This document shows positions 1 through 64,000 of a DNA stretch of 64,000 bases, piece by piece. How positions within the stretch are numbered: the stretch's first letter is position 1; each line of letters begins with the position of its first letter. The stretch lies in the NCBI RefSeq assembly GCF_021917145.1, contig NC_061068.1:4076932-4140931 (forward strand), given 5' to 3'. A model generated the notes under the pieces. The model worked only from the letters and a program-made list of their open reading frames with translations. It was not told the DNA's origin and made no database searches. The DNA comes from Hypomesus transpacificus. Its lineage: Eukaryota > Chordata > Actinopteri > Osmeriformes > Osmeridae. Both the position numbers and the translations under genes were made by a program.

Positions 1-3000
1 AGGGTTAGGGTTGGAGTTCCAGACTTCCGGGACCCCTGCCGTTGGTCTAATCCTGTTGCCAGGCCTCCCTTGAGGTCCGCCGCAGGCCGAGACCTGAGCC
101 CAGCCCTAGCCCAGCCCCGATCCCAACCCTCGCCCTGTTGCCATTAAGGCTGCCATTGGGGGATTAGGGCTAGGGTTAGGGTTGGAGTTCAAGACTTCCG
201 GGACCCCTACCGTTGGTCTGATCCTGTTACCAGGCCTCCCCTGAGCTCCGCCGCAGGCCGAGACCTGAGCCCAGCCCTAGCCCAGCCCCGATCCCAACCC
301 TCACCCTGTTGCCATTAAGGCTGCCATTGGGGGATTAGGGCTAGGGCTAGGGTTAGGGTTTGAGTTCCAGACTTCCGGGACCCCTGCCGTTGGTCTAATC
401 CTGTTACCAGGCCTCCCTTGAGCTCCGCCGCAGGCCGAGACCTGAGCCCAGCCCTAGCCCAGCCCCGATCCCAACCCTCGCCCTGTTGCCATTAAGGCTG
501 CCATTGGGGGATTAGGGCTAGGGTTAGGGTTGGAGTTCCAGACTTCCGGGACCCCTACCGTTGGTCTGATCCTGTTACCAGGCCTCCCCTGAGCTCCGCC
601 GCAGGCCGAGACCTGAGCCCAGCCCTAGCCCACCCCCAGCCCAGCCCCGATCCCAACCCTAGCCCTGTTGCCATTAAGGCTGCCATTGGGGGATTAGGGC
701 TAGGGTTAGGGTTGGAGTTCCAGACTTCCGGGACCCCTACCGTTGGTCTGATCCTGTTACCAGGCCGAGACCTGAGCCCAGCCCTAGTCCAGCCCCGATC
801 CCAACCCTCGCCCTGTTGCCATTAAGGCTGCCATTGGGGGATTAGGGCTAGGGCTAGGGTTAGGGTTGGAGTTCCAGACTTCCGGGACCCCTGCCGTTGG
901 TCTGATCCTGTTACCAGGCCTCCCTTGAGCTCCGCCGCAGGCCGAGACCTGAGCCCAGCCCTAGCCCAGCCCCGATCCCAACCCTCACCCTGTTGCCATT
1001 AAGGCTGCCATTGGGGGATTAGGGCTAGGGCTAGGGTTAGGGTTGGAGTTCCAGACTTCCGGGACCCCTGCCGTTGGTCTAATCCTGTTACCAGGCCTCC
1101 CTTGAGGTCCGCCGCAGGCCGAGACCTGAGCCCAGCCCTAGCCCAGCCCCGATCCCAACCCTCACCCTGTTGCCATTAAGGCTGCCATTGGGGGATTAGG
1201 GCTAGGGCTAGGGTTAGGGTTGGAGTTCCAGACTTCCGGGACCCCTGCCGTTGGTCTAATCCTGTTACCAGGCCTCCCTTGAGCTCCGCCGCAGGCCGAG
1301 ACCTGAGCCCAGCCCTAGCCCAGCCCCGATCCCAACCCTCGCCCTGTTGCCATTAAGGCTGCCATTGGGGGATTAGGGCTAGGGTTAGGGTTGGAGTTCC
1401 AGACTTCCGGGACCCCTACCGTTGGTCTGATCCTGTTACCAGGCCTCCCCTGAGCTCCGCCGCAGGCCGAGACCTGAGCCCAGCCCTAGCCCACCCCCAG
1501 CCCAGCCCCGATCCCAACCCTAGCCCTGTTGCCATTAAGGCTGCCATTGGGGGATTAGGGCTAGGGTTAGGGTTGGAGTTCCAGACTTCCGGGACCCCTA
1601 CCGTTGGTCTGATCCTGTTACCAGGCCGAGACCTGAGCCCAGCCCTAGTCCAGCCCCGATCCCAACCCTCGCCCTGTTGCCATTAAGGCTGCCATTGGGG
1701 GATTAGGGCTAGGGCTAGGGTTAGGGTTGGAGTTCCAGACTTCCGGGACCCCTGCCGTTGGTCTGATCCTGTTACCAGGCCTCCCCTGAGCTCCGCCGCA
1801 GGCCGAGACCTGAGCCCAGCCCTAGCCCAGCCCCGATCCCAACCCTCGCCCTGTTGCCATTAAGGCTGCCATTGGGGGATTAGGGCTAGGGCTAGGGTTA
1901 GGGTTGGAGTTCCAGACTTCCGGGACCCCTGCCGTTGGTCTAATCCTGTTACCAGGCCTCCCTTGAGCTCCGCCGCAGGCCGAGACCTGAGCCCAGCCCT
2001 AGCCCAGCCCCGATCCCAACCCTCACCCTGTTGCCATTAAGGCTGCCATTGGGGGATTAGGGCTAGGGCTAGGGTTAGGGTTGGAGTTCCAGACTTCCGG
2101 GACCCCTACCGTTGGTCTGATCCTGTTACCAGGCCGAGACCTGAGCCCAGCCCTAGTCCAGCCCCGATCCCAACCCTCGCCCTGTTGCCATTAAGGCTGC
2201 CATTGGGGGATTAGGGCTAGGGTTAGGGTTGGAGTTCCAGACTTCCGGGACCCCTGCCGTTGGTCTAATCCTTTTACCAGGCCTCCCCTGAGCTCCGCCG
2301 CAGGCCGAGACCTGAGCCCAGCCCTAGCCCAGCCCCGATCCCAACCCTCACCCTGTTGCCATTAAGGCTGCCATTGGGGGATTAGGGCTAGGGCTAGGGT
2401 TAGGGTTGGAGTTCCAGACTTCCGGGACCCCTGCCGTTGGTCTAATCCTGTTACCAGGCCTCCCTTGAGCTCCGCCGCAGGCCGAGACCTGAGCCCAGCC
2501 CTAGCCCAGCCCCGATCCCAACCCTCACCCTGTTGCCATTAAGGCTGCCATTGGGGGATTAGGGCTAGGGCTAGGGTTAGGGTTGGAGTTCCAGACTTCC
2601 GGGACCCCTGCCGTTGGTCTAATCCTGTTACCAGGCCTCCCTTGAGGTCCGCCGCAGGCCGAGACCTGAGCCCAGCCCTAGCCCAGCCCCGATCCCAACC
2701 CTCGCCCTGTTGCCATTAAGGCTGCCATTGGGGGATTAGGGCTAGGGTTAGGGTTGGAGTTCCAGACTTCCGGGACCCCTACCGTTGGTCTGATCCTGTT
2801 ACCAGGCCTCCCCTGAGCTCCGCCGCAGGCCGAGACCTGAGCCCAGCCCTAGTCCAGCCCCGATCCCAACCCTCGCCCTGTTGCCATTAAGGCTGCCATT
2901 GGGGGATTAGGGCTAGGGTTAGGGTTGGAGTTCCAGACTTCCGGGACCCCTGCCGTTGGTCTAATCCTTTTACCAGGCCTCCCCTGAGCTCCGCCGCAGG

Positions 3001-6000
3001 CCGAGACCTGAGCCCAGCCCTAGCCCAGCCCCGATCCCAACCCTCACCCTGTTGCCATTAAGGCTGCCATTGGGGGATTAGGGCTAGGGCTAGGGTTAGG
3101 GTTGGAGTTCCAGACTTCCGGGACCCCTGCCGTTGGTCTAATCCTGTTACCAGGCCTCCCTTGAGCTCCGCCGCAGGCCGAGACCTGAGCCCAGCCCTAG
3201 CCCAGCCCCGATCCCAACCCTCACCCTGTTGCCATTAAGGCTGCCATTGGGGGATTAGGGCTAGGGCTAGGGTTAGGGTTGGAGTTCCAGACTTCCGGGA
3301 CCCCTGCCGTTGGTCTAATCCTGTTACCAGGCCTCCCTTGAGGTCCGCCGCAGGCCGAGACCTGAGCCCAGCCCTAGCCCAGCCCCGATCCCAACCCTCG
3401 CCCTGTTGCCATTAAGGCTGCCATTGGGGGATTAGGGCTAGGGTTAGGGTTGGAGTTCCAGACTTCCGGGACCCCTACCGTTGGTCTGATCCTGTTACCA
3501 GGCCTCCCCTGAGCTCCGCCGCAGGCCGAGACCTGAGCCCAGCCCTAGCCCAGCCCCGATCCCAACCCTCACCCTGTTGCCATTAAGGCTGCCATTGGGG
3601 GATTAGGGCTAGGGTTAGGGTTGGAGTTCCAGACTTCCGGGACCCCTGCCGTTGGTCTGATCCTGTTACCAGGCCTCCCTTGAGCTCCGCCGCAGGCCGA
3701 GACCTGAGCCCAGCCCTAGCCCAGCCCCGATCCCAACCCTCACCCTGTTGCCATTAAGGCTGCCATTGGGGGATTAGGGCTAGGGCTAGGGTTAGGGTTG
3801 GAGTTCCAGACTTCCGGGACCCCTGCCGTTGGTCTAATCCTGTTACCAGGCCTCCCTTGAGGTCCGCCGCAGGCCGAGACCTGAGCCCAGCCCTAGCCCA
3901 GCCCCGATCCCAACCCTCGCCCTGTTGCCATTAAGGCTGCCATTGGGGGATTAGGGCTAGGGTTAGGGTTGGAGTTCAAGACTTCCGGGACCCCTACCGT
4001 TGGTCTGATCCTGTTACCAGGCCTCCCCTGAGCTCCGCCGCAGGCCGAGACCTGAGCCCAGCCCTAGCCCAGCCCCGATCCCAACCCTCGCCCTGTTGCC
4101 ATTAAGGCTGCCATTGGGGGATTAGGGCTAGGGCTAGGGTTAGGGTTGGAGTTCCAGACTTCCGGGACCCCTGCCGTTGGTCTAATCCTGTTACCAGGCC
4201 TCCCTTGAGCTCCGCTGCAGGCCGAGACCTGAGCCCAGCCCTAGCCCAGCCCCGATCCCAACCCTCACCCTGTTGCCATTAAGGCTGCCATTGGGGGATT
4301 AGGGCTAGGGCTAGGGTTAGGGTTGGAGTTCCAGACTTCCGGGACCCCTGCCGTTGGTCTAATCCTGTTACCAGGCCTCCCTTGAGCTCCGCCGCAGGCC
4401 GAGACCTGAGCCCAGCCCTAGCCCAGCCCCGATCCCAACCCTCACCCTGTTGCCATTAAGGCTGCCATTGGGGGATTAGGGCTAGGGCTAGGGTTAGGGT
4501 TGGAGTTCCAGACTTCCGGGACCCCTACCGTTGGTCTGATCCTGTTACCAGGCCGAGACCTGAGCCCAGCCCTAGTCCAGCCCCGATCCCAACCCTCGCC
4601 CTGTTGCCATTAAGGCTGCCATTGGGGGATTAGGGCTAGGGTTAGGGTTGGAGTTCCAGACTTCCGGGACCCCTACCGTTGGTCTGATCCTGTTACCAGG
4701 CCTCCCCTGAGCTCCGCCGCAGGCCGAGACCTGAGCCCAGCCCTAGCCCAGCCCCGATCCCAACCCTCGCCCTGTTGCCATTAAGGCTGCCATTGGGGGA
4801 TTAGGGCTAGGGCTAGGGTTAGGGTTGGAGTTCCAGACTTCCGGGACCCCTGCCGTTGGTCTAATCCTGTTACCAGGCCTCCCTTGAGGTCCGCCGCAGG
4901 CCGAGACCTGAGCCCAGCCCTAGCCCAGCCCCGATCCCAACCCTCGCCCTGTTGCCATTAAGGCTGCCATTGGGGGATTAGGGCTAGGGTTAGGGTTGGA
5001 GTTCCAGACTTCCGGGACCCCTGCCGTTGGTCTGATCCTGTTACCAGGCCTCCCTTGAGCTCCGCCGCAGGCCGAGACCTGAGCCCAGCCCTAGCCCAGC
5101 CCCGATCCCAACCCTCGCCCTGTTGCCATGAAGGCTGCCATTGGGGGATTAGGGCTAGGGTTAGGGTTGGAGTTCCAGACTTCCGGGACCCCTACCGTTG
5201 GTCTGATCCTGTTACCAGGCCTCCCCTGACCTCCGCCGCAGGCCGAGACCTAAGCCCAGCCCTAGCCCACCCCCAGCCCAGCCCCGATCCCAACCCTAGC
5301 CCTGTTGCCATTAAAGCTGCCATTGGGGGATTAGGGCTAGGGTTAGGGTTGGAGTTCCAGACTTCCGGGACCCCTACCGTTGGTCTGATCCTGTTACCAG
5401 GCCTCCCCTGAGCTCCGCCGCAGGCCGAGACCTGAGCCCAGCCCTAGCCCAGCCCCGATCCCAACCCTCACCCTGTTGCCATTAAGGCTGCCATTGGGGG
5501 ATTAGGGCTAGGGCTAGGGTTAGGGTTGGAGTTCCAGACTTCCGGGACCCCTGCCGTTGGTCTGATCCTGTTACCAGGCCTCCCTTGAGCTCCGCCGCAG
5601 GCCGAGACCTGAGCCCAGCCCTAGCCCAGCCCCGATCCCAACCCTCGCCCTGTTGCCATTAAGGCTGCCATTGGGGGATTAGGGCTAGGGCTAGGGTTAG
5701 GGTTGGAGTTCCAGACTTCCGGGACCCCTGCCGTTGGTCTGATCCTGTTACCAGGCCTCCCCTGAGCTCCGCCGCAGGCCGAGACCTGAGCCCAGCCCTA
5801 GCCCAGCCCCGATCCCAACCCTCGCCCTGTTGCCATTAAGGCTGCCATTGGGGGATTAGGGCTAGGCTAGGGTTAGGGTTGGAGTTCCAGACTTCCGGGA
5901 CCCCTACCGTTGGTCTGATCCTGTTACCAGGCCTCCCCTGAGCTCCGCCGCAGGCCGAGACCTGAGCCCAGCCCTAGCCCAGCCCCGATCCCAACCCTCA

Positions 6001-7075
6001 CCCTGTTGCCATTAAGGCTGCCATTGGGGGATTAGGGCTAGGGCTAGGGTTAGGGTTGGAGTTCCAGACTTCCGGGACCCCTGCCGTTGGTCTAATCCTG
6101 TTACCAGGCCTCCCTTGAGCTCCGCCGCAGGCCGAGACCTGAGCCCAGCCCTAGCCCAGCCCCGATCCCAACCCTCACCCTGTTGCCATTAAGGCTGCCA
6201 TTGGGGGATTAGGGCTAGGGCTAGGGTTAGGGTTGGAGTTCCAGACTTCCGGGACCCCTGCCGTTGGTCTAATCCTGTTACCAGGCCTCCCTTGAGCTCC
6301 GCCGCAGGCCGAGACCTGAGCCCAGCCCTAGCCCAGCCCCGATCCCAACCCTCACCCTGTTGCCATTAAGGCTGCCATTGGGGGATTAGGGCTAGGGCTA
6401 GGGTTAGGGTTGGAGTTCCAGACTTCCGGGACCCCTACCGTTGGTCTGATCCTGTTACCAGGCCGAGACCTGAGCCCAGCCCTAGTCCAGCCCCGATCCC
6501 AACCCTCGCCCTGTTGCCATTAAGGCTGCCATTGGGGGATTAGGGCTAGGGTTAGGGTTGGAGTTCCAGACTTCCGGGACCCCTACCGTTGGTCTGATCC
6601 TGTTACCAGGCCTCCCCTGAGCTCCGCCGCAGGCCGAGACCTGAGCCCAGCCCTAGCCCAGCCCCGATCCCAACCCTCGCCCTGTTGCCATTAAGGCTGC
6701 CATTGGGGGATTAGGGCTAGGGTTAGGGTTGGAGTTCCAGACTTCCGGGACCCCTGCCGTTGGTCTAATCCTTTTACCAGGCCTCCCTTGAGCTCCGCCG
6801 CAGGCCGAGACCTGAGCCCAGCCCTAGCCCAGCCCCGATCCCAACCCTCGCCCTGTTGCCATTAAGACTGCCTTTGGGGGATTAGGGCTAGGGTTAGGGT
6901 TGGAGTTCCAGACTTCCGGGACCCCTACCGTTGGTCTGATCCTGTTACCAGGCCTCCCTTGAGCTCCGCCGCAGGCCGAGACCTGAGCCCAGCCCTAGCC
7001 CAGCCCCGATCCCAACCCTCGCCCTTTTGCCATTAAGGCTGCCATTGGGGGATTAGGGCTAGGGCTGGGTTGCAG
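1..7075 (+). repeat. Telomere-hexamer-containing satellite array
   Basis: About 41 head-to-tail units fill this stretch, and the array is already in progress at base 1. The common unit lengths are 171 and 177 bp, the 6-bp difference being one extra CTAGGG. Each unit carries a block of TTAGGG/CTAGGG hexamers, then a unique part with 'gacttccgggacccct', and a C-rich part ending 'cccaaccct'. Five units are shortened by loss of the segment before 'ggccgagacctgag' (near 760, 1621, 2129, 4549 and 6459). Three carry an insertion 'cacccccag' (631, 1492, about 5270). The array ends in a degraded hexamer block near 7075. ORFs inside it are repeat by-products. A subtelomeric or interstitial telomeric satellite is inferred from the hexamers. 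Confidence 0.95.
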
Positions 7076-7700
7076 TTCAGTACTTTGACCTCCATCGGCT
7101 CAGGACCACGTGCACCTGTATTCTAGCGCCATGTAGATCTTCCAACAGAGGGGGTAGGGGAGTAGACCCCCTCTAGGACCTCAGAGAGGTCAGGAAAACG
7201 TATCAAATTGTGAAGACTAAAGGAAAATAAATGCAACAAGGAAAAGGAAAACTCTGGATTGAGTCTCAGTTTTGTTAAAGCACGTCAACCTAGGCGCATT
7301 CCAGAGGACAAAAGGGAACAAAATGTAGGAGGAAAGTTGCTACCACAATTCGTAAAAAAAACCCGGCTGCTTGTTGACCGATCAACTGTACTGTGTCTTC
7401 CTACGTGGACAAAACGCTGAGCAGAAAACTATTAATCACTGGAGCATTACTATGGTCCAGAGGACAAAAGGGAACCAAACGTAGGAGGAAAGTTGCTCCC
7501 ACAACCTGTGGCCTGGGGTGAGGTAAGTGAATTCCGAAGCACTCGAAAAGATGTTTCAGTAACCGATAGGGTACACGGACCGTATCCTCTAATAGACGTG
7601 TGCACAGGGTCTAAGCAGGAATGTGCGCTGAAGAAGTCTTGTCCCCACAAGAGAGGTTCCCCCCAGAGAGAGGTAGATGACCTCAGGTGTCAAAGGTCAC
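7076..7700. other. Array-flanking unique DNA with a 48-bp direct repeat
   Basis: No gene is recognised here. A 48-bp segment at 7301-7348 starting 'ccagaggacaaaagggaac' recurs at 7457-7504 with four substitutions, 156 bp downstream. The spacer shows no obvious terminal repeats. The region separates the satellite from the broken ORF cluster. Confidence 0.6.
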
Positions 7701-9625
7701 TTGTGTCTGTAGTACGAGTGTGGACACAGGGGGTTCCTCTTGTCCCGAGTGCAGGATCATCTTAAGGGAAGTCCAGAAGGAGGCAGTCCATCCTGTGGGT
7801 GTGTGGGACGTGAGCTGAAGGCCGTTATCAAGTCGGGATCCAGGCGGTGAAAGAGTCCTGCGGGGTTCAGTATCCTTAGAGGGATGGTTGTGGCGTGCTC
7901 AGAAGTCCTGCGGCAGTCGTTCTTCCGTGGTCACTGTCAATGATTACCACCTCAGAGCCCCTGTCAGCTGATGTGATGAGGAGGTGTGGGTCCAATCCGG
8001 CCCCGTGCCGGTGGGTTTAAGTCAAGCCATCGCCGTGGAAGTGGCCAGGGGCTTGGCCGTATTTGGAAACAGAACGCGCTGGGGGACCGGTCCGGAAGGG
8101 GGCCAAAGGGCCCTGACGGCCTTTGTGACGGAGACGGGGGACAAAGGGCTCCGCCTTTACCTGCATGAATACGTCATCGCAGGGTAGATAGGCCTTAGCC
8201 AGGTGTGGGGTCACCTGAGACACCGTGGTCCCCAGGTCGGCAGAAGCCCACCGGACTCCTCCCAACCTGGACACTCCCTGTTTCAGTCACTCCCCTCTGG
8301 CAAAAGGCTGCGGTCCATCAGGACCAAAACCTCACGCCGCACAAACAGTTTCTTCCCTTCCGCTGTTGGCCTCCTCAACAAGGCCAAGAGCTCACACTGA
8401 CTTTAATGACTTCATGTCTTAAAACTATTTACATTTTGCACTACGTTCAATTCCTGTAATGTTTGTATTTTAAATTGTATTTTATATTGTAAATTGGCAA
8501 CTTATATTTTATTTTATGCCCACTTATATTTTATTTTATGGTATTCCGCTTAGTATTGCTAGCTTATGTATCCTTAGTATAGTTAGACCACATATTTAAA
8601 TGTAAGATTCCTATATGTTTATTGTATGCACCTTCCTGCCAAAGCAAATTCCTTGTCTGTGCAGACTTTCATAGCGAATAAAATCCCATTCTGATTCTGA
8701 TTCTGACACCCAACTCCCAGGCGTCAGTCCAGTTACAGACATCCTCAAGGTTGGTGACGTAGTTTTCCAGGACCTGGAAGCATCATTTGAACCAAGTCTC
8801 TGTTTCCTCATGGAGTTCCGCCCAGCTCTCCCGAGTGGGTGACGAGGGGCGGTAGATGGCCGCGAAACCATCCACCGTGCTCCGATACCCTGGCGCAGGA
8901 CGTTGTTCCGTAGGAAAGTGTCAACGTCCACTTGGTGGTGGATCGTCTTCACAATCCGGCCAATCAGTTTGCCCACGGCTACGGTGTCCTGCCCGTAGGA
9001 CTGGTGGGCCTGTTTGCGGAACACCGCGTGTTTGTCCCCCGATCGTGGGATACTCCCCGTTGGCAGGATGGGGACAGCGGCGGCGCTAGCAGACCTGGGA
9101 GCGGCTGCAGTGCCGGCGGCGGCAGATTCACAGGCCGGGTCTTCTGCCTTTCTGTAGTCTAGACTGCCGCGCCGGGGTCACCGTAGGCTTGGCTGGAGCC
9201 TGGTTGGCTGCGCCAGGACATGGATGGGGGGGTTGCACGTCCACGGGATCAGTAGCTATCGTAGCCTCCATGGCAACCTCCGACGCAGGAGGGGTGGCCG
9301 AAGGGGTGGTCAGTCGTAAGTTGATCCCACGGGAGCGTGTCTCTGTAGGGACTGGGTTCCCTGCGCCGACGCAGTCGGCCTCATCCCCCTGGCACGGAGA
9401 ACGGCGTTCCCACTGTGGGGAGGGGGAGCAGGAAGGCTGCCCGAGGGGGCGGGACGTAGCCATGGCGGCGGTCCAGTGCAGGCCAGTCGTATGCCTCCTC
9501 GTATCTAGGGGAGCGGGAGGCATTGGTCCGGGTGGGGCAGGAACGGCAGTTGTAGTGGTGGGACATGATCGTGGGGCGCGCGAAGGATGGAGATGGAGGG
9601 AGGGCTAGGGAGAGGAGCAAAAAGG
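7700..9625 (-). pseudogene. Broken repeat-encoded ORF series (gag-like?), minus strand
   Basis: GC-rich DNA with open minus-strand segments at 9381-9620, 9128-9523, 8611-9024 and 8017-8274 that do not join in one frame. The 8611-9024 segment reads '...GKLIGRIVKTIHHQVDV...'. From memory this resembles an uncharacterised gag-like protein family encoded by multicopy fish elements, but I cannot confirm it. A LINE 3' end in the opposite orientation (about 8260-8715) splits the series. I infer a dead mobile-element ORF cluster rather than a host gene. A diverged host gene remains possible. Confidence 0.35.
8260..8715 (+). mobile_element. LINE (non-LTR retrotransposon) 3' end
   Basis: The plus-strand translation around 8290-8395 contains 'LPSGKRLRSIRTKTSRR' followed by 'NSFFPSAVGLLN', the C-terminal signature I associate with teleost non-LTR reverse-transcriptase ORFs. 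An AT-rich 3'UTR follows, then 'gaataaaatcccattctga' and a short (TTCTGA)n tail ending near 8706, typical of LINE 3' ends. The copy is 5'-truncated and non-functional. Confidence 0.7.
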
Positions 9626-9677
9626 AGGAGGAAAATTATTAGTTGTAGGGGTGTGTGTATTGGGGAGAGAGAAAATA

Positions 9678-9795
9678 GTGAGGGGCTCAGGGTGAGGGTT
9701 GGGCAGAGGTCAGGGGAGGTCTGGTAACAGGGTTGGACCAATGATAAAGGTCCCGGAAGTCTGGAAATCTAACCCTAGAACCCTAAGCTAGGGTG
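9678..9795 (-). repeat. Diverged inverted copy of the satellite unit
   Basis: Read on the minus strand from 9795, this gives a CTAGCTTAGGG-like hexamer block, then 'ttccagacttccgggacc', 'attggtcc', 'ctgttaccagacctcccctg' and 'cccaaccctcaccctg'. These elements occur in the same order as in the plus-strand array units at 1-7075, with many substitutions and a deletion of the central part. It is a single, older copy lying 2.6 kb beyond the array in the opposite orientation. Confidence 0.85.
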
Positions 9796-11371
9796 AAGTG
9801 TGGTAGCCGGGGCAGAGAGGGGCAGTTCTATGGGTGCATGTGAATCCTTTGTTTGAAAAAAGGGCTATACAAATAACATTTGATTTGACTTGATGAGTAA
9901 GGGAATGAAGTGGGAGAGAGTTAGACAAAGTGTCTGCGGAGGGAGGACGGATGACACACAGAAGAGACGGATGAAAGAGAGAGAGAGATCTGGGATAGGA
10001 ATGATGTGTTGAACAGCATAGTAATCTGAGAGGAGTGTGAGTAGAAGTACACTTGTGGTGTGTGTGTGTTTAAAGAACCACCACAGAATAGATTGTGCAG
10101 CTGTGATATTGCAACGTGTATTATATTCAGTAGTCAAAATATTGTAAAATGTCAGATGACCTAATATAAGAGCAGAGCCGTGACTGAATACTGAATGGTC
10201 CTGGGGAACCCTGCCCACATGAGGAGGGCACTGCGAGTGTTCTTCTGATCACATCTCAGATACACTCCTCTTCAAAGCCAACAATGACAGACTGTGCGGT
10301 CTCGGAGATGTAAGCACAGTTCTTTCTATATATAAAAACCATCTCACATCACATCTCTTGCTGACAAGTCAGGGCTTACAGCAGGAGTAACAGTGTTTAA
10401 AACGCCACAGGCAATGAAAGAAGACTGAATCAGCCAATCAGAGGAAGAATGGCAAAGTAGGCAGGAAGGCCGGGAGACATGCAGGTAACAACACTGGTCC
10501 TTACAGCTCTGTCAACAAGCAAAGCAAAATAGATTGGCGGATTAAATGTGCGGTCTGCACAACCACACACACACACACATACCCGCAAACACACACAACC
10601 ACACACATGCTCATCCTGTGATATCAAAGACTGTCTTCATTCAAAGCCAGCTCAGCCAAGCAAAGAGAGTGAACAGAGAGAGTGAACAGAGAATGCACAT
10701 GTTGCCATTGGGCTGGAGCAGCCAATCACAGGTCAATGAGTTGTACTGTATCAGGTATTCTGCCTGTGCACTGATGAGTTCACCTGGTCTGGATGAAGCC
10801 CAGGACGAATGGATGAGGCAGACACTCATCCCACTAATGCAGACTCCTACTATTCTTGTTAGGGTGCTTTTGTTTCGCGTTATTGTTGACATATTTCTCA
10901 TAGGCAATAGTGTGTGCACATGGTCTGGGTGACGGTAAAGATGAAGTGTATGTAGTTTAAATGTTTTCATATTCATGGCCAATTTTCATTAACAATTTTA
11001 ATCAGATTCTTCCCGAATTGACCACCAATTTTGATTTTTTTTTTTTGTCTTGAATGTTTAAGGCATAGCGTGTAGTGAATAACCTGACAGAAGATGAATA
11101 CATGTTCCTTGTGTGCTGTGGGTTTGTGTGCACATGTACCTGACTTTCACTGATGGCCTGTTTGGAAGGTTTATTCTTCCATCACACACACTCAACTGAC
11201 ACAGAGTACACAGACAGTCAGTCATGTATGTGGGTGTGCAGACTGAGTTGGGGGTTTGTACAGTTGTGTGTGTTTCAGTGTGAGAGACCAGCAATTTTTA
11301 GGGTTTAAACAAAGCCCTTCTTAGGTTGCCTTTGTCACAGTGGTGGACGGAAAACACACCATTGCTATGGC

Positions 11372-11405
<34 letters not shown>

Positions 11406-12490
11406 TGTGTGCTCCCTTGCCTCGTATCAATGGCAGTCACTTGGTGGAGTGTTGGAGGAGTGCGTCAGTGTGTTTACTGTTTTCACAGATGGAGCAGAGA
11501 GACTGTCAGAATAACTGAGATAAATGACTCGTGCTTCAGCACAGCAGATGGGAAAAACAACAGTCTCTCAGGCAGACATGCACACACAGGCTAACACACA
11601 GATACACACACACACACATAGACACACACAGACACTGTACATGTGCACACACACTGACACGGAGCATAATGGAGCATTGGAAGAGATCCGCTTCCTTGCA
11701 GAAACTCGAGAGGAGATGTAGAGTGGGAGTTCACTCATAACTCACACACACACATGACTGCGTGTGCAATGCATACACACACACACTATCTATTCTACAA
11801 CCGATGGAGTAAAAAAGAACACAGACTATATTTCTGTTCCTGATAGCTGACCACGGTAGCAGAGCTACTTATTAGTGGTGTGGCTTTAGATCCTGATGGG
11901 CTCAATATGTTCTCATTCCAGCCAATGAGGACTGTGCATCTGTTATCAATGAACAGTTTGGCTGAAATAAAATAGACTTTAGAGTCTGGCCTTTACAATG
12001 AAACACTTAACACAAAACCTCACCTGTAGTTTCTTCCCTTTCCCCTTGAACTGCATTTTCATGTGTCCTGGTCCTCAGTGGTCTATACATTAAACACTAA
12101 AACTATGGTTGTATTTTCTTCCAATACTTTTTATATACAAATGTGAATGGTTATGATGTCCATATTCATAAACATGCAGCCTGTTTACAGCCTGTGTGAT
12201 CCGGCCCAGGGAGTCAGCTTAACAGGTTATCCTTTAGTGAGCAGTTAATGAGGAGCTGGTATTGGGAATGAAACACTGATCAAACACAGACCTCTAGAGG
12301 TCCCTTAGAGTAGTGCAGCTACAAATCCTGAATTACTGCAGACAGTCAAAACCTGCAGGTGATAAGATATGACTGAGGTAGTCAGTGAGTGAGAGGGAAA
12401 GAGACAGACTACCTGACAGAGATTACCTAGAGCTGACTAACATGAACACAACACTCAAACCAGAACATTAGGAAAACACTCTTGAAATAT
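9796..12490. other. Intergenic DNA, no gene seen
   Basis: Contains a short fish repeat tail near 9855-9893 ('ggctatacaaataacattt') and CA/TG-rich microsatellites at about 10563-10605, 11381-11410 and 11580-11660. ORFs here are driven by the CA/TG repeats and show no family resemblance. This is the 3' flank of src. Confidence 0.6.
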
Positions 12491-12492
12491 AA

Positions 12493-15140
12493 TTTATTGC
12501 ACATTTAAAGATAAACATGAAGTGGCACAATACCCATTTCCATTTCAATCTTGTTACACCAAAGAAAAGAAGACTTTGAAAAGAATTTGTTACAAAATTC
12601 TTAGATCTTCCTTTTTTTTTTTTTATATATATATATCATTGTCAGTTTTTTTGTAAATTGTTTTGAGAATGAAAAAGTTTGAGGGACCAGAAACTGCATA
12701 GGTTGATGAAACGGCCGTGAGGCTGAAGTGAGCGCTCTGAGCCTGGTGTTCTGAGCCAGGCGCTCTGCTCACAGTTTCTGATGAGTTCTTGGCTTCACCC
12801 TCTTGGGTCTCCGGATTGATTCCCTCAGAGATTCCGGACCTTAAGTTATATGGAGTTCTAACCTTGACAGGGCCTAAAGGCCTGGGACTAGAGTTAATTT
12901 GTAACCAGGAAATGTTGAGGGGGATTCCCATTCTGTGACAGTGTGGCAGAGTGTCTCTCTGGTTTGACAGCCAAACGACTTACTCCTGCTGGGCAACCTA
13001 CAACTGAGAAGAGCATGTGCCTTGTTTTACAGGTCTGAGTTTGGGGTTGTAGCCATGCAAACCCATGGCCGACAAGATAGAAAACTGTAGATCTATCACA
13101 ATATTATTATTAGTCAATTACATAAATGTAAAAAACATGTTGGCCTGCCCAGTTTACAGTATTTTCATCATCATCGCACGTTGGATGGAAAGCGTGCCCT
13201 TTAAAAAAAACCCATTAGATTTAAGGTTTAAGAAGGAAAAAAACTATACAAACAAATTACATGATAGTCACAGTCATTTGTTGCAAACATATGTACACTT
13301 AAGATTATCATCCAATGATTCATTACAAAAACACTGTGCACCTTCTTCAATATCTTCCTCCTCCTCCATGATCATCATCATAAAGATAGTGAGCACTGTT
13401 TTGGCTTCTGTTCAGGGACTGTACAGAGTTAATTCATCACCATGACAACCTCTCGTCTCCTCCCTCTTATTATTGCTGTATGGCACAGGTCTTTCAGGCC
13501 CCACCCACACGCAAGCAGGGCCCAGTGTGACGGGGCAGCTACTTGGCTTTAGCCAATCAAATGTGTTCTTGGGGGTTCCATTGAGAGGGAGGTGGATGTA
13601 GGGGGAGGGTGCTGAGGGAGGAGAGCCCTTGGCCGAGGGGCTGGGATAGGAACAGGCCCAGTGGGTCTTCAAGGCCCAGAGTTCTCTCTCCAGTGGTCTG
13701 GGCTGTGGAGACACTTCCTCTGGCGCCAGTCAATGGAGACTTTCCATTCAAACTGTCTTTTTAGACCCCGATTTACTTAGATCTACTTTGGGCTTAGCAG
13801 AACAGACACAATCTAGCCAATGGTCAACTAGAGCACCTCTGGAGTAAAATGACATTGGCATGCTAAATAGGTATAGAACTAGCTATTGACTATATGATTG
13901 GTTGGTCTGTTTGAGGCTCAGACTTTTCTCCAGTGCTTTTAAAGCACTCAGGCAATGGGCGACTAGTACAGGTCAGTCATGACCTGCAGTGTGACATGGT
14001 GGACGGGGGTCCCTTCATGTGTTCTATACCACAGTGAGGTTCGACATTAACTTTAGCTGCCTGCTCTTTCACTCTACCTAGCGGACTCTTAGGTCAGACT
14101 GAGGTATGTTTGATTCATCTCAGTTAACATCCCATACCCTACTCTCGACACTTCATTTGGTCTCGTTGCCCGAGCTAACCTAAATCAAGTGCACCTTAAG
14201 TTTTTTGACAGCATGTGCGAACAGTATTTGAAACATAACACCTTACCAATTCACCTCGTCTTCAAGTCAATAATGATTATACCAACCACAAAGGTACACA
14301 GTTGTATTGACCTGTACGGTCCACATCGCACTCCTAACGACACAGTACTCCAGTTCCACCAGGACCGACAGGGTTACAGCCCACTGTTACCATGGTTACA
14401 TCAGCAATGAGAACAGAAAGACATAAATATACATCACATAAAGACAGGAGAGTTCCAGAGTTGTTTGACGCTCTTGGAGGAAGAAGCACTTTGTAAATAC
14501 TGAGAGAGAAACAGAGAGAGAGAGAAACAGAGAGAGAGAGAAACAGAGAGAGAGAGCGAAGAGTGTGAAGGACAGGCAGGCAAAGGACTGCCCAGACAGA
14601 CAGACAGACAGACAGACATGCAGACACACACGCTCCTTTGGCACCTGTGCCACGGTGGGAGTGCTCGACAGCAGGAACAGTTGGAGACATGAGAGACAGC
14701 GAGGAAGAGAGATGGAAGGAAGGAAGGGGGGCGGGGGGGGGAAGGAGCTCTGAATAGCTGTCCAACTATGATATCTTCATTCTTCTTATATTCTCTCTTA
14801 TATCTACTCTGTGATGATTCCCTTTCTTCTACTCCTAAAGAACCTAGATCAATGCTGCTTGCACCAACCCTAAGCTGAACCACTAGAACCTACTGGAACC
14901 TACTGGAACCCCAACAGGAGCAGGAGGTTCTTTTGCAGGTTCTGTAGATTCTTTAAAGTCTGTTACAGGCAAAGGATCCGCAGGTTTTAAGTGCAATACA
15001 CACTCCCTGTGGTCGTATAGGTTCTAATAGGTTATTTAAGAGCTGATGAGCTCTGTAGGGGTTTCTAAGTGTTCTGTGTGATTCTTCTAAGTGTTCTGTA
15101 GCTTCTAAGTGTTCTGTGGGCTCTTAGCGTTTCGTGGTGT
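12493..15140 (-). other. src: Predicted src 3' untranslated region
   Basis: From the src stop at 15141 down to a canonical AATAAA on the minus strand at 12493-12498 (plus TTTATT), followed on the minus strand by a GT-rich stretch. No competing ORF is convincing. A UTR of about 2.65 kb is long but in keeping with the long 3'UTRs of vertebrate SRC transcripts. The extent is inferred; an earlier cleavage site cannot be excluded. It contains (CAGA)n and GA-rich runs at about 14505-14625. Confidence 0.55.
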
Positions 15141-20887
<5,747 letters not shown>

Positions 20888-23800
20888 CCGCAGGCCTGGC
20901 GAATCAGGAGTCAGACAGGGGTCAGGTGGGTGTCGGTTGGGAGGAAGAAAGTAAGTAAGTAAGTAAGAAATACTTTATTTATATAGCACATTTCATACAA
21001 GAAGTGCGGCTCAAGGTGCTTTACATGACATCAACAAAAACAATAATACAAGTGATAAAAGTAACAGATCTAAAACATAACAAACCAGACTAGAACTGCA
21101 CTTGCAGCACAGAAGATACGGAAACGTTTCGAGTAGGCCTATTCAGACCCACTGCAATATCGTGTCATTGATACTCAAAGCAATCGCTTAATTTGATTCC
21201 CGAGTTCAGGTACAGTCTCCCTGCCCCTCATCCTTCCTGTCTCTACCAGTCACTAGCTCTCAGCCAGTCCTTGCTGGAGAAGCCCTGGATCGCTTCCAGC
21301 TTCAGTTGGGGCCGTTGAGAATGCAAATACCCAGAGACGAAACACCTTGAAACAGTCAACACACAGGCAGCCGACGGAGGATTCAAGGTCAGACAATCTG
21401 TTGATTCAATCTGCTCTGAATCAATAAAGATCTGCAGTGAAAGCAGCATGCGGGGATCCGTTCTACTGGCCGGCTCCACTAGCCTATCAACACATGAGTA
21501 GAGCTAGCTGTTATGTACACACAGACTCATAATCCCAAACCTTTCTTTTGTCAACTACAGCAGGGTGACTCACTGTGAGGATGCCTATTTTAGGCTAGGT
21601 GGAACACACACACACGCACGCACATTGATCTGGTTCCGTTGTGAATGGCGGCTCTTTTCCAAACCATGTGTTTAAGCAGCTGTTCCCCCTGTCCCTGAGA
21701 ACAGATCTCTGACACACACACACACACACATACAGGGAGTGTTTGGGGAAGACAATGCGTGAGAGAGGTGTGTGTGTCAGACTGGGCTGACTGTGACTAA
21801 AGAAGACAGGGGGAAGGAACAAGGAACAGCTGAGAAAAGAATGAGGAGGTGGGCGGTGTATTTAGCATCTGGGTCAGGGAGGCTGCTGTGTGTGTGCTTG
21901 TGTATGTGTGCTCGGCGTATGTGTGTGTGTGTGCGGATGGGAGTTTATGGAACTGTTTACAATGTGCAGGTTTGACAAATCCATTGTGTGTGTGTCTGGT
22001 CTGGTGTGTGATTCCTCTGGACAGGGAGACACTCCTGCTGTGACTACAGAAGGTGTGTGTGTTTGTTTCTGCGCGTGAGGAACAGGAAGGCTCCTAAATT
22101 AGTTCAACTCAGTGTTCAGTAGACATACCACCCACCCCTTGTCATAGACATGCTTGCTTTGCAGTGGTGTATGTGGATCATTTGTTGTTATAGCAGTGGT
22201 GACGTGTGTGTGGGTGTGATAGGAGTTGCAGCCTGGCGAGATGTCGTAAGCTGTGTTAAGGTTCTCCTGTTGAGATTAGGACACAGACAGGCGTTTGACA
22301 TGCCAGCTTGTTTAAGCATGCCAGCTCTGATTCACGCTGCGCCAGTTCAACAGTCTCTTAGCAGGGGGTGAAGGCATACCAAGGTGCACTGCAGCTTGGC
22401 ATAATCACAGGGGAGGAGGACCTGAGGAATGATGACTGGTCAATGTTGGGGTCTCAGAGCAGGGCGGGGCTAGGGAGGGGGGGGGGGGTTGATCGGGCTG
22501 GCTACGTCCACCAAGACAGCGTGTCCTGCACTAACCTGGCCTGGATCAGACATAGGTCAATTATAACAGGAGGAACGGCCTAATGCAATGAAACCACTGG
22601 CTCATCGACAGAATCAATGGCATTGACCGAGCGCTCTGGATGGCACCTCCCTTCCTTCAGAGGCAGAACAAGCTGCCCTGCCCTCAGGGAACACACAGCA
22701 CGCTGGACCAACTCTGGAGATAGATGTCATAGTGATACACTTATAATACGATAATGATGCTCATGACAATAATAATAATGATGAGGCTGTTGATTTGTCG
22801 TTTCTCTGTGAAATTCAGACACACTCTGTAGCAGGCTAATCCCTACAATCAGGCCACTACTGAAATGACTGTTTGATTCTATCGTCCTATTGTATTGGAA
22901 ATACACACCACGGGGAGTAGAACTGCTTTTGCAGGAACTACTAAAGTACAGATAGTATTGCAAAATACAAAAGAACCCAAAGCTATATGGTATTGTAGTG
23001 ATACTGTCAGAGGCTATAATGTGCAGTCTGCCAGAGAGAGGAACTACAGTCATGTTTCCCAAGCCCTGAGGACGGAAGAGGACTGGGACATGAGCACAAC
23101 ACCATACACAAATGAGTCACCCTGCACAAGTCAGAGAGAGTCATTCACGGTTCCACCCAGCATTCTACAGAACTGACAAGGATTCTCTCTGGAACCCATA
23201 TAGTTCCTTATGGACGCCTTTGATCAGCGGGTTCTTCTGCTGAGGGAGCTAAGAGCTCTGTCTTTCACACCCTTCATGTGCTATGGGTGGGTGATGAAGA
23301 GTCGGATGGTAGCTCAACAGCCAATGTAACTAACTCACCTGCCACAGCCCTTCCCCTCTGACTCCCTCCCGCCTGACCACTTCTGTCAATGACAACTCGA
23401 TGAACTCCTGTTGACCTTGCTTGACAAACAAATGGCTAGGGGGTTTCCATGGTGACCGGGGGGGGGGGGGGGGGGGATACGTTTACATGCGTCCTTCCCT
23501 CCTTTCTCACTGACTTGAGTCAAAATAACAGGTGGCAGCGTGTCATGTTCTACCCTGGTGTTCCAACCCAGCTCACAGTGCATCCAGGTTGCTCAAAGGA
23601 AGTGGGAAGGAAGGATTCACTTGACCAACACTGAGACTCAACCTTTAGGCTACTCTTCAGTCTCTTCCCTGAAGGCCTCTGAAAGCCATGACCCCTACCC
23701 TCGGGCTCTCTAGGCATGGCTATGACCTCATGTTCTTCTTAGATCCATAACAAAAAAGACAAGGTCTCTTCCACAACTAAAAGAATGAAGCAAGTTGAAG

Positions 23801-26036
23801 AGAAATATATGCCATTGAGGAGACGCATGGTTAAAAAATCCCATCCTGTCTTGAGGTGGTCGGGCTCTCTGACGTACACAAGGTACCAGACACAATCATC
23901 ATCAACATCATCATCACCAACAGGGCCGGTTTGAGGTCATATGGCCCGAACTAGAAGGATTTAGAGCTGGACCCTATTATCTTCACCCCCCCCCCCCCCA
24001 CACACACACACACACGTGTGGTTGGAGCAGAGAGAGAAGGTACAAGAGAAAGAGAGATGGGGGGGTAGAGAAAAGAGAAAATGGAGAAGAGATCTAAGAA
24101 GTGCTGCTGCTAATCCTCTTGCGGTTTACTATCCGCCTAGGATTGAAGGAATGTTGAAGAACCAGATTGTACCAGTACTCGGACTGCCAATGGAGGGGAG
24201 CAGAGACAATATGGGCAACTGAATCTGTGTGTGTTCGTGTGTGTGTGTGTGTGTGTGTGTAAGGGGAAGTGTGTGAGCCAGAGAAGAACCAAGTCTTTGT
24301 CAGGTTTATGTAGAAGAACACTTCCTGGACATCGCTGCATTGGCACTCAGAGAAGGATTGAAGAAAATATGTCTTGTTTTTTCTGTCATTTTACAGTAAC
24401 CTATTTAACCAGAAAGGTGTGATGCTGGTGTGTAGCTCAAACTATTTTAGCACTAAGTCTCAACGAGGTCTTTGGGTTCACTCTGACGCATGTGTGAACC
24501 GTTTCTGAGAAAAGAATAATGTCTGTATGAGTGTCTTCTTCTATGATATGTTCTGTTCAGCAAGCAAATGACAGAGATTCTCATCTGTTTAATAATTAGA
24601 ACGCTTTCATCAGCTGCAGTCTGGGAACAACATGGCAACAGACCAGACAGAAGAAGGAAGACCATTGTGTTCACAGTATTACTTCCTGTGTGGTCAGATA
24701 AATGTTAATGTCTGTCTGTCCTTTCATTTTTTTTGTGAGTTTGTGTGGGTGTCTTGGGTACCACGCAGAGAGCGGACTGACACGTCTGTCACCGATACAT
24801 GGCATTGTATTTGTACGAGGATCATTCTCTGCTTGTCTCTGATCCTCAGCTGACCTCTCTCCAATGTTTTCCTCTGCCGGCCGTATCGACCTGTCCTATC
24901 GGATCTGCTCACCGACCAAGATGAGACGAGAAGAGGTGGAGGACTGGAAGAGGATGAGCGTGGCCCCAAGCGGTTGAATTCACTCCCGTTTCAGAACATC
25001 GCAGAGTAGTAGTTCCTGGCAACGCGGAACAGAATCATAAACTCATGTTCCTCAGAGCTCTGGTGAGGATGTGGACGCGTAGTCAGGACCGAGAACTGAC
25101 TCATCGTACGGAACTCTGCTGCTTCAGCATCTGATGAGGAAGCTCTAGAACAGTCCGAAGCTTCTGACATTCTATACTGTACGTTCCCTCCAGGGACATT
25201 CTAAAGGCCCAAAAGAAGCAGTAGGCTTGGGAGAGTGTTCCATGAAAGCAGTACACTGAGATCATACCGACACCATATTCACTGATCTTGACACATACGT
25301 CTTACTGAGTCTGATCAATCAGTGACTAGGAATTCCCCAAAGAGTCCTGTGTGCAGTTCAAAAGGAATGGGAAGAACACTATCCTCTTCTACAGGCTGAG
25401 AATCTGCCTAGCATACATCTGACGTGGAGGAGACGATGAACGCTCGAGCAGGTAGCCTATTCTTTCCCTGTCAGCTATTACAATATCAAGTAAACAGATA
25501 TCACACACACCCACACAAAAGAATTCCCTGATCAACGATAGTCTGCCATGTTGTAACTTCATGATGTATACATGTATCATGTTTAAATGAATGAGCATGG
25601 AGGTGTTTATTGTGGGCCTGTCCTCGTTGTAAACATTAAACGTTGAGGGCAACCAATATAGCTAAACAGTGCTGGTGTCTGCTGGAGAGGATGCGTCGGG
25701 CATACACGATTCGCAGTAGTAGGCATCGAATGGACAGAGGGGAACTGGTAACAACAGAGCCCACTTGCACTGGCCATCGGGAAATGGCATGTAATGTAAA
25801 AAACGGTAGCCCAATTAAATAAATGTTTGTTTTGCCAATAACATGCATTTGAAGATACCCCACTTGCTTTAAGACTAGATACAAAGGGTAGGGGCGGGCT
25901 TCGGAGACAAAAGCATTAACAAAATGCTTTCTCTCAAACGTTCAGTTTCCAAATGTAGGGTACAATAGTCTTGATAAACAATTCCTTCTCCGGTTTTCAA
26001 TGAACGACAATTCAGCCCCTCACGATGAACACTCAC
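20888..26036 (-). other. src first intron with repeats
   Basis: The start-codon exon has an acceptor GCCAG 8 nt upstream of the ATG (exon begins at 20895), so an upstream noncoding exon exists. Within this 5.1-kb stretch are a fish retroposon tail (20950-21120), CA/TG microsatellites near 21608-21990 and 24230-24260, and an 18-G run at 23459-23476. No further coding exon is recognisable. Confidence 0.55.
20950..21120 (-). mobile_element. Short retroposon 3' fragment
   Basis: The minus strand reads '...gtgctatataaataaagta', preceded by 'agcaccttgagccgcactt', a very common tail of fish retroposons ending in a short (ACTT)n tract at 20950-20969. It lies in src intron 1. Confidence 0.55.
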
Positions 26037-26110
26037 CTTTGAAGGGTCTCGCGGTTTGCTCCAAATCACGGACGCGTTGTGGAGAGACCCGTCCGTATCA
26101 AATCCTTGCA
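26037..26110 (-). other. Candidate src 5' noncoding exon
   Basis: The minus strand carries a strong donor, CAAAG|GTGAGTG, with the exon's 3' edge at 26037, preceded by CG-containing sequence with no ATG-initiated long ORF. It is the only strong unassigned donor I noticed upstream of the src start exon and before manbal. The 5' limit is unknown and the 26110 boundary is arbitrary. Confidence 0.3.
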
Positions 26111-27124
26111 GCTGTCCTCATTAGCTAACGGATTAACAACCGATATCGAACTGCTTGAAGGAATCCAGAATCCGCAAGGCAAATCCCATTTAGAAAATTT
26201 AGGAAGCGTGGTGTAGAGAGGTCATGACGTGAATCGCCTTGAAGGAGCAGAGGGCACTCATCTACTCTGTGTGCGGTTCTCCAGATTGCGAATTGCCCAC
26301 AAAATGGGTTTCTTATCCGTAAGGTTACGGTGCGACCATTAGCCTAAAATATAAGAAATCTTGAAGATATACGCCACGGTGAATTTAAGCAATGATATTA
26401 GTCAGCGTGTCACATACGGGCGATAGAGTGAAAACATGCCATGTAGGGAAAAGGCAAGAACCCTATGCATCACTGACGAAACGGGAAAGCAGATATGATA
26501 GGGAGACTGGATTACGCTTTTTGCGCAACCAGATTGACTCAGGAATATAACGCCCTTGCTGTGCGAGTAGACTACAGCCGTAGCCTTTAGCGCAGGCAAG
26601 AAGTATTTTGGGCTTCAATGTAGACAGACTAACTGGCTCAGTTCTGACGGTTTGATACCACAGAATTATAGACGGATAGCCGTTTTGATAAGGGATTTCA
26701 CAAGAAATCAAAAACATCTCAAAGTTTACAATCAACATAAAACCACCCAATCCATTGGAAATTTGTGATTTCCAATGTTTAATGACCATACACAGGAATT
26801 TAGAGTATACATATAATACAACCATAATTCAAGGTAAAATGCACATTTAATACCATCTAAAAACACGTTTAGATAAGCATGTGTTGTATAATGTCTCTGC
26901 CATAAGGACTTTGTTTGGAGCACCAGTTAACTGTCCAATGTCCACAGTTGAAGTTATGTCTCCTCTTTCTAATGGAACTTGTAGTTGTTTGTTCTTTCAA
27001 ACCCCAGTAACGGTACATTTACTGTGATTATAATGATGAACAATAATGTTCTTTCTCTCATGTTTTCACACTCACTCACTCACTCACTCACTCACTCACT
27101 CACACACTCACACACAATCTCTCT
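26111..27124. other. src/manbal intergenic region
   Basis: About 1 kb between the candidate src 5' exon and the manbal stop codon. It is AT-rich with an (ACTC)n tetranucleotide run at 27068-27103, 22 bp beyond the manbal stop. No gene is seen. It must hold the src promoter and the manbal 3'UTR, but no clear TATA box or AATAAA stands out. Confidence 0.45.
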
Positions 27125-28055
27125 CTATCGCTTCTTCTTGCTCTCTTTCTTTAGTTTCTGGCGAATCTGTGGTGCAGGTCCTTTAGCCTTCTTGTTGGGC
27201 TCTGCAGGTTTCCCATCTCCAGCCTCAGACTCCTGTAAGAACAAACACAACCAGCGCATGTAATCCTCCACAACAGCACTCTTCACATTCTTCACAGGCC
27301 CTTTGTCATTCTCATCTCTTTCTATTGCGAAATACTCCTCTTATCTGCTGTTCACAAACCCCCACCAGAGCTGGACATGCTGTTATAACCCAAGGCTTTT
27401 TCAACCCTGCTAAGGGGGGAGCTACCTTCCAGCTTTTTAATAGAGCTTGTGATACAACCTCATTCAAATATGTATTAATCTGATTGATACATTTTATTAG
27501 TTACAATTGGGGTTGGAGCAAACGCTCTACGTCTTCTACCTCTCCAGTAACAGGGGGGGCAGTCTAGCTAACATGGCAGGAGTCAGGACACCCCACTTTA
27601 CACTACCTACAATGTTCCTAAAACACATTTTAAATCAATACATGGTTGATAAAAGAAAGAGGTCTAAAGTATTTGTCTCAATTTCCCATTAATATTTCCT
27701 GTGGACTTATTCATAAAACAAAGGTATCTGATTCCGATAGATTAGGTTTCTTTTTTAACATAGCATTTGTAGTATTTCCACAACAATTCCGTCCTTGCAC
27801 GATTCCCCTTCATTATGATAACATGCAGGCAGCCTGTTGGACCACAACACGCTAGACAAAATGTTCTCCCTTCCATGTTATCTGCAGTCTACAAGCCTAC
27901 CCTACCTGTTCGTGTGTCTTCGAAGATGGTATGATGATGGCCAGGATGCATATGAGTTGGAAGATAGCCCCCAGGAACAGACCATAGCGGAGCAGGCTTT
28001 CTAGCAGGGTCGGCTCAGGAACCTCCGGGGGTGACAGGTCCAGCTCCGCTGACAT
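27125..28055 (-). CDS. manbal: MANBAL small membrane protein (2 coding exons)
   Basis: Coding exons 27906-28055 (50 codons) and 27125-27232 (35 codons plus stop), joined in frame through CAG|GTAGGG and TTACAG|GAG. The product is 85 aa, the same as human MANBAL. The N-terminal part reads '[20 protein letters not shown]', then one hydrophobic helix (about residues 25-43, [19 protein letters not shown]), then a Lys-rich tail ending KKESKKKR. Despite its name (mannosidase beta-like) it is not a glycosidase and its biochemical role is unknown. I start at the Met of MSAELDL because this matches the family length; a TTAG acceptor at about 28072 lies 16 nt upstream. Adjacency to src matches human 20q11.23. 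Confidence 0.93.
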
Positions 28056-28071
28056 GATCCCGCCCTTGGAG

Positions 28072-29007
28072 CTAACGTTTTGTAGACTGTGCGTCGAAAT
28101 CACGTAGACATATTATTCAGAGGTTTTTCAATACAAGTAGTAGGCTAGTACCTTTATAAGACTCACTGACTGAGTGTGGGTACACCGATGTTTTTATCAT
28201 GTTGTAATATGTCGGGCATACGTTCAGTTTTAGCCTAGGTGGTGACAAGCCTTTTTACCATTCTATATACTAACCCTACCCCTGCTCTAACGCTGATTAT
28301 TGGTGTGGATATTTCAATGGTCTCTGGCATTTGTAACGACTACGTTCCTGTGCAACCCAAACCTACGCCCCATCTATGGTTACAAATAGTTGTGGTAACC
28401 GTCTGTTAGTGAGCGACCCAATGTTTTAAAAGCAACGAGAGCAACAATTAAATCTTACCAGAGCTATGATTAATTCGCCCTCCTTGTAGGTCTACACAAG
28501 TAGGATTAAGCATTGAATGTATCAGAACGGTACGTTATGGCTTTTTAGAGTGCAAAAATAGACAAAAGGAACCTAAGATGTTCTGTCGGAAGTGAGGTGA
28601 ATGAAATTCCATCCGCTTCCGATGGCCATGTGAATCCCGGGCAAATGTCTCCCCCTACAGTCTTTCAAAAACCATAATACACACGCATTTTACGATATTT
28701 GATTGTCGAAATTAGTCATCCTCTTACTTGGAGTCTATTGGGTTCATTTCATTTAATTCTGACAGATTATAAAAAACAAGTGGAACGTTTGCATAATAAA
28801 CAAAATGATAATCAGTAAATAATTAAGGCACATTTTTAATCATCCCGTAGTAACACTATGCATGTATTTACAATAAAACAGCAGGCTTATCAAACATGTA
28901 TAATAACAGTGGAAAGGTCAGTAGGACCATGCCAGGAGTTGCCTGGTCTGGCCTGGTATTGGTGGTTAACCTCAGAGGAGCTTCAAACCTGGTCTCCTGT
29001 CATTGAT
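28072..29007. other. manbal upstream / nfatc2 downstream region
   Basis: AT-rich DNA between the manbal start exon and the nfatc2 alternative terminal exon. A minus-strand CACTTCCG ETS-type motif near 28585-28592 could belong to the manbal promoter, but I cannot fix a transcription start. No coding potential is recognised. Confidence 0.4.
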
Positions 29008-29036
29008 TTACAGGTTGCTGCTGATGATATCATTCA
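29008..29036 (-). CDS. nfatc2: nfatc2 alternative terminal coding exon
   Basis: The last large nfatc2 exon contains an internal donor GACG|GTGAGG at 30055, just after YLDD. On the minus strand at 29036 a strong acceptor (TTTTGTTTTGCAG) opens a 29-nt coding end, VNDIISSNL plus stop, in the right phase. Human NFATC2 has an isoform whose last exon continues 'DD' with VNEII. The spliced product would be 930 aa. Recognition rests on this short similarity, the phase and the splice sites. Confidence 0.7.
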
Positions 29037-29750
29037 CTGCAAAACAAAACAGGATGTGAGTCGTTTTACATCTATGGGGGGCAGGTTTAGACTATATGAA
29101 CTGTACATATGTTTTACACATTATTTTGACACTTTCAGTGGAAACCTTACAGGTGCCTTTTCATAAATCACCATATAATATAACTGATAATAATTAGCGT
29201 TTACTGTCATAGCACTCATCTTTGCTCTATTGAGACATTTCAGTAACACAGATTTTCCACCAGGTGTCACTACATTCCTTCGAACAAGTGGTCTAAAAAA
29301 CAAAAGTCTATGTACACATAACCGGTAGCTTTGAAAATCTGGGTCTGTGTGGGATCACAGACACTCACTGTATTTGGAAAGCATCTACCTTCATTTCCTG
29401 TATGTACGCTAGATCAGTGATGTATGGATGGAAACTTACTCCCCCGCTAGTGAAAGTGCAAACGAGTGCTAAGCTTTATTTTTCACCCCTGAAGGATGTC
29501 TTAAACTAAACGGTTTGACTCCTTCTACATCACATAATTCTTTATTTTCCCTTCTGTTTTACTCAGACTAACTTTAAGATTAACTTGCTGACCCAGTCAA
29601 AACTCAGTTTAGCGCCACGCTTGTGTTGATAAGTACTGGCAACACTGTCTGATATTGATTGACTCGTACTAATAGAACTCAATAGTCTGCTGGTTCTGTC
29701 AGAGGCTATTTAAAGATCAACATAGACCCAAATGACACACATAGTGGGAC

Positions 29751-29751
<1 letters not shown>

Positions 29752-29819
<68 letters not shown>
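29752..29819 (+). repeat. (GA)n microsatellite, 68 bp
   Basis: Uninterrupted GA dinucleotides, followed by imperfect GA-rich sequence to about 30010. It lies between the two alternative nfatc2 last exons. Confidence 0.95.
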
Positions 29820-29822
<3 letters not shown>

Positions 29823-30037
29823 GGGAGAGAGAGAGCGAAAGAAAGGGATGGAGGGGGGATTAAAGAGAGACAGAGAGAGCATCCATTTGACAGTAGTGAA
29901 TTTGTGACCAATGCCAACTGTTGTGCATGTAAAAGAAAGAGATGTAGAGAGGGTGAAAGTGAGAGACAGATGCAGACAGAGAGATGTAGAGATGAAAAAG
30001 AGAGAGAGAGAATGATGAGTGAGTGTACAATTGCAGT

Positions 30038-31082
30038 CTATGTGACGTCCTCACCGTCATCCAAATAGTTCTGGTTCAAGTTCTCCTGCTTGACTGTGAT
30101 TTTCCCAGGGATCAGCCCAGACAGGCAGCTGGTCGCTGGGCCTCTCTGGGCCAAGCTCTGACATCCTTGGTCCTGTCCAGATCTGGCTCTGGGTTCTGGG
30201 TCTCTGTGGACCAGACCCTGGGTGTAGCATGGTGGGGACCTGCCCAAGGGCAGCACTGTCTGGACCTGGACATACCCTCGATACATCTGGCCACCACTGG
30301 CCCCTGGCGAAGCTCCAACAGGGCAGGGCGACACTGGAGCCAGGTATTCTCTGTCACCTGGTCTGGTCTGGTCTGGCAGGGCACCTATTCCAACATGCTG
30401 ACTGGCGTGCAGGACCTGGGACTGGGGCCCTGGCTGGGGAGCCTGGCAAGGCTGACCCTGCTGGGGCCTGGTGAGAGTTTGGGCCGGGCCGCCACCGGTA
30501 AACGTGGCCCCTGATCCTGGAGGCTGGTGAGCACGGTTGATGCTGGTGGGGTGGTAGGCAGGTGGGGGCTTGTACTGGGCCTGGTAAAAGCTGTCACTGT
30601 GGTCGGGCACTACCCCCAGCTGCTGGTAGGGTGCCGTGCCTGGCATGGAGTGGTGGCTGGGGATGAGGTGGGTACTCTGGGTGTGGTAACCTGGTGTAAC
30701 AGTCTGTCTGGAGGCCTGGGACACAGCACAGCCTAGCAGACTGTACTGGTAGTCATCCACGGGCTCTCTCTTCACAGCTGTGGATGGACGTAGTGGAGAG
30801 TGCTGTAGTGTAAGTTATTACAGTTGCGATTGTGTTTGTGTGTCCAGGTTTGCACGTGAGTGAGTGTCCTGGTGAGAGTGTGTCAGGTGGTGCTGACCTG
30901 TCAGGGGAGCGTAGGTGAAGGGCTGGGACAGACTGCATTTGCGCCTACCGTTCATCACAAAAAAGTTAACCTGGACTGCTTGGTGAAGGCTCAGGTCTCT
31001 GTACGGAGGCACCTCCACAAACAGGATGTTCTGTATACACACATACAGAGACGGAGAGAGAGACAGAGAGAGATAGAGTGAA

Positions 31083-31119
<37 letters not shown>

Positions 31120-34100
31120 GTAAGAAAGAGAGAGACAGAGTGTGAGAGAGAGAGAGAGAGATAGAGAGATGGGACAACATGTTTCCAGAAAATGCTTTCC
31201 GTTGTACAAACAGTTTTTTGTTTCGTTTTTTTTGTACAAAACAAACTTCTCTGTTCCTGTTCAAACCCTGTATTGTTGACATGAACATGGAAACATTTGC
31301 TTGATTAATGTACTTGAAAGGCATTTCTAAATTAGCTTCTCATTGGGTGTACCTAGGAACAAGTGGATGATGTGTACTCTTGGCTCTAGATTGCGCCTTT
31401 GTTCCTGAGAGCATAACACATTTACACTATGGACATTTGATGCAGACACAAAGTAGATCAAATACAAATGTTGTACTAGATTTAACTCAGCGAGTGGAAA
31501 CAAGCAGGTATAAGAGAGTTGGACTCACCGGGCGGCTCTTGTCTCTGTCCACATTGGCCTCTGCTTCCCAGATCTGCACTTCTGACAGCAACCACAATCA
31601 ACAGTGTCAGTTTTTTTTTTTTACTTTGATTTCTTAAAGTAACAAGAAGTTGAATCATCTAAGCTTTTTTCAAGTAGTCATCTATAGCTGACGTGGGAAG
31701 AGTGGCAGAAATACTGTCCCATATCAGGTCGAGGGGACTTCCATATCCACTTTCACTAAGTTTCGCTTCAAGTACATGACTTCAGTTGATTTTGATGCAA
31801 TCATGTAAATAACATATGTCAATATCTGATTATGGGGATTATTGTTCAGTTAAAGATAGTATAGTATAGTATAGTTATTATTCAAATTATCGAACCCAGT
31901 GTAAATCAATGTAAATCAGGGGAGTCAGGTGGCTGAGCGGTGAGGGAGTCAGGCTAGTAATCTAAAGGTCCCCAGTTCGATTCCCGGCCACACCATGACG
32001 TTGTGTCCTTGGGCAAGGCACTTCACCCTACTTGCCTCGGGGGGGAATGTCCCTGTACTTACTGTAAGTCGCTCTGGATAAGAGTGTCTGCTAAATGACT
32101 AAATGTAAATGTAAAACAAACAAAACTCAGAGATCAATTATAGTTCACTTTTTGCGAATAATTTCGATCCAAGTTATGACTCAGCCTACTTTCCCCTACA
32201 GTAGTGCTCACAATACCACACACAATCATAAACAGACAGCTCCCTGACAGGTCTCCACCTGAGCCTGGAGATGGTGTATGCTACCACTTCCTGTTGCAGT
32301 AAACCACACTCAAAACAAGACCAGTTCAACTCATCCTGCAAGTACACATCCTGTGTCTTCTCTTGTCACACACCCACAGTGTTACCCAGAGTGCATCTGC
32401 CACAGCAGGCAAGAGGTGTCATATTTCCATGACAGTCGAATGATGATGGAATTAATGATGCAACGCGGTTATGTTAAATCCTATATGTAATCAAACGATA
32501 TTTGTCAGTTTCTTGTAAAAATGTGTGAAAACACATTGAGACTGAGACTAAGAAACTCCTTTTAGACCTTTGACAGTTTTGCATGTTGCTTCTATAGCCC
32601 TAAAGCATAGGTCCTGAATAAACATCAACGTCACCCATGCAAACAAGATTGAAAAACCCTGATGTAAAGATTACGCTTTGACATAATACTAATGCACAAG
32701 AGCAACTCTAGAATATGAATCTGTCTCCATCTATGTAACGGGACTACAGACACTTTGAGGACTGAAGGGGTATCCGTAAACTAATGCTCATGTAAGAAAA
32801 ATCTAAAAGAAAAACGTAAAATAACATAATATTATCAGTACATAATATTGTTATATTGTATACAACAGCAAAATTAGTAGCAAATTGAAGCACCGTGAGG
32901 TAAATAAAGTAAGCTATGTCACATAAAAGTAATAGCAAAGGAATTAAAGATAAAAAAAAGTAACTTTCTGTGACGTCAGTTTGTCTCACCATGTGTCTTT
33001 TCAGTGAACACCACCCTGGACTCGGAGGTGAAGTTCTGACCCAACAGGATCATCTGCTGCCCACCCAGAACCGAACAGCACTCCAGATCCTGGTTCTCCA
33101 CCCTGGGGTACTCCTGGGCCGATCTCTGGGCTGTAGAAACACACCACAACAGAACACTCGCGTCATTGAACAAAGTTCTCACAAAGAACACACATTTGAG
33201 AATCAAAAACAGTACTTGACTGTACTTATTACGTAAGAATTCATAATTATGTATGTTTATTTGGTTGACTTGAGTGTGTCAGGGTAGTGGGAGGTTGGCC
33301 TGTGAGCAGGGGCGAATCTAGGATCCCACTTTTGGGGGGGGCTAAGCCCCTACATAAAACCTATTATTTTTCCTGTGACCCAGCAAAACTAGGGGGATCT
33401 GGAGGCACGTTCCCCCAGAAGAAATGTTTGAAAATATCCTTTTAAATCGTGTCCTCTAGTATTTTTTTGTAATTTTTATTAAAAGAATTTGGGGGGGCTA
33501 ATGAAACTTTTGGGGGGGCTCCAGCCCCCCAAAATAGGGCTAGATAAGCCCATGCCTGTGAGACAGGAAGACTTACAGCACTCGATAGGCTGGGAGGCCA
33601 CCTGCAGGGAGACCACCTGACCCGTTGGCTCTGGGATGTGGACGCGGTACACCAGGCGAACCCGCGTGTTCTTACGCCCGATGTTCGTCTCTCCATTCCT
33701 CAGCTCGATATCAGCGTTCCTCAGCTTCAAGATTCCGGCACAGTCAATCCTGTACATTGCAAATGCAGGTAATAACTGTGTATTCAATATATGCAGTACA
33801 GTTACATTATGAGTAATATATATGCAGTGGTTACACTATTCACAGGCCTATTTGTAGGTTGAATGTAATGAATATATACTGTATATGTAAAGTCATGCAT
33901 AGTAAATGGTGATAGCAGAGAAGATAGTAGATAGAGAAAATATGCATTTGTGTGTGTGTTTGTGTGTGTGTTTGTGCATACACGCGCGTGTTGTTCCCCT
34001 CCCTCCCCCTTACACTACTCTCATGTTGTTGCTAGGCTCCAGAGGCAGCTCCAGAGCCTTGGTGCCCTGGACAGTTCTCTCCAGGCTGGGGGTGGTGACC

Positions 34101-34345
34101 GTTTTGCCCGTGATCCGGTGGACCTGGTAGAAGGAGTGGGGTCTCATGACCTTCTCGTCGGCCGTTCCGATGAACACCAGCAGACCCAGGGGCCCTGAGC
34201 CTCTGTACCCACACAACTGCAACAGAACAGATCTTCATGGCTTCCATAAAGTCGCTGAATAGGTGCGGTAAAAGGTGCGTTATTCATACACTAGATTGCC
34301 GGCTGAAGAGAGAGATTAGAGCAACCCAGAGAAATTGAGAGAGAC

Positions 34346-34408
<63 letters not shown>

Positions 34409-36465
34409 CCCAGAGAAATGGAGAGAAAGACAGCTTGATAGAAAAAAGAAGTGTGAGAGAGAGAGCCTACCTGGACCTCTGGGTGTCCTCCCCCAGGTGC
34501 CTTCACGGGCCCCCGGCTGCCCTCGGTCTCGTAGTGGGCCCGGTGGTGAGGCCGGGGCTGCTGCAAGATCTGGAGCTGGTACTGCCCTGACTGGCTGGGC
34601 ACAGGCCAATCCAGAGGGGGCACCGAGGACAACGCGGGGACACTATGGAGGGAGAGAAGAGAGGAAGAGACAGGAAAGGGGACGAGATGATGGGAGAGAT
34701 GGTGGGAGAGGTGTTCAAGAATTAAGAACATTGTTCTGATTTTGCGTTAATCACTACTCCCATGACTGATTCCTTTTCTACAATCGTGCAGTGGTACCTT
34801 AAGGCTCCATTGTGGGTCAGAGGGGAAGACCAGATGGGTGGGAGCACATAGAGGGTGTCAAGTCTAGCACCAAGCCCAGTACCAGGCCCAGATTCAGGCC
34901 GGCCTCTCCTCTCCTGCTCACAGACCCAGACCTTCGTGTCAGCATACAGACTACTCTGGTTCTCGGTGTCCCCATATGGAGTGTCCTGTGTCTGGTTCTC
35001 GCCAAACAGGATACCCTGAGTCTGGGTCTCCCCCCACACATAGCTCTCCTTGCTGTTCCGCACCATCTTGGACGACACTGCTCTGTAGGGGCTACTTAGA
35101 AGCTCCTCCAGGTTGGGTGAGGCCTGAGCCTGGAGCTGGAGTGGAGCCTGGGGCTGGAGTTGGTGGTGAGATCCCTGGGGGATCAGTGGGCCGGGGCTGG
35201 GGCTCCGAGATCGCGGGTAGACTGGGGTCCCCAGGCAGGGGCTTCCACTGTACTGGTCATAGGTTCGTTTCCCCTGTGGTGAGGCGGAGCGTGAGCGGAG
35301 GTGGGAGAGGGAGTGTGGGTTTGGAGAGGCGGAGGAAGTCCGTTGGCTCTGCAGGAGCTGGAAGGTTTCCTCTGTGATGCTGTTACGGGGGGACGTGCCT
35401 GGGGAGGAGTGGCCTGAAGAGGTGGATATCCCCTGGAGCCCGGGGCACAGGTCCTGGGCCAGCTGCCCCACTCCCCCTCCACCTCCACTGGGGGAGACGC
35501 AAGGTGAGGTCCAGGGTGAGTTGCTCTCTGCCAGCCAGCCTGTGGAGGAGTTGCTGCTGGCAGGACTCAGGCACTGCTGCTCCCTGTAGGCCATCAGGGC
35601 TGTGGAGCCGGGGCTGCAGTCCAGGGACAGCGGCTGGAGAGGCTCCCACGATGGAGTGATCTCGATCCTGGGGCTGGGAGTAGGGGCCAGTCCTGGTCCG
35701 TTGGCTAGAAGCTCCAGGGGGTCGAGCCCAGCTCCAGACCCGGGGAGAAGGTATGATTGTTGGCTGGGGTCGTCAGGGTAGCTGTCTTCACATAGCTGGG
35801 GCAGCAGAGCAGGATGGGGGCTATTCCCTGTAATCACACAGTCAGTATGAGACACAGAGGGGAACTCTTGCTGGTATGGGGCACAGCACAAATACTTAGA
35901 CTGTATGCAGAATGTACACCACTGTTACAGTACAATTTATACATGAATGTTACCAAAGGTAATTGTAATTCAATTTACTGTACAGGGTGTCAATCTCTGG
36001 TTTATGGTAATACAACAGTTTCATTTTGTGACATAAAAGAACCACAACTGAAAGTGTTGTGGGATACCAATTAAACCATGCAATTTGTTTCCATTATTGG
36101 TAGTACTAGTTCGGATGGTCTTGGCTGTGTGGCACTGAAATATCAAGAGAAATCTATAAGCACCCGACTGACTGGGCAATGTCAGTCTAGGCTTACTACA
36201 CTAACTGTGTACACAATCGTTTTTAGTATGACATTTAGTCATTTAGCAGACGCTCTTATCCAGAGCGACTCCTACACCAGTTACATTGACAAACACATGT
36301 ATTCTTGCGTAAAATACCAGAAATCTCACCGTTGTCACCCCCAGTGGAAAATTCTGGTCGGTTGTAATGGAACAGATAGGAAAAGTCCAGGTCTTCTTCA
36401 CTGTTATCTTGGCCCTCCGTTGGTTTCACATAGTTTGGATCCAAGTCTCCATATGAAAACGCCAT
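30038..36465 (-). CDS. nfatc2: NFATC2 (NFAT1) transcription factor, 9 coding exons
   Basis: Calcium/calcineurin-activated transcription factor that shuttles from cytoplasm to nucleus and binds DNA with AP-1. Coding exons: 36330-36465, 34798-35827, 34471-34642, 34014-34216, 33577-33749, 32990-33130, 31529-31581, 30898-31030, 30038-30777; 926 aa, all phases consistent. Visible: N-terminal acidic segment [10 protein letters not shown]; calcineurin docking motif PRIEIT (residues 98-103, 35655-35672); Ser/Pro repeats ([22 protein letters not shown]); Rel-homology DNA loop [11 protein letters not shown] (423-433); dimerisation/IPT domain with [15 protein letters not shown]-terminus [13 protein letters not shown], which points to NFATC2 rather than C1, C3 or C4. 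The 34014-34216 donor was set at GT|GTAAGG because it restores NNMRVVIDCAG. An alternative end is listed separately. Confidence 0.95.
31919..32116 (+). mobile_element. tRNA-derived SINE, near full length
   Basis: Begins 'gtcaggtggctgagcggtg' with an A box (TGGCTGAGCGG) and a B box (AGTTCGATTCC). It continues through 'cttgggcaaggcacttcacc' and ends 'gtcgctctggataagagtg', then (AAATGT)-like repeats. It lies in an nfatc2 intron. It is not a functional tRNA gene. Confidence 0.85.
33307..33554. mobile_element. hAT-type MITE in nfatc2 intron
   Basis: A 248-bp element flanked by perfect 8-bp target-site duplications CCTGTGAG (33299-33306 and 33555-33562). Its ends form an imperfect terminal inverted repeat, CAGGGGCGAATCTAG against CATGGGCTTATCTAG (11 of 15). 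Eight-base duplications and CA-GG termini are hAT superfamily hallmarks. There is no transposase ORF. It ends 22 bp before the exon border at 33577. Confidence 0.85.
34355..34406 (+). repeat. (GA)n microsatellite in nfatc2 intron
   Basis: About 26 GA repeats in the intron after the 34471-34642 exon. Similar GA runs lie at 31088-31116. Confidence 0.9.
36226..36275 (-). mobile_element. SINE tail fragment in nfatc2 intron 1
   Basis: The plus strand shows 'tttagcagacgctcttatcc' followed by 'agagcgact', the reverse complement of the SINE 3' tail only. It lies about 55 bp from the exon 1 donor (36330). Confidence 0.7.
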
Positions 36466-37990
36466 CGTTGTCGGTCAGTTTTCTAGAAATAAAAAATTAT
36501 CGAAATGTGTGCAAAAGGTTGTAGCCTTCTTGTTTCGATGGAACTTTGTGACCAGAACATGAGAGATCAAACCGTTGCTGCGCGGCTTCCTGCCTGCGTT
36601 GATGCACGCATCTGATACCGGTGACTCCGAGCGTTTCACTGAGCCTAGAAATGATGTGCATTATATATACGGTTCAGATGTAGATCATATCTTTGAACGA
36701 TGACGATGACACGTTCTAATTTATTCAAAACAAGGATGATGGCCAATGATTCCATTAAACAGGTTTCCTGGTTGTAGGCTGTAGCTGGGGCTTACAACCG
36801 CGACAGGTGCATCTGAAGTTAGGAGAACAAGGGAGGGACAAAGATTACCTCACAGAAGTGTATTGGAGAACTTCCAGTCTTATTTATCAATTCCCACTGT
36901 GCACTTTACAGAAATTCACCAGTAGGGTGAGTCGTTACTCCGCTCCACCATGAGGCATAAAAGTCAAAGCAGCTGGTTTTGACAAGCCGCGTTATTAGCC
37001 AATAACATCTCAACTTTACCGTTTGTCCAATTGTGGGGGCACAGTAAAACATTTTTTTACATGCGTTATCTTTAGATTTTAACGTGGGCCTATTTAATTT
37101 AAATTCACGCTATTTCTTCATTATAAATAATCTCAAATACATTAAAGTAACTTAAAAAATAAGTGAAATATATCTTACCCCTATTTAATAAACATATTTA
37201 TACAATTAGAACACCTTCCTAAATGTATGTTATGAATAAAGGAAGAGGAAGTTCAACCTTTCCCAGGCAATTCAACTGAGGAATGTTCCTGAAGGCAATG
37301 ACGCATAGTGTTTCTGACCAGACCCCTGTCCCGCCCCCGCCTGTAGGCAATATTCTCACAGCAGTCACAGAATTAGGCCTCCACAAATCAAGACATTCAG
37401 TTTAGGGCATTCCCCCAAAATGTTATAAATCACCCAATCATTTCCTCACTTTTTTTCTCTCGTTTCTTTTCTATTATATGATGGATTCAATTAGATAATC
37501 TAGTTTTGTGCAAACGCCAGATTACCATGAGGGATTAGTGGTCCCCCTAAATATTGACTGTGACAAAATGAGATCATCTGGAGCTCAGTACGTGGTTTAT
37601 GTGCAATGTGTATTTCCCCACGTAATTTTAACTGACTCTTAGCCCAAATAGAAGTTCTGCAGGCCTACAGTACATTGTATGCATACAAGTAATGATAAGT
37701 AAACACAATGCTGTAGAAATGCATGCATTCTGTTTGATTTTATAGCATTGACTTTGTTAATCCTATTAAAGGGCCAATCTCATATTTTTGGTGAATAGGT
37801 TGTAATTGCAACATTTCAGATGAACTACAACACAACATACAATATCACATATACATATTACAGTATAATGACATTGGATTGTTCACATAAATGTCCACAG
37901 AGAAAAAGAGATTAAGTCAAACGACTTAAAAACTTTAATTCAGCATCAAAGTGGTCAAAATGTAAATCCATAAGCATAAAGTGGAGTATG
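36466..37990. other. nfatc2 upstream region / cyp24a1 downstream region
   Basis: About 1.5 kb of AT-rich DNA between the nfatc2 start codon and the inferred cyp24a1 poly(A) signal. The nfatc2 5'UTR and promoter must lie at its left end. I see no clear TATA box and no further exon. Confidence 0.45.
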
Positions 37991-37994
37991 TATA

Positions 37995-38482
37995 TTTATT
38001 TTTTCATGTGAATAAAATATTCTCAGTAATGCAATGTTACATTTATGTACAGAATTTAAGAAATATATAATATAATAGATAATTTACCGTAGAAGAGAAC
38101 ATATTATACAGTTATAATAGCATAGTAAGAAACGTATTATAAAGTCAAAATTTCACAAATGTATAACACATGTTTATAACATAAAACATTCTTTAAAGAT
38201 CCTTGGCAGTTGCCTCGATACATTTCATTTGTACATCACAACTATTACTACATCAACAACTAACTATTAGATTTAAATAGTTGCGTATTAGTTTGAGGTA
38301 TATCTGACATGATCACATGAATATATGTAGTCTTACATATACTATAAATTGTTAATCTTATTTACACAGCAGCAGTTTATGGGAGTTTATGGCCTTGAAG
38401 GTCCATGGTAACAGTGGTAATGCCTTTTGAAGAGGACAGGGTGGTCTGCGGGGGTGGAAGGGTTGCAGGTCCAACATCCAAC
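37995..38482 (-). other. cyp24a1: cyp24a1 3'UTR exon
   Basis: The coding end exon has a donor GATCAG|GTAAGA only 6 nt past the stop, and the minus strand has an acceptor TTCTCTACAG with the exon starting at 38482. The region then runs AT-rich to an AATAAA (minus) at 37995-38000. Human CYP24A1 likewise ends in a noncoding exon. A 34-codon ORF inside it is not CYP-like. Confidence 0.6.
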
Positions 38483-38714
38483 CTGTAGAGAAGAGTCTTT
38501 ATTTATTTGAATGAAAACAATTCAAGTTACCCTACTGTACCTTAACAAAAACACAAAGTGACTTGGCAGATTTACTGAACCCCTCAAAAAACAAAAAATA
38601 CAAAACAAAATGCAGTTTTGTTCAACTTGTTCTACTGTGAGTGTGTTAGCAGCATGTTGCCTGTGAGTGTGCTAGCAGAAGTCCTTGAGGGATGAACAGC
38701 CATCTTACCTGATC

Positions 38715-41700
38715 TTATCGCTTGTTGAATGCCACTGGGAGTTCCCGGTTTGGAACCAGGGTTCCAGAATGGATTGCTTCCACTGGCTCATTATCTGTGG
38801 CCACAATGTCATAATCCCTGACCAGCTGATGGAGAGGGAGAGGGAGAGGGAGAGGGAGAGGGAGAGGGAGAGGGAGAGGGAGAGGGAGAGGGAGAGGGAG
38901 AGGGAGAGGGAGAGGGAGAGCGAGAGCGAGAGGGAGAGGGAGAGGGAGAGGGGGAGAGGGGGAGAGGGGGAGAGGGAGGGACGACCATTAGATCATAAAC
39001 AACTTGCAAACGTTTTGTTTTCGCCGTATGGACTGAACTGAAACAAATCTAAGGTGACCTGACCCCCAAACTGAACCACACTGACCTCACCCGAATCACA
39101 TGGAGTTGAATACAAATCCAAACATAATGCTAAGAAAATACACCAAGGTACGCTGCATGTGGTGCTAGTGTTTCGGGCAGCCCGAGGACAGTCCTTACCC
39201 AGCACAGTGCCAGCTGCAGCTGGAGCTCTGCCAGCCTGCGCCCGATACACATCCTCTTCCCAATGCCAAAGGGAACGTGGGCGAAGGGATTTATGGTACT
39301 GGTCTCCCTCAGCCAGCGCTCAGGCTTGAACCGAGTCCCCTCGCTGAAGTAGTCCTCGTTAGAACCCAGCGCGTGACTGTTGATCATCAGGACGGTCTGA
39401 GGAGCAACATTCAATCAGTCATTCAGTTTTCCAATGAATCAACAATTCAATCAATCAATAGATACAATCAACATTGTCTGTAAGTGAGTCAATCCCACGG
39501 CTGTTGGTGTGGCTCAATATCCCACGGTGCTCCTTCGAATCAGACACTGATCATGGGTGATGTATCCAGACTTTCAGAGTGCCTTACAAGCTGGGCCCTC
39601 CTGAATCATACCCCTTTTTCCTTTTCAAGTCTTTCCCATTCTGAGCCCTGGGAACAATTTTGTGTACAAATGCGCCCCCTGCTGGAGAGACTAATGTACG
39701 GCAGTCCACTTTGTGGCCATAAGTATGTGAGTCGGTTACAGTGGATCAGTGATACTTTAAACAGCTTCAGTCGAACATCAATCAAACCTAAATTAACGTA
39801 CCAGTAAGCTGCAAGCATGGACCAGGGGGGTGAGGAGAGCTAAGCCACTTACCCCCTTGGGAATGGAGTAATCCCCCAACACAGTGTCTTTGTCCAGGGT
39901 CCGACTCGTGAATGGGACCGACGGCGATAACCTGCAAGAATTTCAAAAACAGCGCTTGGGAATGATGCCTTATCTGGTGTGGTCGGGGTCTGCATGGCCC
40001 TAAAGCTCTTTAGCATTAGTTAAACATACTTCAACTTCTCTCAAAAGGCAAATTGAAAGGGACTGTAATCCCTGTCAAAGGCTGAGGACATTCTCTGCCT
40101 GGGTTGTAGTATTAGGTAACATGTAAAAACACTTGTGACTGCATGGGATACAGTGTTGTGGTGTACAGGGGGTCAGTGGGGAGGTGTTTGAACGTGAGAC
40201 ACCATACTGTTTCTGTGAACCCACATACCTATCCCATGAAGCTTGTTTTTGAGCTAGCTATTCATGCATGCACTTGCTTCTTAATCACTGGCCTACTTAG
40301 GTGTATTTCTACATGGTGCAACCATATTTGGTTTCAATCCCTATCCGTGTGTAGGATATGGTTTACCAAACTCTCATATTATGTTACACCTATTCTAGAA
40401 ACACTATGTGCATGAGAATATGGTTAACATAAATTCTACTACATAAATGTATGCAAATATTGTTGTTGTGCTGCAATTTTCCTGACTAGGTTAGGACAAA
40501 CATTTACTTATTTGAATTAGTTTGGCACTCATGGTGTTATTGTCAAACCAAACATTCAAGTTTTGTCCAAAGGGAGCCAATGGACAGGCCTCATATATTA
40601 TATAAATGAAACAGTCATATATCAACACATGGAGATGTGTACCTCATGGACTCCTTGAGGCAGGCCTTGAGGTAGGGCATGCTCTTGATGTGCTCGGCAC
40701 ACGGATTCTCATTGGCAGGAATCACCTGTTGGATCTCCTGCAGGAGCCTCTCCTGGGCGCCATGGTTACGGGACAGGTTGAAAATAGCCCACAGCAGGCT
40801 GTTGGCAGTCTATAGAACACAAATATTAACATTTTTGTCATTTAGCAGACGCTATTATCCAGAGCGACTTACAGTAAGTACAGGGACATTCCCCTGAGGC
40901 AAGTAGGGTGAAGTGCCTTGCCCGAGGAACAACATCATTTGGCATGACCGGGAATCAAACCGGCAACCTTCTGACCCCCCCAAACATTGCGGTGGGGAGG
41001 CATGGGAAGAAGCAGAAGAGAGGGGGAATGTAAGAGAGAGTGAGGGAGAGGGGGAGCAAGAGGGAAGGGGGGGTGAGGAGGGGAGGGGAGGGGAGGGAGG
41101 TCGTCATTTAGGGAGCTACTATAACAGCATTCCAAAGAGGGGTCCTAAAAGGAGCTCTGGAATGTGTTGGTGTTCCTCAAGAGAGGCCACAGCTCCATCC
41201 AAACAGGCACGTACTCCCACATCCTGCCTTATTTCAGTCCTGCTCTTTTCACACCTGTCTGTTTATTTCCTTGAGGGTTTGAAACTTAAAAGGCAGCTAC
41301 TGGGGGAGAGGTGAAAAACCGCTGAAGATGTTTATGACGGGCTTCTCTCACATCTTTCAAAAGGGTTAGGTTGAGTGTGCTTGTACATGTGCGTGTGTGT
41401 GTGTGTGTGTGAGAGAGACTCACCGTCTCCACCCCTCCGATCTGCAGCTCAGTGATGGCAGCATACAGTTCCTTCTTGGACAAACGGCTGTTGCGGTAGA
41501 TGTCAGACAGGAAGGTGTCATCACCTGTACCAGCCGAGTGTTGGTTTAGCTTCCTGTCGATGTAGACTTTTGCTGAGAATGAAAAAAGATTTTTCAAGGA
41601 TGCTGCCGTCAAAAAAGGATTACAGGATGTGAATCCTTCATTTCAGATCTCATCACATTGGTTTGTTTCTTAAATGTTTGTCTCACTTGACTCTTTATTT

Positions 41701-41935
41701 ATCCTTTTAATTTTTTTCCATCAATTTAGCAAAACCGTTTTCATCCACCCCACATCCACTTAAAAACTGACAGATAACAAGCATGTTTGTCCATGCAAAC
41801 ACACTGTGTACTATTTCAGTCATGACCTCACTCACAGGCTTTGCCCATCGCTACTTTCAAAAGACCTCCAGCAGCTTAATCCCTGGCACTTTTAACCAGC
41901 ACCCATGTGCAGCCACTTTTTATATGAGATGAGAT

Positions 41936-42021
<86 letters not shown>

Positions 42022-44463
42022 ACAGGTGCTTGCATGACAACAACAATGAAGAATGCAGCACAACAAACTGTCAGTAGCAAGGCTTAGGCAAACAGTTCAC
42101 TCCCCCCTCGTACTCTTACTTTCTCCATCCCTCTATCCCTCTATCCCTCCTTCCCTCCTTCCCTCCTTCCTTCCTTCCCTCTGTCCCTCCTCCATCAACT
42201 ATAAATATTTGCCAATGTTTTCCCCCTTAGGTCACCCAGTTTACTACTAGCGGCTTTCAATTACAGAACCCCTAGTCCACACCCTCCTCCTCCTCCTCTT
42301 CTCTCTGTACTCTCTACCCTGTCTCCAATGCCCCACCCACCCTACTCCTCTCTCTCCGCCTCCATGCCTCCTTCTGTACAATCACCTGACTGGAAAACAC
42401 GCAAATCGGTTTGTGGGTCACACGTCATATGTTGGAAGACCGGAGCACATGTGAGGTGGGGATGGGGGGGCTGGAGTTCAGTGGTTTAATTGGAGGGAAA
42501 GTGTAAGAAAAGGGGAGGGTTACTTTTAAGGGGGTGGGATTCAAGGGAAAAACAATACAAGGCAGAGAAAGCTCATTGGACACATGGTTGTGGGGCTGGG
42601 GGCTGGGGGGGTCACACCACTGTCGGGGTGGACTGAGGACGTGCACGAGGGTTTCAGGAGGGAGGGGCTGCTGTGGGAGTACCTGTGCTGAAGATGCGAT
42701 CCCAGGCGGCTGTGTGGTCTTGCCAGGTCTTGGTGTTCAGCTTCCTGTGCAGCTCCACTGGTGTGACCATCATCATGCCAAATGAATTCATCATCTACGG
42801 AGAAAAAAAAGAAAAAAAGAGAAAGATACATGATCAGTGTCATAAAAACACAACAACATCAATCAATCATGCAATCCCAAAAATTCTCCAACATCTCCCG
42901 GCATTTTCATGGGAGATTGTAACTATACAATGTAAATAACGCATAGAGGTTATTCTGTAAGACCTTTGTAAAGGTCCTGTTGGTTCGTCTGTTTTTCACT
43001 CACATGTCCGATAGCGCAGGCCCTACCGCTGTGTCAGTACGTGTAGTGATTATAGCCTGTTCTAGTGAACTCAGTGAACCACTGTAGTACAGGCTTGGAG
43101 AAACTCGTGCAATGTGCTTCCCGTTGACGAGATAATCAGTTTATCAAGTGATATGAAGGGTCCACCAGTACCGACAGTGAATACAGTATGCTAAATAGGT
43201 CGTCGTAAAGTGATAGTTTAGATTGCTTGCAGCAATTAATTATATAGCTTTGTCTACTTACTGTTTTTACGGAAGTGATGAAGTTTATTGCCTCTTCATC
43301 GATTTTCTCATTCAGAAGTCCAAATCGTTTGTCGTAGAGAACAAAGCAAATTGCTGTAACGATAAAGCAGGACGTCTTAGAAAAGTTCATTCAGTTCAGT
43401 TAAATCTATTGAACTGCGTATTTCCTGCGTTTTTCATTACAAGCATTTTTGGGAAAATGTTAAACTGGTCATTTAACTTACTTTCAAATGACCATTTATT
43501 CAGTTCGAAATACAAATCGTAAATTTTTCCACCGACGTTCTCCTTCCCAATTCTTTTAACGAAATCTACCATGACCTGTAAATAAAAATAATATATATTT
43601 TTAAAGCAATTTCACACGTTTTTGATTAAGGCTCATCAAGGATCAAATGTATTTTTGACAAACGATAAACTAACGAACTAACCTCGTTTATCTTCCCATC
43701 AAGTTTCATGATCTCAGTGGGTTTCATCAGTTTCTGTTGAAAGACGCTCCTCACCCTCTGCCAATCTTCGCCCTCCCTGAAAACAGCCCAAGCATTAGGC
43801 TACATAGAAATAATCAAAACACAAAATGCTTCCTTATCTTGTAAGTATCAAATGTAAAAGAAAGATCGTTAGGAAAGAATGTGAGTCTTACAGAATGAGG
43901 AGTCCATACGCCTCGTCTCTCATGTCTCTGTAAGCCTTCCACGGCTTGATCTCTAAGCGCTGTGGATAGTTGCTTTCCTTTCTGTAGAGCGCCTCTAGCA
44001 AGCAAGGAGCGCCTATGTGGACAGACTCAAATGATCCCAGTTTCATCCGGAATATTTTTCCGAATTTCTTGTGGTAATCAACCTGAAACAGTGAAAAGAC
44101 AACGTATTGAATCAAAAAGTTCCAGTAATGGTAGTAAATTGTGTGGAAAAAAATTGTTTCGATGTATTTATTATAAAATTACAAAACGTTCTCATCAGTG
44201 TTTACCAGCGCGTTGTGTTGTCGTGTCAAGCCTCCTCTGAAGAGAAGTTCAATCAGGCTGCCAACCAGAGGCCATCTGGTTGGTCCGGGAAGCGCATCAA
44301 TGCTGGGCGCCGCGGCACGGATGTGTCCACAAGGCGCAACCTCCGCAGCATCCTTCGAGTCCAGGACGCACACTGAAGATGTAGGCTTGAAGTGCTGCAA
44401 GCCCACTGATTTCTTTTTCAGTAACTCGACAATCTGCGGGACTTTTTGAATTTGTGCCCTCAT
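38715..44463 (-). CDS. cyp24a1: CYP24A1, mitochondrial vitamin D hydroxylase (11 coding exons)
   Basis: Mitochondrial inner-membrane P450 that inactivates 1,25-dihydroxyvitamin D and 25-hydroxyvitamin D, receiving electrons from adrenodoxin. Coding exons: 44206-44463, 43892-44082, 43683-43776, 43482-43575, 43262-43353, 42683-42794, 41424-41572, 40643-40809, 39853-39931, 39199-39396, 38715-38825; 514 aa, exactly the human length, so human numbering applies directly. Visible: basic N-terminal targeting region; [13 protein letters not shown]; substrate-access KPWKAYRD; I-helix [14 protein letters not shown]-helix KESMR; PERW; heme loop [11 protein letters not shown] with Cys462; C-terminus [14 protein letters not shown]. 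Position 326 is Gly where human has Ala. The last exon's acceptor abuts a GGGAGA microsatellite. Regulation by the vitamin D receptor is suggested by a DR3 element upstream. Confidence 0.97.
38831..38980 (+). repeat. (GGGAGA)n microsatellite, about 150 bp
   Basis: Nearly perfect GGGAGA hexamers with a few GCGAGA and GGGGAGA variants. On the cyp24a1 sense (minus) strand this is an uninterrupted pyrimidine tract ending at the CATCAG acceptor of the final coding exon. Confidence 0.95.
40831..40985 (-). mobile_element. tRNA-derived SINE copy, 5'-truncated
   Basis: On the plus strand it begins 'catttagcagacgctattat' (reverse of the SINE tail) and runs to 'gggaatcaaaccggcaacc' (reverse of the B-box region). 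It sits directly upstream of a cyp24a1 exon (40643-40809), in the sense orientation of that gene. Confidence 0.8.
41938..42017 (+). repeat. (GT)40 microsatellite in cyp24a1 intron
   Basis: Forty perfect GT dinucleotides (CA on the gene's sense strand) between coding exons 6 and 7 of cyp24a1. The perfect length makes it a likely polymorphic marker. Confidence 0.97.
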
Positions 44464-44597
44464 TCTTGAATCAGAATAGTTTTATAAATGTTTTGGGATC
44501 TCTGGAGATGATCAATTTCTGTGCGTCAAGAAAAACTTAATTGTTTCCTTTATATTTCCTGGGCTTCTGTTTCTTGGAAGCGATACACATTTTCTTA

Positions 44598-44605
44598 CTT
44601 ATATA
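44598..44605 (-). promoter_or_regulatory. cyp24a1: cyp24a1 TATA box
   Basis: TATATAAG on the minus strand, 135 bp upstream of the cyp24a1 ATG, would place transcription start near 44570. A CCAAT element (ATTGG on the minus strand) lies at 44637-44641. Position and sequence support a focused promoter; the start site itself is inferred. Confidence 0.7.
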
Positions 44606-44795
44606 CCCTGAGCGTTTATTCCAACTCACCACAGAACCAATCAGGGACCGGTCCTGCCCGGTGTGGCCCACGAGCCCACCATTGCTCCATGTATCTACGT
44701 TGTGAGTCTTACATGACCCCAGATAGAATGAGGAAGTGCGCCCCCTTCTCACCCCCCCTTCTCTGTTTTATAAATAAACAGCCAGGTCCGAGAGA

Positions 44796-44810
44796 AGGTG
44801 ACGCGGTTCA
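44796..44810 (+). promoter_or_regulatory. cyp24a1: DR3 vitamin D response element upstream of cyp24a1
   Basis: AGGTGA-CGC-GGTTCA is a direct repeat of two nuclear-receptor half-sites with a 3-bp spacer, the classical VDR/RXR site. It lies about 190 bp upstream of the TATA box. A third half-site, TGAACC (44813-44818), forms an inverted pair with GGTTCA. Mammalian CYP24A1 promoters carry DR3 VDREs within about 300 bp of the start. Confidence 0.75.
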
Positions 44811-46042
44811 CTTGAACCATCATGCCTGGATTGGAAGAACCTATACTCTGGCAAAGCTAATACTACGACTTCACTCCGGCACTTCATACAAATATTTGAT
44901 CATTTCGATCTCTGCGTCCTTGTGGAGGGGAGGGGGAGGAAAGGGGAATGGAGTGTACAGAGTCGAAGATTTGCGTGTGCTTTGTGTGTTTAGAGTGATT
45001 AAAACATTTGACGATGTTTGATTAATCAGTTGTCTTCTATCCAACATGTCAAACATCTCTTCGTTTTTATTATGGTATGATGCATCAAACTACAGTTTAT
45101 TTTTTTGTTTTTATTGTGTCAGTTCTTCACTCACACTTTCCATGGTGGCAATAAAATAAAAATTAAATTGTGCTGTAATTATTGCTTATTATCATAATTT
45201 CTACAATATTCTACATTGATCATAAAGTTCTCAAACAAGGAAACAAAACTTCATTAAACACAACAATGTGGACAATGAAGTGAAAAAGAGGGTCCAGTGT
45301 GTTGAGCAATGCCCAACCACAATGTCTGGTTATTCCAATTGGTTACATGTTCAGGCACTGTAAAAAGAAAGGCATTGCCTCGCAACAACTGCAATCATTG
45401 GGAGTGCCCACCCAGACTACAATGCTATCATTCCCCTGGAGGATGAAAACAACATCTGCTGGCTGTTGACAAAGTTTTGTTCTCACTGGGACTTCAACCT
45501 TGCGGTGTTCCTGTTGGCAGTAGGAACACCAGTCCTTACCGGCAGGGCTGTTTGTAGAGATCCACTGGCACCACAGAAGGGGCAATAATCATTATTTGCA
45601 TGAGTTGTAGGCATGCACACCCGAGCATACACTTAAGCTGATGCATACTCACACAATCCAACGCCACAAATATTGGATTTATCAAAGAAACCTTCAGTGG
45701 TTCCACAAAGCTCATAACTTAACCATGTATATTTTAAATCACTGAACACAGCTGCATAGAACCATACTGACATGACGTTTTTAAGAAAATCCCAAATGTT
45801 TTTGAATGTGTTGAGTATGTACACTCACACCAAATACACAGTCACAGTTGGGGTGAATCCATAGAGATCAAAGTTGTCTTTACGTCTTTCTCAGTCCTAA
45901 AGTGAGTAACTAGGCATGTCAGTCATGGTCCACAAGAGAAGACAAGGTCAGCACATTACTGTCTCCCTTCCTTCACGTCTCTGTCCCCAACTCCATCAGT
46001 CCAGGACTACCAGCCTGTCAGCCAGCCGGCCAGCAGGGCAGG

Positions 46043-46109
46043 CAGCCAGGCAGCCAGCCAGCCAGCCAGTCAGTCAGTCAGTCAGTCAGTCAGTCAGTCA
46101 GTCAGTCAG
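46043..46109 (+). repeat. (CAGC)n then (CAGT)n tetranucleotide run
   Basis: A short imperfect CAGC tract changes directly into about ten perfect CAGT units. Confidence 0.9.
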
Positions 46110-47232
46110 ACAGAAATACAGATACGGACAGGCAGATAGATTGACAGACTGACTGTCTTTATGTGTTTCTGCTGGCCTCCCTTACTACCTGCCATCATCC
46201 CTCACACTCTCTCCTGGCCTCGCTTCTTGCCTGCTTGTCTGTCTGTCTTCCCACCTGCTTGTCTGTCTGTCCAGCTGACTGCCTGTCTACCTTCCTGCCA
46301 ATCTACCAGCCTGCCTGTCTGCATACCTGTGTACCCATTCCCCTTCCGAACCCACTGACCTGATATTTAGACATCCTGAGTAATCAGGGCTGTCATGTGT
46401 TGTCAGGATAACTGCTCCAGATGCTACAACTCCTGCTTGAAGAGGTCAGCTGGTATTGGAAATTCATCTATCTCTGGTTCCTCTGTGACCTCGTCCGTAC
46501 GTGCTTACCAGAGATTATCTGAACATTCTTTGCAAGTTTGCCTCAAAAACCTCAACTCTCTCACCTGAGATCTCTGGACAATTTGGAGCAGGGAAAGCCG
46601 GGTTGCTCCAGTTTTTTGCAAACAGAAAACTGACCAGACAGAGAGAGAGAGAGAGAGAGATAGAGAGATAGAGAGAGAGAGAGAGACAGATTCTTAGACA
46701 GGCAGGCATCAGTGAGTTAAGTAGGTAGATGGTAAGGAAAGCATGCAGGCACAGACACAAACAGTGCAGCGTAACAAATAATGTGATTAATGGATCGCAG
46801 AATAAACAGTTCGAATGTGAAACAGCTGCCCCCCCCCCCCGCCCCCCTCAGCAAAACACACACACACATGTTTGTGTCATCTCCAAACCCATCTTTACTG
46901 CTCACGGCATCACTGGTCGAGCAGAACAAAACAGGATGGGGCCCAATGTACTGTGTGTCACAACACACACAGTACCCAGGTAGGGTTGCACAACTCAGGA
47001 AGAAGAGAACCCCTGCAGGATACTAGCTGTAAAGCAAAAGGTAAAACGAATGGAGGGCCATGTCATGAAAAGTTCAAGGGGTTCCTCGTAGCAGGCAGTT
47101 CACTTCATTTGCGCCTATCACACACGTGATAACACCACAGGAGCCAGACAGTTCGCTTTCACCCCAAAATGTATTTGAGCGAACAATGAAGACGAAGGGT
47201 CCATCAGCGGCACAGTAAGCACACATTGTAGA

Positions 47233-47430
47233 GAGAGGTCAGATGGCTGAGCGGTTCGGTAATCGGACTATTAATCAGAAGGTTGCCGGTTTGATTCCCG
47301 GCCAAGCCAACTGTGTCCTTGGGCAAGGCACTTCACCCTACTTGCCTCGGGGGGAATGTTCCTGTACTTACTGTAAGTCGCTCTGGATAAGAGCGTCTGC
47401 TAAATTACGAAATGTAATGTAAATGTAGAA
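47233..47430 (+). mobile_element. tRNA-derived SINE, near full length
   Basis: Head 'gtcagatggctgagcggtt', B box GGTTTGATTCC, central 'ttgggcaaggcacttcaccc', tail 'gtcgctctggataagagcg' and a short ATGTA-rich end. Same family as the copies near 18320, 31919 and 40831. Confidence 0.85.
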
Positions 47431-48197
47431 GTAACCTGCGTAACTGCCAGGCCAGGTCTAGAACTTCCGGTGAATTTAGAAATTTGATTTTTAATAACCA
47501 GCTAAGGTCATGTTAACCCTTAGGCATTGCTCTCTTATTAACCCTGCACTCACATTCAGCGGCTTCTCGCTTTTGTTCATCGACAGATAACAGGCCGCCC
47601 CCGTGGAGATCTCTCCCGTTTTCAGATTTTTGTTAGAAACTGAGAAAGACATGTGACGTTACATTATCCATGGGGAATAAATGATTTAGAAATTATTTGT
47701 TAAAAATTGTTAGCTGGCTAGCCTAGCTAACGTTGCTGCTCAAATCTGATAACTAGAGCTAGCCTAGCTATCGCACAGGTGGGATAGAGGCTAATGGGGT
47801 GGGGGAGGGTTGATGAGAGACAAGCTTGGTGCTGCAGGGGATGTGGACGAACCTGGTGACCTTCCCTGTGGAACTGCTGTTGTGCTTGCTCTGCATGGTC
47901 TCTCTGCTCCTTTGCTCTGAGGGCGGAGGGCGGTGGGGGGTGGGGGGCACAGAGGAAGATGAAAACTTACACAGGTAAATCAGAGTGAAGTAAAATGCCA
48001 CACACACACACACACTCTTGCATGAACAAATTAATAGGGTTAGGTCTTAGCAACCGATAGGACAAGGTAACCAGCAAACAAACATAATTGTTGTCACTTG
48101 TCATGACATATTTTGATAACTGTTATATGGAATAATCAAGGCCCTGTAAGTGCTCCATCAAATGTACAGTCAGTGGTGTGCGGTCCTCAGAACATAA

Positions 48198-48199
<2 letters not shown>

Positions 48200-48259
<60 letters not shown>
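48200..48259 (+). repeat. (CA)n microsatellite
   Basis: About 30 CA units with a single GC interruption near 48231. Confidence 0.95.
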
Positions 48260-50284
48260 GTGAGGTCATTGAGAACACTCTGCTGGAGTGCACCCCACAT
48301 CTCTCTCTCTCTGACACACACTCACGTTATCTTATCATTGTTAGGTAAATAGAAAAGCAAGTGTCAGCGTGCCCCCCCTCCCAGTGCTGTGTGTGTGTGT
48401 GTGAGAGAGTGTGTGTGTGCGAGAGAGTGTGTGTGCGAGTTGTTGTGTGAGAGAGAAAGAGAGTGGGTTGGACGAACAGGGGGTGCGCCACATATCTAAG
48501 AGAATTTGTTCTCCTGCTTTGTCAAACAACTGGAGATTGTCCAGAGTTCATGAGGTTCCTCATGGCACTAAGGTCATCACCTGGCTCCACCTGAGTCAGG
48601 GCAGTTGGGTGTGATGTTGCAAAACACTATTCAGAAGGAAAACACTCAAAGTCAGCTTCTTTGGATTCCAATATCTAAAATGTCTAAAACTAAAACTAAA
48701 CTAAAATGAAACTAAAACACACACACGTACGCACACACACATATTCACTGACACACACACACACATCATTCCTGAAGAGCAGTTTCCTCTGTGTCGCAAT
48801 GCTGACAGCAATGTTGGCCTTAGCCTGACCTCTGGATGACCCCTGACTCCTACCCCCCTCGGACCACAGCAGGCACCCTGCCTGACATCAGCCTTCCTGT
48901 CACCTTCTAATCCACCTCAGTCTGCTCTCTAGATGAGAGGCAGCACGACCCAAACACAAACCAGAACAGACTATTATTACCAGCCTGACACCTGCAGAAG
49001 CATAATGAGATGGATGACTGTCACCTGCTTTGCTCTGGAGCCAGTTCCAAGCAGATCTGGTCAAGAACACTCACTGCTTTGCATTGTTGGCAAGAACACC
49101 CACTTTCTAATTCTTGTACACATTCTTGGAACAGGGGCTCCTAACCTCACAAAGAGAGAGAGAGACCACAAACAGAAACTATAGAGAGGCCAAAGAGAGA
49201 GAGAGAGATGGTAAGACTCACTTTTTTCTTTTGTCATGAATTGTCGACAAATTGTTACACTACTTCTCAATCGGTCAAAATAGACACCCACTCACAGACA
49301 CACACTCACAGACACACACTCACAGACACACACTTAGAGACACACACAGGCAGACCAACAGACACAAAAGCACAAAAAATAACACACAGACATCCACACA
49401 CACCTCATGTGCTCACTCAGAAACATATACACACAAAAACACAAACACCCACACGCACACACTACGTAAACAGCTCATGCTTTCCTTGTTATTTGGTGTT
49501 GCTTTACGTGTGAGATTAAGAGGCGGCAATCTCAAACCATCACTGTGTTTGATACTGCGTCGCGCTCACACAACAGTAGTTGAAGACGTTGCTACAAAAT
49601 CTAGTACCAGTAAAGTCCCACTCAGTTTCCGTTTGACATGTGTCCAAATGTTTTACAACCCATTCAAAGTAATAATCCATAGCTTTGTGTTTTTCAAGAG
49701 GCTCAAAGGCGCTGTGGGGGTGAGTGGGGTGGGGTGGGTAGCAGCGACCTCATTCACAACCAATGTGAGGTTCCCCTGGAAGGATACGTTGGAAAACGTA
49801 AAAGGAGCATGTGCGATGCCTCTGACACGAACAGGGCCACACCCAGGAACACCACATTCCTCACAGTACAGTAAGCATCTCAACTTTCACTGGGACCAAG
49901 TTGCTCAATAGGGCCGTAAACATCTCGGCGCTGGCCCAGATTCTCAGTGGGGAGGGGGGGATGGAGGCAACGTTGTCAAAACAAGCGTGTTCAGACAGTG
50001 CTGTATCTTAGACACATCTACACACACAGGCAGAAGTGTGTGTGTATGCATGTGAGGGTGTGTGTGTGTTCTTGTTTACAACCTAATCTGTTTTTTTTAA
50101 TCATCTACCTGTTTTTGTTTTTGTCTTCCTCTGTGGTCCCCCCCCCCCACCCCCCTGCCCCCCCCCCCCCCCCGCCCTCCGCTCCACACCCACTCCTGCA
50201 TCAGTGAAAGCACCAATTACAACATCTGACTGTGTTTGATGTCAGCAGTGGGTACTGCCAAAGTTGTGTTGATGGGGCAAAGAG

Positions 50285-50601
50285 ATGGGCAGGGAAGAGG
50301 GCAGGGAGGAGGGGACGGGGGAGGGCAGGGGGGAAGGCAAGGAGGAGGGCAGGGGGGAGGACGGGGAGGAGGGCAGGGGGAAGGACAGGGAGGAGGGCAG
50401 GGGGGAGGACACGGAGGAGGGCAGGGGGGAGGACGGGGAGGAGGGCAGGGGGGAGGACAGGGAGGAGGGCAGGGGGGAGGACAGGGAGGAGGGCAGGGGG
50501 GAGGACGGGGAGGAGGGGAGGGGGAGGACAGGGAGGAGGGCAGGGGGGAGGACAGGGAGGAGGGCAGGGGGGAGGACAGGGAGGAGGGCAGGGGGGAGGA
50601 C
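50285..50601 (+). repeat. 24-bp purine-rich minisatellite
   Basis: About 13 imperfect copies of a 24-bp unit built from 'gggcaggggggaggac' plus 'agggagga'. Nearly every base on the plus strand is a purine. The length is a multiple of three and no stops occur, so ORFs appear in several frames; these are repeat by-products. Confidence 0.95.
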
Positions 50602-51097
50602 AGCCAGCGCCCCCATGTCGCTCTGTTGATCAGATCAAACAGACGGCTCACGCTGTTTAAGAGTGGCGTCAGTTATTTTGGAAAGCAAGGCTATAGTTAA
50701 CACGTGCTGTTGTCTGTGCTTATGTGTGTGTGGAGGATGTGTGTGTGCGTGTATGTTTGTGACAGTGTGTGTGTGTGTGTGTGTCTGTGTGCATGAGTGA
50801 TGTGTGTGTGTGTGAGAGAGAGAGAACTGGTGTGTGTCTGTGTGGGCATGCATAGTGTTCTCTGTCAGGAACGCTGTAACAGAGGTAAAATGCATGCTGG
50901 GAAGGAGCCAACTTGTAAAGTTCAGAGGGGTGCTTGGGTTCCCTGCTCTGAACCCTAGCAACCTCAGGAAGAGTGAAAGAGAGCAAGAGAGAGAGGGGGG
51001 GGGGAGGAAAGAGAGGGTACATGAGTGAATGAGCAAAAAAAACATGCGCTGTTTGACCTTGTTGCCAGTGGGGTGGAATGCAACCCCTCCTCGTGTG

Positions 51098-51268
51098 CAC
51101 ACACACACACACACACACCTCACTCACACACACACACACACACCCACACACACACCTTACACACACACACCCACACACTCTCACACACACACCTCTCACA
51201 CACCCACACACTCTCACACACACACAAACCTTACACACACACACACCTCACACACTCACACACACATT
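51098..51268 (+). repeat. CA-rich compound microsatellite
   Basis: Imperfect CA dinucleotides with CTCACA and CTTACA variants over about 170 bp. The derived His/Thr-rich ORFs are not credible proteins. Confidence 0.9.
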
Positions 51269-51279
51269 ATCCTGTATAA

Positions 51280-53640
51280 CATGGGGCCTCAACTCTCAGT
51301 TTCATTCATGTGATGGAGACCTCCCACACTAGTCCTAACCACAACCATCCCAATAAACACCGTCTTCAACTGGTACCTTTACTATGAGCCCCTGAAGCAA
51401 AGAAATACTTAGAAGAGAGGCTGAATGAAAAACTTTCGGTAATGTCTGTTAAATAAAAGATGTCTTGCATTATAACATCCTCATTTGACTTCCTTTGTCA
51501 TTATGTTTCGTTGGAGTTCCATTGAGTAATTGTTTACTGTCACGATTTCAAATTTTACAGTACATTTTCAAACCTAAGAAAAGTTGAGTAATTCTACTTT
51601 CTCAACACAGTTTTTGGAAAACAGTTACAAAGCGTAACACCTACTATCTGGCCCCTGCCTTTGCATGTTAACAATGCCAACAATGTACAGTACTTCCACA
51701 GTCCCAAACTGGCCCCGCAGCACATACCTTAACTATCACTCTATGGCAGCACCCCCATCATGGTAGAGAGATGCAAGTCATACGGTCACTGGAATATTTA
51801 CGATACCAACATAAAAACTGTTACAGCAGAAACATATTAAGACTAAAGTTAATTTTTATATTAATTAAGGGATTGGCCTATTTTAATTTGTATTCTTTCA
51901 AATGTCCTCTATATTGTTGATATTTCTCTCACAACCATAGTTGTGTCCTCCACCAGTTTCCAAACTTTGTTTTCAAAATGGCACTGTAAGGCATGTCTTT
52001 TATTTGGATAATAATACTTTTATCTTGCTTTATATTTGTTGGTTCTCTTCATAATAAACCTCAAGCCAAAACAAAATTGTATATTTGAGCAGAAACTTAT
52101 GTCCTTTTAAATACAAGTTTAAGAAAAGTTTTAAAAGGATTTCCTGGCCCATCCAGTAGGGTGTCTAAACTGATGTTAACGTCACTTATCATGCTATACA
52201 TTTCTATCATATATACAGCATTATGAAACCGTCAGTGATAAAAGTGTCAGTTTAATGTGTACACGCACACACAAATGTATATGCAACTGTACATGAGTGA
52301 CCACCCTCACACACACACACACACATACACACACACATACCTATGTCACTGGGTTTCTAAAGGGCGGTGGGGCCATGGAGTGACTGACCTGCCCCCAGGC
52401 GATATGACCCATCTCGGGGGCCTCAGATCGTTAAGTGGCCCCATCAGAGCTGCGTAATCACGCCACCAAGGCCACTGTCACTCCGCAACTGGATTTCACG
52501 TACTGTATTTCTTTCAACCCCATCGATTTCTCTCTGAGCTAACTCCTCAAGGTCCCGTTAACCCTGGACTCTGGAACACAGGGGTAGACTTTGTAACCAT
52601 AAACTTGTTATTCTACTCGGCTCCCGGTCAACAAGCGCTTGAAAAACAGGCCCCAGAGAGAAAGGGAGCGTGAGAGATGACTTTCGATATCTTGATATGA
52701 CATTTTTTATTTGAGTTTGTCCCTCAGAGTCGTGGTTCCCTGCTGATAGGTCACTTCAGTTACACAAATTTACGCAACACAGATAGTTTATCACAGGCAG
52801 ATAGTAAAAATTACGATTCTACTACGGAAGTCATCTTTAGGACATTGTGTTGTAAAAATTGTTTTTCTATCTCTGAAGATAGTTTATTACCTCTACTTAA
52901 AGGGATCAGCAGTTTGATGGAAGCTGGGAGAAAGCTATTCTTTTCTTTCTGGGTCCGGTTCCAGTTGTATCTTATTCTATCCAGGTTAAATTGATAGTGT
53001 GTTCCATTTCTTTCATAACCACCGACATGTTCTACTGTACTTTGAGTGTGAGGGTCCTGGTTCTCCCCTTACCACACTTTAAGTTTTTATTTATTTTGTT
53101 TTTGAGATTAGTGTGTGAGTAAAAAAAAAAAATCATAAAGCTAAATGTCTAAATGTCATTGGAACACATGAACAATGTTTCCAATTGATGACACAGAATG
53201 TTGAAGCTTGGCTGCAGAATATTCTTTTAAAAGAGTACAAGGGTAAAGACCTGACTCCGCTTCGCGTCGTGCCTAACAACTTCCCTTACCTGTTCTAAAA
53301 TCAGCGTAAACCACGGCCTTTTGGGGCTTATTGCTTAAATAGAACACACAGGAGACCCCATGAATAAAACAATATGGGTTATAACAGGTAACATGTAAAA
53401 TATACATATACACATATGAATACATATATATAACAGATATATGTCATAATAGACTAAGATTGTAGACACAGCCTGATGAAATACCTTTTAGACTCACATG
53501 TTTTCTTCAGTCGCCGTGTGTGTTGTAATCAGATCATTCTTGGCAGTACACTCTGCCACATGACCGTAGTATCTTGTGAAACCACAACCATCAAAGGACA
53601 GAAGGGAGTATGTATGTTATGTGTGTGTCTGTGTGTGTGT
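51280..53640. other. AT-rich intergenic DNA, no gene seen
   Basis: No long ORF, splice-framed exon or known repeat is recognised apart from a short CA run at 52300-52340 and an A-run near 53120. Confidence 0.5.
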
Positions 53641-53645
53641 GCACC

Positions 53646-54837
53646 TCTCTACCCAGTCTCCAGTGCCCCCTCTACCCAGTCTTCAGTGTCCCCTCTACCC
53701 AGTCTCCAGTGCCCCCTCTACCCAGTCTCCACTGCCCCCTCTACCCAGTCTCCAGTGCCCCCACTACCCAGTCTCCAGTGCCCCCCCTACCCAGTCTCCA
53801 GTGCCCCCACTACCCAGTCCCCAGTGCCCCCTCTATCCAGTCTCCATTATCCACTCTACCCAGTCTCCAGTGTCTCTCTACCCAGTTTCCAGTGCCCCCT
53901 CTATCCAGTCTCCAGTGCCCCCTCTACCCAGTCTTCAGTGTCCCCACTACCCAGTCTCCTTTGTCCCCACTACCCCGTCTCCATTGTCCCCTCTACCCAG
54001 TCTCCAGTGCCCCCTCTTTCCAGTCTCCAGTGCCCCCACTACCCAGTCTCAAGTGCCCCCTCTACCCAGTCTCCAGTGCCCCCTCTACCCAGTCTCCAGT
54101 GCCCCCACTACCCAGTGTCCAGTGCCCCCTCTATCCAGTCTCCAGTGTCCCCACTACCCAATCTCCAGTGCCCCCACTACCCAGTCTCCAGTGCCCCCTC
54201 TACCCAGTCTCCAGTGCCCCCACTACCCAGTATCCAGTGCCCCCTTCTACCCAGTCTCCAGTGTCCCCACTACCCAGTGTCCAGTGCCCCCACTACCAAG
54301 TCTCCAGTGCCCCCTATACCCAGTCTCTAGTGCCCCCTCTACCCAGTCTCCAGTGCCCCCACTACCCAGTCTCCAGTGCCCCCTCTACCCAGTCTCCAGT
54401 GCCCCCACTACCCAGTCTCCAGTGCCCCCTCTACCCAGTCTCCAGTGCCCCCTCTACCCAGTCTCCAGTGCCCCCACTACCCAGTGTCCAGTGCCCCCTC
54501 TATCCAGTCTCCAGTGTCCCCACTACCCAATCTCCAGTGCCCCCACTACCCAGTCTCCAGTGCCCCCTCTACCCAGTCTCCAGTGCCCCCACTACCCAGT
54601 ATCCAGTGCCCCCTTCTACCCAGTCTCCAGTGTCCCCACTACCCAGTGTCCAGTGCCCCCACTACCCAGTCTCCAGTGCCCCCTCTACCCAGTCTCTAGT
54701 GCCCCCTCTACCCAGTCTCCAGTGCCCCCACTACCCAGTCTCCAGTGCCCCCTCTACCCAGTCTCCAGTGCCCCCACTACCCAGTCTCCAGTGCCCCCAC
54801 TACCCAGTCTCCAGTGCCCCCTTTACCCAGTCTCCAG
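53646..54837 (+). repeat. 24-bp minisatellite open in all three forward frames
   Basis: About 49 copies of 'ccagtctccagtgccccctc' plus 'tacc' with single-base variants. All three plus frames stay open over much of the array, giving ORFs of 284, 444 and 464 codons with octapeptide repeats (QSPVPPLP, PVSSAPST, SLQCPLYP). A block around 54112-54330 recurs about 369 bp further on, including the rare variant 'ccccttctacccag'. Repetitive origin, low complexity and the absence of introns or conserved flanks argue against a gene. Confidence 0.93.
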
Positions 54838-57546
54838 GCTCTACAGCATCCCCGGCTACCTTTTCCCCCTTCACAACCCCCTTCAGCATTACCTTCCGGT
54901 TGCCCTCTAGACTCACTGTCTTTCAGCTGCTCTGTCCTTCAGCCTGGCCTCCCAGGTGCCCTCACCTCCTCTCCACCCTCCAGTGTCAAAGTACAAAGTT
55001 GTGAGGACATTGGTTTGTCCACAGACCAACATGGGAGCAACACAGGATGGCTGATCTGGGCCCAGTTTGGCTCTTTGATAAAGACAAGCTGGGGATCTGA
55101 TCCAGAACCAGCTCTCCACCCACTGCTGCCTCTCCCTGGAGATGACACTGTGTGGACACATGCAATGTGTTTACCTTCCAACGGGCCTTTTACGGTAGCT
55201 GGGTTCATGTGTTTGTCCTGTCAGTCACCTGCCCAATGACACAGATTCGATATTGTCATCCTGTCCCCCTGGCTTGAACAAGTTCTGAACTTGGATGCCT
55301 TGATAGATAGAGGTGAGGGGGACGAGAGAGCAAACAAAAACATTGCCAAGTGTTATAGCACAGCTTGAGTTTACTCTTGGTTTCCCAACTTTCTCTTTGC
55401 TTTGGGCTGCTTTAGGGTCATTCACCTGAAATATAATGTGTAGACAACCTGGAAACATATGCCAGGTGTTGGTTGCGTTCAAGCCGAGTGGGGGTAATGC
55501 TATTCTCTGGTAGCTCACTAGGGGGTGATGAGTAGCCAGTGGAGGAAGGATAACAACAGCTACTCCTTTACTCCAACAGCAACCCTGTGGACAATTTGGA
55601 CCATTGAGAATCTCTGACTGAATTTAAAGTTGATTGTATGGACCGTACGGAATGCATTTAGAAAAATCTGAGATGTCTCCCCCCAATAAACAAGAGCCTA
55701 TTTAGTTCCTTATTGATTACAGCCGAGACCACATTGACCATCTACAGTTACATTATTTTGTCATTGTCAGTAAGGTGAGCTAATGTGGATGCAAAGAAAC
55801 AAACAATAACTGCCTGTCAAAATAAATAAATAAATAAAGGATGGTTGGGTGTTAGTTCCTTTCCAATTCAGTAGGTGGCGCTGTGCTGTGTAGATGAAGG
55901 ATGACATGTACTTGTGCTAATTCTTGAGCAGTTTCTTTATTAGTAGATGAGTTTGAGATGTGTCCAATGGATGGGAGTATGGTGTAGTGTTTGTGTCTTC
56001 ATTATTACCCAAGACTTCCCTTCACAGAGCTTTTAATTCTGCAGTCACCTCCCACTCAATGAGCCCACGAGGGTCTGCCCCCCTCTCTCCTTTCTGCTGG
56101 GTAGAGGATAAAACAAGAGGCCTGTCAACTGTCTTGAATAAGATGACTTCTTTATGTGTTGCCATAATGTCTTCATACTGCTGTCGAGGTAAACAAATTG
56201 ATTAAACCCAGATGTGAAAGCGAGAAAGAACTGAGCTTGAGTATGCCCTCTAGTGCTTGTTGGTGATAATGTCTCCAGTTCAGATCCAAAGGTTAGCTGT
56301 GTAAGAAAAGACTCCGTTTTGTAATATCACTAACGTGGCACGCGCACACACGCGCGTGCAAGGAGGGAGGAGTACACACATACGCATGCCTTGGTTCTGC
56401 TTTTGTCCCACTCTGTTCTCCTTCCTTCCAGGGCAGCTAGGAGCACTGGCAGCCACACCAGCAGCGCCCCGAGGAGGCTGAGTCCCTGGGCTCGTCCCTG
56501 GGTGCATGCCGTGGGGAGGAAAGCCATCTGTTCTGCATGTTTTGACTGTACATTGGGGATCTTTGCAGAGGAAACTCGCGCGAGCACAAACCAAGGCCCA
56601 GGAGAGGAGTACCGAACAGTGCCCCAGGACATCGAATCCAGGACCTTCTTGTTGTGATGGGGCAGTTGTCGTGGAAGTTTTTGAGATAATCATTGAAGCT
56701 GAAGTCGGGTGAAGTCATAATAACGTTACCAACATAACATCATCGACACACAAACATAAGATAATAACACAAAGACAATTCCACACAGCTCCATCTAGAA
56801 TTCTAGAATGGGACCGGAAGAATCCAGCCCACTAGCACTACCCAGCTGATGGGCCTGAACCTCCCCAAGAAAATTCTTCAATAGACCATTTTATAGATAC
56901 GACAGTTCTCAAAAGTCATTGGTCCATCCTACAGACATGCAGCTATACCAAATCTCTTCTGTTATTGGTTAACTACTCAGAACAATACAGTTGAATCCAC
57001 ATTGTCTTCAGACCAACTGTCTTCCCCCCAGGTGATAAGAACTCTTCCAGGTCACCCAGACTTCTTGTGTCCTAGACTTCACGTCTCCTAGTTAGGTGTC
57101 ATAAAACTAGAGGTGGATTCTATGCCAAAGGAGTTGAATCAACATTCATTGTATCAAGCTTTTTAGCCAACTGTAAACTTCTTTTAAAACGCCTTCATTG
57201 TACAAATGACAAATTTCTTTCACATCAGTACATGAAGCAGTCCTTGTAGCAAGCCTCAACAGTTTACAGCTCGTTATTAATCATTTATTTTCTGACTTTG
57301 ATAGAATTTTTTCTTGTTGTGCTTGGATTGGTCTGCTTACAATGACTAACTGCACAGTAAGCAAGTAGTAGCTAGCTGGAGAACCATGATGTACCTTGTG
57401 TTTTCACAGAATAGTATTGCATGTGCTGTAGTATCGTTCAGAATAACTCATACACCCAGACTGAGAGCTGAGACGAGTCCCACCACTTCATTTATCTGCT
57501 TCAAGGGGAAAAAAATATGCAGGATAGAAATGTGTCTTCCGTCATT

Positions 57547-57640
57547 GGCCGGATTTCCCAGATTCGTTAAGAAGCTCTTAACGCTAAGAACTTCTTAAGA
57601 ACGTTCGAAGAGCGCTCTAGAACGCTCTGCGAACCCGGCC
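57547..57640. mobile_element. MITE-like palindromic element
   Basis: Ends GGCCGGATT and AACCCGGCC form a 9-bp inverted repeat with one mismatch. The interior is a run of 'ttaagaag' and 'cttaagaacg' palindromic pieces. No clear target duplication is seen. Confidence 0.5.
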
Positions 57641-58139
57641 CTTGTCATAAACCAGATTGAAATTCAAACGCTCGTGTGTGGCCTGTCTTACTTGAAACTT
57701 ACAAAAGACAACAATGTAGCCTCTGCTTACGCTCATCCCCTATATATAGCTCAGAGAGTGGAGCTGCAATATTGCCATGACTATGTGTCCAACCATGAGC
57801 CCAAGACCAGCGCGTTACCTGCTACTGCGGAGAGCATGCCACAGGATGTTCTCAGTGTGCCCTTAAAAGGTGCTCTTTCGCTACATAGATTTATTTATTC
57901 AAGTCATTCTTAGCCTCATCTCTTACCAACATGGTACCTTAATGTCGTTTTCTTCCAAGTGTGGGAGTTAAAGGTCACTGGGTCCCTAAATAGTTCATAG
58001 ATTCCTTCCACTGTGTGTAAATACGGTTACCTGTATCATAAACAGACTATGACAAATCTAAGAGGGAGGTAAATCATTGAGTGCTTCATAAAGGCACAAC
58101 ATATCCATGTTGGCCAATATCCATCCATAGAATCTAAAT

Positions 58140-58240
58140 TTGGTTTTATTCGCCATGTAGGTTTACACAAACTTGGAATTTACTGTGGCCGGAAGGTGCA
58201 AACAATCAACATATACGGATCTTTAATTAAAAAGTAGAAA
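58140..58240 (-). mobile_element. Possible LINE 3'UTR fragment
   Basis: Contains 'ttattcgccatgtaggttta' and 'ggaatttactgtggccggaa', resembling a widespread fish LINE-associated segment. Identification is from memory of the motif only. Confidence 0.35.
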
Positions 58241-58416
58241 AATACAGTAGTCTAACTAATCCTAAGAACTAATAATAAAAAAAATCTAAAAAGCATATAG
58301 CATGTGTTTCTCCTGTTAACAGTAATATCCTTATCAACGTGAATACAGCATCAGTGTAATCTTACCAGTGTGTGAAAGATATGTATGAGGAGAACCAGTA
58401 AACACAAGATAAAAGG

Positions 58417-58992
58417 TTTATTATAAAAATAGAAGACATGCCTTACAGTGCCATTTTGTTTTTAAAAAAAAACAAGTTTGGAGACTGGTGGAGGACACAA
58501 CTATGGTTGTGAGAGAAATAACAACAGTATAGAAGAAGTGTGAAAGGATACAAATCAAAATAGGCCAATCACCGGCTTTCATCTCGCTGTGATAAGAACC
58601 AAAGTGATGCCTTTGGAAGACAAAAGGAAGATGCATTCAAAATTGGTCAGTCCCAGACACTCAGCATGATAGTCTAGTTTGTTCGTTCGATAATGGTTTC
58701 AGGATAAAATCAAAACAACCCTTTAATAGCCTGTCTGATGTGGTTCTATTTCCTGTATGTATCTTTCATGTTTACAAGTGATGAATTTGTCCTTTCTACT
58801 TTGACAGTGAAATATATGTATATGCTCATTACTGGCTAAATGAATGATTGATTGATGCTGATGATACAGCACATTGGAGTACACGGCAGGTTACATATCA
58901 AATGAGAAAACGTTCTAGTCAAACTCCCTTGACAACTGCAAGGTTCAGTGAGTCACGTAAGACCATGGATGAACATTAACCCCACACCAGTC
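58417..58992 (-). other. 3'UTR of the NAT8-like gene
   Basis: Runs from the stop codon at 58993 to an AATAAA (minus strand) at 58417-58422, the first well-formed signal. No other ORF of note is present. Confidence 0.55.
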
Positions 58993-59688
58993 TTATTCCT
59001 GTATCTGTTTCTCCATTTTGAGAATATGAACTCCTGATAGCTTAGTTATCCAATCAGGAGCATGCGTCTCTCTGTGTGTGTGGACACACGTGAATCCCAT
59101 CTTCTTATAAAGGGCCACAGCAGCCGTCTGGGTGGAGCTGGTCTCCAGGACAACCTTGGAGAAGCCATGCTCCTTGCAGAAGTCGATGACCGTCTGAGCC
59201 AATCTGGAACCCAGGCCCATCCGTCGGCACGATGATGAGATGATCATCCTAAACAGCTCCCCATACCGCTCCCCTGTTCCCTCGGCTGCGCTCTGTTTGG
59301 CCACTACGGCCACCATACCCATGACCTCCGACCTTCCATCCACCTCAGCCTCCGCCACCCAGAAGCAGTTGTCTGGCTGACTCAGGTAGCAGCCAGGTAT
59401 ATCCAGCATGTCTGTACGCAGCCTCTCTCTGACAAAGCTGTCGTATAGCTCATAACAGCAGTAGTAGACCAGCGCCACCCATGCCCCCGCCAGCAGCAGG
59501 GCACAGAGCGGGGCCCCCCCTCCCAGGTGGTGGCCAACAGCAGACAGACCCAGGGTGATAACCAGGTACAGCGGCCGGGTCATAGCATTGCGGAACGATG
59601 GTCCGATATGCTCCAGGATGCCGTCGCTGAAAAGGACCAAGACAGCGTCCTTGTCCAATGGACGGTAACGTCTAATCACCAGCTGCAT
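58993..59688 (-). CDS. NAT8-like (camello family) N-acetyltransferase
   Basis: A 231-aa protein encoded in a single exon, as in the NAT8/camello family of ER/Golgi membrane acetyltransferases. Mammalian NAT8 acetylates cysteine S-conjugates, and other members acetylate protein lysines. N-terminal part IRRYRPLDKDAV, then a hydrophobic hairpin (about residues 38-80, LYLVITLGLSAV and LCALLLAGAWVALVYYC). The luminal/cytosolic GNAT domain follows, with FWVAEAEVDG, the acetyl-CoA loop R-x-x-G-x-G (Arg155 to Gly160, RRMGLG), LETSSTQTAAVALY and KKMGF. A TTTTTAG acceptor lies 2 nt upstream of the ATG, so a 5' noncoding exon is expected (candidate donor at 59964). Which NAT8 paralogue it is cannot be told, so no symbol is given. 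Confidence 0.92.
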   Translation of the reverse strand: MQLVIRRYRPLDKDAVLVLFSDGILEHIGPSFRNAMTRPLYLVITLGLSAVGHHLGGGAPLCALLLAGAWVALVYYCCYELYDSFVRERLRTDMLDIPGCYLSQPDNCFWVAEAEVDGRSEVMGMVAVVAKQSAAEGTGERYGELFRMIISSSCRRMGLGSRLAQTVIDFCKEHGFSKVVLETSSTQTAAVALYKKMGFTCVHTHRETHAPDWITKLSGVHILKMEKQIQE

Positions 59689-59758
59689 GACTAAAAAGAA
59701 TGACAGGCTAGATGTTAGACACCAACATCATCATCATCTCTAACATGACTACAAGATA

Positions 59759-59836
59759 TCAGACATCCCAAGTCTCCCGGAAGTTCCGGGAGACACCTCC
59801 CGGAAATGAGTCTCTGCAAGTTGGGATGTCTGAGAT
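59759..59836. mobile_element. Short MITE in the NAT8-like 5' intron
   Basis: 'agacatcccaa' at the left and 'ttgggatgtct' at the right form a perfect inverted repeat about 75 bp apart. The interior holds a second palindrome, CTCCCGGAAGTTCCGGGAG. No coding capacity. Confidence 0.6.
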
Positions 59837-59963
59837 ATGGTCGGACACCATTTCGGCTAATCGTTGTCATCAATTTGTAGTCAATATAGTTCACAAAGAA
59901 AATTGAAATAGTTTGATGCTTACTTGATACGATTAAACATCTGTCGCTAAAGAAGGTTCTTAC

Positions 59964-60060
59964 CGTTTCGCTGAAGTGGCTGTCCGTGGTTTTCTTTTAA
60001 AGTTCCAGCGTAACGATGTAAAAATAAAACGAAAGATCCCAGTTACAAACTTGACACGGT
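59964..60060 (-). other. Candidate 5' noncoding exon of the NAT8-like gene
   Basis: The minus strand shows AAACG|GTAAGA, a good donor, with the exon's 3' edge at 59964. Spliced to the acceptor at 59691 it would give a leader for the NAT8-like ORF. The 5' limit is not visible and is set arbitrarily. Confidence 0.4.
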
Positions 60061-60373
60061 AGAAGTTTGACGAAGCTTGATAACAAGCTTCTACCTTTTA
60101 ACGCTAAATTTTAAGCTACGGCTATTGTGGTTTACTTGGGTCCAAAGGTTCACATGACTGCGGGAGTTTTAGACTAAGTTTTCGTAAAGCTGAATAAAAC
60201 AAATAGCCCACAGCACGTCGTTAGGCCTTGCTTCCTTCTGACTATGGATCCAAACAGCGGGACGATACAAAAAATATTCTCTACAAATCAAAGGCTCACA
60301 CTGAAAGCCCCAGAAGCATATTCAAGTTGTCCAACCTCTGGTTCACTTCAACCGAGCATGTGTTCAGAAGCAG

Positions 60374-60385
60374 GATCACGTGATC
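60374..60385. promoter_or_regulatory. Palindromic E-box GATCACGTGATC
   Basis: Perfect 12-bp palindrome containing TCACGTGA, a USF/TFEB-type E-box, between the divergently transcribed NAT8-like gene and the cotransporter gene. Function is inferred only from the motif and its position. Confidence 0.35.
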
Positions 60386-61905
60386 GCGTCCCAGGGGTTG
60401 GGGTCACCGCGGTCACTTAATCTGGCTACATGAATGTATTAATTTACATTTAATTTACATTTGAACTATATTGAATACAAATTGATGACAACGATTAGCC
60501 GAAATGATGTTACAAAGTCCACAAAAATGATGTGGGTTACCCGGCCATATCTTGTAGTCATGTTTGAGACGATGTTGATGTTGTGTTCTTGTATTCTTTT
60601 ATTTTATTATCTTTTAATCAGTGCACCTGAGGAGGATTGCCTCCAATTTAGTTGTACAGTTTACAATGACAATATAGATATTCAATTATATTCTATATAG
60701 CCTATTCTATTTTATTCTATTTTAATTGAGATGTGTTTATCCAAAGCCAATAGATGGTACAACGGTCCAGGTTCAGAAGTGGACATTTCTAACAACAGCA
60801 TATAATCATTTTCAACGAATACAAAATTATTAGGCTACATTTTTGTAATTCAAAAATAAAACTGTGTTTATGGTTAATGTTTTCCCAGCTAGAGATCATG
60901 GCTACTTAACAGAGACTTTAGCCTCTCCTATGTTGACAAGTAGGCTACTGTTGCCACCGGAGGAGACGGTCATCCTATTGGCTTACAGTCTGTGCTGATT
61001 AGCATACGGGTTTACAGTTTATGCTCGTGTATTTTCATTGTGTACGTGTAATGTTGTGTCCATGTTCATTTGATCATTGTTGTGTTACATGAGAAAGGGT
61101 TTAAGTCATTGAATGTGCTGGGAACTGATGTTACCATGACATATTTGGAAATCTGATTTGATAAAGGATTTTCCGTTTACAATTAGAATGGGGAAAACTA
61201 AGCTTTTAAACAGTATTCCTGGGGTCGTGCGGTCCACGGGAAACAGGGAAATTTACGGGAAACGGAAAATCTATCGGCCTAAATAGTAGATTACGGAATG
61301 CTTTTTTATGGTTCAAGGCAGCTATATAGGATTATTTAACAGAAATCAGGTTATCTAATTACCTTGACAAATATAATCCTACACAATGCTGTTAAATATT
61401 TTTCCCAAACATATCTACAGTAAACAAAGCTCACATAGCTTGACTTGGGGAGACAGAGACATAAATAATATAGAGGCCGAAAAGAACACATCTGTAGGGC
61501 ATTGAGAGTCTATATCCTGTCTAGTCTAGCGTTTAGTCAAGCTCCCATCATCCCCAGGCGTGTAACCTGCCGAACCCGGGCGCTAGGACCTGGATGCACA
61601 GCGGCGTCCAGACACCGGTTGATGAGATAGCGCTTGATTCCAGAATCACATCTAGTGAACACCGAAAGCCGCAGTTCCTCACTAGACGTAGACGGTAGGG
61701 CACTTGTTGTCAACGTTAGAAAAACTGGTGAATGACACCAAGACCCTCTTTAGAGAGTCTCAAGAAACCTCGTGTGTAGCTGATAAAATAGCCTATCTGT
61801 CTGTGTCTTCATCATCCTCGGTGAATTCCTTCACCGGGAGGCGCCAATACAAGAGGATAAAAGACCCGCCGCTCGTCTCTCCACGACGAGGCTGCCGGTG
61901 ACACC
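60386..61905. other. Divergent intergenic/promoter region
   Basis: Between the NAT8-like 5' region and the cotransporter start codon. The right part, from about 61550, is GC-richer and probably includes the promoter and 5'UTR of the plus-strand gene. An upstream ORF of 65 codons (61704-61901) ends 4 bp before the main ATG. No TATA box was identified. Confidence 0.45.
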
Positions 61906-62071
61906 ATGAGCCAGAGGTTTACCGTGACCGCTTTCTCCAAAAGCGACGGAGACCGGTGTGGCGGAGAGATCCAGGGCGAGGTGAACCAGCTGTTTGAGGG
62001 AGACGAGCCCACGACCAGCTCGGCTAACAGAAACGAGGAGGCTGCCAATGCCGAAGTGGTGGTGCTGAAAG
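61906..62071 (+). CDS. slc12a5: K-Cl cotransporter first coding exon, probably slc12a5 (KCC2a)
   Basis: ATG at 61906 opens MSQRFTVTAFSKSDGD...; the frame stays open for 55 codons plus one base to a donor AAAG|GTAGGA at 62072. Human KCC2a starts MSRRFTVTS, encoded by its own first exon that joins the shared body at a Gly-Asp. Here the split Gly codon (G|) fits that junction. Residues 4-7 (RFTV) form the SPAK/OSR1 kinase docking motif. KCC2 is the neuronal chloride extruder of the plasma membrane. The 12-TM body is outside the window, so the call rests on about ten residues, the phase and 20q synteny. Another KCC gene (KCC3/KCC4-like) is the alternative. Confidence 0.65.
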
Positions 62072-64000
62072 GTAGGATGCTACAATGCACTGGTCTTGGT
62101 GCTTGTCTGTCTGGCTGCCGCTGGCTGCCGCCACCGTGTCGGATGACAGATGTGTGTGATTGGAATTTTAAATGACCTAGACTGTCCTGAGGAGTGGCGC
62201 CGGTCAACAAAGGTTGTCATTTGCCCAAGCCCCACATGTCTTCACGCTGCTACAGGTGCATTGCGCAAAACTACTTTTCCAGTGTTGTTTCATGTGGTTG
62301 ACATCAACCGTGAAGTTAACTGAGAAGATTCTAGAGTTCCGTCTCTGTCCAGTCTGCATGTGATGAAACTATTTATGATCTCGTAGCATATTGGCTTGTA
62401 ACAAGCTGTATCACAAAGAGGTCATATGAGTGTATGTGATTTGTTAACAGTAGAGTCGTGGCCTGTTGACGTTGTTGTTGCAAGTGAAGCCTGAAGGTCT
62501 CTTTTGTCCCTGTTCTTAAGTTCTGATCAGGCGGTCATTTAGACAAGCTTTCATTCATTCGTCAAGACCACAATGAGACACAGACAACTAGGTCTGTATG
62601 GGCACAACACACCTTTCCCCCCCCCCCCCCTCTCTCTCTCCCCCCCTCTCTCTCATCCTCTCTCCATCTCCCCCTCTCTCTCTCCCCTCTCTCCACCCCC
62701 GTTAGATCAATTCCCCCCAGGGTGCCATTGTCTGGTGTTGTTCGTCCTGTACCATGCCATTGGAATGGATGCAGACATGTTTGAAACACCTTGTTGCAGA
62801 TGGTAGTGTTATTCAAAGAGTGTTTGGCCGGCATGTCTCAATCAAACATCTCCTGTCTGTCAGTGACCTTCAAGGGCTGAAGTCAGTGTGGCATACACAT
62901 GCTTTGCATTATTTAAGGTCTCCTCCTCCAGGCCCACCAGCGGAATCCCCCCATGCTCGTTCTGTAGCACCAGCGTACTGGGCCACGGTGTGGGGCCGGG
63001 GAGTGGAAAGCAACTGGTGTGTCGATGTAACCAAGCTCAAGTGGTTCAACAGTTCTGTCTGTGACATGGCTGAGGAGACTGTCGACTGAGGAAGTCGTGT
63101 TGAGGGTTTTATCTCTAAAAGGGTGTGTGTTTGCAGTGTGTGTGTGCGTGTGTGTGTGTCTCAGTCAGATGTCCCCAGACTGAGTCCAGTGGAGCAGCCG
63201 GGGAGGAATGACAGCAGCACTAAGGTGCATCACAGTGACACCTGTTCCCCCAGAGTGCAGATCAGGCTCGCTCATCCCCATGGACCAGGTACAATGAACA
63301 GATTAGAATAGAACGCTCACTCAACATATATGTTCCATCTTTATGGAATCGGATCCCTCTCACGGCTGTGTAGATAAGTGAAAAGGCCCACAGGAGATTG
63401 GCTGGGGAAGGTTCTGGAATACGTTAAGTCCTGTAAAACCTCCTCTCCCAGATCAGTATTCCTGTGCTCCATATTAAAGCTGCTCTCTTCCCGACAGTTG
63501 ATCTTATCAAGCAGGCCCGTTAGCTTCCAGTTCCACTGTACTTGGGCTTACTGCTGTGTGTGAAAAAGGCATCCAGGGGAAATAGGACTGGCAGGCCCTG
63601 TAATAGCTCGTGTTGCAGCTGAACCGTTTTATGTGTTAGTGTTGGTTGAGTAGGTGGTGAGCGCTCCATAGATAGATCCGTGCTGATTGCAGGTCGAGCT
63701 GGCATCTCTTCGTTTGGCAGATTGGTTGTCCGTCATGGCCGCCGCCTGGAAATGAGCGTGTCATTAAGAATCCGCTCCGTCAGGTGAGTGTCTGCCTCTG
63801 ACTCATCAGTGGGATCCCCAGACTCCGCCTCCTTCCCCCAGCAGACTCCGCCTCCTTCCCCCAGCAGCTCCCCCCACTTGACTCGACCCAATCCAGACAT
63901 GTTTTCCACCCCTGAATGAGATTGGGGGGAACTGAGGCTAAGGCTGGGTAGAGCCTCTCCCACCCCCCCACCCCCCTCCACCCCCTCCACCCACCCACCA
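62072..64000 (+). other. Intron 1 of the cotransporter gene (partial)
   Basis: No second coding exon resembling the GDGNPKESSPF segment of KCC2 is visible before the window ends. Contains a C-rich/CT-rich tract at 62617-62700 and a GT run near 63120-63160. I looked for a KCC2b-type start (MLNN...) and did not find one. Confidence 0.5.

Follow-up and report, generated by a model that had tools for sequence, protein, structure and literature searches.

The cyp24a1 locus described here encodes an enzyme with glycine at residue 326, which raises the question of whether this fish CYP24A1 would break down vitamin D mainly through hydroxylation at C23 rather than at C24. In mammalian enzymes residue 326 is described as setting this preference, Ala favouring C24 and Gly favouring C23, with the substrate side chain docking further into the pocket when Gly326 is present; the opossum and guinea pig enzymes are listed as preferring C23 (PMC7569877, available in part). 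A second review, also available in part, states that Gly326 is found in guinea pig and opossum, whose enzymes mainly follow the C23 pathway, that residue 326 of the human enzyme is Ala, and that replacement of Ala326 by Gly turns both the rat and the human enzyme into the guinea-pig type (PMC8584323). The likeness of the fish protein to the opossum and guinea-pig enzymes, Gly at 326, is taken from that literature statement. The account of residue 326 in mammals given in the original prediction agrees with both reviews, the second of which adds that the predominant pathway is perhaps of lesser importance for inactivation.

An intact cyp24a1 gene was found on the minus strand at positions 44463-38715 of the window, by which is meant the whole 64-kb stretch of DNA that was analysed. 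Exon borders were picked by eye, with the gt...ag rule guiding the choice, and the 11 exons (all on the minus strand) are exon 1 at 44463-44206 (258 nt, 86 codons), exon 2 at 44082-43892, exon 3 at 43776-43683, exon 4 at 43575-43482, exon 5 at 43353-43262, exon 6 at 42794-42683, exon 7 at 41572-41424, exon 8 at 40809-40643, exon 9 at 39931-39853, exon 10 at 39396-39199 and exon 11 at 38825-38715, stop included. When joined, these give a coding sequence of 1545 nt (514 codons and a stop) without internal stops, and all ten introns run from gt to ag. The Pfam p450 model (PF00067) matches residues 59-497 of the product (E=1.9e-103, 347 bits), and the heme-thiolate cysteine of P450 enzymes is present as Cys462 in GKRMCIG. 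The 86 residues of exon 1, the protein length of 514 and the position of the heme cysteine had all been predicted, and the joined coding sequence confirms them. In human CYP24A1, exon 1 likewise encodes 86 residues and the protein has 514, with Ala at residue 327.

Comparison with solved structures, which yielded 23 matched sequences that included neither CYP27A1 nor CYP27B1, placed rat CYP24A1 (3k9v_A) closest to the fish protein (E=9.9e-221, 737 bits), with 311 of 461 aligned residues identical (67%). The runner-up, an ancestral CYP11A1, was a much weaker match at 298 bits. The PDB entry 3k9v is identified as rat CYP24A1 in PMC12467546 (available in part). A scan against NCBIfam was uninformative, as all nine models fell far under their cut-offs, and a scan of IMG/VR for relatives of the fish protein returned two pattern-matching stretches, neither of which encoded a relative. 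The locus is an ordinary cyp24a1, and its product would act in mitochondria as the P450 responsible for inactivating 25-hydroxy- and 1,25-dihydroxyvitamin D3.

Exon 7 ends in the I-helix motif ELQIGGVET, followed by the splice donor gtgagt, and its 3' end reads GAG CTG CAG ATC GGA GGG GTG GAG ACG, corresponding to residues 322 (Glu) to 330 (Thr). From the joined coding sequence and the alignment with rat, codon 326 (GGA, Gly) lies at 41436..41438, codon 327 (GGG, Gly) at 41433..41435 and codon 329, the Glu of the I-helix Glu-Thr pair, at 41427..41429, all on the minus strand; codon 330 (ACG, Thr; 41426-41424, minus strand) is the last of the exon. The two glycines are therefore located where they had been predicted. 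The same alignment columns in rat hold Ala326-Ala327, while the remainder of the pattern ELQxxxVETT, with Glu329-Thr330, is found in both proteins. It had been argued that equal protein length secures the numbering; the numbering itself stands, but the argument does not, as the fish protein has one residue fewer than rat after 193 and one more at about 300. Rat 242 is consequently fish 241, and because the two one-residue indels cancel, the register is restored at 326 (rat 325-331 = fish 325-331). A misnumbering of residue 326 was rejected, as the two indels offset each other before that position.

The surroundings of residue 326 were compared with rat CYP24A1 at 25 positions, comprising 21 pocket or interacting residues named in PMC12467546 or PMC6171836 (each available in part), with 327, 331, 416 and 462 added. 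Ala326 is counted among the rat pocket residues in both papers. Identity was found at 17 of the 25 positions, including Glu329, Thr330, Thr331 and Cys462, and the remaining eight differ from rat to fish (rat numbers) as M148L, I242V, L325I, A326G, A327G, T395S, T416M and I500T, six of them falling among the 21 literature-named positions. Two of these changes, T416M and I500T, are reportedly (Hamamoto 2006) rat-to-human changes that introduce or raise C23 oxidation in rat CYP24A1, and human CYP24A1 has Met at 416 and Thr at 500. A literature search on CYP24A1 with T416M returned no match. If this reported effect of T416M and I500T is right, three of the eight rat-fish differences (326, 416 and 500) would point towards C23. 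With eight of 25 positions unlike rat, however, a single residue is not a safe basis for prediction, and Gly326 need not act in the fish enzyme as it does in the mammalian ones.

The pocket geometry and product ratio that we infer for the fish enzyme would arise as follows. Residue 326 is expected to line the pocket, within the I-helix and close to the heme; Gly at this position would let the substrate side chain go deeper, and a deeper side chain would bring C23, and not C24, to the heme oxygen. By analogy with the mammalian enzymes, the Gly326 fish CYP24A1 is probably a dual-pathway enzyme with a C23 share clearly above that of rat or human, and possibly a C23-dominant one. That it makes mainly 23-hydroxylated or lactone products, as originally predicted, is plausible, the reasoning being drawn from two mammals and from mutated forms of two mammalian enzymes. 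In the literature searched, no assay of the products of any fish CYP24A1 was recognised, as far as its text was available, which is not proof of absence. Zebrafish cyp24a1 is induced by 1,25(OH)2D3 via VDRa (PMC3446910), and in the part of that paper available no product profile was found and the term '23-hydroxy' did not occur.

The strongest alternative is that Gly326 is compensated by Leu148, Val at rat 242, Ile325, Gly327 and Ser395, all of them unlike rat, so that the enzyme stays mainly a 24-hydroxylase. This we consider a possibility of real weight, though the lesser one, since rat and human CYP24A1 differ in their C24:C23 ratio (about 25:1 and about 4:1, respectively) despite having Ala326 in common, which implies that residues other than 326 matter; against it, both cited Gly326 mammals prefer C23, and a single change is said to convert the rat and human enzymes (PMC8584323, available in part). 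In rats, the estimated shares of lactone formation from the triol are 0.77 for CYP3A and 0.23 for CYP24A1 (PMC8134072, available in part), and lactone found in an animal is therefore not a pure readout of CYP24A1. Reports of 24,25-dihydroxyvitamin D3 in fish would count against an exclusively C23 enzyme. That a second cyp24a1 copy with Ala326, elsewhere in the genome, does the C24 work is very improbable. An assembly or sequencing error at codons 326/327 is scarcely credible, because each Gly codon would require its own base change to give Ala (two in all) and a G gained or lost in the GGGG run would break the frame, whereas exon 7 is in frame with an intact splice donor, and because Gly-Gly occupies the same columns in CYP11A1. 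Gly326 in fish CYP24A1, as read from the gene and its alignment, is a true natural variant.

The preferred reading, a dual-pathway enzyme with an enlarged C23 share, would have consequences for work on fish. If fish CYP24A1 favours C23, 24,25-dihydroxyvitamin D3 would be a misleading readout of vitamin D breakdown in these animals, and studies of fish cyp24a1 would need lactone measurements. Gly326 variants of CYP24A1 were known already, and one more species is added here; as a Gly326 enzyme from outside the mammals, it provides a straightforward means of asking when the preference for C24 arose.

The age of Gly326 was considered from five of the 23 matched sequences, namely rat CYP24A1 and four of CYP11A1. 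Gly-Gly was found at the columns of 326-327 in all four CYP11A1 alignments, which amount to about three independent cases, as 3na0 and 3n9y seem to be two constructs of the same protein. CYP11A1 carries out cholesterol side-chain cleavage and so acts on a substrate other than that of CYP24A1; its Gly-Gly indicates that Gly is tolerated at these positions among mitochondrial P450s. Gly at 326-327 may therefore be old and the Ala-Ala of rat derived, on the strength of these alignments. Against this stands the Ala-Gly of CYP27A1 and CYP27B1 at the same columns, which would make Gly327 old without deciding 326. It is rather unlikely that Gly326 was the ancestral state of vertebrate CYP24A1 and that C23 oxidation to the 26,23-lactone was the original route, in which case 24-oxidation would have taken over only in lineages that acquired Ala326, perhaps among the mammals.

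Upstream of the gene, a pattern search found a DR3 site, AGGTGAcgcGGTTCA, at 44796..44810 on the plus strand, consisting of two half sites with a spacer of three and located 333-347 bases upstream of the cyp24a1 ATG. It lies approximately 190-205 bases upstream of the TATA-like TATATAAG, itself one of four TATA-like matches within the 600 bases before the ATG. In the mouse, the half-site consensus is (G/A)GGT(G/C)A and the vitamin D response elements of Cyp24a1 are located at -156/-171 and -267/-282 from the transcription start (PMC11487884, available in part), an upstream distance like that of AGGTGAcgcGGTTCA. The DR3 pattern has four matches on both strands of the window, AGGTGAcgcGGTTCA included, and two of the others lie in cyp24a1 introns: GGTTCActgAGTTCA at 43066-43080 (minus strand) in intron 5 and AGTTCAttcAGTTCA at 43384-43398 (plus strand) in intron 4. 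Because of this recurrence, AGGTGAcgcGGTTCA is suggestive only, as a candidate vitamin D response element of cyp24a1.

Several other features were observed elsewhere in the window. Parts of a gene for a tyrosine kinase of the Src family lie at about 15144-20974 on the minus strand, with two kinase pieces and one SH2 piece above the Pfam cut-offs and an SH3 piece just under its cut-off; among solved structures, one of the kinase pieces matched Fyn and Src best. A GNAT acetyltransferase domain is contained in the open frame at 58996-59727 on the minus strand (Pfam E=3.5e-20). At the start of the window, a 563-base run (362-924) has an exact copy 861 bases downstream, with a similar open frame again near 4962-5408 on the plus strand, this part of the window being a repeat array.
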